Assembly: GCF_902167145.1 (NCBI RefSeq)
Contig: NC_050097.1
Location: 44,004,095 to 44,068,094 of the forward strand
DNA from: Zea mays
Lineage: Eukaryota; Streptophyta; Magnoliopsida; Poales; Poaceae
Direction: 5' to 3'
Length of the DNA: 64,000 nucleotides
Shown: piece after piece, positions 1-64,000 of the stretch
Layout: each line of letters starts with the position of its first letter
Numbering within the stretch: position 1 is the first letter of the stretch
Notes under the pieces: generated by a model
Told to the model about the DNA's origin: nothing
The model's database searches: none
What the model saw: only the letters and a program-made list of their open reading frames with translations
Translations under genes and position numbers: made by a program

Positions 1-2961
1 CTCCATTTTCGTTCATTTATGTGAAGCCTTTCTTGGCGTGCTGCCACATTTCGGGTTGTGGAACTACTTGTATCATTGTCGCCCTGGGATGGCCGGGGGA
101 CAACATCAGTTGGTTGGGGGTGCCAGCTTGGAGATGCGCCGCAGGAGGAAGACCGAGTATCTCGAAATCCTTCTCAAAGACAGTATCAAGGGATGGCGCT
201 TGGAGTGGTTCATTGTTGAGAATTATGGAAACTCTCTCCCCCCTCGGTCGGGAAGACAGCCGGATGTTCGCACCCCGAGCTGGACCGAGTCCCCCATAGA
301 TCAGGAGGTAGCTGAGGCAGGTGCTTTGCTTGCTGAAGTTGGATTGCTGAAGGAGAGGGGTCTGACTGCTGAAGCTGTTGTTGCTGATTTTGTCTTCAAG
401 AATATTTAGCCGCTGAAAGACAGGGCGCACCCGGCTTATTTGTATCGAGGCCTAGCCGACTCGACTCGGGTTACCAACAGAAGAATTCCCTCTGCTGACT
501 TGGTGAGTCGACTTGAGATGATCCTTAGAGGCAAGGTGTCAAATGTTGGTGCCCCAGTGGCATACTCGGCCTGGAACCTGCCTCCTCCCAAAGCCTTCAC
601 CCTTTTTGTGTCGAACCCACCTATTACTGATGGCAGTTTGGGTCTTAGAGTGCGACCCTCTGCTGAAGAAGTTAGTGCCTTGGTTGCCTCGCTCGGGGAG
701 ATTCCTGATGATGAACGGCAGGTCCACTTTGAGGTGCCCCTGAATCCTAGCGATGCAGAGATAAGTGCTATGCTTGATTTGCTGGCTGAGGACTCTTCTG
801 ATGCTGCTCCTGCTAGGACATCGGTGGTGGCGCCCCTCCCAGAGGTTGATACAACTTTGGATATTCAGAAGCCTGCCAGTACTCGCCCGAGGCGCCCTTG
901 CCGAGCCAATCAACCTGATCCTTCTGCTGATGAGCAGAAAAAGAAAAGGAGACGCCTCCGGCGAGTATCCAGTTTGGATCGGGACGTTGGTACTTCGGTT
1001 CCTGCTGCTGAAGAAGTGCCTGTGACTGAATTTACTGACGCTGACCCCAATGGGTGTACCCAATCTGCTGCTGATCCCAATGGGTGTGCCCCTTCTATTG
1101 TTGATCCCAATGGGGGTGCTGCCTGTGTTGCTAACGTGGACGACGAGGAGGAAGAAGATGAAGTTCCTTTGACTCGGAAAAACAGTCGGCAGTTCATTGC
1201 TAGTGGTGAAAGTAGTGGAGTCCCTTCTCCTGCTTTGTCTGCTCTCATTGGCCTGCAAGAACTGTCCCTGGCCAATTTTGATCAGACTCTTGAGGATATG
1301 GTTCCAGAGGATTTGTTGTCGGAGCCAGTGGATGATGGTGTGATGGAGGTTTGTGCTGATGTGCTTGATGCTGGGTTGAGGTCATCCCGTGCCTCGTCGA
1401 CCTTGGAGCGCGATCTCGAGGGTCGGGAGACTGAATTGGATCGTTCTGGTCCCATGGAAGTAGCTGAGGGCCCATCAGCCTTAGAAGTGGCTACCGCAGA
1501 GAACCTGGACCCCAGGAATGGTGTTGACACATGCCCAGCCCCCGAGGATGTCGCCGAGGATGACTTGGTTCGGGTGGGAAGTGTAAGCCACTGCCCAGCC
1601 CCCGAGGGTGCTGCCGGGGATGATCCGGCTCAAGTGGGCAGTGCAAACTATGACCCAGCCCCCGAGGGTGTCCGAGCGGGGTCTCCCTCCTGTACTTCCA
1701 TGGACGTTCATGCGGGATCGCCTCCACACTCTGGCTGTATGGTGGTAGCTCAAGCCTTGGACCAGGGAGTCGCTTTAGAGGGCAGCGTCCCCGCTGACCG
1801 AGTGTTGGGCTCTGTTGATGGCACCGAGCTGATTCCTGCTGGTTCGTTGCAAGCTGCTTCGGGTGGTGGCCTTACGCCTGGTTATCAATTGATCTCTCCT
1901 GATTTGGGGATCCCTTCGTTCTTTTCCAACCTCCAGGTATTGTGATGTATTTTAGCTTGGTTTTTACATTGCATGAACTGCTATCATTACACTCATCTAT
2001 TCTCCTCATCAGGCTTTGGTGGATGGGATGGCTAGCCAGCTGAGGTTACAGGGTGCTTCTGTTCCAGAAGTAGCTTCATCTCTTGCATGTTGGAATCCAG
2101 TGTCACTTCAACGTCGTGTCTCTGAATTGGAGGCGACCAACGCTGGTTAGTGTTTTTTTTTTGCTTCTTTTTATCTTCACTGTAAACTGATTTACATTCT
2201 GACCCCTTTTTGTTTGATTGTCTCCTGCTTGGAATGACTCGGCAGGTTTCCACTCTTGAGAAAAAACATTCCCGAGATCAGGCTGAATTGGCCCAGCGGT
2301 GCGCTGACTTCGAGGAAAAGTACTCTCAAAGTCAGACCGAACTAACTCAGGTCTCTGCTGCCTTAGATGATGCCAATGCACTGAGTTCTTCTCTTCACGC
2401 TCAGCTCAATTCTGAAAAGGTGATTTATGGAACTGTGCTTTGCCTTGTTGTGCTCCTATTACTTGCTTGGTTTTTGAGGTAGTTGTCTTTTGTTTGCAGG
2501 AAGAAAAACGTATCCTTGCTGCTTCCCGTGACAGTCTCGACAGATTGTATCGTGATTCTAGCAACTCGCTGACCATTCTGGAGAGGAGTCATCGCTTTAC
2601 CATGGAAGAATTGGAAAATCAACGATGTAAGCTGCAGGAATCCACGGATGAAGTGATCCGGCTCAAGCAGTTGATATCAGCGAAGGACGCCACTATCAAA
2701 GAACTCCGAGCTTCTAAGAAATCCATCGCCCAAGAGTTAGAAACTGCTCGGTTGGCTGCCAAGGTCGCCGAAGAAACTTCTGTTACTCTCAGAGCCCAAC
2801 GCGATAGAGCCATGGACAAGGCTATTCGGGCGAGGCGAATCTTGATGAGGAGACCCGGCGTGGTTGTTCCCGAAGATATAAGGGCTGATGTGAATGCTGC
2901 CCCTGATTCCTCGAGTCGTCCTTCCTCATCGATTGCTCCTGAGAAAAATATCACAAAATAG
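1..2961 (+). pseudogene. antisense gene of Tat-1, PF04195-like (putative gypsy type transposon), intron-containing
   Basis: It runs opposite to gag-pol. The frame is already open at the left edge. The region to about 560 aligns by eye with the Tat-2 copy: CEAFLGVLPHFGLW here against CEGYLGIAPHWDLW there, then the KGWR..WF motif. An in-frame TAG at 407-409 breaks the frame. Plausible exons are ..1936, 2013-2145, 2246-2419 and 2500-2961, each bounded by GT and AG. The first and third junctions keep phase 0. The middle one (donor near 2146, acceptor 2245) does not keep frame with the obvious sites, so it is mutated or mis-called. The last two exons are rich in E, K, Q and L heptads and look coiled-coil. 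The middle part is acidic and low complexity (DPNG repeats near 1041-1125; PAPEG repeats near 1535-1670). The function of this family is unknown. Confidence 0.75.
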
Positions 2962-3171
2962 AGAAACATTTTGCGTGCTTTGAGCGCGCGGTTAGCATGG
3001 TCAGACATTTGTTAGAGGACGTCATTTTGGTACTTAACCGACATTGTTATTCTTATATTGTTTCAGAATTCATCAGTTCGTAAATTTGCAGTAGTAAAAT
3101 GATGCGCGATGGTTTTGAAGTTTGTTTGTGGGATATAGAAGTCATCCTTATATGAGTAATCGTAATCACGT

Positions 3172-3880
3172 CAGATCGCCTTAAGTCGCTGCTGACTTAA
3201 GTCGATTGCTTTTGTTAATAGGGCGTAGTGGTCACCCTGAATCACATAGGCGTGAGCATGTTGCACCGCCTTAAGTCGTTGCCGACTTAAGCCGATTGCT
3301 CCGTTAGCAGGGCATAGTGGTCACCCCGAGTTAAGTAAGCGTGAGCATGTTGCACCGCCTTAAGTCGTTGCCGACTTAAGCCGATTGCTCCGTTAGCACA
3401 GGGCATAGTGGTCACCCCGAGTGAAGTAAGCGTGAGCATGTTGCACCGCCTTAAGTCGTTGCCGACTTAAGCCGATTGCTCTGTTAGCAGGGCATAGTGG
3501 TCACCCCGAGTTAAGTAAGCGTGAGCATGTTGCACCGCCTTAAGTCGTTGCCGACTTAAACCGATTGCTCCGTTAGCAGGGCATAGTGGTCACCCCGAGT
3601 TAAGTAAGCGTGAGCATGTTGCACCGCCTTAAGTCGTTGCCGACTCAAACCGATTGCTCCGTTAGCAGGGCATAGTGGTCACCCCGAGTTAAGTAAGTGT
3701 GAGCATGTTGCACCGCCTTAAGTCATTGCCGACTTAAACCGATTGCTCCGTTAGCAGGGCATAGTGGTCACCCCGAGTTAAGTAAGTGTGAGCATGTTGC
3801 ACCGCCTTAAGTCGTTGCCGACTTAAGCTGATTGCTCCGTTAGCAGGGCATAGTGGTCACCCTGAGTTAAGTAAGAATGC
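3172..3880. repeat. ~89 bp tandem array, 8 copies, 3' untranslated region of Tat-1
   Basis: The unit contains ccgccttaagtcgttgccg, then the blocks ccgattgctccgttagcagg and gcatagtggtcaccccgag. Successive copies start near 3263, 3351, 3442, 3531, 3620, 3709 and 3798; one copy is 2 bp longer and the first is degenerate. Each unit contains the palindrome ttaagtcg..cgacttaa. Arrays between pol and the 3' LTR are typical of Tat elements and can seed satellite DNA. Confidence 0.92.
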
Positions 3881-3986
3881 AAGTCAATCGTGAACAAACT
3901 GAGTATCTTTGAATCCCCCTTTTTTATTGATAACATATTTCCATTTTACACAGTACATCATCGTCCCGATAGCTTCTGAAATACAG

Positions 3987-5618
3987 CTAGGGATAAAACT
4001 TCCTGAGGTGTTCTATGTTCCAAGAGTTCCCGACTTCTGTGCCATTCATCTGAGTGAGACGATATGATCCGGGCCGAGTGACTTCTGCTACTATGAAGGG
4101 TCCTTCCCATAAGGGCGATAATTTGTGTCGTCCTTCCCCCGTTATAATTCGGCGGAGGACGAGATCTCCTACTGAGAAGGATCGCTGTCGCACAGCCTTG
4201 TCATGATAGCGCCTTAGAGTTTGCTGGTACCGTGCTGATTGGATTACCGCATTCAGTCGTTCTTCTTCAAGTATATCGATGTCCTCCAGCCTGGTGGCCT
4301 CGACTTCTGCTATGTTTTCGAAGATCAACCTTGGCGCCCCGAACTTGAGATCGGCGGGTAGCACTGCCTCCGACCCATAGACCATGAAGAAAGGAGTGTT
4401 TCCATGCAGAGCTCGGCTAGGTTGGGTTCTTAGGCTCCAAACGACATAGGGCAATTCCCTTATCCACTTTCCTGTGAATTTCTCATTCTTATCGAAGACC
4501 TTTTTCTTGAGTGCCTCCAGTATCATCCCGTTGGCTCGCTCAACCTGCCCGTTGGCTCTTGGATGTGCTACAGATGCATACTTGATCTGAATGCTCTTTT
4601 GCTCGCAGAAGTCGAAGAACTCTGAACTTGTGAAGTTGGATCCTAGGTCAGTTATGATGTTGTTTGGTATCCCGAATCTGAATATTATGTCTTGTATGAA
4701 TTCCACGGCCTTAGCAGAGGTTAAAGAAGCAATGGGCTTGAACTCTATCCATTTAGTGAATTTGTCGATTGCTACCAATATATGAGTGTATCCTCCTTGA
4801 GCTTTCTTGAAAGGTCCAATCATATCCAGTCCCCAGCATGCGAAAGGCCAAGTTACTGGTATGGTCTGCAGTTCCTGTGCTGGCAGATGTTGTTGTTTTG
4901 ACAAGTATTGGCAAGCTTCGCACCTCTGAACTAACTCGGCTTTATCACTCTTCGCTGTTGGCCAATAGAATCCTGACCTGAAGACCTTCCCGACTAGTGT
5001 TCTGGATGCTGCATGTATTCCACATTGCCCAGCATGGACCTCCTCCAGAAGTCGCTTCCCCGTAGATGAGAGAATGCACTTCATGAGGACGCCTGATGCA
5101 CCTCTTCTGTACAATGTCTCCCCAATGAGTGTGTAGTGAGCCGACTGTCTGGCAATGCGCTCGGCTGAATTCTTGTCATCTGGTTCCTCTTCATTCTTTA
5201 TATACTTGATGATTGGCCTTCTCCAGTCATCAGAGTCTGACTCGGGTTGGTCTATAATATTACACTCTTCTGTTTGATCCATTGAGATGCTCGGCTGTAG
5301 TATTTCTTGCACAAAGACTCCAGGTGGGACTTGAGTTCGACTGGATCCTAGCTTGGACAGTACATCGGCTGCTGTGTTCCGATCTCTTTCTACATGATGA
5401 AATTCCAGGCCCTCAAATTTATCTTCCAGCTTTCGGACGACAGTGCAGTATTTTCCCATTGAATCGCTTGAACAATCCCACTCTTTGTTTATCTGGCTAA
5501 TGACTACCAGAGAGTCTCCATACACCATCAATCTCTTGATGCCCAATGATATGGCGATGTTCAATCCGTGGATCAGAGCTTCATACTCGGCTGCATTGTT
5601 GGAGGCCGGAAACAGCAA
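3987..5618 (-). pseudogene. second RNase H (end) plus integrase of Tat-1
   Basis: The segment begins after an in-frame TAG (5619-5621). It opens with the rest of the plant-type RNase H (AEYEAL, then the GDS aspartate, then a D near AADVLSKL). Next is an HHCC zinc-binding region (CGIHAASRTL ... CEACQYL). The integrase core follows: D in WGLDMIGP, D in IITDLGSNFTS, where L replaces the usual N of DNG, and E in GQVERANG. The C-terminal domain (GDLVLRR ... LSPLWEGPF) ends at RFYP, the normal end of Tat pol. The 543 residues contain no internal stop. The enzyme would insert element cDNA into host chromatin, but this copy cannot make the full polyprotein because of stops upstream. Confidence 0.9.
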
Positions 5619-6347
5619 CTAGAGGGCATATTTGAGGTGTTCGCCTCCAGGTGCGGTGAAGAGAATTCCTGCTCCTGCTCCCTGCAGCTTCAACGAGCCA
5701 TCAAAATACATTCGCCACACTTCTGCAGTCTCTGGGTTATCTGGTACTTGCTGTTCAGTCCACTCTGATATGAAATCAACCAGTGCTTGAGTTTTGATGG
5801 CAGTGCGAGGTCGGAACTCGATGTCATGAGATCCCAGCTCGCAAGCCCACTTGGCTATTCGGCCAACGGCCTCCTTGTTGTGAAGAATATCCCCTATCGG
5901 AAAACCAGTGACTACTATGACTTTGTGGTCATCAAAGTAGTGACGTAGCTTGCGGGCAGTTAGAAGTACTGCATATAATAGCTTCTGAACTTGAGGATAC
6001 TTTTTCTTTGAGGGGCCCAGAACTTCACTGATGAAGTAAACAGGATGTTGTACTGGGTAGGCATGTCCTTCTTCTGCTCGCTCGACTACCAACGCGGTGC
6101 TTACCACGTGAGTCGTGCAAGAGATATACAGTAGCAGATCTTCAGCTGGTTGAGTTGATGTAGCTCGTCGGGGTGGCTTCAGTACTGGTGGTGTTGTCAA
6201 GAATTTCTTCAGTGCATCTAGAGCTTCCTGTGCTTCTGAAGTCCACTGAAACTTATCCACCTTCTTGAGTAGCTTGTAAAATGGTAAACCTTTTTCCCCC
6301 AGCCTGGATATAAATCTGCTCAGAGCTGCCATACATCCAGTAAGTCG
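5619..6347 (-). pseudogene. RT connection, degenerate gypsy RNase H and start of second RNase H of Tat-1
   Basis: Same frame as its neighbours, lying between in-frame stops TAG 6348-6350 and TAG 5619-5621. It opens with the conserved AALSRFISRLGEKG linker. A gypsy-type RNase H region follows (LLLYISCTTHVVSTALV, lacking the usual catalytic Asp), with the PVYFISEVL motif. A second RNase H then starts with the catalytic MYFDGS. Two RNase H domains, the first degenerate, are established for the Tat lineage. Both flanking stops are compatible with single substitutions (CAG to TAG at 6348; sense to TAG at 5619). Confidence 0.85.
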
Positions 6348-7175
6348 CTAAACCTTCTTTTGTGATCGAGGTGCTTCCATCTTCATGATAGCTTCAATCT
6401 TATCTGGATTAGCCTCAATTCCCCGGTGGCTGACAATAAACCTGAGTAACTTTCCTGCTGGTACCCCAAAAACACATTTTTCGGGATTAAGCTTCCATCG
6501 ATACCGCCTCAGACTGTTGAAAACCAGCTGTAAGTCTTCGATGAAGTTTTCTGAGTTCTCCGTTTTGATTACCACGTCATCCACGTAGGCCTCCACACGC
6601 TTGCCCCAGTGATCGGCTAAGCATGTTTGAATAGCTCTCTGATAAGTCGCCCCAGCGTTTTTGAGGCCAAACGGCATGGAGGTATAACAGAAAGCACCAA
6701 ACAGAGTAATGAATGCTGTTTTTTCTTCGTCTTCTTTTGCCAAACTGATCTGGTGGTACCCGGAATAGCAATCCAGGAAAGACAGCACAGAACATCCAGC
6801 GGTGGAGTCCACCACTTGATCTATCCTCGGGAGCCCGAAGGGATCCTTCGGACAGTGTTTGTTGAGATCAGTATAGTCGACGCACATGCGCCAATCCACT
6901 TTATTCTTTTTGAGTACAAGAACAAGGTTGGCTAACCACTCGGGATGTAACACTTCTCTAATGAATCCAGCCGCGACCAAGCGGGCTAACTCGGCACGAA
7001 TGGCCTCTCTCTTGTCGGGCGTGAAACGACGTAGTTTTTGTCGGATCGGCCTCGCCTGGGGATAGACCTTCAGTTTGTGCTCGGCCAGTTCTCTTGGGAC
7101 TCCCGGCATATCCGCAGGTTGCCATGCGAATACGTCTCGGTTATCTTGCAGAAACTGGACGAGCGCGCTTTCCTA
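6348..7175 (-). pseudogene. reverse transcriptase of Tat-1
   Basis: The RT palm motifs are in order: VAAGFIREVLHPEWLAN, DYTDLNKHCPKDPF, LPRIDQVVDSTAG, FLDCYSGYHQI, MPFGLKNAGATYQR and the catalytic YVDD near 6570. LNPEKCVFGV and LRFIVSHRGIEANP follow. The segment is bounded by in-frame TAGs at 7173-7175 and 6348-6350. The usual protease-RT linker (NRDVFAWQPADMPG) is intact. Apart from the stops the frame is undisturbed. Confidence 0.92.
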
Positions 7176-9998
7176 TTTGTCATCCAGGCTGGAGCTGATG
7201 ATGGCGGTCTTGCGTTCATTAGCGAACCCTAGGTTGATCCTCTTAGTTTCTTCAGTCGGCCGCATAGAGGTCGCGGCCTGAGCTTCGTTTGCCGGTACTG
7301 CAAGGTCCTACTCAGGCTTAGAGTTCACCTGTGTCGAAGAAATCGTCGATGGCTTGGTAGTGAGGGCTGCTTGGATGGCCACTCGGAAACACTCTGCGGC
7401 GCCTTGGAAGTCGGCGCGCACAGTTATGATTCCTTGCGGTCCTAGCATCTTCAGTATCATGTAGGTGTAATGCGGAATGGCCATGAATTTGGCCAATCCC
7501 GGCCTCCCGATGATGGCGTTGTACCCGCAGTCGAAGTTCGCCACTTCGAACCTCAAGAACTCGGTTCTGTAGTTCTCCGGAGTTCCGAAGGTGACAGGCA
7601 TGTAGATGTGGCCCAGCGGGTATTCCCCTTCAGTCGGCACGATGCCGAAGAAGGGAGTGTCCGACTCGTGGAGCTCTTTGAGCTGAACTCCCAAGCCTTG
7701 GAGTGTCCGGGGGAAGGTGACGTTGATGTTGCTCCCCCCGTCCACTAGCACCTTCTTCACCCGGCTCTCTCGGATCACCGGATCAACGAGGAGCGGGTAT
7801 TTGCCTGGATGGTCAAAGTTGAGCCATTGATCTTCCCGAGTGAAAGTGATCGGGTGCTCCGACCACCGGTACGGGGCGGGAGGACCGGTGGTCGCCACCA
7901 GTATCTGGCGGTCGTTGAGCTTTTGTTGTCTTTTGTTCTCCTGCGACCCGTGCCCGCCAAAGATGACGTTGACCTCCCTGTCAACGCGCGGGAAAGCTCC
8001 TCCTCCTCCCTCCTCCTGCTGATGGGGTTGTCGTGGTTCATTTGGTCCTCCCCTCGGCGGAGGAGGAGGTAGAGGTTGGAAGGGTCGGCCGTGCCCGACG
8101 GAGTGCTTGAAGTCCCGGCAGTTACGAAGAGTGTGGCGCATGTCCTTGTGGTACGGGCACTGGGCGTTGAGGATGTCGTCCAGCGTGCGCTCGCCTCCGC
8201 GAGGTCCTCCTCGGGCGCGAGAGGCAGGTGGTCCGGCGGCGTGCACTTCTTCGCAAGGCCTCTTCTCCCAGCGTTTGTCGGGTTGCTGGTTCGCGTCGCG
8301 TCGTGGTGCTGCCGGTGCGGGCTTTGCTCCTCCGATGAGGTCCTGCGCCCGCTCGTCGGCGGTGATGTAGAGGTCGGCTTCCCGGAACAGCTCCTCGGAG
8401 GTAGTCGGCGCCTTTTGTAATATGGCTCGGACGAAAGCCGAGTCGTTGGATCCTCTGTAGAAGTCCTCGATCACGGCCGCCTCCGTGACCTCGGGGATAC
8501 GATTTCTCATGGTCTGGAACCTTTTGAGGTATGACCGGAGAGTTTCGTCCCCCCGGCGCTTGATGGATTTGAGGTCCCATGGTTGCGCCGGTTTGTCGGA
8601 GAGGGACTGGAAATTGGCGGTGAAGCGTCGACTGAAGTCGCCCCAGTCGTCGATGCAATGTCGGGGTAGATGTCGCAGCCATTGCAGCGCGTCTTGCCCA
8701 AGGACAATGGGTAAGTACGCGGTCATCACGTCTTCGGACGCCCCGGCAGCCCGAGCAGCGGTGGTGTAGACGGCTAGCCAACCCCCTGGATTCTGCTTAG
8801 GTTCATATTTGTCGACATTGGATACCTTGAAGTTGGGAGGCCATTGGATGGCCCTAAGGCGCGGAGTAAGAGCAGACACTCCGCATGTGTCCTCCTGTCG
8901 TCGGGGATGATGTCTGTCCCGGGGAGGGGAGTAGTTGTTGTGGTTCCTCGACCGTCCCCGGGTAGTACCGCCAGTTGAGGTCGTTGCCGACTCAGTTCTG
9001 GTGGCCTGGCTCCGAGCTGGGATGCCATGATCCCTATCGTACTCCTCCCGGTGGCGGATCTCGTTCTCGTGCCGCCGTTCACGCGAAGCATTGATGGAGC
9101 TTCGCGCGTCTCAGCGACTGTTGATGGCGTGTCGTAGATCGTTCGGCGGGTGAGCAAGCGGTAGAAGATGGTTGGCTGCCTGGGTGAACAGTTGTCGGTA
9201 GCCCTCGGCGTCGGGAGTCCGAGGGAGTCCATCAGCTATCCGAGCTAGTACTCCTCCGACTTCGCTCGGCATGTTCATGGCTCGGGCGAAGTCGGGGTTC
9301 AGGTTGCGCCCGAAGAATGGATTCTCCCGGCGTTGCCTTGCGTCTTGCTCGGCTTGTTCCTGAGCCCGGCGACGATCATGTCGTCGGGAGTTCCTTCGTT
9401 CTCTGAAGACGCGTTCCTCCGGAGTTTCTCCTATCTCCGAGACCTCGTCTCGCGAGACAGGTTGCTCCGGATCCCGTTCTCCGGCCGCGTGATGTCGTCG
9501 AATGTTCCTGCGTCGGTTCCTCCGTCGGCGGGATTCTCGTTGAGGCGGTTCTTCTCCGGGTGCAGTCGGCTCGTCGTCGGAGACGGTAGGCGACTCCACT
9601 CTCCCGATGAAGAGGACGTCGGGGTAGAATGGTGCTGCTGTCGTGGCGACCTTCTTTCCGTTCTCCTTTGAGGGCGGAGGAACGGAAAGAACAACTTGCT
9701 TCCCCTTGGTCTCCTTCTTCCTTGCGATCTGTGTCCATTCTTTTGTCGGGGAAGTAGACAGTGGAGTTCTCCGGGTCAGCGGGCCCTCGGCCCCTGACTT
9801 TCCGGAGACGATCTTTTTCCGGAGAGCTGGAGGTTGCGCCTCTCCGACATTTTCGGAGTTTGTTGGAGGAGACTTCTTTTCCAGCGGATCCGCAATGCGG
9901 TGTAGAGTTCCCTCTTCATCTGCTACGAATGAGATTGTTCCGAAGCAGAATACGGATCCGGGACGGAGGGTGATCTTGCTGTGGAAGGTGACGGCCAT
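7176..9998 (-). pseudogene. gag and aspartic protease of Tat-1
   Basis: The start is set at the ATG 9996-9998, 27 bases inside the PBS; the frame opens MAVTFHSKITLRPG. A charged N-terminal region is followed by an in-frame TGA (9111-9113; CGA expected). The retrotransposon gag domain lies at about 8400-8790 (WLRHLPRHCIDDWGDF ... TLRSYLKRFQTMRNRIPEV). A knuckle-like motif CPYHKDMRHTLRNC near 8130-8170 has the spacing C-x2-H-x4-H-x4-C, a variant usual in Tat and Athila Gag. A protease site (VLVDGGSNINV) lies near 7735. In-frame TAGs occur at 7308-7310 and 7173-7175. Gag would form the particle and package genomic RNA. Confidence 0.88.
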
Positions 9999-10024
9999 TG
10001 AGCTAGCTTGGATCGTCGACACAC

Positions 10025-10042
10025 CCCCTACCTGGCGCGCCA
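10025..10042 (-). other. primer binding site of Tat-1
   Basis: On the minus strand it reads TGGCGCGCCAGGTAGGGG, two bases inside the 5' LTR. The same 18-mer with one change occurs at the equivalent place in Tat-2. It begins with TGG, as expected for pairing with a tRNA CCA end. I do not assign the tRNA. Confidence 0.85.
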
Positions 10043-10044
10043 GC

Positions 10045-10673
10045 TGTCGGTGTTTTGGGTCCGACCGCACACCCGGGGTTGCCCCTCAAGGTGTTTTTAG
10101 GAGTAGGACGGTGTCGACAACTGTAGCAAAATGGTTCGTGCCAGATGCACGAGGGACAATGGACAATGTTTACAGGTTCGGGCCGCTTAGAGATGCGTAA
10201 CACCCTACGTCCTGGTGAGTATGCTGGGTGAATAAAGTTACAAGAGAGCTCTCTGAGTTGAGAATGCAGAGAGTTGAAGTGGGTGGCTAAGTAATAGGGT
10301 CGATCGTTCTGAAGGGGCGCCCCCTAGGCCTTATATACTCGACCGTGGGGCAATACACGTGGATATGATAACAATGTGTAGCTAAAAGATAGTGAACTGT
10401 TTGAGTTTATCTCCCTATAGTTCTGCCGACTTATCCTCGCACGGTTCCGTTGCATGGAGGCTCCAGTGCGGGAAAGTCGGATCTCTGTTGTGGTCGCTCG
10501 CTCGACGTTGTGGGCCGTCCGGGTTTGCACCAATCCGGCCCCATGTCGATCTGCTTTGCTGGTTGTCCCTCCCCAGGCCCACGAAAGAATGACCTTACGA
10601 TTTATTAGGCCCTTGGGCCTTTCGTGAGGTCTTTTACTCTTTTGGTGGACCCGGGGGATATCTATCCCCCACA
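10045..10673 (-). repeat. 5' LTR of Tat-1 (629 bp)
   Basis: On the minus strand it starts TGTGGGGGATAGATATCCCC and ends in CA next to the PBS. A TATA box (TATATAAGG on minus; 10330-10338) marks the U3/R boundary. The opposite boundary is exact because copia A sequence resumes at 10674. Confidence 0.9.
10330..10338 (-). promoter_or_regulatory. TATA box of Tat-1 LTR promoter
   Basis: TATATAAGG on the minus strand, about 285 bp before the LTR/PBS junction. This is the normal place for the element's RNA polymerase II promoter. Confidence 0.7.
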
Positions 10674-10779
10674 GCAAGTGCTTAGCTCACTAGATAATTT
10701 TTTCACATTTTTCAACTTCTAGAGCATAAGCATTTTTAACTTTAACATGCTTTTTGTTTTCCTTGATTAGGAAGTCCTC

Positions 10780-12369
10780 TTAGGAGTCCAAGAGATCGTC
10801 CTTCTCATGGATGGCACTAATTAGTTCATTTAATTTCTCCTTTTGTTGCATGTTTAAGTTGGCAAAAAGAGTGCGCAAATTATCTTCCTCATCACTAGCA
10901 TTTTCATCACTAGAGGATTCATATCTAGTGGAGGATTTAGATTTAACCTTCTTCTTTTTGTCGTCCTTTGCCATGAGGCACTTGTGGCCGACGTTTGGGA
11001 AGAGAAGTCCCTTGGTGACGGCGATGTTGGCGGCGTCCTCATCGTCGGAGGAGTCGCTAGAGCTTTCATCGGAGTCCCACTCACGACAAACATGGGCATC
11101 GCCGCCCTTCTTCTTGTAGTACCTCTTCTTCTCCTTTCTTCTTCCCTTCTTGTCGTCACCCCTGTCACTGTCACTAGAAATAGGACATTTAGCTATAAAG
11201 TGACCGGGCTTACCACATTTGTAGCAAACCTTCATGGAGCGGGGCTTGTAATCTTTCCCCCTCCTTTGTTTAAGGATTTGGCGGAAACTCTTGATGATGA
11301 GCGCCATTTCCTCATTGTCGAGCTTGGAGGCGTCGATTGGTTGTCTACTTGGTGTAGATTCCTCCTTCTCCTCCGTCGCCTTGAATGCAACCGGTTGAGC
11401 TTCGGACGTGGAGGGACCGTCAAGCTCGTTGATCTTCCGTGAGCCCTTGATCATAAATTCAAAGCTCACAAAATTCTCGATTACTTCCTTGGGAGTCATT
11501 AGTGTATATCTTGGATTACCACAAATTAATTGTACTTGAGTAGGGTTAAGGAAAATAAGCGATCTTAAAATAACCTTAACCACCTCGTGGTCATCCCACT
11601 TTTTGCTCCCGAGGTTGCGCACTTGGTTTACCAAGGTTTTGAGCCGGTTGTACATGTCTTGTGGCTCCTCCCCTTGGCGTAGACGGAAGCGACCGAGCTC
11701 TCCCTCGATCATTTCCCGCTTGGTGATCTTGGTGAGTTCATCACCCTCGTGCGCCGTCTTGAGCACGTCCCAAACTTCCTTGGTGCTTTTTAGTCCTTGC
11801 ACCTTGTTGTACTCCTCCCTACTTAGAGAGGCGAGGAGTATTGTTGTGGCTTGGGAGTTGAAGTGCTCGATTTGGGCCACCTCGTCCTCATCATAATCCT
11901 CATCCCCTACGGATGGTACCTGTGCTCCAAACTCAACAACATTCCATATACTTTTGTGGAGTGAGGTTAGATGAAATTTCATTAAATCACTCCACCTAGC
12001 ATAATCTTCACCGTCAAAGGTTGGCGGTTTGCCTAATGGAATGGAAAGTAATGGAGTATGTCTAGAAGTACGAGGATAATGTAAGGGGATCTTACTAAAC
12101 TTCTTGCGCTCATGGCGCTTAGAAGTTATCGAGGGCGCGTCGGAGCCGGAAGTAGAAGGTGATGAAGTGTCGGTCTCGTAGTAGACCACCTTCCTCATCT
12201 TCTTTATTTTGTCGCCACTCCGATGCGATTTGTGAGAAGAAGTCTTCTTCTCCTTCTTCTTCTCCTTCTTCTTCTCCTTGTTGCGGGACTCTTCCGATGA
12301 AGCCTTCCCGTGGCTTGTAGCGGGCTTGTCGCCGGTCTCCATCTCTTTCTTGGCGAGTTCTCCCAACAT
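10780..12369 (-). pseudogene. Gag of copia element A
   Basis: The start is taken at ATG 12367-12369 (MLGELAKKEMETGDKP), 34 bases from the PBS. The order is a Lys/Ser-rich N-terminus, the copia gag fold (PPTFDGEDYARWSDLMKFHL ... [18 protein letters not shown]), a CCHC zinc knuckle [14 protein letters not shown] near 11200-11240, and an acidic Ser/Asp tail. It stops at TAA 10780-10782, where element B reads through (CAA) into a long coiled-coil linker; only the start of that linker (to 10674) survives before the Tat-1 insertion. Gag would coat and package the element RNA. This 530-codon frame is the best-preserved gag of the three family members. Confidence 0.88.
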
Positions 12370-12403
12370 CACTTCGAGCGGTTAGGCTCTAATGAAGCAC
12401 CGG

Positions 12404-12415
12404 GCTCTGATACCA
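12404..12415 (-). other. primer binding site of copia A (initiator tRNA-Met type)
   Basis: Minus strand TGGTATCAGAGC, two bases inside the LTR end. This is the standard plant copia PBS complementary to the initiator tRNA-Met 3' end. Confidence 0.93.
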
Positions 12416-12417
12416 AT

Positions 12418-13712
12418 TGAAAGTCGCCTAGAGGGGGGTGAATAGGGCGAAACTGAAATTCTCAAAAATAATCACAACTACAAGCCGGGTTAGCGTTAGA
12501 AATATAATTGAGTCCGCAAGAGAGGGTGCAAAACAAATCGCAAGCGAATAAGGAGTGAGACACGAGGATTTGTTTTACCGAGGTTCGGTTCTCGCAAACC
12601 TACTCCCCGTTGAGGTGGTCACAAAGACCGGGTCTCTTTCAACCCTTTCCCTCTTTCATACGGTCCCTCGAACCGAGTGAGCTTTTCTTCTCAATCACTT
12701 GGAACACAAAGTTCCCACAAGGACCACCACAAGATTGGTGTCTCTTGCCTCAATTACAAGTGAGTTTGATCGCAATGAAGAATCAAAGAAAGAAGAAAGC
12801 AATCCAAGCGCAAGAGCTCGAAAGAACACAAGCAAATCTCTCTCACTAATCACTAGGGCGTTGTGTGGAGTTTGGAGAGGATTTGATCACTTGGGTGTGT
12901 CTAGAATTGAATGCTAGAGCTCTTGTAAGTAGTTGAAGTGGGAAAACTTGGATGACTTGAATGTGGGGTGGTTGGGGGTATTTATAGCCCCAACCACCAA
13001 ACTAGCCGTTTGGTGGGGCTGTCTGTCGTATGGTGCACCGGACAGTCCGGTGCACACCGGACATGTCCGGTGCGCCAGCCACGTCACCAGGCCGTTGGGA
13101 TTCGACCATTGGAGCTTCTGACTTCTGGGCCCGCCTGGCTGTCCGGTGTACACCGGACAAGTACTGTATATTGTCCGGTGCACCGTCTCGCGCGTGCCTG
13201 ACTTCTGCGCGCTTCTAGCGTGCATTAAATGTGCCTGCAGGTGACCGTTGGCGCGAAGTAGTCGTTGCTCTGCTGGTTCATCGGACAGTCTGGTGTACAC
13301 CGGACATGTCCGGTGAAATATAGTGGAGCAAATTCCCGAAGCAGGCGAGTTCCAGAGTCGCTCCCCCTGGGGCACCGGACACTGTCCGGTGTACACCGGA
13401 CAGTCCGGTGAATTATAGCGGAGCGGCTCTGGATTTTCCCGAAGGTGATGAGTTTGGCTTGGAGTCCTCTGGTGCACCGGACACTGTCCGGTGGCACACC
13501 GAACAGTCCGGTGCGCCAGACTAGGGCACACTTCGGATATCGCTTTGCTCTTTTGTTGAACCCAATACTTGGTCTTTTTATTGGCTAAGTGTGAACCTTT
13601 GGCACCTGTATAACTTGTACACTAGAGTAAACTAGTTAGTTCAATTATTTGTGTTGGGCAATTCAACCACCAAAATCATTTAGGAAATAGGTGTAAGCCT
13701 AATTCCCTTTCA
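12418..13712 (-). repeat. 5' LTR of copia A (1295 bp)
   Basis: Minus strand TGAAAGGGAATTAGG to CTAGGCGACTTTCA. It is the same length as the LTR of B. U3 (about 13030-13530) holds an array of short palindromes built from CCGGACAGTCCGG, CCGGACATGTCCGG and CCGGACACTGTCCGG. A TATA box (minus TATAAATA, 12979-12986) lies between inverted arms ggtggttggggg and ccccaaccacc. Confidence 0.93.
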
Positions 13713-15900
13713 CATTCATACCATGCTCTTGGGGCTTGCTTGAGCCCATAAAGCGCCTTAGAGAGTTTATAAACATGGTTAGGGTACTCACTATCTTCAA
13801 GGCCGGGAGGTTGCTCAACATAGACCTCTTCCTTGATTGGTCCATTGAGGAAGGCACTTTTCACGTCCATTTGATAAAGCTTAAAGCCATGGTAAGTAAC
13901 ATAGGCAAGTAATATACGAATTGACTCAAGCCTAGCTACGGGTGCATAGGTTTCACCGAAATCCAAACCTTCGACTTGGGAGTATCCCTTGGCCACAAGT
14001 CGGGCTTTGTTCCTTGTCACCACACCATGCTCATCTTGCTTGTTGCGGAAGACCCATTTGGTTCCTACAAAATTTTGATTAGGACGTGGAACCAAATGCC
14101 ATACCTCATTCCTAGTGAAGTTGTTGAGCTCCTCTTGCATCGCCACCACCCAATCTGAATCTTGTAGTGCTTCCTCTACCCTATGTGGATCAATAGAGGG
14201 AACAAAGAGTAATGCTCACAAAAATGTGCAACACGAGATCTAGTGGTTACCCCCTTATGGATGTCACCGAGGATGGTGTCGACGGGGTGATCTCGTTGGA
14301 TTGCTTGGTGGACTCTTGGGTGTGGCGGCCTTGGTTCTTCATCCTCCTTGTCTTGATCATTTGCATCTCCCCTTTGGTCATTGTCGTCATCTTGAGGTGG
14401 CTCATTTTCTTGATCATCTCCTTCATCAACTTGAGCCTCATCCTCATTTTGAGTTGGTGGAGATGCTTGCGTGGAGGAGGATGGTTGATCTTGTGCATTT
14501 GGAGGCTCTTCGGATTCCTTAGGACACACATCCCCAATGGACATGTTCCTTAGCGCGATGCACGGAGCCTCTTCATCACCTATCTCATCAAGATCAACTA
14601 GCTCTACTTGAGAGCCGTTAGTCTCATCAAACACAACGTCACAAGAAACTTCAACTTGTCCAGAGGACTTGTTAAAGACTCTATATGCCCTTGTGTTTGA
14701 ATCATATCCTAGAAATCCTTCTACAGTCTTAGGAGCAAATTTAGATTTTCTACCTCTTTTAACAAGAATAAAGCATTTGCTACCAAAGACTCTAAAATAT
14801 GAAATATTGGGCTTTTTACCGATTAGGAGTCTGTATGATGTCTTCTTGAGGATTCGGTGTAGATACAACCAGTTGATGGCGTAGCAGGCGGTGTTGACCG
14901 CCTCGGCCCAAAACCGATCCGAAGTCTTGTACTCATCAAGCATGGTTCTTGCCATGTCCAATAAAGTTCGATTCTTCCTCTCCACTACACCATTTTGTTG
15001 TGGCGTGTAGGGAGAAGAGAACTCATGCTTGATGCCCTCCTCCTCAAGGAAGCCTTCGATTTGTGAGTTCTTGAACTCCGTCCCGTTGTCGCTTCTAATT
15101 TTCTTGATCCTTAAGCCGAACTCGTTTTGAGCCCGTCTCAAGAATCCCTTTAAGGTCTCTTGGGTATGAGATTTTTCCTGCAAAAAGAATACCCAAGTGA
15201 AGCGAGAATAATCATCCACAATAACTAGACAGTACTTACTCCCGCCGATGCTTATGTAAGCTACCGGGCCAAATAGATCCATGTGTAGGAGCTCAAGTGG
15301 CCTGTCAGTCGTCATGATGTTCTTGTGTGGATGATGAGCACCAACTTGCTTCCCTGCTTGGCATGTGCTACAAATCCTGTCTTTCTCAAAATGAACATTT
15401 GTTAATCCTACAATGTGCTCTCCCTTTAGAAGCTTATGAAGATTCTTCATCCCAACATGGGCTAGTCAGCAGTGCCAGAGCCAACCCATGTTAGTCTTAG
15501 CAATTAAGCAAGTGTCAAGTTCAGCTCTATCGAAATCTACCAAGTATAGCTGACCCTCTAACACTCCCTTAAATGCTACTGAATCATCACTTCTTCTAAA
15601 GACAGTGACACCTACATCAGTAAATAGACAGTTGTAGCCCATTTTGCATAATTGAGAAACGGAAAGCAAATTGTAATCTAAATAGTCTACAAGAAAAACA
15701 TTGGAAATGGAATGGTCAGGTGATATAGCAATTTTACCCAGTCCTTTGACCAAACCTTGATTTCCATCCCCAAATGTGATCGCTCTTTGGGGATCTTGGT
15801 TTTTCTCGTAGGAGGAGAACATTTTCTTCTCCCCTGTCATGTGGTTTGTGCACCCGCTATCGATGATCCAACTTGAGCCCCCGGATGCATAAAACTACAA
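13713..15900 (-). pseudogene. pol of copia B: protease, integrase and N-terminal RT
   Basis: The protease motif [15 protein letters not shown] lies near 15840-15890. A gag-pre-integrase zinc region follows, broken by TGA at 15466-15468, where copia G has CGA. The integrase core has D in HMDLFGP, D in SDNGTEF and E in [14 protein letters not shown] one-base deletion near 14206 shifts the frame relative to copia G. RT then starts ([18 protein letters not shown] ... [22 protein letters not shown] ... [13 protein letters not shown]) and ends at the element A LTR. The catalytic YVDD is lost to that insertion. Confidence 0.88.
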
Positions 15901-15910
15901 TAAAACAAGT

Positions 15911-17011
15911 TTAGTTCTTGACTTTAGGTACCCAAATGGTTTTGGGTTCTTTGGCATTAGATACAAGAACTTTGGGTACCCAAACACAAGTCTTTGATCC
16001 CTTGTGTTTGCCCCCAACATACTTGGCAACTACCTTGCCGGATTTGTTAGTTAACACATAAGAGGCATCAAAGGTCTTAAATGAAATGTTAGAATCATTT
16101 GATGCCTTAGGAGTTTTCTTCTTAGGCAATTTTGCATGGGTTGATTGCCTAGAACTAGATGTCTCACCCTTATACATAAAAGCATGATTAGGGCCAGAGT
16201 GAGACTTCCTAGAGTGAATTCTCCTAATTTTGCTCTCGGGATAACCGGCAGGTAACAAAATGTAACCCTCGTTATCCTGAGGCATGGGAGCCTTGCCCTT
16301 AACAAAATTAGATAATCTTTTAGGAGGGGCATTAATTTTGATATTGTCTCCCTTTTGGAAGCCAATGCCATCCTTTATGCCAGGGCGTCTCCCATTATAG
16401 AGCATGCTTCTAGCAAATTTAAATTTTTCATTTTCTAAGTCATGCTCACTAATCTTAGCATTAAGTTGAGCTATGTGATCATTTTGTTTCTTAATTAAAG
16501 CTAGGTGATCATGGATAGCATCAACATTAATGTCTCTACATCTAGTACAAATGGAAGTATGTTCAATGGTAGATGTAGAGGGTTGGCAAGATTTTAATTC
16601 TACAACCTTAGCATGCAATATATCATTTTTACTTCTAAGGTCGGAAATGGAAGCATTGCAAACATCTAATTCTTTAGCCTTAGTGAGCAATTTTTCATTT
16701 TCATTTCTAAGGATAGCAAGAGAAATGTTCAATTCTTCAATCTTAGCAAGCAAATCAACATTATCATTTCTAAGATTTTGAATTGAAACATCACAAACAT
16801 TTGAATCAACCTTAGCTAATAAACTAGCATTCTCATTTCTAAGGTTGTCAATAGTCTCATGGCAAGTGCTTAGCTCACTAGATAGTTTTTCACATTTTTC
16901 TACTTCTAAAGCGTAAGCATTTTTAACCTTAACATGCTTCTTATTTTCTTTAATAAGGAAGTCCTCTTGGGTGTCTAAGAGATCATCCTTCTCATGAATA
17001 GCACTAATCAA
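15911..17011 (-). pseudogene. coiled-coil gag-pol linker of copia B
   Basis: A 366-residue open segment follows Gag. Residues 1 to about 200 carry repeated LRNEN / LLAK / SxLR patterns typical of a long parallel coiled coil. A basic C-terminal half includes WVPKVLVSNAKEPKTIWVP. It ends at TAA 15911-15913, and protease begins in another frame about 20 bases on, so pol would need recoding or was shifted by mutation. The same linker is missing from copia G. A homopolymer indel near 17015-17022 separates it from Gag. Its role is unknown; multimerisation is inference. Confidence 0.7.
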
Positions 17012-17012
17012 T

Positions 17013-18551
17013 TCATTTATTTTTTTCTTTTTGTTGCATGTTTAGGTTGGCAAAAAGAATGCGCAAGTTATCCTCCTCATTACTAGCATTATCCTCATCG
17101 CTAGAGGTTTCATATTTGGTGGGGGATCTTGATTTTACCTTCTTCCTTTTGCCGTCCTTTGCCATGAGGCACTTGTGGCCGACGTTGGGGAAGAGAAGAC
17201 CCTTGGTGACGGCGATGTTTGCGGCGTCCTCGTCGGAGGAGGAGTCGGTGGAGCTCTCGTCGGAGTCCCACTCCCAGCAAACATGGGCATCGCCGCCCTT
17301 CTTCTTGTAGTACCTCTTCTTCTTTTTTCTTCTCCCCTTCTTGTCGTCGCCCCTGTCACTGTCACTAGATAGTGGACATTTTGCAATAAAATGACCGGGC
17401 TTACCACACTTGTAGCACACTTTCTTGGAGCGGGGCTTGTAATCCTTCCCCCTCCTTTGCTTGAGGATTTGGCGGAAGCTCTTGATGACGAGCGCCATCT
17501 CCTCATTGTCGAGCTTTGAGGCATCAGTTGGTTGTCTACTTGATGTAGACTCCTCCTTCTTCTCCTCCGTCGCTTTGAATGCGACCGGTTGTGCTTCGGA
17601 CGTGGAGGGGCCATCAAGCTTGTTGATCTTCTTTGAGCCTTTGATCATTAATTCAAAGCTCACAAAATTCCCAATTACCTCCTCGGGAGACATTAGTGTA
17701 TATCTAGGATTTCCTCGAATTAATTGAACTTGCGTAGGGTTAAGAAAAATGAGGGATCTTAGAATAACCTTGACCATTTCATGGTCATCCCATTTCTTGC
17801 TCCCGAGGTTGCGCACTTGGTTCACCAAGGTTTTGAGCCGGTTGTACATGTCTTGTGGCTCCTCCCCTTGGCGAAGTCGGAAGCGACCGAGCTCCCCCTC
17901 GATCGTTTCCCGCTTGGTGATTTTGGTCACCTCGTCTCCTTCGTGCGCGGTCTTTAGCGTGTCCCAAATCTCCTTAGCATTTTTCAACCCTTGCACCTTA
18001 TTATACTCCTCTCGACTTAGAGAGGCGAGAAGTATAGTTGAGGCTTGGGAGTTGAAGTGTTGGATTTGGGCCACTTCGTCCTCATCATAATCTTCATCCC
18101 CTACGGATGGTACCTATACACCAAACTCAACAACATCCCATGTACTTTTGTGGAGTGAGGTTAGATGAAATCGCACCAAATCACTCCACCTAGCATAATC
18201 TTCACCATCAAATGTTGGTGGTTTGCCTAATTGGACGGAAAGTAAAGGCGTATGTTTAGGAATGCGAGGATAGCGTAAGGGGATCTTACTAAACCTCTTG
18301 CGCTCATGGCGCTTAGAAGTGACGGATGGCGTGTCGGAGCCGGAGGTGGATGGCGATGAGGTGTCGGTCTCGTAGTAGACCACCTTCCTCATCTTCTTCT
18401 TCTTATCACCGCTCCGACGCGACTTGTGTGAAGGGGATTCCTTTTCCTTCCCCTTCCCTTTGTTGTAGGACTCTCCCGATGGAGCCTTCCCATGGCTTGT
18501 AGTGGGCTTCTCGCCGGTCACCATTTCCTTCTTGGCGTGATCTCCCGACAT
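17013..18551 (-). pseudogene. Gag of copia B
   Basis: The ATG is at 18549-18551. It is homologous to the gag of A along its length: the DGEDYARWSDL core, the [18 protein letters not shown] helix region and the CCHC knuckle [14 protein letters not shown] near 17380-17420. There is one in-frame TAG at 18114-18116 (CAG in A). The frame is lost at an A-run near 17015-17022. Confidence 0.87.
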
Positions 18552-18585
18552 CACTTCGAGCGGTTAGGCTCTAATGAAGCACCGG

Positions 18586-18597
18586 GCTCTGATACCG
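18586..18597 (-). other. primer binding site of copia B (one mismatch)
   Basis: Minus CGGTATCAGAGC; the first base differs from the tRNA-Met type site TGGTATCAGAGC of element A. It has the same two-base spacing to the LTR. Confidence 0.85.
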
Positions 18598-18599
18598 AT

Positions 18600-19894
18600 T
18601 GAAAGTCGCCTAGAGGGGGGTGAATAGGGTGAATCTGAAATTTACAAACTTAATCACAACTACAAGCCGGGTTAGCGTTAGAAATATAAACGAGTCCGAG
18701 AGAGAGGGCGCAAAACAAATCATGAGCGAATAAAGAGTAAGACACGATGATTTGTTTTACCGAGGTTCGGTTCTTGCAAACCTACTCCCCGTTGAGGTGG
18801 TCACAAAGACCGGGTCTCTTTCAACCCTTTCCCTCTCTCAAACGGTCCCTCGGACTGAGTGAGCTTCTTCTTCTCAATCAAACGGGAACAAACTTCCCCG
18901 CAAGGACCACCACACAATTGGTGTCTCTTGCCTTGGTTACAATTGAGTTGTTCGCAAGAAAGAATGAAAGAACGAAGCAATCCAAGCGCAAGAGCTCAAA
19001 AGAACACAACAAATCTCCCTCACTAATCACTAAAGCTTTGTGTGGAATTTGGAAGAGGATTTGATCACTTGGGTGTGTCTAGAATTGAATGCTAGAGCTC
19101 TTGTAAGTAGTTGGAAGATGGAAAACTTGGATGACTTGAATGTGGAGTGGTTGGGGGTATTTATAACCCCAACCACCAAACTAGCCATTTGGTGGAGGCT
19201 GATGTCGCATGGCCCCACCGGACAGTCCGGTGCGCCACTAGACACTGTCCGGTGCGCCAGCTACGTCACCTGGCCGTTGGGTTCCGACCGTTGGAGCTCT
19301 GTCTTGTGGGCCCGCCTGGCTGTCCGGTGGCGCACCAGACAAGTCCTGTAGACTGTCCGGTGTGCCACCCGCGCATGCTCTGTCCTCTGCGCGCGCAGGC
19401 GCGCATTTAATGCGTTGCAGTCGGCCGTTGCGCGTGAAGTAGTCGTTGCTCCGTTGGCTCACCGGACAGTCCGGTGTGCACCGGACATGTCCGGTAAATT
19501 TTAGCGGAGCGGATTCCCGAAGCTGGCGAGTTCAGAGTCGCTCTCCCTTGGGGCACCGAACACTGTCCGGTGGTACACCGGACAGTCCGGTGAATTATAG
19601 CGAAGCGCCTCTGAGAATTCTCGAAGGTGAAGAGTTCAGCTTGGAGTCCCCTGGTGCACCGGACACTGTCCGGTGGCACACCGGACAGTCCGGTGCGCCA
19701 GACCAGGGCACACTTCGGTTGTCCCTTGCTCTCTTTGTTCGAACCCATTCTTGGTCTTTTTATTGACTTATTGTGATCCTTTGGCACCTGTAGAACTTAT
19801 AGACTAGAGCAAACTAGTTAGTCCAATTATTTGTGTTGGGCAATTCAACCACCAAAATCAATTAGGAAATAGGTGTAAGCCTAATTCCCTTTCA
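18600..19894 (-). repeat. 5' LTR of copia B (1295 bp)
   Basis: Same ends, length and layout as the LTR of A: minus-strand TATAAATA at 19158-19165 and U3 palindromes at about 19215-19700. Confidence 0.93.
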
Positions 19895-19968
19895 GACGGC
19901 CTGGCTGGAGCAACAATTGTGGTCGTGCAGCCCGCTCACCCCCTTGTGCGCCCTGCTTCTGTGACACA

Positions 19969-22900
19969 GTGGCCATCCTCGCTCTCGGCTTCGCTGCGCC
20001 GGTTGTGCTCCGTCCCGGTTCCATGGCGTCACCCCCGCCACACATGAACTTTGCCTCGCCCGCTGCTTCCGTGGCTCCTGACTACCACGGTCGTGCTTTT
20101 GCCCTGGCCATCGGCGCCACATCCTCCCTGTCTCCGCCCGTTTCCGTCGGAATGGCCGTGTGTGTCCTTCTCAACGATGGCCAGCCTGTCCGGGGCACCT
20201 TCGTGCACTTCGATCCCACCATGAGCCATGTCCTTTGTGACTGAATCGAACTCCACCCCCAGGTCGGCCGTCACGTGTCCGAACCCCTTGTCTTCCCCCG
20301 TGCAGTGATCACCTCCCTGGCCATTGAGCCCTCGTTCCCTCCCTCCCCTCCTAGTAACCACGTCAGAGCTCCTCCTCTGGCTCTCTCTGCGCACCCTACG
20401 GCCTCCCCACTGTCTCCCTCTCCCACTGATTGGGTGGTCGACTCCGGGGCCTCCTTCCACACCACTCCCATAACTAGTTCGTTATTCCACTCCCATCCAC
20501 CACATCCCTCACATCCTTCCTCCATCGTCGTAGGCAATGGTTCCACTCTCCCGGTCACCTCAGTAGGTGCCTTAGTTCTTCCTGGACCATTCTGCCTTAA
20601 CGACGTCCTTGTTGCTCTCGGTCTGACTCATCCCCTCCTCTCGGTTCGTCGCTTCACTAGTGACAACCACTGCTCTATGGAGTTTGACCCCTAGGGTCTC
20701 ACCATACGCCACCTTCCCACACATGCTGTGCTCGCTCGCTGTAACAGCTCCAGCCCCCTCTATTCTCTTCACTTGCCCTCCGCTCCCCCCACCCGAGTAG
20801 CCTCATCTCCTGCACTTACTACTACCACCACATCACATGCTCTTGCTACTACCACCACCTCCTCCACCATTTGGCACCGTCGCCTCGGGCACCCTGGACC
20901 TGACGTCATGTCCCAACTTTCCAGTCACTCAGACATATTCTATACTCGGGCCTCTTCTGAGCGCCTCTGTCATGCTTGTCAGCTCGGCCGCCACTCTCGT
21001 CTTCCTTTTTCCACTTCCACGTCCAGGGCTGTTCAGGCCTTTGATCTTGTCCACTACGATCTCTGGATGTCTCCTATCCTTAGCCTCTCCGGCTACAAAT
21101 ACTACCTAGTCATTCTGGACGACTACTCACATTTTCTTTGGACTTTCCCCCTTCGACTGAAGTCTGCCACGTTTACCACCCTCACTCACTTCTTCGCCTG
21201 GGTATCCACCCAGTTCCAGCGCCCGGTTCGTGCTTTGCAGTGCGACAACGGCCGTGAGTTCGACAACCACGCCTCTCGGTCATTCTTCCTCACCAGTGGC
21301 GTTCAGCTGCATCTCTCGTGCCCCTACACCTCCGCCCAGAACGGCCGCGCAGAGCGCATGATTCGCACCACCACCAACATGATCCGCTGCCTGCTCTTCC
21401 AGGCGTCTCTCCCTGCCAGCTACTGGGCAGAGGCCCTGCACACCGCCACCCACCTCCTCAACCATCTTCCCTCCAAGGCGGTGAGCCACTCTACTCCCTA
21501 CTTCACCCTGTATGGCACAACCCCCACCTATGACCACCTTCGCGTGTTCGGTTGTGCCTGCTACCCTAACACTTCCGCTACTGCCCCTCATAAGCTTTCT
21601 CCTCGCTCCACCCGCTGCCTCTTCCTTGGCTACTCCTCTGACCACAAGGGGTATCGGTGTCTGGACCTCGCCTCCCACCGCATCATCATCTCTCGTCACG
21701 TCGTCTTCGATGAGGATGTGTTTCCCCTTGCTGGCCCCTCACCACCCACCGACCTCGACTCCCTCCTCGAGTCCGATCCGGTCTCCTCCTCCAAGGCGCC
21801 CCGCCTTATGCCATTACCCGCACCCCGTGCGGCCACAACGCCGCGGCTCGCGCCTATTCTCGCGCCACGCGCGGCCCTGTCGATCACGCCTGCGCCACGT
21901 GCGGCCCCGTCGACCACGCCTGCGCCACGCGCGGCCCCATCGACCACGCCTGTGCCTCGCGCGGCCCCGCCGACCCCCCCCCCCCCGTCGATCACGCCTG
22001 CGCCACGCGCGGCCCCGTCGACCATGCCTGTGCCTATTCCAGCGCCACGCGCGGCCCCGTCGATGCCCACGGCTCGCTTCGCGGACCCCGCGCTCGTCTA
22101 CCACCGCCGCCGCCACGTCACTACCTCGGCTCCTGCTGACCCAGGCTCGTCGACGAGCCCAGTGCGGTTCGCCGACCCCAACGTCGTCTATCACCGCCAC
22201 GAGTCGGCCGCGCCCGCGGCCCCCGACGTCCCGGCAGACCGCCTCGAGCCCTCGGTGTACCACCCGGTCGCCATCCACCACGACCCTGGGCACGTCCACC
22301 CGATGGTGACCCGGCACGCCGCCAGTGTTCTTTGACCTGTCGACCGGCTGATCTTGGCAGCTGATACGACTACCACTCCACCGGACGCCTCCCCGGTCCC
22401 CTCCTCCATTCGCACCGCCCTCGCCGACCCACACTGGCGACGCGCTATGGAGGAGTATGCGACCCTCCTGGCCAACCACACCTGGGACCTGATGTCGTGC
22501 CCACCAGGCACCAACGTGGTCACTGGCAAGTGGCTATTCCGCCACAAGCTTACCTCGGACGACTCCCTCGACCGCTACAAGGCTCGTTGGGTCCTTCGGG
22601 GCTTCACCCAACGCCCCGGAGTGGACTACGACGAGACCTTCAGCCCCATCGTCAAGTTCGCCACTGTTCGCACCATCCTCTCCCTCGCCCTCTCCCGGGA
22701 CTGGGCGATCCATCAGCTCGACGTCAAGAATGCCTTCCTCCATGGCACTCTGACGGAGACTATCTACTGCAGCCAGCCCACCGGTTTTGTCGACGAAGCT
22801 CATCCGGATCTAGTCTATCGGCTGAACCGCTCCCTCTACGGCCTCAAGCAGGCGCCGCGGGCCTGGTACAGTCGCTTCGCTTCCTACTTAGCCTCCATCG

Positions 22901-23919
22901 GCTTCGTCGAGGCCAAGTCGGACACGTCCCTCTTCATCTACCGCCGCGGCGACGACACTGTCTTCCTTCTGCTCTACGTCGACGACATTGTGCTCACGGC
23001 ATCCACCGCTGACCTCCTACAGCGCATGATCGTCGCCCTGCAACGAGAGTTCACGATGAAGGACTTGGAGCCCCTCCACCACTTCCTTGACATCACCGCC
23101 GAGCGTCGGCGCCATGGTCTCTTCCTCCATCAGCGTAAGTACGCCATCGACATACTGGAGCGGGCTGGCATGTCCGACTGCAAGCCCTGCTCCACGCCTG
23201 TTGACACTCAGGCGAAGCTCTCAGAGGACGACGGGCCCCCGGTCGCCGATGCAACGTCCTATCGGAGCCTGACCGGCGCGCTCCAGTACCTCACCTTCTC
23301 CAGGCCTGACATCGCCGACGCCGTCCAGCAGGTGTGCCTACATATGCACACCTCGCGGGAGCCTCATCTCACCGCTCTCAAGCGGATCCTGCGCTACCTC
23401 CGCGGCTCCCTTGACTACGGCCTTCTTCTCCGACCATCCCCGACGTTGGAACTCGTGGTCTACACCGACGCCGACTGGGCTGGCTGTCCAGACACGCGTC
23501 GATCCACCTCCGGTTACGTCGTGTTCCTGGGCACCAACCTTGTCTCCTGGGCCGCCAAGCGGCAGCCCGTCGTCTCTCGCTCCAGTGCTGAGGCCGAGTA
23601 CCGCGCCGTGGCCAACGGCGTGGCAGAGGCCTCCTGGCTGCGCCAGCTCCTCCACGAGCTCCACAGTCCCCTCCAGCGCGCCACCCTCGTCTACTGCGAT
23701 AACGTCAGCGCAGTCTACCTCTCCACCAATCCTGTGCAGCATCAGCGCACGAAGCACGTGGAGATCGACCTGCACTTTGTCCGCGAGCGTGTCGCCGCCG
23801 GTGACGTTCGGGTTCTCAGCGTCCCCACTACGCTGCAGTTCGCCGACATCTTCACCAAGGGGTTACCGTCGAGTGTATTTTTAGACTTTCGCTCCAGTCT
23901 CAACATCTGTACAGGATAG
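19969..23919 (+). pseudogene. polyprotein of copia C: Sm-like domain, protease, integrase, RT, RNase H
   Basis: One frame runs the whole length with stops at 20242-20244 (TGA), 20692-20694 (TAG) and 22333-22335 (TGA) and no frameshift. Its start is not fixed because the 5' part is missing. Order: an Sm-like segment (about 20150-20335; VLLNDGQPVRGTFVHFDP, then LVFPRAVITSLAIEP); protease WVVDSGASFHTT (near 20435); zinc region HRRLGHPGPD...CHACQLG (20875-20995); integrase with CDNGREF and AERMIR (21030-21420); a Pro/Ala-rich APRAAP minisatellite (21826-22065); RT with LDVKNAFLHG and YVDDIVLTAS (22440-23100); and RNase H with TDADWAGC, SSAEAEYRA and DNVSAVY (23455-23880). The first stop replaces the Cys of the L-x-D-C-x-E motif kept in E. 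Confidence 0.9.
20150..20335 (+). other. Sm/LSm-like domain segment in copia C
   Basis: The pattern V-L-x-DGQ-x-x-x-G-x-F-x-x-FD, L-x-D-x-x-E/L, then a hydrophobic ...VITSLAIEP strand matches the Sm1 and Sm2 strands of spliceosomal SmB (DGR..G.F.AFD, L.DC.E, VLLRGE.V.SM.VEGPP). The spacing and the Pro-rich tail also fit. Family recognition is from memory and needs a profile search. Confidence 0.6.
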
Positions 23920-23924
23920 AGTTG

Positions 23925-23939
23925 TGACTGTGGGGGGGG
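23925..23939 (+). other. polypurine tract of copia C
   Basis: A G-run (tgactgtgggggggg) directly before the 3' LTR. The same kind of G-run precedes the 3' LTR of E. Confidence 0.75.
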
Positions 23940-24066
23940 TGTTGGAACTGTATTAGGGTTTGGGTACATTTACTCTCTTGCCCCTCTGTAATGGGCCAGG
24001 CCCAACTCATGGCTATTAATATTCAGCCCCACCCTATCCTAGGGTTAGGGTTCCCTCACTTCTACA
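23940..24066 (+). repeat. 3' LTR of copia C (127 bp)
   Basis: Starts TGTTGGAACTGTATTAGGG and ends TTCTACA. It shares the block taatgggcc.ggccca with the LTR of E. The exact right end is set by comparison with E. Confidence 0.75.
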
Positions 24067-24498
24067 GATTGTATGAAGGACTTGATGAATGCATAAGTGA
24101 AAGATATTACATGTGCAAACAATAATTAAGTCAGATGATCGATTAGCTCTTTCTTTTTTGTTCATGTGAGAGATCTAGATTTACTGGGTTAACTTACTGG
24201 CTTCTAGTGAACCTCCGGAAAGCATCTAGACTTCTAGTTGAATTTTAAAAAGAATACTATATTATTGTGACTATGTAAAACTGGGTTTTACATAGGCAAA
24301 TTGAGGTAAGTCACAATAATGCTTACTAATTCTCGATTTTAAAGATGAGCCCTTTTAATGCTTACTAATTCTTGATTTTTAAAGGATGAGTAAGAAAGTT
24401 AAAGATTGACTAGTTTTAAGTGTCAAGAAGCTGATGGATATAGATTGGCGATTGTACCTATAGATTTGTGATAGGGCCTCTATTTTTTGTTGTACTAT
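24067..24498. other. intergenic flank, nothing recognised
   Basis: AT-rich DNA between C and Tat-2 with no coding frame or repeat I recognise. Short repeated phrases (atgcttactaattct near 24320 and 24358) look like local duplications. Confidence 0.6.
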
Positions 24499-24503
24499 AA
24501 AGG

Positions 24504-26169
24504 TGTCGGCGTTTCGAGACCGGGGGGTCCCTGGGCCGACGAGTGAGATGTCGCCGCATGCCCCAGCCCAGATGGGTCGGCGCAAGACGGAGCGCGAAGG
24601 GGGGAAGAAAGGGCAGCTGGAGCGAGAGAGGGAAGTGGAAATCCCGCGGCCTTCGTGTTTGTCCCGCGCCCAGGTCGGGTGCGCTTGCAGTAGGGGGTTA
24701 CAAGCGTCCACGCGGGAGAGGGAGCGAGCGGCCTCACGCGAGCGCCTGTCCCGTCCTCTTCCCCGCGCGGCCAACCCTCTGTAAGAGGGCCCTGGTCCTT
24801 CCTTTTATAGGCGCAAGGAGAGGATCCAGGTGTACAACGGGGGTGTAGCAGAGTGCTAACGTGTCTAGCGGAGGGGAGCTAGCGCCCTAAGTACATGCCA
24901 TCGTGGCAGCCGGAGAGGTTTTGGCACCCGGTTCGTGTGGTGTCGTGGCCGTCGGAGGAGCGCTGAAGCCTGGCGGAAGGACAGCTGTCGGAGCTGTTGA
25001 GTCCTTGCTGACGTCCTCTTGCTTCCGTAAGGGGGCTGAGAGCCGCCGTCGTCATAGAGCGTGCGGGGCGCCATCATTGCTTGTCTGGCGGAGCGAGCCA
25101 GATGGGACGCCGGTCTTGTTTCCCGTAGCCTGAGTCGGCTTGGGGTAGGGTAATGATGGCGCCTCCTGTTGACGTGGCCGGTCCGCGCCCTAGGTTGGGC
25201 GATGTGGAGGCTCCTCCGAGGTCGAGGTCGATTCTGTCTTCCGAGGCCGAGGTCGAGTCCGAGCCCCTGGGTCGGGCGAGGCGGAGACCGTCGGCGAAGG
25301 CCAGGGTTGAGTCCGAGCCCTGGGTCGGGCGGAGCGGAGTTCGTCGTCTTCAGGGGCTGAGCCCGAGTCCGAGCCCTGGGTCGGTCGGAGCGGAGTTCGC
25401 CGTCTTCCGAGGCTGAGCCCGAGTCCGAGCCCTGGGTCGGGCGGAGCGGAGTTCGCCGTCTTCCGGTGCTGAGCCCAAGTCCGAGCTCTGGGTCGGGCGG
25501 AGCGGAGTTCGCCGTCTTCCGGGGCTGAGCCCGAGTCCGAGCCCTGGGTCGGGCGGAGCGGAGTTCGCCGTCTTCTCGGGCTGAGCCCAAGTCCGAGCCC
25601 TGGGTCGGGCGGAGCGGAGTTCGCCGTCTTCCGGGGCTTAGCCCGAGTCCGAGCCCTGGGTCGGGCAAAGCGGAGTTTCCTATGGTGCCTGAGGCCGGGT
25701 CTGGCTGCCTGTCAGCCTCGCTCTATCGAGCGGCACAGCAGTCGGAGCGGTGCAGGCGGCGCTGTCCTTCTGTCAGGCCGGTCAGTGGAGCGGCGAAGTG
25801 ACTGCGGTCACTTCGGCTCTGTCGACTGGAGGACGCGCGTCAGGATAAAGGTGTCAGGCCACCTTTGCATTAAATGCCTCTGCGATTTGGTCGGTTGGCG
25901 TGGCGATTTGGCCAGGGTTGCTTCTTGGCGAAGACTGGGCCTCGGGTGAGCCGGAAGTATGTTCGTCGCTGGAGGGGGGCCTCGGGCGAGACGGAGATCC
26001 TCCGGGGTCGGCTGCCCTTGCCCGAGGCTAGGCTCGGGCGAGGCGTGATCGAGTCCCTCGAATGGACCGATCCCTGACTTAATCGCACCCATCAGGCCTT
26101 TGCAGCTTTGTGCTGATGGGGGTTACCAGCTGAGAATTAGGAGCTTTGTGCTAATTATGGTCCCCGACA
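24504..26169 (-). repeat. 3' LTR of Tat-2
   Basis: The minus strand starts TGTCGGGGACCATAATTAG and ends in CA. TATA box CCTATAAAAGG (minus) at 24801-24811. U3 contains a ~60 bp GC-rich tandem block at about 25246-25690, about seven copies built on gagccctgggtcgggcgg. The outer 60 bp is partly rearranged relative to the 5' LTR (a duplicated ctttgtgct block). Confidence 0.93.
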
Positions 26170-27450
26170 GTAGCCCCTGAGCCTCGAAGGGAGTGTTAAC
26201 ACTCGCTTGGAGGCTTTTGTCGCACTTTTTTGCAAGGGGACCAGCCTTTCTCGGTTGCGTTTTGTTCCGGTGGGTGCACGCGAGCGCACCCGCCGGGTGT
26301 AGCCCTCGAGGCCTCGGAGGAGTGGTTTGACTCCTCCGAGGTCTTAATGCCTCGCGCAATGCTTCGGCTGGTCTGGTCGTTCCCTCATGCGAGCTGGCCG
26401 TAGCCCGGGTGCACGGTCGGGTCCCAAGTTCTCGAGCTGGTATGTTGACGCTGTCAACGGTTTGGCCAGAGCCGGGTTTGCGAGAGCAGCCCTCGAGCCT
26501 CTGCATAGGGCAAGAGGACGGTCAGGGACACACTCGACTTTTTTACATACGCCCCTGCGTCGCCTTTCCGCAAGGAGGAGGGGGGAAAGCGCCATGTTGC
26601 CCTCGGAGGGCGCCGAACATGGTGTCTCCGGTGAGCTGCTGGCGGGTAATCCGAGCGGACGTCCGTGCCCCATTTGTTAGGGGTCGGCTAGAGGCCCAGA
26701 GGCGCGCCTAAAAGTACATGCGGGTGATCTGCCGGACCCGGTCCCCTGTCGACGGGGTCCGAGGGCTCGATGCCTCCCTCTGATGGGATTCCGTTACAAG
26801 ATCGTTCCCGCTGGTCTCGGAAATGTCCTAGGGTACCTCGGGAGCGCAGCCCGAGCCTTGGTTATGTATCGAACGTACCCATGGTCATCCCTCGCTCTGT
26901 GTCTGAGGCGGCTGTGAACCCTTCGAGGGCCAGCCTTCGAACCCCTGATCAGTAGTGGGCGTGGAGCCCGAGTGGCCTGAGGCGGTCGTTGAACCCTTCC
27001 GAGGGGCTGGCCTTCGAACCTCTGACCAGTAGTGGGTGTGGAGCCCACGCGCTCTGAGGCGGCTGTTAAACCCCTCCGAGGGGCCAGCCTTCGAACCTCT
27101 GATCAATAGGGAGGCTCGGAGCCTGTTTCCTTCACGGAGAAGGATCCTTTTCGGGGTATCCCCCTTTCCCGGTCCCTGTTGTAAGAGAGAGAAAGAGGAG
27201 AAGGAAAAGGATACGAAATCGAATGACGCGGTGTACCTTTTTTGACGCGGTCATTATGGCGGAGGCGAAGCGTCGCTCGCTTCCCCTGCCAGAGGCGGCG
27301 CTTGTCCCACCACGGAGTTAATGCGATGGGGCGAGTGGTTCGCGGGGCGGCCGTTGCACGTGCGCGAGCCGTTCAAGGAACGGCCGTTTCGCTTTGGGTT
27401 TTTGAATCCCGCGGCGGGTCCGGGCGAAACGTTGAACGAGTCTCGTCTTG
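26170..27450. other. spacer between Tat-2 3' LTR and antisense gene, with ~76 bp tandem repeat
   Basis: A polypurine tract (minus GGCTCAGGGGCTAC) abuts the LTR at 26170-26183. About three copies of a ~76 bp unit (ctgaggcgg .. ccagccttcgaacc .. agtagtgggcgtggagccc) run from about 26902 to 27125. I see no convincing coding frame. The stretch would serve as the upstream region of the antisense gene and the 3' untranslated region of the genomic RNA. Confidence 0.7.
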
Positions 27451-27453
27451 GTC

Positions 27454-27463
27454 TTTATATACT
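27454..27463 (+). promoter_or_regulatory. TATA box of the Tat-2 antisense gene
   Basis: tttatatact on the plus strand, 135-144 bp before the ATG at 27598, in GC-rich DNA. It is in the right place for an internal RNA polymerase II promoter separate from the LTR. Inference from position and sequence only. Confidence 0.55.
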
Positions 27464-27597
27464 CGGAGGAGGGTCTGGCGACGGTTCTTTGCTTCGCTCC
27501 TCGCCTCCCCCTTAGGTTTTCGCAACCCGAGAGGTTTAGCCAGAGAAAAGGAAACCGCTTACCCAGTCCTTTCCGTCGCCACCCCTTTTGCTCGGTG

Positions 27598-30500
27598 ATG
27601 GCCGACCGGGTGACCATCATCTCGCCGCGCGATCCATGGCCTTTCTCCACGGTCACGGCGGGTGATCTAGAGGATCTTGTTGCTGAGGGTTTACTTCGCC
27701 CTCTTTCTGATGAGAGGCGGCCGGAGTGGATTCCCCCTGCGAGCGGAGCCGCTCCGTCCCCGCCGCCGGGGTACGTCGTGAGCTTCGTCTCATTCCACGA
27801 GTGGGGTCTCCTTCCACGAGCGGGGATTCGGTGTGCCGGCGAGCCGCTTTATGCGGGCGATCCTGCACAACTATGGGGTGGAGTTGCACAACCTCAGCCC
27901 CAACTCCATCTCGCAAGCCGCCATCTTCGTAGCGGTGTGCGAAGGGTATTTGGGGATCGCCCCCCACTGGGACTTGTGGACTCATCTCTTTTCCACGGAG
28001 CTTTTTGCTTCACCGACGGGGGAGAGAAGGGTCCGCGCGGCAGTGCGGGCCGGTGGCTGCATCCTCCAGCTGAGGCAGTCGCGGGCGTCGCTGTACATTC
28101 CCGCCATCCTTGCGTCCTCGAATAAAGGGTGGCAGCGCCGGTGGTTCTACCTTCGGAACGACGGCGAGATGCTCCCGCCGTTTTCCCAGCGAGTGGTCAC
28201 CGTCGCCGCCGATGCTTGGCGCCATGGGACCCCGCACGACAGACAGAAGAACCTCGAGCCCCTTCTCAAGGCCCTGGAGGCGCTGCGGAAAGGGGGACTC
28301 ACCGCCGCGGGAGTGATTGCCGCCATCCACCGCCGGAGGGTGCTTCCCTTGGCGGAGCGGCGGTTGCCGCTTTGGGAGATGACGCCGGAGGCTGACTTGG
28401 AGGGCTCGTGGATGTCCTCGGATCCTCTTCCCATCGACGTTCTCCACGGGCGGGTGGCCGTCGCGTTGGGAAAACCGGACGCTAGCGCCTTCTCCCAGCC
28501 CTTGATGCGCCCCGACCAAGGGTGCGTGACCCTGGTGAGTGTCCGCTCCTTCCTTCCCCTTGCGTCGGGTTGCCCCTGGTTCTTACGGCCGGGATTTCCA
28601 TCCGTCTCCAGGAGGTAGGGTGGCACAAGACTTCTCGGCCACGGGTCCCGGAGGATGCGGTGGACCGAGCAGCGCGGCGGGTTGCCGCGGAGGAGAAGAA
28701 GAAAAAGAAGGACGCGGAGAAGGCCCGGGCCCGCGAGCGGATGCGGGCCCGAGACGCCTTGGAAAAGCTCCATCGTCGGTAGGAGAGGGAGGGGCTCCCG
28801 AGGGAGCCATCGCCGGAAACGCCTGACGACGACGATGATGAAGATGATGACGAGGATGACGACATGGCTGCCTGCCTCGGCTTCAGCCCAGGCTTGAGGC
28901 TGGGCCAGGAGTCGTCAAGCCAGCCCCCGAGTGGGCTGGCGCCGTCAGTCCCCGGAGTCGGGACGCCGAGGTCCCGGCCCGAAGAGCGGGGGCAGACCGA
29001 GAGGGTACTTGACCCCTCGGCCGGGGAAGTTGAGGTGACCCCAGGGAGTCAGGCTGAGGCGTCTGTTCCCCGAGAGTCATCGCCCACGCCGGCCGCGCAG
29101 GAGAGCGACCCTCAGGTCGCCGTGGCAGCGCCTGGGCAGTCCGTCTCCCGGGCGTCCAAGGTGCCCAAGGCGAGGGTGGTGCCGAAGCTGGCGGCGAGGC
29201 GGACCTCGGCGGTGCCTTCGGGGGTCGAGATCCGAGAGACCTCTCCTCAGGCACGGTTGATCATGGCCCGGAGCGGGTAAGTATCTTGGAACGTCTTCGT
29301 CCTGGCTTCTCATTCGTATGTCCCGACCGCGACTTTTCTTTCCTCCTCAGCAAGCGAAGCCATGGCCTAACCGATCTGGCTCCCCGGAAGGCCCTTAAGA
29401 CGGCGTCGGCTTCCGCAGCCGGTGCCGCGCCGGGCCTCGCTGTTCAGCTGACCTTCTCGCAAGGCGCTCCACAGCAGGGGGCTCAGGCGGCACCAGTCGC
29501 TGTGGAGCGAGTTCCCGAGGCCGGCTCTTCTACCGAGGCGACCATCATGCTAGAGGAGGCGGCTGGCGCGGACGTGGCCTCGGGCCCACCGGACATGCCG
29601 CCGGTGTTGGCACCTGTTGCTGCTGAAGCCGCTGCCGTCCCAGTCGGGGAGCGACCTGTTGCTGCCGATGCTGAGATGGCCGAGGCGTCGGCGCTCGGTG
29701 CCTCGGAGGAGGGGGGCATGGAAACGCGATTCGTCCCGCCGAGCGGCAGCCTTGTCCCTGCGCGGCGGAGCTCCAAGGGGCGGCGCCAGTTGCTCCGGTT
29801 TCGGACCCGTGAGGCCTTGGATCCCTTCTTCGTTCTTGATGATGAGCGGGAGGAGCAGTCTTGGGACGAGCTCCGCGAGTGTGCCGAAGCAACGGTGGGG
29901 TCGCTCCGGTCGTCGCTGGAGGTCTTCTGCAGGGACGTCCCCAAAATTCTCCAGGTAATGGTTTCAGGCATACCTTTTTTTGTGACCAAGGCGTCTTGTG
30001 TGACGCCCCGCTTCCTTCCCTCAGGATCTGACGGATCTGAGCGCCGCCAAGTCGTCGTTCATCCGCCACGAGGTCGACATCTGGGGCTCGCTGCGATCCC
30101 TGAGGACCTCGCTCGCCGGGGCTACTGCGCGCCTCTCTCAGCAGGGCGCCGAGGTGGCGGACCTTCGGTTGCTCTGCACCGATCTGAGAGCCGAGGCGGC
30201 AGCGGCACGCGCAGAGGCGGCAGCGGCACGCGTAGAGGTGCAACGACGGCAGTCGGAGTTCGACCAGGTCGCCAATGAGCGAGACCAATCTCAGGGTCGG
30301 GCTGCCGAGGCTGAAAGCCGGGCTGGAGCCCTTGCAGCAGACCTAGCCGTAGCCCAGGCCGCAGCCTTGGAGCAGCGTGCCCGAGCCGGAGGTATGTCCT
30401 GGCCATTTTCGGTTTTCGTTTCAGCTTGTTTTCTCCGCTTGTGTTTGAGGCCTTGCGTTCTGGCTGTTCGCAGAGCTCGAGTCTGCCCTTTATGAGTCCA

Positions 30501-30952
30501 CCAGGGCGCTTGCCGGGGCGGCCGAGCAGAGGGAGGCCGACCATGCGGCCATGTCCGAGGCCGTCTCGGACTTCTGCCGGGTCTTTGGCTTCGATGACGT
30601 CCCCTCAGGGAGCTCCCCTCAAAGTCGCCTACAGGCCTTGGGCGATCACGTGCGCGGCAGACTCCGCGAGGCGCTACACCACAGCGTCAGGCGGGCCTTC
30701 GCCGTGCTTGCTTCCCACTACGTCGTGGATCTGGAGTGGGTCAGCGAGGGATATTGTCTTCCTGACGAAGATGAAGCTACCCTGGCTGAAGTCCAGAGGC
30801 TCGACACGGCCGCCGCGGGCCCGAGCGCGGTGCTGGTGACCACCTTCGAGGCAGAGATCCTCCCGCCTGCGCCGTCGTCCGAAGCCGGGGCGGACTTTGC
30901 CGAGGGTGGGGACGAAGCCGAAGGCACGGCTCCTTCTCCGGGCGGCGCCTAA
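27598..30952 (+). pseudogene. antisense gene of Tat-2, PF04195-like, five exons
   Basis: The ATG at 27598 opens MADRVTIISPRDPWPF. Exons 27598-28534, 28612-29276, 29351-29954, 30025-30391 and 30474-30952 are joined at GT-AG introns of 70-82 bp. All four junctions keep frame (phases 0, 2, 0, 1) and have good donors (GTGAGT, GTAAGT, GTAATG, GTATGT) and pyrimidine-AG acceptors. Exon 1 holds the conserved domain (SFVSFHE, then VELHNLSPNSISQAAIF, APHWDLW, KGWQRRWFYLR). Exon 4 is a coiled coil of AEAAAAR repeats. Defects: a 19 bp direct duplication (ttccacgag at 27793 and 27812) shifts the frame in exon 1, and TAG 28780-28782 interrupts exon 2. The biochemical role of this family is unknown. Confidence 0.85.
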
Positions 30953-31384
30953 CTCTGTCGGGGCAGTTTCCTTTGAATGCACGTGTGTCTTCTGCGGCCG
31001 CTGAGGCTTGAACACTTTATTATCGTAGTATAAAGTCATGCCCCTTTTCCTTTTCATTTTGCGTGTCCGGCTCCGCTCGTCAGTAGCAGGGTGGCTTGCC
31101 CAAGTAGGAGCCATTTTTCGTGGTAGGTGACGAGTGAGGTATCCGTAACCCAGAGGCGTAGGAGTCCCTCGGCTCAGTCAATCTTGCCACTTACATGCAC
31201 CCGCGTTCGCTTCTTGGGGTCCTGCTACCGACATAGCCGGGGGAACGCGGAAGCCTTTTTTGATTGAAAATTTTGACGTGGAGGGGGTTCCCCCCTTTTT
31301 AGCCCCCGAGGGAGGGTCGGGCTTTGCCGAGGCAAGGCTGACCCTTCCTTGATGACCAAATTTTGCGTGGGAACGAGGTATACG
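30953..31384. other. Tat-2 spacer between antisense gene and pol 3' end
   Basis: Convergent 3' ends: the antisense gene stops at 30952 and pol, read from the right, ends near 31385. In Tat-1 the equivalent spacer holds the 89 bp array; here I see no tandem array. AT-rich tracts near 31010-31035 could serve polyadenylation. Confidence 0.55.
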
Positions 31385-32990
31385 AACAACTTGAAAACGT
31401 CGTAAGGGTAGAAGCGACGTAGCTGTTGGATGTTCCAAGTGTTGGTGTAGACCTCGCCCTGACTGTTGGCCAGCTTGTGCGTTCCGGGCTTCAGAACTTT
31501 GGCGATGGCGAACAGCCCTTACCAGGGGTGTGTGTAGCCCCCGGGTGCCTTATGCAAGGGGCCGACGAGGTCCAGACCCCACACAGCAAAAGGCCAGGTG
31601 ATGGGTATCGTCTGTAGAGCCTGAGCGGGCAGGTGGGTCTGCCTCGCGTAGAACTGACACCCTTCGCAGGTGCGGACAATTCTAGTGGCGTCGGCCACCA
31701 CCGTCAGCCAGTAGAAACCTTGTCGGAAGGCGTTTCCAACAAGGGCTCGAGGTGCTGCGTGATGGCCGCAAGCCCCCGAGTGTATCCCTTGCAGGAGCTT
31801 CTGACCTTCGGCGATGGGAATGCATCGCTGGAGGATGCCTGAGGGGCTGTGGTGGTAGAGCTCCTTCCCGTCCCCCACCAAGACAAACGACTTGGCGCGC
31901 CGCGCCAACCGTCGAGCTTTGGCTCGGTCGAGGGGTAGCTCTCCTCGGTGGAGATATTGCAGGTACGGGGTCTGCCAGTTTCGATTAGGCGTGACCCCGC
32001 TTCGCTCCTCCTCGACGCGCAGTGCCTCACCCTCGGGGGCCGAGGGTGCCTCGGGCCGAGCTGAGGGTGCCTCGGGCCGAGCCGAGGGTGCCTCGGACTG
32101 AGCTGAGGGTTCCTCGGGCTGGGCCGAGGGTGCCTCGGGCTCGGGCGTGTCGTCGATCTTGATGGAGGGTTGATGCAGTTCTCGAGAGAAGACGTCCGGG
32201 GGAACCGTTGTTCGCCCCGAGGCTATTTTAGCCAGCTCATCCACAGTCTCGTTGTACCGTCGGGCGATGTGGTTGAGCTCGAGCCCGTAGAACTTGTCTT
32301 CCAGGCGTCGAACCTCATCGCAGTAGGCTTCCATCTTCGGGTCGCGGCAGTGGGAGTTCTTCATGACTTGGTCGATGACGAGTTGCGAGTCACCGCGAGC
32401 GTCGAGGCGTCGGACCCCTAGCTCGATGGCGATGCGCAACCCGTTGACCAGAGCCTCGTACTCAGCCACATTGTTGGACGCCGGGAAGTGGAGGCGTAGC
32501 ACGTAGCGTAGATGCTTTCCGAGGGGCGAGATGAAGAGTAGGCCTGCGCCGGCCCCTGTCTTCATCAGCGACCCATCGAAGAACATGGTCCAGAGTTCCG
32601 GCTGGATCGGAACCGTTGGGAGTTGGGTGTCGACCCATTCAGCCATGAAGTCCGCCAAGACCTGGGACTTGATGGCCTTCCGAGGGGCGAACGAGATCGC
32701 TTCGCCCATGATTTCCACCGCCCACTTTGCGATTCTACCCGAGGCCTCTCGGCACTGGATGATCTCCCCCAGGGGGAAGGATGACACCACAGTTACCGGA
32801 TGAGACTCGAAGTAGTGTTGCAACTTCCGCCGCATCAGGATCACCGCGTACAGCAGCTTCTGAATTTATGGGTAGCGGATCTTGGTTTCGGACAGTACCT
32901 CGCTGATGAAGTAGACTGGCCTCTGAACGGGCAATGCATGCCCCTCTTCTCGTCTCTCAACCACAATCGCGGCGCTAACCACCTGAGTGG
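31385..32990 (-). pseudogene. second RNase H and deleted integrase of Tat-2
   Basis: TAA at 32866-32868 interrupts the RNase H connection. The plant-type RNase H follows: MFFDGS, VAEYEALVNGL and RGDSQLV. A linker of PSAxPEA repeats (about 32036-32143) precedes the zinc region (CGHHAAPRAL ... CEGCQFYARQTH). The integrase core begins (WGLDLVGPLHKAPGGYTH) and then jumps at about 31525-31535 to the C-terminal domain (AIAKVLKPGTHKLAN ... LRRFYP). Compared with Tat-1 about 0.65-0.7 kb is gone, including the second catalytic Asp and the Glu. This copy cannot make a working integrase. Confidence 0.85.
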
Positions 32991-33027
32991 TCGCGACGAC
33001 GTAGATCAAGAGGGCTTCTCCGGCAGC

Positions 33028-34710
33028 GGGGGGGCACCAAGATGGGCGCGTTCGTGAGGAGCGCCTTCAGGTTCCCGAGGGCTTCCTCGGCCTCGGGGTC
33101 CAAGTGAAGCACTCGGCCTTCCTTAAGAGGCGGTACAGAGGCAGGCCTCTTTCGCCGAGGCGTGAGATGAAGCGGCTCAGAGCCGCAAGGCATCCCATGA
33201 CTCTCTATACGCCTTTCAAGTCCTTGATGGGCCCCATGCTGGTGATGGCCGCGATCTTCTCTGGGTTGGCTTCGATGCCCCGCTCGGAGACGATGAACCC
33301 CAAGAGCATGCCTCGGGGTACCCCGAAGACACACTTCTCGGGATTAAGCTTCACGCCTTTCGCCTTGAGACATCGGAATGTCACTTCAAGGTCGGAAAGG
33401 AGGTCGGAGGCTTTCCTCGTCTTGACTACGATGTCATCGACGTAGGCCTCGACCGTCCGGCCAATGTGTTCGCCGAACACATGGTTCATGCACCGCTGGT
33501 ACGTCGCGCCCGCATTCCTCAAGCCGAACGACATGGTGACATAGCAGTACATGCCGAAGGGTGTGATGAAAGAAGTCGCGAGCTGGTCGGACTCTTTCAT
33601 CCTGATTTGGTGATACCCTGAGTAGGCGTCAAGGAAAGACAGGGTTTCGCACCCAGCAGTGGAATCCACGATTTGATCGATGCGAGGCAGAGGGTAGGGA
33701 ACCTTCGGACATGCTTTGTTTAGACCAGTGTAGTCTACACACATCCGCCATTTCCCTCCTTTCTTTCTCACAAGCACAGGGTTGGCAAGCCATTCGGGAT
33801 GGAATACCTCTTTGATGAACCCTGCCGCCATTAGCTTGTGGATCTCCTCGCCTATGGCTCTGCGCTTTTCCTCGTCGAATCGGCGCAGAGGCTGCTTCAT
33901 GGGTCAGGCTCCAGCTCGGATATCCAGTGAGTGCTCGGCGACATCCCTCGGTATGTCGGGCATGTCCGAGGGACTCCACGTGAAAACATCGGCGTTCGCA
34001 TGGAGAAAGTCGACGAGCACTGCTTCCTATTTGGGATTGAGCTCGGAGCCGATCCAGATCTGCTTGGAGGCGTCGCTGCTGGGGTCGAGGGGGACGGACT
34101 TAACCGTCTCTGCTGGCTCGAAGTTGCCGGCGTGACGCTTCATGTCTGGCACCTCCTTAGAAAGGCTCTCCAGGTCGGTGATGAGGGCCTCGGATTCGGC
34201 GAGGGCCTCGGCGTACTCCACGCACTCCACGTCGCATTCGAACGCGTATTTGTACGTGGGGCCGACGGTGATGACCCCGTTGGGGCCCGACATCTTGAGC
34301 TTGAGGTAGGTGTAGTTGGGGACGACCATGAACTTTGCGTAGCATGGCCTCCCCAATACTGCATGGTAGGTTCCTCGGAACCCAACCACCTCGAACGTGA
34401 GGGTCTCCCTTCGGAAGTTGGAGGGTGTTCCGAAGCAGACAGAAAGGTCGAGTCGTCCGAGGGGCTGGACGCGCTTCCCGGGGATGATCCCGTGGAAAGG
34501 CGTAGCGCCTACCCGGACCGAGGATAGATCAACACGCAGGAGCCCGAGGGTCTCGGCGTAGATGATGTTGAGGCTGCTGCCTCCGTCCATGAGGACCTTG
34601 GTGAGCCTGACGTTGCCGATGACGGGGTCGACAACGAGTGGGTATTTCCCCGGGCTCGGCACGTGGTCGGGGTGGTCAGCTTGGTCGAAGGTGATGGGTT
34701 TGTCGGACTA
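33028..34710 (-). pseudogene. protease and reverse transcriptase of Tat-2
   Basis: The protease (VLMDGGSSLNI near 34570) and RT share one frame. RT motifs: FHPEWLANPVLV, DYTGLNKACPKVPYPLPRID, FLDAYSGYHQI, MSFGLRNAGATYQR and YVDDIVVK near 33440. In-frame stops are TAG 34708-34710, TAG 34027-34029, TGA 33904-33906 and TAG 33205-33207. The frame is lost at a G-run (33028-33034) in the RNase H connection. Most stops fit C-to-T decay of CAG or CGA, or TGG to TAG. Confidence 0.87.
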
Positions 34711-37154
34711 GTCTAGGTAGACTGGCGCCGCCACCTTTACCGAACAGACCTCCCGACGCTCTTGCTTGCGGTGCCGAGCCAAGGCGTTCGCCGCTTGCCC
34801 ACCGTAGATCATGAAGCAGTCGCGGACCTCGGGGAACTCTCCTGCCTGGTGATCTTCCTTCTTGTCGTCGTCGCGAGCCCTGCCACCCTCCGCGGGTGGC
34901 CCGGCCCTGTGGAAGTGGCGCCGAAGCATGGCGCACTCATCAAGGGTGTGCTTGACGGGCCCCTGATGATAGGGGCACGGCTCCTTGAGCATCTTGTCGA
35001 AGAGGTTAGCACCTCTGGGGGGTTTCCGAGGGTTCTTATACTCGGCGGCGGCGACAAGGTCCGCGTCGGCGGCGTCGCGTTTCGCTTGCGACTTCTTCTT
35101 GCCCTTCTTCTTGGCGCCGCGCTGAGTTGACGCCTTGGGGACGTCTTCCGGTGGGCGGCCCTGGGGCTGCTTGTCCTTCCGGAAGATAGCCTCAACCGCC
35201 TCCTGGCCAGAGGCGAACTTGGTGGCGATGTCCATCAGCTCGCTCGCCCTGGTGGGGGTCTTTCGACCCAGCTTGCTGACCAGGTCGCGGCAAGTGGTGC
35301 CGGCGAGGAACGCGCCGATGACATCTGAATCGGTAATGTTGGGCAGCTCGGTGTGCTGCTTCGAGAATCGCCGGATATAGTCCCGGAGAGACTCTCCCGG
35401 CTGCTGCCGGTAGCTTCGGAGGTCCCAGGAGTTTCCAGGGCGCACGTACGTGCCCAGGAAATTGCCGGCAAAGGCTTGGACCAGGTCGTCCCAGTTGGAG
35501 ATCTGCCCCGGAGGCAGGTGCTCCAACCAAGCGCGAGCGGTGTCGGAGAGAAACAGGGGGAGGTTGCGGATGATGAGGTTGTCATCGTCCGTTCCACCCA
35601 GTTGGCAGGCCAGCTGGTAGTCTGCGAGCCACAGTTCCGGTCTCGTCTCCCCCGAGTACTTTGTGATAGTAGTCGGGGGTCGGAACTGGGTTGGGAACGG
35701 CGCCCGTCGTATGGCGCGGCTGAAAGCCTGCGGACCGGGTGGTTCGGGCGAGGGACTCCGATCCTCCCCGCTGTCGTAGCGTCCCCCACGCCTGGGGTGG
35801 TAGCCTCGGCGCACCCTCTCGTCGAGGTGGGCCCGACGGTCGCGGTGATGGTGCTCGTTGCCGAGGCGACCCGGGGCCACAGGCGCTGTGTTGCGCGTGC
35901 GCCCGGTGTGGACCAAGGCTTCCCGCATGAATCGGGAAGTCACGACGCGATGTTCCGAGGGGTACCCCTGCCTTCGGGAGGCGGAGCTCTCTACCCATCG
36001 GACCGCGGCGCCCTCCAGGAGATTCTTGAGCTCTCCCTGGATTTGCCGCCCCTCGGTGGTTGATGGCTCCGGCATCGCGCGGAGAAGCATTGCTGCGGCA
36101 GCCAGGTTCTGGCCGACCCCACTGGAAGCGGGTGGCGGCCTCACCCTGACATCGCCGGCGATGCGGTGTTGGATACCCTGGGGTAGATGGCGCACTTCTC
36201 CGGCCGGAGGTTGGCCCGCCCATTCCTGCCCGACGTCCCGGCGGATCGGCTCAAGCGCTCCTGCTCCCTCGTCGAGCCTGGCCGGCACCCCGCGGATTTG
36301 CTCGAGCTGTGGGTCATGACCCCCCGCCGGAACAGGGACCACAGCTAGCTCCCGTAGAATGTCAACGCATGGCACAGGCCTAGGGAGATCACCGTTCTCA
36401 GGCATACCGAGATGGTTGCCTTTGGAGGGACCCCCTAGATCGACGTGGAAACATTCACGACTTGGGCCACAGTCCTCGTCGCCGAGGCTGCGGCTACCGT
36501 CGGAACAGTCAGAAAGGCAGTAGTCGCATGCGGTCATGAAGTCCCGCATGGCACTGGGGTTGCCAAGTCCAGAGAAATCCCAACAGAAGTCGGGCTCGTC
36601 ATCTTCCTCGGACCCCGAGGGCCCGTAGGTTGAGACGTCCGCGAGCCGGTCCCAGGGTGACCGCATACGAAACCCCAGAGGGTTTGGACTCGCCTCTACG
36701 AGAGCGTCCGCCAAAGCGAAGTCGCTTGGCGGATCGAGGCTGAATCCAAAGGGCGTGAGATGGGAACCGGTGGGTACCTCTTGGTCGATGGGCGGTGACG
36801 AAGTCACGTCAGGGACTGACTACACCGTCGTCTCAGGTACGAGGGTGACGCCCAGCAAGCCTTTCGCGAGCGTGCTGGCGTCGTCCGTTTGCTCGGAATT
36901 GGCGTGTCGCGGGGAGATGACGCTCGTCTTCGTCTCAAACGCGAGGTCGATGCCCGACGCGCCCCCCGTTGGGGCGCCGGCGCCGTCGACTTGCTCGACA
37001 GCCGACGAGGTGCCGCCTCCTGCTTGGCCTTGGTTGCCCCGCCTCCTCCTCCGTCGACGGGGGAGAGGGCGGGGTGAGCTCGAATGTCGCTCTTCCACCA
37101 CGCGGGGAAGACATCACCGATTCCGCCGCCGACGGGCGGGCTGTCGGACGCCAT
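34708..37154 (-). pseudogene. Gag of Tat-2
   Basis: The ATG is at 37152-37154 (MASDSPPVGGGIGDV), where related Tat gags start. A frameshift in the next ~100 bases and TAG 36820-36822 break the N-terminal region. The long open part to 34708 holds the gag core (RAWLEHLPPGQISNWDDL ... SLRDYIRRFSKQHTELPNI) near 35340-35560. It also holds a knuckle-like CPYHQGPVKHTLDEC (C-x2-H-x5-H-x4-C) near 34940-34985. The frame continues across TAG 34708-34710 into protease. Confidence 0.85.
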
Positions 37155-37315
37155 TGTTGCTGTCGCACGGCGGGGGAAGGAGTATCATGTCGTAGCTGCC
37201 GTCGAGGGACATGAACTCAAGACTCCCGAAACGGAGCACCGTCCCGAGATGAAAAGGTTGTTGGAGACTGCCCATCTGGAGCTTGATGGGAAGCTATTCG
37301 TCAACACGCAGCAGG

Positions 37316-37333
37316 CCCCTACCTGGCGCACCA
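37316..37333 (-). other. primer binding site of Tat-2
   Basis: Minus TGGTGCGCCAGGTAGGGG, two bases from the 5' LTR. It differs from the Tat-1 site at one base. Confidence 0.85.
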
Positions 37334-37335
37334 AC

Positions 37336-39000
37336 TGTGGGTGTTTCGAGACCGGGGGGTCCCTGAGCCGACGAGTGAGATGTCGCCGTGTGCCCCAGCC
37401 CAGATGGGTCGGCGCGAGACGGAGCGCGAAGGGGGGGAAGAAAGGACAGCCGGAGCGAGAGAGGGAGGTGGAAATCCCGCGGCCTTCGTGTTTGTCCCGC
37501 GCCCAGGTCGGGTGCGCTTGCAGTAGGGGGTTACAAGCGTCCACGCGGGAGAGGGAGCGAGCGGCCTCACGCGAGCGCCTGTCCCGTCCTCTTCCCCGCG
37601 CGGCCAACCCTCTGTAAGAGGGCCCTGGTCCTTCCTTTTATAGGCGCAAGGAGAGGATCCAGGTGTACAACGGGGGTGTAGCAGAGTGCTAACGTGTCTA
37701 GCGGAGGGGAGCTAGCGCCCTAAGTACATGCCATCGTGGCAGCCGGAGAGGTTTTGGCACCCGGTTCGTGTGGTGTCGTGGCCGTCGGAGGAGCGCTGAA
37801 GCCTGGCGGAAGGACAGCTGTCGGAGCTGTTGAGTCCTTGCTGACGTCCTCTTGCTTCCGTAAGGGGGCTGAGAGCCGCTGTTGTCATAGAGCGTGCGGG
37901 GCGCCATCATTGCTTGTCTGGCGGAGCAAGCCAGATGGGACGCCGGTCTTGTTTCCCGTAGCTTGAGTCGGCTTGGGGTAGGGTAATGATGGCGCCTCCT
38001 GTTGACGTGGCCGGTCCGCGCCCTAGGTTGGGCGATGTGGAGGCTCCTCCGAGGTCGAGGTCGAGTCTGTCTTCCGAGGCCGAGGTCGAGTCCGAGCCCC
38101 TGGGTCGGGCGAGGTGGAGACCGTCGGCGGAGGCCAGGGCTGAGTCCGAGCACTGGGTCGGGCGGAGTGGAGTTCGTCGTCTTCCGGGGCTGAGCCCGAG
38201 TCCGAGCCCTGGGTCGGGTGGAGCGGAGTTCCCCGTCTTCCGGGGCTGAGCCCGAGTCCGAGCCCTGGGTCGGGCGGAGCGGAGTTCGCCGTCTTCCGGG
38301 GCTGAGCCCAAGTCCGAGCCCTGGGTTGGGCGGAGCGGAGTTCACCGTCTTCCGGGGCTGAGCCCGAGTCCGAGCCCTGGGTCGGGCGGAGCGGAGTTCG
38401 CCGTCTTCCGGGGCTGAGCCCAAGTCCGAGCCCTGGGTCGGGCGGAGCGGAGTTCGCCGTCTTTTGGGGCTTAGCCCGAGTCCGAGCCCTGGGTCGGGCG
38501 AAGTAGAGTTTCCTATGGTGCCTGAGGCCGGGCCTGGCTGCCTGTCAGCCTCGCTCTGTCGAGCGGCACAGCAGTCGAAGCGGCGCAGGCGGCACTGTCC
38601 TTCTGTCAGGCCGGTCAGTGGAGCGGCAAAGTGACTGCGGTCACTTCGGCTCTGTCGACTGGAGGACGCGCGTCAGGATAAAGGTGTCAGGCCACCTTTG
38701 CATTAAATGCCTCTGCGATTTGGTCGATTGGCGTGGCGATTTGGCCAGGGTTGCTTCTTGGCGAAGACTGGGCCTCGGGCGAGCCGGAAGTATGTTCGTC
38801 GCTGGAGGGGGGCCTCGGGCGAGACGGAGATCCTCCGGGGTCGGCTGCCCTTGCCCGAGGCTAGGCTCGGGCGAGGCATGATCGAGTCCCTCGAATGGAC
38901 CGATCCCTGACTTAATCGCACCCATCAGGCCTTTGCAGCTTTGTGCTTACCAGCTGAGAATTAGAAGTCTTGAGGGTACCCCTAATTATGGTCCCCAACA
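37336..39000 (-). repeat. 5' LTR of Tat-2 (1665 bp)
   Basis: The minus strand starts TGTTGGGGACCATAATTAGG. TATA CCTATAAAAGG (minus) at 37634-37644. The ~60 bp U3 tandem block is at about 38079-38520. The outer end keeps the ggggtaccctcaag block common in grass LTRs. Confidence 0.94.
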
Positions 39001-39005
39001 AAAGG

Positions 39006-39634
39006 AGGCATAGATGAATAGCTTGAGCTAGTTAAATCTGGTGGTGAGTGGTGATGTGTGCATTAGTGGCTCCTTAACTTGTGAAGTGATACCATGGGTA
39101 CATGAACTTTCAAAAATCCATTTCTAGATCTTTGAACTTGTTAAGTGGTGTACCATGAATCTCTAAACTTAAAAAATGATGTGTTGAACGTCTATTTTTA
39201 GACCATACCGACCACTGCGACGTGCCACTTAATAATTTCATGGACCTAGAAATGTATTTTTAAAGTTTGTGAACCTAATTGGCATCCCTCGACAAGTTTA
39301 GGCACTTTATGAAATCTAGAGCTAAGTAATGCTATGAAAGCTCATGGGAAGTTTAAGATCTAATCCAACTTAAAAAGTGTTTAAAATAAGCGAGTTGATA
39401 GAGCAATAGAGGCATTGGACATGTTCGGTGGCCAATGGATATGTGCAATCACATAGGCGTCTGGCCTGTTTAGAACTAACTACACTGGCATGTTCAGTGT
39501 GCAACGGGTACGGTGCACCAGATAGGGCACCTAGAGAGCTATACAAACGAGTGTTTATGGCTATACACTCATTGGATGTGTCTAATGTGGCACTAGGCAA
39601 GGCACACTGAGGTTCCAAATTGAGTGTGAGGGAC
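39006..39634. other. intergenic, nothing recognised
   Basis: AT-rich DNA without a convincing gene. Related phrases (gaactt.taaa.aatg; ggtacatgaactt) recur at about 39095-39260 and look like a degraded repeat. Confidence 0.5.
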
Positions 39635-39637
39635 TAA

Positions 39638-39856
39638 CAGGGTGTTTGGTTTAAGGAATGAGTTAGTACATCATCTTTTCACTCCTTATTTTTTGTTTGG
39701 TTTGTGCAATGGAATGAGTTGATCCATCACCACCTCATTCCCCATAGTTAGTTAGTTAGTACTAATATGAGGAATGTGATCATCCCATATTTGAGGAATG
39801 GACTCATGATGCACCACCTCATTTCGGATGGAGTGATGCCTCAAACCAAACACCCC
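39638..39856. mobile_element. Tourist/PIF-Harbinger-like MITE (219 bp)
   Basis: Terminal inverted repeats GGGTGTTTGGTTT and AAACCAAACACCC, flanked by TAA at 39635-39637 and 39857-39859. A three-base TWA duplication, short length and no coding capacity fit a Tourist-type MITE. Confidence 0.8.
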
Positions 39857-39859
39857 TAA

Positions 39860-42521
39860 GTACATCATAACAGTACTAGATACGACACTCATAGAGGTGT
39901 GCATACTATGCAACTTGAGTGGTATACTCATCTTTTCCCTCCCCACAACCGTTCCCTTCGCTCACCCCGTCGCGGACACACCCACATCCTTGCGAGCCCC
40001 GGAGCCAAACCATCCCGCCCCGTGCGCCCCACTCACCCTGCCCTATCTCATTCGCCCTGCAACAACCACTACCGCGCGCTCAACCTGCCATGCCACACAC
40101 TCACGCCCCGCCATCACACGCTCGTTCTCTCATCGTCGTCGAGTCTTCGTTGTCTCTCACACCCCAGTGAGTTTCACATAGGTATCAGCAACCCGGGACA
40201 TGCCCCTGTCTCCCCTCGCCCTCATCGGTTTGCCCTGCCCCCACTCAACCTCCTCATGCCCCCCCCCCCCGCCTAGGACTATTGTCGTCGTCCGGAGTTG
40301 TGGTCGTGCCCCTACTGACGAGAAGTGAACCCTGGACCTCATGGTAATAACCTTCCCCGACCCCTACCGTTTGTTTACTGGTATTTCCCATGCGCAATTG
40401 CTTGCCGGAGTTGCACTCCACGCAACTGTTGCTCCTCATCGTCACGCACTCACACTGAGCCCTCACCGTGGCTCAATCCAGCCTCATTGGGTTCTTCGCA
40501 CTACACCAGACCTTCTTCGCTCGGATTTGGCCCAACTTGATACCCTCCCGCGACCACAATTGCTCGTAGGAGCTGGCACTACCTCACTGAGACACCCCGT
40601 TGTGGTTCTCTAGCCTTTGGTCCTCCCACCATGACTTGGCCCTCACCATCAAGCTACCTGAACCTCCCCTAACAAAACCACTGCTCGCTTCATCTCCGGC
40701 GACTCCCCCACAGCAGACGCGAGCGTCGCCGCCCGAGTTGGCTAGAATTGGAGGCCAGAGCTGGCCACCCAATCTCCACCACCCATCATAGATCCAACAG
40801 TTTGTTTTTAATCAACTAAATTCTAATCACAACCGTCCGCCTGAGATCTGATGGCACAAAATTGAGCCAGTGCCCCAAATCACCCGCGCCTCTGCCCCTG
40901 GGCCCCATCTGTTAGCCGTCGTGCCACACCCATGCCTCTGCCTCGAGGGCCCCGCCTGTCAGTTGCTCGCGTTGCACTCGCACACCCCCCTCACTGATCT
41001 AATCTCGGTCGTTGATCTAAGACCCAACGACCGATGTTCCCCGATACCCTTTCGCTCAAACGATTTTCCTTAAGAGCCCCCTGAGTTCTAGGAAATCACC
41101 CACCACCCCTTTTCTTTTCGCCAATACCCCTATAATTTTATAGTTAGGTCCTCATACTTCTCAATTTAACCCATAAACTTATATTTAAATATATTTTAGA
41201 CCCAAATCTTATAAAATTCATAACTTTGTCGTATGAAGTCCAAAATAAGTGGTTCAAGTTGCATTATTTTCCTTATGATTTTGTTTACATGTTAGCAGCA
41301 TGTTTATATCCTATTTAAATGTTTCATTTAAAAATAATTTCTATTTTTGATTTAGATTTAGATTAAATAGAACTTTGTCATAGTAGTTCATGAATAGAAA
41401 AAATCTAGTGAATGCCCTAATGAAACACAACAAACCGAGTGATTGATGACATTAACAAAATAAATTTATTTGAATAGTGTTATTGAGATATAAATTTTGG
41501 TTAATGACTAACATAGTATAGGAGAACCTTGTGCATTAAACCCATTCCAAACTTAGGAACCTCACAATTATTGCCACAACCACTATTAAAAACATGTGAT
41601 TGCTCTATTGCATATGTTTGGTGTATTGTTCTTTTTTTATTCTCCAAGTGTGTTGAATGAATGATTTCTTTGTATAGACAACGAGCAATCCATGTTTCCT
41701 AAAGGAATGGAAGGAGAAGACTCTGAGCAGCAAACTGTTTGGTGAAGGCAAGTGTTCTCTGGCATACTTATATCCTATTCACATGAGAACTTAATTACCC
41801 ACATAAGATAAATCAACCTAAAGACTAACTAGTTTTTTATTTTACATGTCCTTGTTACCTTTTGGGGTTGGGCTGAGATGATTAGTTGTATGCTAGTGCT
41901 CTAACTTAATTAATGAACATGATGAGACACTTTATGGTACATTGCTTATTATTTTGGATATGATTATGAACTTGTGACACTCAAGGAGACTCAGACTGTT
42001 TTTTGAGTACTTCTCTATAAGGGCCAATTCGTTGAGAGACAACCCGAGAAAATAGTCCATCCATGAGAGTGGAATGAGATGCCCTTAGCTAATTAATTAG
42101 AGGAAATTGAGGCGTAGTTTGCTTCACTGTCATACCGTCAATGGGGCTGGGGTATAGTGCTTGCTATGCTAAGGCTGGGTACCGGGGTTCTTCCGTTTGC
42201 TTTTGTTAGTCACCCCCTTTAGGGAGAGGTACTGTGTTTAATGTGACTAGTGAAACCTAATGTGTGATTGTACCTTTGAAAATCTTTGTAAAGGCTACAT
42301 AGTGAAACCTTGCTGACTCACCTTGGGGGTATTTAAGGGTATGTACAACCCAAGGAAAAAAGGGATCACGACTCATGGGTAAAGTGTGCGACCTCTATAG
42401 AGGGTTAGAAACTGATATATCAGTCATGCTCACGTTTTTAAGAGTGGACTTGGGATCCTCTTTGATTAGAGGTACACTTGATACATTTATGATGCTGACT
42501 TTAATTATGATGATCATGGTC
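39860..42521 (+). other. degenerate LTR-like relic
   Basis: Without a coding frame. The stretch about 40800-42860 resembles the long LTRs of grass Del/Tekay-type chromoviruses: an ataaaattcataactttgtcg block near 41210, a flank tgaaaatctttgtaaaggct near 42277, then ctcatgggtaaagtgtgcga and aaactgatatatcagtcatg, and a tail tgtgtactcacccttgcttt near 42710. Recognition is from memory of such LTRs and the ends are not defined. The GC-rich 39930-40780 part may belong to the same or another relic. Confidence 0.4.
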
Positions 42522-42892
42522 GTTATACACTATGATATTTCTTCTACGAGGAGATGCCCTTTTGGTCTAACAACTTGGGATTCAAGATAAAGCTTGGCTT
42601 ATATTAATGACTAAAACTTGACGAACTAAAAGCAACATGTTGATAGCCTAACTCCACATAAAGCTAGTCCACTTCTTCAGCAAAATGGGACATTTACTGA
42701 GTATGTTGATGTGTACTCACCCTTGCTTTCACACAAAACACCAGGTTGCCCCCACTGCAATCACTGCTCAGGAGAAGACGAAGGCAATGAGGCACATTTC
42801 TAGACTTAGATTAGCGCAATACCTATGGGAAGCGACGACACGAAGAAAGACAACATGCTGGGACGGAGGCGGCGGAGGGGGGACCGTACTCG

Positions 42893-43693
42893 TGTGGTAT
42901 CCTGACCCGGTGGATGGTGATATCCTATCCCAAGGCTTAATAGAATTAATAGAGTACTCATATCAACAAGGTACATCTTCTTTTTCGGAAGCCTATCTCG
43001 AAAGAACCTCCAAGTTAGGCGTGTTTGGCTTAGAGCAATTTGGGATGGGTGACCGATCGGGAAGTTTTCTCGGGTGCACATGAGTGAGGACAAAGTGCAC
43101 ACAAAAGACTCGTGTTGATCTGTGGGGATGGTCTATGATCCTATATGGTTGCCAGAAGTAAGTACCACTGGTCCGGGAGTGGATGGGGTGTTACAAATGG
43201 TATCAGAGCCGACCCTCGCGGTTTTACGGGCGTGTGTGGGCTAGAGGTTCGGGTATATGACGTATAGTGCATGTGGACCTGGAGGGGTCACATGGCATGG
43301 CATATGACGACACTAGACATACGAGCATGGCTAAGAGGGGAGGTTCCTAGCTTGGGGTTGATTGACGAGGACGTCAGTCTTCTAAGGGAGGTGGATTGTG
43401 ACATCCTGAACTCGATGGATGGTGATATCCTTGCCTAAGACTTAATAGAATTAATAGAATACTTATACCAACAAGGTGCATCTTTTTTTCGGAAGCCTAT
43501 CTCGAAAGAACCTCCAAGTTAAGCGTGCTTGGCTTGAAGCAATTTGGGATGGGTGGCCGACCGAGAAGTTTTCTCGAGTGCGCATGAGTGAGGACAAAAT
43601 GCACAAAAATGATTCGTGTTGGTCTGTGATCTATGATCCTAGAGTGTTGCTATGAGTAAGTAGAATCGGTCCAGAAGTGGACGGGGTGTTACA
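42893..43693 (+). mobile_element. Cassandra TRIM retrotransposon, copy 1 (801 bp)
   Basis: LTRs 42893-43195 and 43397-43693 start TGTG and end TTACA. PBS TGGTATCAGAGC lies at 43198-43209 and a purine tract aagggaggtggat at 43384-43396. The target duplication is ACTCG at 42888-42892 and 43694-43698. There is no coding capacity. Both LTRs carry a 5S rRNA-like stretch (ctccaagttaagcgtgcttgg ... gggatgggtgacc ... gggaagtttt). Non-coding ~0.8 kb elements with 5S sequence in the LTR are the Cassandra group, established in many plants. Confidence 0.92.
43008..43077 (+). ncRNA. 5S rRNA-derived segment in Cassandra 5' LTR
   Basis: Matches the 3' half of plant 5S rRNA in order: CTCC.AAGTTA.GCGTG (box A region), GGATGGGTGACC (intermediate element and box C region), GGGAAGT. 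One base in box A (ttagg) differs from the duplicate copy (ttaag). It is a relic promoter-like segment, not a 5S gene. Confidence 0.75.
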
Positions 43694-43856
43694 ACTCGCC
43701 ATCGATTTCGTCAGGAGTCATGGCATCGCTTGCCTCCTCGCGACAACGACAACGTGACTCCCTCCTCTTTTTTCCAACAGCTCCGTCCCGCGCCGGTGAC
43801 CGCTACTATCCGAAGGGTTGCACTCAAACTGGTGCCTTAAATTGGTCAAATTGTAG

Positions 43857-43987
43857 TTTTTTGACCAAATTTTATGAAATAGGCATATCTAACAATGCCT
43901 TAAACTAGTGTCTTAAATTGAAATATGTGACTCTATACAGGAAAAACTACTCCAACAGTGACTCATTTCATAAAATTTGGTCAAAAA
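43857..43987. repeat. inverted repeat (foldback) in duplication copy 1
   Basis: Arms tttttgaccaaattttatga and tcataaaatttggtcaaaaa extend to 23 bp and are separated by about 84 bp. The same structure is in copy 2 near 45970-46105 with one arm mismatch. Possibly a MITE core; no clear target duplication seen. Confidence 0.65.
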
Positions 43988-44417
43988 ATTATAGAACACT
44001 CTCAAGTTCCTCAAATATACTACACCGTAGTGGTTTGCTCTATAATCTAGATTTATGATTTTATTGTTGGAGAAGAATATTTTGTTGCTGTCCTAAATTC
44101 TATAAAATATACTTATTTTTAAATTATAATACATTTTTATAAGTTCCTCAAATATACTACACTGTATGAGTCGACCGCGAGCCATGCCGTTCACGGGGCT
44201 GGTAGTGAGCTGCGTGTGGAGGGTTGGCTGCGAGCCCGCCTAGGAGGCATGCCACTGAACGCTCGGAAGGAAAAACATATAGGAGAAACAAGGAATGGAG
44301 AGAAAGAAAGAGAAGATGAAGAGCTGCCGTGTATAGAAGTTAGACCAAGATGGAGTTGTATCACACTTTAACGAATCTCAAATCCAGGAAGAGATTCAGA
44401 TTTTCTTTTTTAAGTGG

Positions 44418-44629
44418 CGGCCGACGGGAGTTAGTTAATCGTCGTCGGCCTAAGCGCGGGCCGACGGGAGTTACTTAATCCCCGTCGGCTACGTTGACTG
44501 GCCGACGGGAATTAATTAATCCCCGTCGGCCTTATTCTGGCCGACAGGAATTAATTAATTCCCGTCGGCCCGCACGCAGGCCGACGGGAATTAATATAGC
44601 CGACGGGGATGCTTTGGATTGCTGTAGTG
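44418..44629. mobile_element. CACTA-type transposon end fragment (212 bp)
   Basis: It ends at 44629 with ggattgctgtagtg, that is CACTACAGCAATCC inward on the minus strand. Inside are about five subterminal blocks of ggccgacggg-aattaattaat-cccgtcggcc palindromes. A CACTA terminus with short subterminal repeats is the signature of En/Spm-type elements. No matching left end is present, so it is truncated at 44418. Confidence 0.75.
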
Positions 44630-46530
44630 GTTATACACTATGATATTTCTTCTACGAGGAGATGCCCTTTTGGTCTAACAACTTGGGATTCAAGATAAAG
44701 CTTGGCTTATATTAATGACTAAAACTTGACGAACTAAAAGCAACATGTTGATAGCCTAACTCCACATAAAGCTAGTCCACTTCTTCAGCAAAATGGGACA
44801 TTTACTGAGTATGTTGATGTGTACTCACCCTTGCTTTCACACAAAAACACCAGGTTGCCCCCACTGCAATCACTGCTCAGGAGAAGACGAAGGCAATGAG
44901 GCACATTTCTAGACTTAGATTAGCGCAATACCTATGGGAAGCGACGACACGAAGAAGACAACATGCTGGGACAGAGGCGGCGGAGGGGGGACCGTACTCG
45001 TGTGGTATCCTGACCCGGTGGATGGTGATATCCTATCCCAAGGCTTAATAGAATTAATAGAGTACTCATATCAACAAGGTACATCTTCTTTTTCGGAAGC
45101 CTATCTCGAAAGAACCTCCAAGTTAAGCGTGTTTGGCTTAGAGCAATTTGGGATGGGTGACCGATCGGGAAGTTTTCTCGGGTGCGCATGAGTGAGGACA
45201 AAGTGCACACAAAAGACTCGTGTTGATCTGTGGGGATGGTCTATGATCCTATAGGGTTGCCAGAAGTAAGTACCACTGGTCCGGGAGTGGATGGGGTGTT
45301 ACAAATGGTATCAGAGCCGACCCTCGCGGTTTTACGGGCGTGTGTGGGCTAGAGGTTCGGGTATATGGCGTATAGTGCATGTGGACCCGGAGGGGTCACA
45401 TGGCATGGCATATGACGACACTAGACATACGAACATGGCTAAGAGGGGAGGTTCCTAGCTTGGGGTTGATTGACGAGGACGTCAGTCTTCTAAGGGAGGT
45501 GGATTGTGACATCCTGAACTCGATGGATGGTGATATCCTTGCCTAAGACTTAATAGAATTAATAGAATACTTATACCAACAAGGTGCATCTTTTTTCGGA
45601 AGCCTATCTCGAAAGAACCTCCAAGTTAAGCGTGCTTGGCTTGAAGCAATTTGGGATGGGTGGCCGACCGAGAAGTTTTCTCGAGTGCGCATGAGTGAGG
45701 ACAAAATGCACAAAAATGATTCGTGTTGGTCTGTGGGGATGATCCATGATCCTAGATTGTTGCTATGAGTAAGTATCGTCGGTCCAGAAGTGGACGGGGT
45801 GTTACAACTCGCCATCGATTTCGTCAGGAGTCATGGCATCGCTTGCCTCCTCGCGACAACGACAGCGTGACTCCCTCCTCTTTTTTCCAACAGCTCCGTC
45901 CCGCGCCGGTGACCGCTACTATCCGAAGGGTTGCACTCAAACTGGTGCCTTAAATTGGTCAAATTGTAGTTTTTTGACCAAATTTCATGAAATAGGCATA
46001 TCTAACAATGCCTTAAACTAGTGTCTTAAATTGAAATATGTGACTCTATACAGGAAAAACTACTCCAACAGTGACTCATTTCATAAAATTTGGTCAAAAA
46101 ATTATAGAACACTCTCAAGTTCCTCAAATATACTACACCGTAGTGGTTTGCTCTATAATCTAGATTTATGATTTTATTGTTGGAGAAGAATATTTTGTTG
46201 CTGTCCTAAATTCTATAAAATATACTTATTTTTAAATTATAATACATTTTTATAAGTTCCTCAAATATACTACACTGTATGAGTCGACCGCGAGCCATGC
46301 CGTTCACGGGGCTGGTAGTGAGCTGCGTGTGGAGGGTTGGCTGCGAGCCCGCCTAGGAGGCATGCCACTGAACGCTCGGAAGGAAAAACATACAGGAGAA
46401 ACAAGGAATGGAGAGAAAGAAAGAGAAGATGAAGAGCTGCCGTGTATAGAAGTTAGACCAAGATGGAGTTGTATCACACTTTAACGAATCTCAAATCCAG
46501 GCAGAGATTCAGATTTTGTTTTTTAAGTGG
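44630..46530. repeat. direct duplication, copy 2 (~1.9 kb)
   Basis: Second copy of 42522-44417, starting at the gtt that follows the CACTA end and finishing at ttttaagtgg. Beyond that (tatggtttgttag) it differs from what follows copy 1. Confidence 0.93.
45001..45806 (+). mobile_element. Cassandra TRIM retrotransposon, copy 2 (806 bp)
   Basis: Duplicate of 42893-43693. LTRs 45001-45303 and 45505-45806, PBS 45306-45317, target duplication ACTCG at 44996-45000 and 45807-45811. It shares its insertion site with copy 1, so it arose by segmental duplication, not a second insertion. 5S-like segment at about 45116-45185. Confidence 0.92.
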
Positions 46531-47530
46531 TATGGTTTGTTAGAAATTTAGACATTTTCAATATCATTTTAATTCTATAAATTAACATTATGGTGATATC
46601 ATATAAAAGATGATTAATCATAAAAACCATGATGTCAAATATATCCATAACAATATGGAACATGAGAACATAAAACATATGAATCATATAAATATAATAA
46701 GCATATAAACATGGTACATGTATCATGGCGGAACAACTAAAAATAAATAGATAGCAACATAAACAGTATGACTGTAAAATTAAAACAAACAGATATGATA
46801 TATTACTAGCATGAACAGACATTAGAAATGTCATGATATGATATGACAAAACAGATTGGATAAATTCATGTATACATACAAAACAGTAGAGATGAACGTA
46901 TGAAACATATATAATCTGTAGAACGTAAAACGGTAAGGAACTGAAATGATCATACCATTCCATGTGCTCCGAGGATTCTGATTCTTATCCAGCTTCTCTT
47001 GTCATGTCGTGATGTTCGGGGCATGGGCAGTCGCGTAGACGCTCCCTAAAAATCTAATTGACGATTCCCCGTGCGCGCAGAGTTACGAGATGGGAATACC
47101 CGTACTTGCTGCTCGACTGTGATTCTGAAAGAGTTATGCGCTTGTTCCCAAGCGACAGGAGTTCTCCCCTTTTAACCTTTCGCAGAAGAGAAGCTGAAGG
47201 AAAAGGGTCTCTCATGCGGCTGTTCAAGAGACGGGCAACTGAAAGGTTTAACCCGGAGTTGAAACTCCCGCGGTTAATGAGTGCTAAAAAATTAACACAA
47301 CCACGCTCGCCCGCTCGCTACCTGCCACGCCCGGCCCAGCCCGGCCGGTGGCGGCGCGCGCGCGTGACACGCCCTTGTTCGTTTCTTGACTTCTCAAATT
47401 AAGTGAAATAATTCTCACCATATAAGTAAAGCTAACGATCCTTGGAATTGCAATATGATACTATTGGTATTGTCCACAATTACACATCATATAGTTTATT
47501 AATTAAATGGGCCAAGCCCATAAAAGATCC
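46531..47530. other. intergenic, no gene recognised
   Basis: An AT-rich part (46531-46960) has open frames only because of composition. A GC-richer part (46960-47400) has no recognisable domain and could be an LTR or transposon fragment. Confidence 0.5.
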
Positions 47531-47535
47531 AACAT

Positions 47536-47695
47536 GATTTTGCTAAATAAATGTTTAATATTAGAGAAAAGTAATTTACTAGCCATTTGGTAAAATTTGT
47601 CCGATTTGATTCTCTTTCAATGGTAGAGTTATGCTAAATAAATCCTTAATAATAGGTAAAAGTAATTTTGCAGTCATTTGGTAAAATTCGTCGGA
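47536..47695. repeat. tandem duplication of ~95 bp upstream of MOG1
   Basis: tgctaaataaa..ttaata.tag...aaaagtaattt...catttggtaaaattcgtc occurs at about 47537-47600 and again at 47632-47692 with substitutions. Confidence 0.7.
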
Positions 47696-48117
47696 GTCAG
47701 TGGGAGGTGGCATAGCTCTGCACCAAGCACCTCGTACCAAAAGTTGTGTTTTGTCAAATTTGCCAGACAGTCGCAGCTTTTTGCATAGGCAAGCTTTCAG
47801 AAAACCAGATTTCAAAAAACCGAAGCAAAAAAAAAAAACTAGAAAGGCCAAAAGCTAAATGACGTCGAGCCCGCGAGCTCCCGTAACGCCTATACAATCT
47901 GGGCCTCGGCCCGCCTACGTAACTCGACCCGCTTGCCCGCCTGCCGCCCTGCCACAAACTGTCGACCGGAGGCCGGAGCAAATGCGACTAGCCGAAGCGG
48001 CCGCGGCGGAACACCTCGGCGATCGGCGTGCGTACCTTCCACGCGGGAGTGCGGGACCGTTGCTGCGACGCTGCGTCAGATCGACGCGCGGCGCGTCCGC
48101 CCCCCACCCTCTCGCCG

Positions 48118-48127
48118 CCTATATAAC
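48118..48127 (+). promoter_or_regulatory. TATA box of the MOG1 gene
   Basis: cctatataac, 106-115 bp before the ATG, in GC-rich promoter DNA. It predicts an 80-90 base 5' leader. Confidence 0.7.
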
Positions 48128-48232
48128 TCGCGCCCGAATCGGCGGCTCCCTCCTTTGCCCTCTCCGCGCACCTTCCACCACGCTCTGGAAGCTGTTTCCC
48201 CTTTCTCGAGAGTTTAGAAAGCTGGTGCAGAG

Positions 48233-49729
48233 ATGGCCGGGGAGAGCTGCGTCCCCAAGCCCCTGTTCGGCGGCGCCATCTTCACCACCTTCCCCGACCG
48301 CTTCCAGGTACCCCCCCCCTCCCGCCGCCGCATCTTCCTTGCCCTCCTAGTTGTAGTTCCTTTTTTCCCGTCGTGCGTGTGTGCAGTGTGCTTACGCTTC
48401 GTTGGGATTTTCGTGTTTTGATTTGTGCAGGACGTGAGCAACATCCGGGAGGTCCCCGACCATCAGGTTCGTAAGACCCTTTCTTCCGAGTTCTTGTCTA
48501 CATGGATGTTCGCTTGTCGTTTGTATAATTTGTTTAAATTTACTCTGTTGGGCTGTGCTGCGCAGGAGGTTCTCGTTGATCCATCCCGCGACGAGAGCCT
48601 CATTTTCGAGCTACTTGACCTCAAGGGCGAGGTGGACGACGCCGGCAGCGCGCTCTGGTTCCTGCAAGACATCGCCAACGAGCAAGACGCCGGGGACAAC
48701 TTGGTTGGTAACAATAGTCAATAGTCCTTTGACTTGCCTGTACTGTTTAATGAATGATCAGCTACCGCCTGCTGGAGGCTGTCTGCTACTCTAGTTTGCA
48801 ATGTAAACTGTCCATGAAATACAGCCAATCTGGTCCGAAACCATGTGTGTGCGTACTGTGCCTTGGATGGCAATGTTACCTGATTGTACTGCATTGATGA
48901 ACAGAAGAGACCTGTTGGTAAAGTTTTGCTGGTTTGTTTTTCAAGGTGGTAGAGCATTCTGGGACACTTGAACTGGCTGCTTTGCATCTCGGAGAAGCTC
49001 CTGCAGTGGCTGCAACTGCAGTTGGCCAGCTGGTAAGCTCATTTACTCTAGAAATTTGTTGTGCCACCCTGATCGTCAATCAATCTCCCACTGATTGGTG
49101 TTTTTCAGTGTTTCTTTGCATAAGATTGTGGAAAAATTCTGGTCTTGTAGAAATGTAATGCTATGTTGTTGCGATGCATAGAATAAACTAGTTTTCAGTA
49201 CCAATTTGATATCCTTGAGAACGATAACTATGAATCTGCATCAGTTAGTTTGCTCAAATGTTCATATATGGTACCTGCATCTTTAGAAATCAGATATGAT
49301 CAAGACATGTATAAGTACATCATTCTCATATCATGTATTGAGAGAATTGGTCATCCAGGAAATACTGTGACATATATGTTTGAACTGTATGAATGGTTAT
49401 GTTAGCATTTCTAGTTCAGTTTATCGGTATGCATTGAAACGATCTAGTATTAGCACCATATAAGAGTTGTACAATAAATTTCATTGTAGAATCTCATGCT
49501 GCCTTCTCATTGTTTACGTAGGCCGTCTCAAAAGGGAGGCAGGGCAGAGAAGCACAAAACATTGTTCGAGTGAGTATACCCACCCTTGATGATAACATTA
49601 CATGGTAAATTTTAGCTACTTCTCAAATTGAATTACATGTTTCCTTTTACAGATTTACCTGGCAAACATACGCCTTAAGAATGCGGCAACCGATGTACTT
49701 ATCACCGCATATGAGCCATTGTTGATAAA
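48233..49729 (+). CDS. MOG1: MOG1 / Ran guanine-nucleotide release factor homologue, exons 1-6 (3' end missing)
   Basis: The only host gene seen. MOG1 binds the nuclear GTPase Ran and promotes nucleotide release, acting in nuclear transport. Exons: 48233-48307, 48431-48466, 48566-48703, 48946-49032, 49522-49569 and 49653-49729. All introns are GT-AG, and the first five junctions are phase 0. The translation starts MAGESCVPKPLFGGAI and carries the family signatures VSNIREVPDHQ, DPSRDESLIFELLDL, WFLQDIANEQDA, KGRQGREAQNIVR and DVLITAYEPLLI. About 154 of the ~200 residues usual in plants are present. The donor at 49730 (GTAAAC, phase 2) would lead to the conserved NPLSES exon. That exon is not found before retroelement F, nor anywhere to 64000. 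If the donor is ignored the frame reads one Lys and a TAA (49731-49733). Confidence 0.9.
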
Positions 49730-49880
49730 GTAAACCATCTCGACCACTATCACGGCACTTTCCATTATTAATTCGTATTTTATTCTTGAACAAAACAATT
49801 TCAACATTTCGTACTTTGTCAAGGTTGGGATTGTGTCCCAATTTTACATCACACAAGACAACCTATTATTTTTGGTTTCT
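49730..49880 (+). other. start of MOG1 intron 6
   Basis: AT-rich DNA after the GTAAAC donor with no matching acceptor or last exon before chromovirus F begins. Confidence 0.6.
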
Positions 49881-51749
49881 TGAAGGACAGGCCTGGCAAA
49901 GTGGTAGAAGCCTTTCCACCGAGCCTAAGGTTCTAGGTTCGACATAGCCTCTCTGTAAAATGCAGGGATAAGGCTTGAGTTGGTCATTCCTGTCAAGGGC
50001 GTATTGATCAAGGGTAGGCGGCCCTCGACTACGGAGTTCGTAGTCTCCTGTCGTGTCTTCCAGGACCGAAGGTTATGCCCCTTACGATGGCTGGGCTTGA
50101 GAGTAGATAGAGAGAGAGAGATGGGTAATTGTTTTTCCTTCCCCCTTCTCAAGTGTTGATTACATGTATATATAGCCCACGGCTGAAACAGAAAGGTTAA
50201 TCCTTTCCTAAATAATAGGCTAGATAACCTCTAACAGAAAGGAGTAATCTCCTCCTAAATAATAGGCTAGATATCTTCTTTTGCCTAATCCTGCGGCTAG
50301 TTGGTTTGGGCAGCCGCCTCCTGTGCTGCACGCTCGGCCGCCCTGCGTACGTCGCGGGCGCGACGTCGCCTGGAGTAGGGGATGCCGTACATGACATCTC
50401 TCCCCCCCTCGATCACCAGCTCTTCCTCGAGCTGGAACGCTGGGTACTTGGCGGCGAAGGCGTCGAGATCTTCCCATGTGGAGGAAGCTACGGGTTCTCC
50501 CTTCCAGCGGATGAGCACCTGTCGAACCCCGCGAGCGATGCGAGTGCGTACAGCACGTTCCGGCTCAGGGTCGATGGCTCCATGATGAACAGCGGGTAAC
50601 GGTGGTGGTGTCGCGGGAGGCTCGCCCACCCATTTCTTGAGGAGGCCGACATGGAACACATCATGAAGCTTGGCGCGTGGAGGCAACTCGAGACGTACAA
50701 CCACCTCATTGATGAGCTCGGTGACTCGGTACGGCCCAAAGAAGCGGGGCTGAAGCTTGCTCCTCGGCGCCTGAGAAATGGAAGCCACCGGCCGCTGACG
50801 GAGTCGGAGGAGCACCCAGTCCCCAACGGCATAGGAGACATGGCGGTGAGCTTTGTCGTAGTAGCGCTTCTGGATTGCCTGGGCCTGCTCTAGGCGGTGA
50901 CGGACGTCGGCCAAGAATTCTTCACGTTCGGCCATTGTTTGGGCCACAGCAGCCACGCGCGTGTCCCCTACTTCATATGATCTGATGGTGGGCGGTTCGC
51001 GACCGTATACCACCCGAAATGGTGTCTCCTGTAGAGAAGACTGGTACGCTGTGTTGTATGTATATTCTGCCCAAGGCAGCCACCACAACCAGTCCCGCGG
51101 CCGGTCGCCGGAGAAACAACGGAGGTACATGGTGATGACGCGGTTGGCAGCCTCTGACTGTCCATCGGACTGCGGATGGAACGCCGTGGTCATATGTAGC
51201 TTGGCGCCCATGAGCCTCATCAGCTCCCTCCAGAACGTGGAGGTGAACACCGGATCGCTATCAGAAACCATGGATTGCGGCATCCCGTGGAGGCGTACAA
51301 TGTCGGTGAAGAACGCCTGTGCCACAAACTCAGAAGAGTACGGGTGAGCTAAGGGGATGAAATGGCAGTACTTGCTGAAGCGATCACCACCGTTAGGATG
51401 ACGGATTTTCCTTTGACCCGGGGCAGAGCCTCGATGAAGTCCAGCCCGATGTCAGTCCACACTCCAGTCGACACGGGCAGTGGAAGAAGAAGACCCGCCG
51501 GTTGCAGATGCTCCGTCTTGAAGCGTTGGCACGTAGGGCAGGCGCGGACGAAGTCCTGGACGACGTGACGCATGTCGGAAAAGTGGAAGTCGCGCCGGAG
51601 TCGGTGGAGAGTGCGCTGCATGCCCTCATGTCCATCCCCGTGCACCGCGGCCACGATCTCCAGCAGGAGTGGCGAGGTGGGAGGGATGTACAGCCGACCA
51701 TCATAGGTGACCAGCCCGTCGACGAGGCCCCACGGGGCTGTACGGGTAC
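49880..51749 (-). mobile_element. chromovirus-type gypsy element F (3' part)
   Basis: Minus-strand integrase with a chromodomain-like end, then a 3' untranslated/LTR region (about 49880-50296). That region has a TATATATA tract near 50165-50175 and a ~47 bp tandem repeat (taggctagataacctc near 50216; taggctagatatcttc near 50265). The exact LTR ends were not resolved. It is interrupted at 51749 by copia G; expected left target duplication of G is 51745-51749 (ggtac). It lies in MOG1 intron 6. Confidence 0.85.
50297..51749 (-). pseudogene. integrase and chromodomain of element F
   Basis: Read from the right: linker, the HHCC zinc region (HGDGHEGMQRTLHRL ... CPTCQRFK), then the core with D in DIGLDFIEALP. 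A single-base shift near 51380 moves the frame. The core then continues with D in VSDSDPVFTS, E in DGQSEAANRV and YNTAYQSSL. The C-terminal part has the GPYRV and LHDVFHVGLLKKW motifs and a chromodomain-like VLIRWKGEPVASSTWEDL. Chromodomains of this lineage target integration to chromatin marks. RT and gag lie beyond element G, outside the window. Confidence 0.85.
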
Positions 51750-53060
51750 TGAAAGTCGCCTAGAGGGGGGGGGGGTGAATAGGGCGAAACTGAAATTCTC
51801 AAAAATAATCACAACTACAAGCCGGGTTAGCGTTAGAAATATAAACGAGTCCGCGAGAGAGGGAGCAAAACAAATCGCAAGCAAATGAAGAGTGTGACAC
51901 GCGGATTTGTTTTACCGAGGTTCGGTTCTTGCAAACCTACTCCCCGTTGAGGAGGCCACAAAGGCCGGGTCTCTTTCAACCCTTCCCTCTCTCAATCGGT
52001 CCCTCGGACCGAGTGAGCTTCTCTTCTCAAATTACTTGGGAATCAAACTTCCCGCAAGGGCCACCACACAATTGGTGCCTCTTGCCTCAATTACAAGTGA
52101 GTGTTTGATCACAAGAAAGAATCAAGAAAGAAGGAAGCAATCCAAGCGCAAGAGCTCGAAAGAACACAAGCAAATCTCTCTCTCTAGTCACTAGGGCGTT
52201 GTGTGGAATATGGAGAGGATTTGATCTCTTTGGTGTGTCTAGAATTGAATGCTAGAGCTCTTGTAGTAGTTGGGAAGTGGAAAACTTGGATGCAATGAAT
52301 GGTGGGGTGGTTGGGGTATTTATAGCCCCAACCACCAAACTTGACCGTTGGCTGGGCTGTCAGTTCGATGGCGCACCGGACAGTCCGGTGCACACCGGAC
52401 AGTCCGGTGCCCCCGCCACGTCACCAGTGCCGTTGGAAATCGACCGTTGGAGTTCTGACTTCTGGGCCCGCCTTGATGTCCGGTGGCGCACCGGACATGT
52501 ACTGTAGAGTGTCCGGTGCGCCAGCATGGGCGTGCCTGACCTCTGCGCGCACTGGCGCACAATAAATGCGCTGCAGGTAGCCGTTGGCGCCTGAAGTAGC
52601 CGTTGCTCCGCAGATGCACCGGACAGTCCGGTGCACACCGGACAGTCCGGTGAATTATAGCGGAGCGGCTGGAATGAAAACCCGAGGCTGGCGAGTTCCT
52701 GGGGCCGCCCTTCCTTGGAGCACCGGACATGTCCGGTGCACACCGGACAGTCCGGTGAATTATAGCGGAGTGGCCCCAGGAAATTCCCGAAGGTGACGAG
52801 TTTGAAACCTGAGTCCTCTAGTGCACCGGACATGTCCGGTGGCACACCGGACAGTCCGGTGCGCCAGACCAGAGGAGCCTTCGGTTGCTCCTTTGCATTT
52901 TTGTTGAACCCAACACTTGGTCTTTTTATTGGCTAAGTGTGAACCTTTGACACCTGTATAACTTATACACTAGAGCAAACTAGTTAGTCCAAAGATTTGT
53001 GTTGGGCAATTCATCCACCAAAATTATTTAGGAACTAGGTGTAAGCCTAATTCCCTTTCA
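51750..53060 (-). repeat. 3' LTR of copia G (1311 bp)
   Basis: Same ends as the LTRs of A and B. TATAAATA (minus) at 52317-52324 lies between arms ggtggttgggg and ccccaaccacc. U3 palindrome array at 52375-52865. Confidence 0.94.
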
Positions 53061-53882
53061 ATCTCCCCCTTTTTGGTGATTGATGCCAACACAAACTAAA
53101 GCAAATATAGAAGTGCATAATTGAACTAGTTTGCATAATGTAAGTGTAAAGGTTGCTTGGAATTGAGCCAATATAACTACTTACAAGATATGCATGGATT
53201 GTTTCTTTCTTATTTAACATTTTGGACCACGCTTACACCACATGTTTTGTTTTTGCAAACTCTTTTGTAAATCCTTTTCAAAGTTCTTTTGCAAATGGTC
53301 AAAGGTAAATGAATAGGATTTTGCAAAGCATTTTCAAGATTTGAAATTTTCTCCCCCTGTTTCAAATGCTTTTCCTTTGACTAAACAAAACTCCCACTAA
53401 AGGAGATCCTCCTCTTAGTGTTTCAAGAGGGTTTTGATATATCATTTTTGAAATACTACTTTCTCCCCTTTTGAACACAATAGGATACCAATTGATAAAT
53501 ACTCTTGGAAAACACTAAGTTTTTGAAATTGGTGGTGGTGCGGTCCTTTTGCTTTGGGCTCATACTCTCTCCCCCTTTGGCATGAATCGCCAAAAACGGA
53601 ATTATTAGAGCCCTCGAAGTAATGTCTTCCTCTTTGGTCATAAACAAATGAGTTAAGATTATACCAAAGATGAAGTCCTTTTGTTCTCTCCCCCGAAGAT
53701 GGAGAGAGGCTTGGAGCGATGGCGAAGGATGAGTTACGGAGTGGAAGCATTTGTCTTTGCCGAAGACTCCAATTCCCTTTCAATATACCTATGACTTGGT
53801 TTGAAATAGACTTGAAAACACATTAGTCATAGCATATAAAAGAGATATGATCAAAAGTACATAAATGAGCTATGTGTGCAAT
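53061..53882 (-). other. PPT and 3' untranslated region of copia G
   Basis: The minus strand reads AAAAAGGGGGAGAT directly before the 3' LTR (53061-53074), a good polypurine tract. The remaining ~800 bases are AT-rich with no envelope-like gene, although some SIRE-lineage elements carry one here. Confidence 0.8.
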
Positions 53883-56800
53883 CTAACAAAAGAAGTTGCG
53901 GGAATCAAGAATATTGAGCTCATGCCTAAGTTTGGTAAAAGTTTGTTCATCAAGTGGCTTGGTAAAGATATCGGCTAATTGATCTTTAGTATTAATGTAA
54001 GCAATCTCGATATCTCCCTTTTGTTGGTGATCCCTAAGAAAATGATACCGGATGGCTATGTGCTTAGTGCGGCTATGCTCGACGGGATTGTCGGCCATTT
54101 TGATTGCACTCTCATTATCACATAGCAAAGGAACTTTGGTTAATTTGTAACCGTAGTCCCGCAGGGTTTGCCTCATCCAAAGTAATTGCGCGCAACAATG
54201 ACCTGCGGCAATGTACTCGGCTTCGGCGGTTGAAAGAGCGACCGAATTTTGCTTCTTTGAAGCCCAAGACACCAAGGATCTTCCCAAGAACTGGCAAGTC
54301 CCCGATGTGCTCTTCCTATTGATTTTGCACCCCGCCCAATCGGCATCCGAATAACCAATCAAATCAAATGTGGATCCCCGAGGGTACCAAAGCCCAAACT
54401 TAGGTGTATAAGCCAAATATCTCAAGATTCGTTTTACGGCCGTAAGGTGGGATTCCTTAGGGTCGGATTGGAATCTTGCACACATGCAAACGGAAAGCAT
54501 AATGTCCGGTCGAGAAGCACATAAATAGAGTAAGGAACCTATCATCGACCGGTATACCTTTTGATCCACGGACTTACCTCCTGTGTCGAGGTCGAGATGC
54601 CCATTGGTTCCCATGGGTGTCTTGATGGGCTTGGCATCCTTCATCCCAAACTTGCTTAGAATATCTTGAGTATACTTCGTTTGGCTAAGGAAGGTGCCCT
54701 CTTGGAGTTGCTTCACTTGAAATCTTAAGAAATACTTCAACTCCCCCATCATAGACATCTCGAATTTCTGTGTCATGATCCTACTAAATTCCTCACAAGT
54801 AGATTCGTTAGTAGACCCAAATATGATATCATCAACATAAATTTGGCATACAAACAAATCATTGTCAAGAGTTTTAGTGAATAGAGTAGGATCGGCCTTG
54901 CCGACTTTGAAGCCATTAGCAATAAGAAAATCTCTGAGGCATTCATACCATGCTCTTGGGGCTTGCTTGAGCCCATAAAGCGCCTTAGAGAGCTTATAGA
55001 CATGGTTAGGATACTCACTGTCTTCAAAGCCGGGAGGTTGCTCAACATAGACCTCTTCCTTGATTGGTCCATTGAGGAAGGCACTCTTCACGTCCATTTG
55101 ATAAAGCTTGAAGCCATGGTAAGTAGCATAGGCTAATAATATGCGAATTGATTCAAGCCTAGCTACGGGTGCATAGGTTTCACCAAAATCCAAACCTTCG
55201 ACTTGTGAATAACCCTTAGCCACGAGTCGAGCTTTGTTCCTTGTCACCACACCATGCTCATCTTGCTTGTTGCGGAAGACCCATTTGGTTCCTACAACAT
55301 TTTGGTTAGGACGTGGAACTAAATGCCATACCTCATTCCTAGTGAAGTTGTTGAGCTCCTCTTGCATTGCCACCACCCAATCCGAATCTTGTAGTGCTTC
55401 CTCTACCCTGTGTGGCTCAATAGAGGAAACAAACGAGTAATGCTCACAAAAATGTGCAACACGAGATCTAGTAGTTACCCCCTTATGAATGTCGCCGAGG
55501 ATAGTGTCGACGGGGTGATCTCGTTGAATTGCTTGGTGGACTCTTGGGTGTGGCGGCCTTGGTTCTTCATCCTCCTTGTCTTCATCATTTGCATCTCCCA
55601 CTTGATCGTGGCCGTCATTTTGAGGTGGCTCATCTTCTTGGTCTTCTTGTTCAACATCTTGAGCCTCATCCTCAATTTGAGTTGGTGGAGATGCTTGCGT
55701 GGAGGAGGATGGTTGATCTTGTTCATGTGGAGGCTCTTCGGATTTCTTAGGACACACATCCCCAATGGACATGTTCCTTAGTGCTATGCATGGAGCCTGT
55801 TCTTCACTTATCTCATCAAGATCAACTTGCTCTACTTGAGAGCCGTTAGTCTCATCAAACACAACGTCACAAGATACTTCAACAAGTCCTGAGGACTTGT
55901 TAAAGACTCTATATGCCCTTGTGTTTGAGTCATATCCTAGTAAAAAGCCTTCTACAGTTTTAGGAGCAAATTTAGATTTTCTACCTCTTTTAACAAGAAT
56001 AAAGCATTTGCTACCAAAAACTCTAAAATATGAAATGTTGGGCTTTTTACCGATTAGGAGTTCATAGGATGTCTTCTTGAGGATTCGGTGAAGATATAAC
56101 CGGTTGATGGCGTAGCAGGCGGTGTTGACTGCCTCGGCCCAAAATCGATCCGAAGTCTTATACTCATCAAGCATGGTCCTTGCCATGTCCAATAGAGTTC
56201 GATTCTTCCTCTCCACTACACCATTTTGTTGTGGGGTGTAGGGAGAAGAGAACTCATGCTTTATGCCCTCCTCAAGAAAGCCTTCGATTTGAGAGTTCTT
56301 GAACTCCGTGCCGTTGTCGCTTCTAATTTTCTTGATCCTTAAGCCGAACTCATTTTGAGCCCGTCTCAAGAATCCCTTTAAGGTCTCTTGGGTATGAGAT
56401 TTTTCCTGCAAAAAGAACACCCAAGTGAAGCGAGAATAATCATCCACAATAACTAGACAGTACTTACTCCCGCCGATGCTTATGTAAGCAATCGGGCCGA
56501 ATAGATCCATGTGTAGGAGCTCCAGTGGCCTGTCACTAGTCATGATGTTCTTGTGTGGATGATGAGTGCCAACTTGCTTCCCGGCTTGGCATGCGCTACA
56601 AATCCTGTCTTTCTCAAAATGAACATTGGTTAATCCTAAAATGTGTTCCCCCTTTAGAAGCTTATGAAGATTCTTCATCCCAACATGGGCTAGTCGGCGG
56701 TGCCAGAGCCAACCCAAGTTAGTCTTAGCAATTAAGCATGTGTCGAGTTCAGCTCTATCAAAATCTACCAAGTATAGCTGACCCTCTAACACACCCTTAA

Positions 56801-57836
56801 ATGCTATTGAATCATCACTTCTTCTAAAGACAGTGACACCTACATCAGTAAAGAGACAGTTGTAGCCCATTTGACATAATTGTGAAACGGAAAGCAAATT
56901 GTAATCTAATGAATCAACAAGAAAAACATTGGAAATAGTATGGTCAGGTGATATAGCAATTTTACCCAATCCTTTGACCAAACCTTGATTTCCATCCCCA
57001 AATGTGATAGCTCGTTGGGGATCTTGGTTTTTCTCATATGAGGAGAACATCTTTTTCTCCCCTGTCATGTGGTTTGTGCACCCGCTGTCGAGTATCCAAC
57101 TTGAGCCCCCGGATGCATAAACCTTCTTTTTGCCGTCCTTTGCCATGAGGCATTTGTGGCCGACGTTGGGGAAGAGAAGTCCCTTGGTGACGGCGATGTT
57201 GGCGGCGTCCTCGTCGTCGGAGGAGTCGCTTGAGCTTTCGTCGGAGTCCCACTCCCGACAAACATGGGCATCGCCGCCCTTCTTCTTGTAGTACCTCTTC
57301 TTCTCCTTTCTTCTCCCCTTCTTGTCGTCGCCCCTGTCACTATCACTTGATAATGGACATTTAGCAATAAAGTGACCGGGCTTACCACACTTGTAGCAAA
57401 CCTTCTTGGAGCGGGACTTGTAGTCTTTCCCTCTCCTTTGCTTGAGGATTTGGCGGAAGCTCTTGATGACGAGCGCCATTTCCTCATTGTCGAGCTTGGA
57501 GGCGTCTATAGGTTGTCGACTTGGTGTAGCCTCCTCCTTCTTTTCCTCCGTCGCCTTGAATGCGACGGGTTGAGCTTCGGATGTGGATGGATCATCAAGC
57601 TCGTTGATCTTCCTCGAGCCTTCGATCATGCACTTAAAACTTACAAAATTCTCGATAACTTCCTCGGGGGTCATTTTAGTATATCTAGGATTACCACGAA
57701 TTAATTGAACTTGAGTGGGGTTAAGGAAAATGAGAGATCTTAGAATAACCTTAACCATTTCGTGGTCGTCCCACTTCGTGCTCCCGAGGTTGCGCACTTG
57801 GTTCACCAAAGTCTTGAGCCGGTTGTACATGTGTTG
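53883..57836 (-). CDS. gag-pol polyprotein of copia G (C-terminal Gag to RNase H)
   Basis: One uninterrupted 1315-codon frame. Order: Gag C-terminal half; CCHC knuckle [14 protein letters not shown] (about residues 144-157); acidic tail; protease [15 protein letters not shown] (about 240-255); integrase with [15 protein letters not shown] and [11 protein letters not shown] (about 425-560); RT with [19 protein letters not shown] and YVDDIIFGS (about 830-1060); RNase H with [20 protein letters not shown] and [10 protein letters not shown]; and the end [13 protein letters not shown]. It lacks the coiled-coil linker of B: KKK of the Gag tail joins directly to YASGG before protease, in frame. A one-base deletion near 57838 (gtgctcc where A and B have gtggctcc) separates it from the Gag N-terminus. 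Confidence 0.92.
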
Positions 57837-58011
57837 TGCTCCTCCCCTTTGCGAAGTCGGAACCGACCGAGCTCCCCCTCGATCGTTTCCCGCTTGGTGA
57901 TTTTGGTGAGCTCATCTCCTTCGTGCGCGGTTTTGAGCACATCCCAAACTTCCTTGGCGTTCTTCAACCCTTGAACTTTGTTATACTCCTCTCTACTTAA
58001 AGAGGCGAGGA

Positions 58012-58016
58012 GTATT
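58012..58016. repeat. target-site duplication of element E (left)
   Basis: GTATT, repeated at 62892-62896. The uninterrupted family sequence in A reads gaggagtattgttgtgg, confirming the site. Confidence 0.95.
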
Positions 58017-58155
58017 TGTTGGAAACTGAACCCATGCCCTAACCAGGGATGGGGAGTAGTATTAATAGAGTAGTAACTGGGCCAGGCCCATTACAGTGAG
58101 GGGTGAGACGGTAATTACAACCCAAACCCTAGACTCCTAGACGGGTAGTCTAACA
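58017..58155 (-). repeat. 3' LTR of element E (139 bp)
   Basis: Minus strand TGTTAGACTACCCGTC to TTTCCAACA; identical to 62753-62891. Confidence 0.95.
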
Positions 58156-58165
58156 CCCCCCCGCA
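58156..58165 (-). other. polypurine tract of element E
   Basis: Minus strand TGCGGGGGGG, directly before the 3' LTR. Confidence 0.8.
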
Positions 58166-58174
58166 GTCACAACT

Positions 58175-61100
58175 CTATCCTGTACAGATGTTGAGACTGG
58201 ATCGAAAGTCTAGAAATACACTCGACGGAAGGCCCTTGGTGAAGATGTCGGCGAACTGCAGCGTGGTGGGGACGCTGAGAACACGAACGTCACCGGCAGC
58301 GACACGCTCGCGGACGAAGTGAAGGTCGATCTCGATGTGCTTCGTGCGCTGATGCTGCACGGGGTTGGTGGAGAGGTAGACCGCACTGACGTTGTCGCAG
58401 TAGACGAGTGTGGCGCGCTGAAGAGGACTGTGGAGCTCGTGGAGGAGCTGGCGCAGCCAGGAGACCTCGGCCACACCGTTTGCCACGGCACGGTACTCGG
58501 CCTCAGCGCTGGAGCGAGAGACGACGGGCTGCCGCTTGGCGGCCCAAGAGACGAGGTTGGTGCCCAGGAACACGGCGTAGCCGGAGGTGGACCGGCGCGT
58601 GTCAGGACAGCCAGCCCAGTCAGCGTCGGTGTAGACCACGAGCTCCGACGTCGGGGATGGGCGGAGTAGGAGGCCGTAGTCGAGGGAGCCGCGGAGGTAG
58701 CGTAGGATCCGCTTGAGCGCAGTGAGATGGGGCTCCCGCGGAGTGTGCATATGCAGGCACACCTGCTGGACAGCGTAAGCGATGTCGGGCCTGGAGAACG
58801 TGAGGTACTGGAGCGCGCCGGTGAGGCTCCGGTATGACGTCGCGTCGGCGACCGGAGGCCCGTCGTCCTCAGAGAGCTTCGCCTGAGTGTCGACAGGCGT
58901 GGAGCAAGGCTTGCAGTCAGACATGCCAGCCCGCTCCAGGATGTCGATGGCGTACTGGCGCTGGTGGAGGAAGAGACCCTGAGGCCGACGTTCGGCGGTG
59001 ATGCCGAGGAAGTGGTGGAGGGGCCCCAGGTCCTTCATCGCGAACTCCCGCTGGAGGGCGACGATCGTGCGGTGTAGAAGGTCGGCGGTGGATGCCGTGA
59101 GCACAATGTCGTCGACGTAGAGCAGGAGGTAGACGGTGTCGTCGCCGCGCCGGTAGATGAACAGGGACGTGTCCGACTTGGCCTCGACGAAGCCGATGGA
59201 GGCTAGGTAGGAGGCAAAGCGACTGTACCAAGCCCGTGGCGCCTGCTTGAGGCCGTACAGGGACCTGTTCAGCCGGCAAACCAAATCCGGACGGTCAGCG
59301 TCGACGAAGCCGGTGGGCTGGCTGTAGTAGATAGTCTCTGTCAGAGTGCCATGGAGGAAGGCATTCTTGACATCGAGCTGATGGATCGCCCAGTCGCGGG
59401 AGAGGGCGAGGGAGAGGACGGCGCGAACAGTGGCGAACTTGACGACAGGGCTGAAGGTCTCGTCGTAGTCCACTCCGGGGCGCTGGGTGAAGCCCCGAAG
59501 GACCCAACGGGCCTTGTAGCGGTCGAGGGAGCCGTCCGAGGTCAGCTTGTGGCGAAATAGCCACTTGCCGGTGACCACGTTGGTGCCTGGTGGACGCGGC
59601 ACCAGGTCCCAGGTGTGGTTGGCCAAGAGGGTCGCGTACTCCTCCTCCATAGCACGACGCCAATGTGGGTCGGCGAGGGCAGTGCGAACGGAGGAGGGTA
59701 CCGGGGAAGCGTCGGGTGGAGTGCTAGTCGTAGTAGCAGCCAGTATTAGCCGGTCGACGGGGCGGAGAACGCCAGCAGCGCGCCGAGTCACCATCGGATG
59801 GACGTGCCCGGGGTCGCGGTGGATAGCGACCGGGTGGTATACGGACGACTCGGAGTGAATCGCCGGGACGTCGGGAGCGGCTGCTGGGGCCGGCTCACGG
59901 CGGTGATAGACGACGGCGGAGTCGGCGAATCGGGCCGCGCTCGTTGACGGGCCTGAGTCGGGGGGCGCCGATGTAGTGGCGTGGCCGCGGCGATGGTAGA
60001 CAAGGGCGGGGTTGGCGAATCGAGCCGGAGTCGACGGGGCCGCGCGTGGCGCAGGCGGGGTCGGCGGGGCCGCGCGTGGCGCGGGCAGGATCGACGGGGC
60101 CGCGCGTGGCGCAGGCGGGGTCGGCGGGACCGCGCGTGGCGCAGGCGGGGTCGGCGGGACCGCGCGTGGCGCAGGCGGGGTCGACGGGGCCGCGCGTGGC
60201 GCGGAAGAGGTCGTGGGGGCCGCACGAGGAGCAGGTAACGGCGCAAGACGGGGAGCCGGAGGTGGGGGAGGGATCGGATCGGACTCGAGGAGGGAGTCAA
60301 GATCGGTGGGTGGGGTGGAGCTAGCAAGGGGAAACACATCTTCGTCAAAGATGACATGACGAGAGATGATGATGCGGTGGGAGGTGAGGTCCAGACACCG
60401 GTACCCCTTATGGTCAGGGGAGTAGCCAAGGAATAGACAGCGGGTGGAGCGAGGAGAAAGCTTATGAGGAGCGGTAGCGGAAGTGTTAGGGTAGCAGGCA
60501 CAGCCGAACACGCGAAGGTGGTCATAGGAAGGGGTTGTGCCGTATAGGGCGAAGTGAGGGGTAGGGGTGGCGTACCGCCTTCGAGGGAAGACGGTTCAGG
60601 AGGTGGGTGGCAGTGTGCAGGGCCTCTGCCCAGTAGGTGGCAGGGAGAGACGCCTGAAAGAGAAGGCAGCGGATCATGTTGGTGGTGGTGCGAATCATGC
60701 GCTCGGCCCGGCCGTTCTGAGCAGAGGTGTAGGGACACGAGAGACGCAACTGGACGCCGTGAGTGAGGAAGAAAGAGCGGGAGGCGTTGTTGTCGAACTC
60801 GCGGCCATTGTCGCACTGCAGGGCACGGACCGGGCGCCAGAACTGGGTGGATACCCAGGCGAAAAAGTGAGTGAGGGTGGTAAACGTGTCAGACTTCAGC
60901 CGAAGGGGGAAAGTCCAAAGGAAATGGGAGTAGTCATCGAGAATGACCAGGTAGTATTTGTAGCCGGAGAGGCTAAGGACAGGAGATGTCCAGAGATCAC
61001 AGTGGACAAGATCAAAGGCCTGGACAGCCCTGGATGTGGAAGTAGAAAAAGGAAGACGGGAGTGGCGGCCGAGCTGACAAGCATGACAGAGGCGCTCAGA

Positions 61101-61937
61101 AGAGCCCCGAGTATATGATATGTCGGAGTGGCCGGAAAGCTGGGACATGACGTCAGGTCCAGGGTGCCCGAGGCGACGGTGCCAAATGGCAGAGGAGGTG
61201 GTGGTAGTAGCAAGAGCATGTGAAGTGGTGGTAGTAGTAATGACAGGAGATGAGGCTACTCTGGTGTGGGGATTGGAGGGCAGGTGAAGAGAATAGAGGG
61301 GGCCGGAGCTGTCACAGCGAGCGAGCACAGCATGTGTGGGAAGGTGGCGTATGGTGAGGCCTCAGGGGTCGAACTCCATAGAGCACTGGTTGTCACTAGT
61401 GAAGCGACGAACCGAGAGGAGGGGATGAGTTAGCCCGGGAGCAACAAGGACGTCGTTAAGGCAGAATGGTCCTGGAAGAGCCGATGTACCTACTGAGGTG
61501 ACCGGGAGGGTGGAACCGTTGCCGACGACGATGGAGGTAGGATGTGAGGGGTGGGGTGGATGGGAGTGGAGTAACGAAGTAGTGGTGGGGGTAGTGTGGA
61601 AGGAGGCCCCAGAGTCAACCACCCAATCGGTGGTGGTCCGGGGAGGTGGAAGTGGCGAAGGTACGTTGTGAGCGGAGAGGGCCAAAGAAGGTGCCCCGAC
61701 AGAGGCACTAGGAAGGGAGGGAGATGACACGGGCTCAACCGCTAGGGAGGCGATCGCAGCACGTGGGAAGACAAGCGGTCCAGGCACGTGACGGCCCGCC
61801 TGAGGGTGGACCTCGACGCAGTCCCGAAGAATAGGGTTCCAGACGGGATCAAAGGACACGAACATGCCCCGGATGAGCTGGCCGTCGTGGAGGAGGACAC
61901 GCACCGTCACGAGAGCGGCGGGCGAGGTAAAGCTCAT
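58175..61937 (-). pseudogene. polyprotein of element E: Sm-like domain, protease, integrase, RT, RNase H
   Basis: The first ATG in frame (61935-61937) gives MSFTSPAALVTVRVLLHDGQ and directly enters the Sm-like segment. Order: Sm-like (about 61735-61920); DWVVDSGASFHTT protease (near 61610); TGA 61362-61364; zinc region HRRLGHPGPD; integrase with CDNGREFDN and AERMIR; a one-base insertion in a C-run near 60575 shifting the frame; the APRAAP minisatellite (60030-60245); RT with LDVKNAFLHG and YVDDIVLTAS (near 59110); and RNase H TDADWAGC, SSAEAEYRA to the end at 58175. From 60511 to 58175 the frame is intact (778 codons). No copia gag fold or CCHC knuckle is present. Confidence 0.9.
61735..61920 (-). 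other. Sm/LSm-like domain segment in element E
   Basis: Intact in this copy. Conserved points in order: DGQ..RG.F.SFDP, N, L-x-DC-x-E, G-P-L-V, I-A-S-L-A-V-E-P. They parallel SmB Sm1 (DGR..G.F.AFD..MN..L.DC.E) and Sm2 (GLVLLRGE.V.SMTVEGPP). The Sm2 RG pair is RA here. It is fused in frame to protease. Confidence 0.62.
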
Positions 61938-62740
61938 GGCGACCGGTGCAGGCCTGCGCAAGGAGGCGCGGACAGGACAGCCGGGCGCGAAACAGCAGAG
62001 GCGGCTGAGTGCTCGGCGTCGGGCGTCCACAGCACGGGACAGCAGGGGCGCTGCGTGACGCGGAACAGCAGGGGCGCGGGACCACCAGGCGGGTGCTCCT
62101 GGACGGGTGAAGCAGGGAGGAGAAGGCTGCCGAGCAGTGGGGAAGAAGACCGGCGGCTGGTAGGGGAAGGGGAGCACGTGTGGGACGCCACTCCCCTGGC
62201 CGGATCTCGCCCTGCTCGCCCCTGTTTGGATGCCCAGGCCTCTGCGCGGGCGGCGTCGGGGCGCCGGATCGGCAGGCGGTGCGGCGGCCGGGGCCGGTCG
62301 CGGACGCCTGGGCAGGAGCGGTGGCGCGCCTGGGTGCGGACCGCTGCTCGGTCGCGGGCCGCTGGGCGTCGGGCCGTATGAGCAGGGGCGGGTGGACGGG
62401 GGATCTGGCGGGTGCCGGCCTGGTGTAGACGGGCGCGCCGTCGGGGTCGCGGGCTGGGGAGGGGCGACGGGATGCGTGGGGAAGACCGGAGGTGGGACGT
62501 CGGGCGCCGTACCCAGGGGGAAGGCCGGCGGCGGCGGACGGGCAGGGGCAGGGGACCGGCGGTGGAGCCGGCGGCTGGGAGGGAGAGGAGGGAGGTCGGC
62601 GGTGGGCGCGGACGCTGGCTGGGTGCCGGCGGCCGACGCAGGGGAGAGGAGGGGGAGGGACCGGCGGCAGGGGCCGGCGGCGCAGGGGAGAGGATGCCCC
62701 TGGCGGCTGTAGGACAGGAAACAGAAAACCTAAACCTAGA
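61938..62740 (-). other. GC-rich leader of element E
   Basis: Lies between the PBS and the first ATG. The polyprotein frame stays open back to a stop near 62730-62732 but has no ATG upstream of 61937. Composition is extremely G+C rich with GGCGG repeats. No gag-like protein is recognisable in this stretch, where copia gag would be expected. Confidence 0.6.
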
Positions 62741-62752
62741 GCTCTGATACCA
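62741..62752 (-). other. primer binding site of element E
   Basis: Minus TGGTATCAGAGC, perfect tRNA-Met type site touching the LTR. Confidence 0.94.
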
Positions 62753-62891
62753 TGTTGGAAACTGAACCCATGCCCTAACCAGGGATGGGGAGTAGTATTA
62801 ATAGAGTAGTAACTGGGCCAGGCCCATTACAGTGAGGGGTGAGACGGTAATTACAACCCAAACCCTAGACTCCTAGACGGGTAGTCTAACA
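62753..62891 (-). repeat. 5' LTR of element E (139 bp)
   Basis: Identical to 58017-58155. No obvious TATA box except a short tattaata tract; unusually short for a copia LTR. Confidence 0.95.
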
Positions 62892-62896
62892 GTATT

Positions 62897-63471
62897 GTTG
62901 TCGCTTGAGAGTTGAAGTGCTCGATTTGGGCCACTTCATCCTCATCATAGTCTTTATCCCCTACGGATGGTACCTGTGCACCAAACTCAACAACATCCCA
63001 TATACTTTTGTGGAGTGAGGTTAGATGAAATCGCATTAAATCACTCCACCTAGCATAATCTTCACCATCAAAAGTTGGTGGTTTGCCTAATGGGACGGAA
63101 AGTAAAGGTGCATTTTTAGAAATGCGAGGGTAATGTAGGGGGATCTTACTAAACTTCTTACGCTCTTGGCGTTTAGAAGTTACGGAGGGCGCATCGGAGT
63201 CGGAGGTCGATGTTGATGAAGTGTCGGTCTCGTAGTAGACCACTTTCCTCATCCTTTTGTGCTTGTCCCCTCTCCGATGTGGCTTGTGGGAGGAAGATCT
63301 CTCCTTCTTCTCTTTGTGGTGCGAAGAAGATTTCTTCTCCTTCCCTTTGTTGGAGGAGATCTTCTTCTTCTCCTTCCTCTTGGTGCGGGACTCTTCCGAT
63401 GAAGTGCTCCCGTGGCTTGTAGTGGGCTTTTCGCCGGTCTCCATCTCCTTCTTGGCGTGATCTCCCGACAT
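62897..63471 (-). pseudogene. N-terminal Gag of copia G, split by element E
   Basis: The ATG is at 63469-63471 (MSGDHAKKEMETGEKP). A Lys/Ser-rich segment is longer than in A and B (extra KKISSNKGKEKKSSSHHKEK-type stretch). The PPTFDGEDYARWSDL core follows, reading to 62897, where element E enters. The remaining ~180 bases (57837-58011) lie on the far side of E. Removing E and one copy of GTATT would leave a sequence collinear with A. Confidence 0.87.
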
Positions 63472-63505
63472 CACTTCGAGCGGTTAGGCTCTAATGAAGC
63501 ACCGG

Positions 63506-63517
63506 GCTCCGATACCA
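63506..63517 (-). other. primer binding site of copia G (one mismatch)
   Basis: Minus TGGTATCGGAGC; one base off the tRNA-Met type site, two bases inside the LTR. Confidence 0.88.
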
Positions 63518-63519
63518 AT

Positions 63520-64000
63520 TGAAAGTCGCCTAGAGGGGGGGGGGGTGAATAGGGCGAAACTGAAATTCTCAAAAATAATCACAACTACAAGCCGGGTTAG
63601 CGTTAGAAATATAAACGAGTCCGCGAGAGAGGGAGCAAAACAAATCGCAAGCAAATGAAGAGTGTGACACGCGGATTTGTTTTACCGAGGTTCGGTTCTT
63701 GCAAACCTACTCCCCGTTGAGGAGGCCACAAAGGCCGGGTCTCTTTCAACCCTTCCCTCTCTCAATCGGTCCCTCGGACCGAGTGAGCTTCTCTTCTCAA
63801 ATTACTTGGGAATCAAACTTCCCGCAAGGGCCACCACACAATTGGTGCCTCTTGCCTCAATTACAAGTGAGTGTTTGATCACAAGAAAGAATCAAGAAAG
63901 AAGGAAGCAATCCAAGCGCAAGAGCTCGAAAGAACACAAGCAAATCTCTCTCTCTAGTCACTAGGGCGTTGTGTGGAATATGGAGAGGATTTGATCTCTT
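63520..64000 (-). repeat. 5' LTR of copia G (partial)
   Basis: Appears identical to 51750-52230 over all 481 bases, including the run of ten G. Continues past the window. Confidence 0.94.

What the first reader, a model, noticed from the sequence alone, without database searches (positions are those of the whole stretch)
61735..61937. Copia element with a captured Sm (SmB-like) RNA-binding domain in place of gag
In element E the polyprotein opens with a segment matching the Sm1/Sm2 pattern of spliceosomal SmB, followed in frame by the protease DSGAS motif. The related copy C has the same arrangement (20150-20335), so it belongs to the family and is not a one-off event. No gag fold or CCHC knuckle is seen anywhere in E. 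A host snRNP core fold fused to pol would be a novel route to RNA binding in a retrotransposon. Seen: the residues and the frame. Known: SmB family pattern, from memory. Inferred: capture and role.
Basis: partly seen in the sequence, partly recalled or inferred. Interest (0 to 1): 0.88.

Follow-up and report, generated by a model that had tools for sequence, protein, structure and literature searches.

The report
Maize retrotransposon with captured Sm domain
A recently active family of retrotransposons, probably in maize, has lost its usual coat gene (gag) and instead begins its protein with a domain captured from the plant's own splicing protein SmB, and that domain appears to be kept by selection.

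Summary
The finding holds. Element E (58017-62891, minus strand) is a complete Ty1/copia element: identical 139-bp LTRs, target duplication AATAC, tRNA-Met-type primer site. Its polyprotein opens with an Sm-like segment (61937-61731) fused in frame to protease. Pfam LSM passes its cut-off; a family profile hits only Sm/LSm proteins in the PDB, SmB first. E's Sm2 half is degenerate, but older copies in the same genome (probably maize) keep an SmB-like Sm2, so the domain was captured from SmB and then diverged. The genome search scored 150 related copies; 26 have frames over 1500 codons. All 20 whole copies examined, mostly picked for long frames, have LTR pairs 95.7-100% identical. Their leaders are nearly free of ATGs (4 seen, 68 expected, 21 copies), so translation should start at the Sm domain. 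Sm codons are under purifying selection (pN/pS 0.40-0.60), though less than protease. No gag was found in E or those 20 copies. A gag-bearing sister family, with an 87%-identical LTR in the one copy compared, shares the genome, so Gag may be supplied in trans. RNA binding or ring docking is inferred, not shown; structure prediction was inconclusive.

The parts
58017..62891 (-). Element E, complete LTR retrotransposon (Ty1/copia domain order without gag)
   Evidence: LTR pair, TSD and primer site, Pfam pol domains
62753..62891 (-). 5' LTR, 139 bp, TG...CA
   Evidence: 100% identical to 58017-58155
58017..58155 (-). 3' LTR, 139 bp
62892..62896 (-). target-site duplication AATAC, 5' side
   Evidence: read
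58012..58016 (-). target-site duplication AATAC, 3' side
   Evidence: read
62741..62752 (-). primer-binding site TGGTATCAGAGC (initiator tRNA-Met type, name recalled)
   Evidence: read
61938..62752 (-). 815-nt GC-rich leader with no ATG
   Evidence: 0 ATG, 2.9 expected, GC 0.75
61731..61937 (-). Sm-like segment, residues 1-69 of the polyprotein; starts at the first ATG after the LTR
   Evidence: Pfam LSM 28.3 bits on this piece, PDB 26 of 26 Sm/LSm
61803..61904 (-). Sm1 half (residues 12-45), significantly SmB-like
   Evidence: hhalign probability 96.6, P 4.8e-10
61731..61802 (-). Sm2 half (residues 46-69), degenerate in E
   Evidence: no support alone; SmB-like in older copies
61365..61625 (-). 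protease (Pol_BBD, DSGAS), residues 105-191
   Evidence: Pfam 35.6 bits
61362..61364 (-). in-frame TGA that ends the first open frame
   Evidence: the same codon is TGG in 60 of 62 readable copies
60522..61328 (-). GAG-pre-integrase and integrase core
   Evidence: Pfam
58175..60511 (-). integrase SH3-like end, reverse transcriptase and downstream (RNase H by motif, recalled)
   Evidence: Pfam RVT_2 228.6 bits
20023..23943 (+). related copy C; shares the Sm-protease-integrase-RT order; about 87% identical DNA to E over 20158-23943
20152..20331 (+). Sm segment of copy C, interrupted by an in-frame TGA

Best explanation
Shown: a Ty1/copia lineage in this genome carries, where gag should be, an Sm domain of SmB origin; the polyprotein reads Sm - short proline/serine-rich linker - protease - integrase - reverse transcriptase - RNase H, and the open frame begins at an ATG a few residues before the Sm domain. 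Shown: the family has moved recently and its Sm codons are under purifying selection. Inferred: one ancestral capture from SmB, later divergence of Sm2, and movement of the Sm module between two protease lineages by recombination. Inferred mechanism: the element no longer makes its own capsid; its RNA, whose LTR still resembles that of a gag-bearing sister family, is packaged by Gag made by that family, while the Sm domain at the front of Pol works as an RNA or RNP adaptor that holds Pol on its RNA or docks the Pol-RNA complex on host Sm/LSm rings (for example in P-bodies).
For: SmB origin: Pfam LSM in 14 of 16 family segments; family profile against the PDB gives 58 of 58 Sm/LSm entries, the ten best named SmB; profile-profile P 4.8e-10 with plant SmB over Sm1; SmB searched in the genome finds 2 host genes plus 14 weaker places, all 14 being Sm segments of old copies, 13 of 14 with protease-like sequence downstream; Sm2 of 6 of 6 tested old copies beats 2000 of 2000 shuffles against host SmB; 7 of 14 old copies match the SmB gene DNA at E<1e-3. 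Function kept: pN/pS of Sm 0.41 (0.32-0.54; 29 pairs) and 0.40 (0.35-0.47; 12 pairs), below the linker's 0.62 and 0.52; 4 leader ATGs against 68 expected in 21 copies, 18 with none. Activity: LTR pairs 95.7-100% identical in 20 of 20 copies, 12 at 100%; 26 of 150 copies with frames >=1500 codons. Trans Gag: gag-bearing sister with frames up to about 1900 codons is in the same genome; its LTR is 87% identical to E's over 139 columns (one copy). Host Lsm1 is needed for Ty3 retrosomes in yeast (PMC4589538, abstract seen); in maize, gag and pol are split between copies in 25 LTR families (PMC8547701, passages seen).
Against: No functional test. The fold was not confirmed: pLDDT 50.7 for E's segment; for relative P0012 about 70-75 over residues 11-60, with only weak small-barrel matches (best Foldseek E 0.12, Tudor domains among the top). 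Sm1 amino acids vary as much as the linker's (mean identity 65% and 67%, protease 79%, 167 pairs). In the most recent window pN/pS of Sm is 0.60 (0.44-0.78) and its Sm2 half 0.90 (0.45-2.03). For the pair E-C alone the ratio is 0.49 with upper bound 1.00 and not different from the proline-rich spacer (p 0.58). E's Sm2 lacks the RG of Sm2. One Sm clade is rejected on the short protease tree (AU p 0.016), so a single origin needs recombination. Copies were chosen by protein similarity, which lowers pN everywhere.
Confidence: 0.6

Rival explanations
1. Sm as Gag surrogate: the Sm domain oligomerises (as Sm/LSm/Hfq do) on the element's RNA, and the resulting RNP, cleaved from Pol by the protease, replaces the capsid; no Gag is needed in trans.
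For: The Sm domain occupies the place of gag at the start of the polyprotein in E and the whole copies, gag is not found in cis, and its codons are constrained.
Against: E's Sm2 half, which in Sm proteins carries the strands that bind neighbours in the ring (PMC2650416, passages), is degenerate; no known LTR element replicates without a particle (recalled); a gag-bearing sister with a similar LTR is present.
Confidence: 0.15
2. Start-codon spacer: the Sm piece is a host fragment that merely supplied an ATG and a tolerated N-terminal tail for Pol after gag was lost; Gag comes from elsewhere and the Sm fold does nothing.
For: Sm1 evolves about as fast as the linker at protein level; E-C pair ratio close to neutral bound; fold not confirmed; Sm2 degenerate in E.
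Against: pN/pS about 0.4 with intervals below 1 and below the linker's point estimate in all three windows; 0.40-0.41 in two of them; hallmark positions kept: D39 51 of 52, L37 48 of 52, F29 44 of 46, D30 42 of 46, G24 40 of 43.
Confidence: 0.22
3. Chance resemblance or an ordinary divergent copia gag.
For: E's segment alone matches only half of the Sm domain strongly.
Against: 58 of 58 PDB matches are Sm/LSm, 0 of 100 column shuffles, intermediate old copies match host SmB over both motifs, and gag of the sister family finds nothing in 20 copies and E outside LTR/leader below E 1.7.
Confidence: 0.02

Closest known systems
Ty1/copia LTR retrotransposons of plants
   Same: LTRs with TG...CA, 5-bp target duplication, tRNA-Met-type primer site, protease-integrase-RT order
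   Different: gag is missing and the frame opens with an Sm domain; LTRs are very short (about 100-153 bp aligned)
SmB (spliceosomal Sm core protein, PF01423)
   Same: Sm1 and, in older copies, Sm2; two host SmB genes in the genome
   Different: fused to Pol; loop between Sm1 and Sm2 shortened; Sm2 degenerate in young copies; SmB's long tail absent
Maize LTR families with gag and pol split between copies (such as Cinful/Zeon; PMC8547701, passages seen)
   Same: Pol-only element next to a gag-bearing relative with similar LTR
   Different: those are not described in the passages seen as carrying a captured host domain
LTR retrotransposons with captured extra ORFs in bdelloid rotifers (PMC5408684, outline and abstract seen)
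   Same: capture of host or foreign domains by LTR elements
   Different: there the additions are a third ORF beside gag and pol; here the captured domain stands in the place of gag

Membership tests
Ty1/copia LTR retrotransposon | two LTRs, target-site duplication, primer-binding site | tested here: met
   LTR pairs also in 20 of 20 other copies
Ty1/copia LTR retrotransposon | protease, integrase before reverse transcriptase | tested here: met
   Pfam Pol_BBD, rve, RVT_2 in that order
Ty1/copia LTR retrotransposon | gag upstream of protease | tested here: not met
   no gag by Pfam in E or in 10 relatives with upstream sequence; sister gag finds nothing below E 1.7 outside LTR/leader in E and 20 copies; control 8 of 8 loci positive, one of them the query's own copy. 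It is therefore a gag-less copia element
Sm/LSm protein family (SmB-like) | Sm1 motif (strands 1-3) | tested here: met
Sm/LSm protein family (SmB-like) | Sm2 motif (strands 4-5) in E | tested here: inconclusive
   E: 1310 of 2000 shuffles as good, profile comparison of that half alone not significant; older copies: 0 of 2000 for 6 of 6 tested
Sm/LSm protein family (SmB-like) | five-stranded Sm barrel | tested here: inconclusive
   AlphaFold2 low confidence; Foldseek and VIA-align list small barrels (LSm/Edc3 title, Tudor, Hfq) with weak scores
Sm/LSm protein family (SmB-like) | ring assembly and binding of U-rich RNA | not testable with these tools
   needs purified protein
Pol-only partner of a gag-bearing family (Cinful/Zeon type) | gag-bearing relative in the same genome with related LTR and primer site | tested here: met
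   LTR 87.05% over 139 columns, primer site TGGTATCAG... in one gag-bearing copy
Pol-only partner of a gag-bearing family (Cinful/Zeon type) | packaging in trans | not testable with these tools
   needs particle or retrotransposition data

The most novel reading that the evidence does not exclude
The captured SmB domain is a true Gag substitute: released from Pol or still fused to it, it assembles on the element's RNA into an Sm-type ring RNP that replaces the capsid, making this a capsid-free LTR retrotransposon built on a splicing-factor fold.
Probability: 0.13. Interest if true: 0.96.

Novelty: new variant of a known kind. Interest (0 to 1): 0.8.

Why it matters
Gag is the defining structural protein of LTR elements. 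A successful family that has given it up and put a spliceosomal Sm fold at the front of Pol would show that host RNP machinery can be built into a retroelement, and it makes a testable system for how much of Gag's work (RNA selection, localisation) another RNA-binding fold can do. It also means that Sm/LSm hits in grass gene and metagenome annotation (25 of the 120 listed homologues carry the label snRNP-like protein) can be retrotransposon proteins.

Tried and rejected
Chance and ordinary-gag readings: tested and disfavoured. LSm1 as donor: E alone scores yeast LSm1 best in the PDB, but the family profile prefers SmB and genome copies match SmB genes; other Sm/LSm host genes were not searched in the genome. 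Programmed stop between protease and integrase: E (TGA) and C (TAG) both stop at the codon after MEFDP, and 8 of 121 proteins end there against 19 with tryptophan, but 60 of 62 readable genomic loci have TGG, 2 have TAG, 5 of 67 were unread; rejected as programmed, probably independent lesions. Structure: two AlphaFold2 jobs gave low confidence; fold searches list Tudor and other small barrels beside LSm/Hfq and no confident Sm match. IMG/VR scans found no relative. An intact Sm-bearing polyprotein was not among the 120 listed RT homologues; whole-genome copies supplied that instead. A single Sm clade held on the first protease tree (1 change, support 86/62, 88% of 200 bootstrap trees) but not once the old copies were added (2 changes; AU p 0.0158 on a reduced set of 28 rows); I therefore infer module transfer, not shown. 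A 3' LTR for the gag-bearing copy was not found in the stretch fetched. Literature: nine searches of the held library listed no report of an Sm domain in an LTR element; titles and abstract beginnings only, so this is not proof of absence.

Full report
OBSERVATION. The minus-strand frame 61937-61362 is open for 191 codons and begins with an Sm-like stretch followed by the copia protease motif DSGAS. Pfam gives LSM 25.5 bits (cut-off 23.4; E 1.1e-5) and Pol_BBD 35.6 bits; on the 69-aa piece alone LSM gives 28.3 bits. In the PDB, 26 of 26 sequences matched by that piece at E<=10 are Sm/LSm proteins, yeast LSm1 best at E 0.003. A profile of 16 family segments hits 58 sequences at E<=1, all Sm/LSm, the ten best named SmB (best E 4.1e-6), the eleventh an Sm-domain protein, the twelfth yeast SmB. 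0 of 100 column shuffles reach the observed 28.9 bits against SmB (maximum 3.4).

THE ELEMENT. E spans 58017-62891: LTRs of 139 bp, 100% identical, duplication AATAC, primer site TGGTATCAGAGC. It sits in the gag region of another copia element. Behind Sm and protease come GAG-pre-integrase, integrase, SH3-like and RVT_2 domains. E's pol is interrupted by a TGA at 61364-61362 and a change of frame between the open frames 61328-60522 and 60511-58175. Copy C has the same order; its Sm segment holds a TGA.

RELATIVES. The protein search found 408 relatives at E<=0.01, 120 listed; of these plus P0001, 59 of 121 carry the Sm segment, and 25 of the 120 are labelled snRNP-like protein by their source. 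A second query also gave 150. These are capped lists, so copy numbers are lower bounds.

ORIGIN. Plant SmB searched in the genome gives two host genes, each matching over 261 codons without interruption, and 14 weaker places. All 14 are Sm segments of old, degraded copies, 13 of 14 with protease-like sequence downstream. Sm2 can be read in 13 of 14 (in L080 the frame is lost after Sm1); three keep FRG, as in FRGAEIVSMTIE against LLRGEEVVSMTVE of the host. Sm2 of 6 of 6 tested old copies gives 0 of 2000 shuffles as good against host SmB; E's own Sm2 gives 1310 of 2000 and is not significant by profile. Seven of 14 old copies match the SmB gene DNA at E<1e-3; E's own DNA only at E 0.023. So the segment comes from SmB, and E's version is a diverged one.

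ONE CAPTURE OR TWO. With listed proteins only, Sm-bearing and gag-bearing proteases separate by one change (30 and 24 rows; support 86/62; 88% of bootstrap trees). With old copies added two changes are needed, and one Sm clade is rejected at p 0.016 on 28 rows and 80 columns. Young and old Sm segments share a linker (HPQ-GRH-GP-VF) that host SmB lacks (alignment), so I infer one capture and later transfer of the module between pol lineages by recombination. The tree is short and the old rows are damaged.

IS IT KEPT. Pairwise counts on 67 loci plus E and C (four copies are present twice, so 65 distinct copies) give pN/pS for Sm of 0.60 (0.44-0.78; 26 pairs), 0.41 (0.32-0.54; 29 pairs) and 0.40 (0.35-0.47; 12 pairs) with rising divergence; linker 0.84, 0.62, 0.52; protease 0.48, 0.38, 0.24. 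So Sm is constrained, less than protease and somewhat more than the linker, with overlapping intervals in places; the Sm2 half in the youngest window is 0.90 (0.45-2.03). Against this, protein identity of Sm1 (65%) equals that of the linker (67%), Sm2 half 77%, protease 79% (167 pairs), and the pair E-C alone gives 0.49 (0.23-1.00), not different from the proline-rich spacer (p 0.58). Copies were taken by similarity to E's protein, which lowers pN in every region.

TRANSLATION AND ACTIVITY. Twenty whole copies were examined, 19 of them chosen for long frames. 20 of 20 have LTR pairs, 95.7-100% identical, 12 at 100%; equal 5-base flanks read directly in 8, the others shifted by the alignment ends. 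19 of 20 have one frame through RT and the RNase H end. Between LTR and the ATG before Sm, 21 leaders (E included) of 644-1036 nt hold 4 ATGs against 68.1 expected from shuffles, 18 holding none. The copies are related, so this is not 21 independent trials, but it points to scanning ribosomes starting at the Sm domain.

NO GAG, AND A PARTNER. Gag of a sister family, tested on E and 20 copies, matches only its LTR/leader-derived first residues and one chance place with E 1.7 or worse; 8 of 8 gag-bearing loci are positive, one being the query's own copy. The sister gives 136 matches in the genome, with frames up to about 1900 codons (three frames listed are longer or much longer than that and were not examined). 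In the one copy compared its LTR is 87% identical to E's over 139 columns, E 1.6e-45. Pol-only and Gag-only copies of one family are reported for maize (PMC8547701, passages).

VERDICT. It is a new variant of a known kind: a gag-less copia family headed by a captured spliceosomal domain. I found no report of it in nine searches of the held library.

Noticed in passing
61362-61364 (E) and 20692-20694 (C): Both copies stop at the codon after MEFDP, as TGA in E and TAG in C. Most genomic copies have TGG there (60 of 62 readable); the site reads CCTGG, so deamination of methylated cytosine is a possible cause.
   Followed up: yes
59993-60262: Tandem 30-bp units (seven overlapping 90-bp windows listed) coding an Ala/Pro/Arg-rich repeat between integrase and RT; E-C ratio of this spacer is about neutral (0.94).
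   Followed up: partly
57830-63474: E is inserted into the gag region of another, SIRE-like (name recalled) copia element; the interrupted reading continues on both sides and related uninterrupted copies lie at about 10.8-12.4 and 17.0-18.7 kb.
   Followed up: partly
L071-L084: Old Sm-bearing copies group apart from E's family on the protease tree, suggesting that the Sm module moved between pol lineages.
   Followed up: partly
G000:C1:56133244-56134110 and G000:C5:146891697-146892563: Two gag-bearing sister matches lie in unusually long open frames (3422 and 2670 codons).
   Followed up: no
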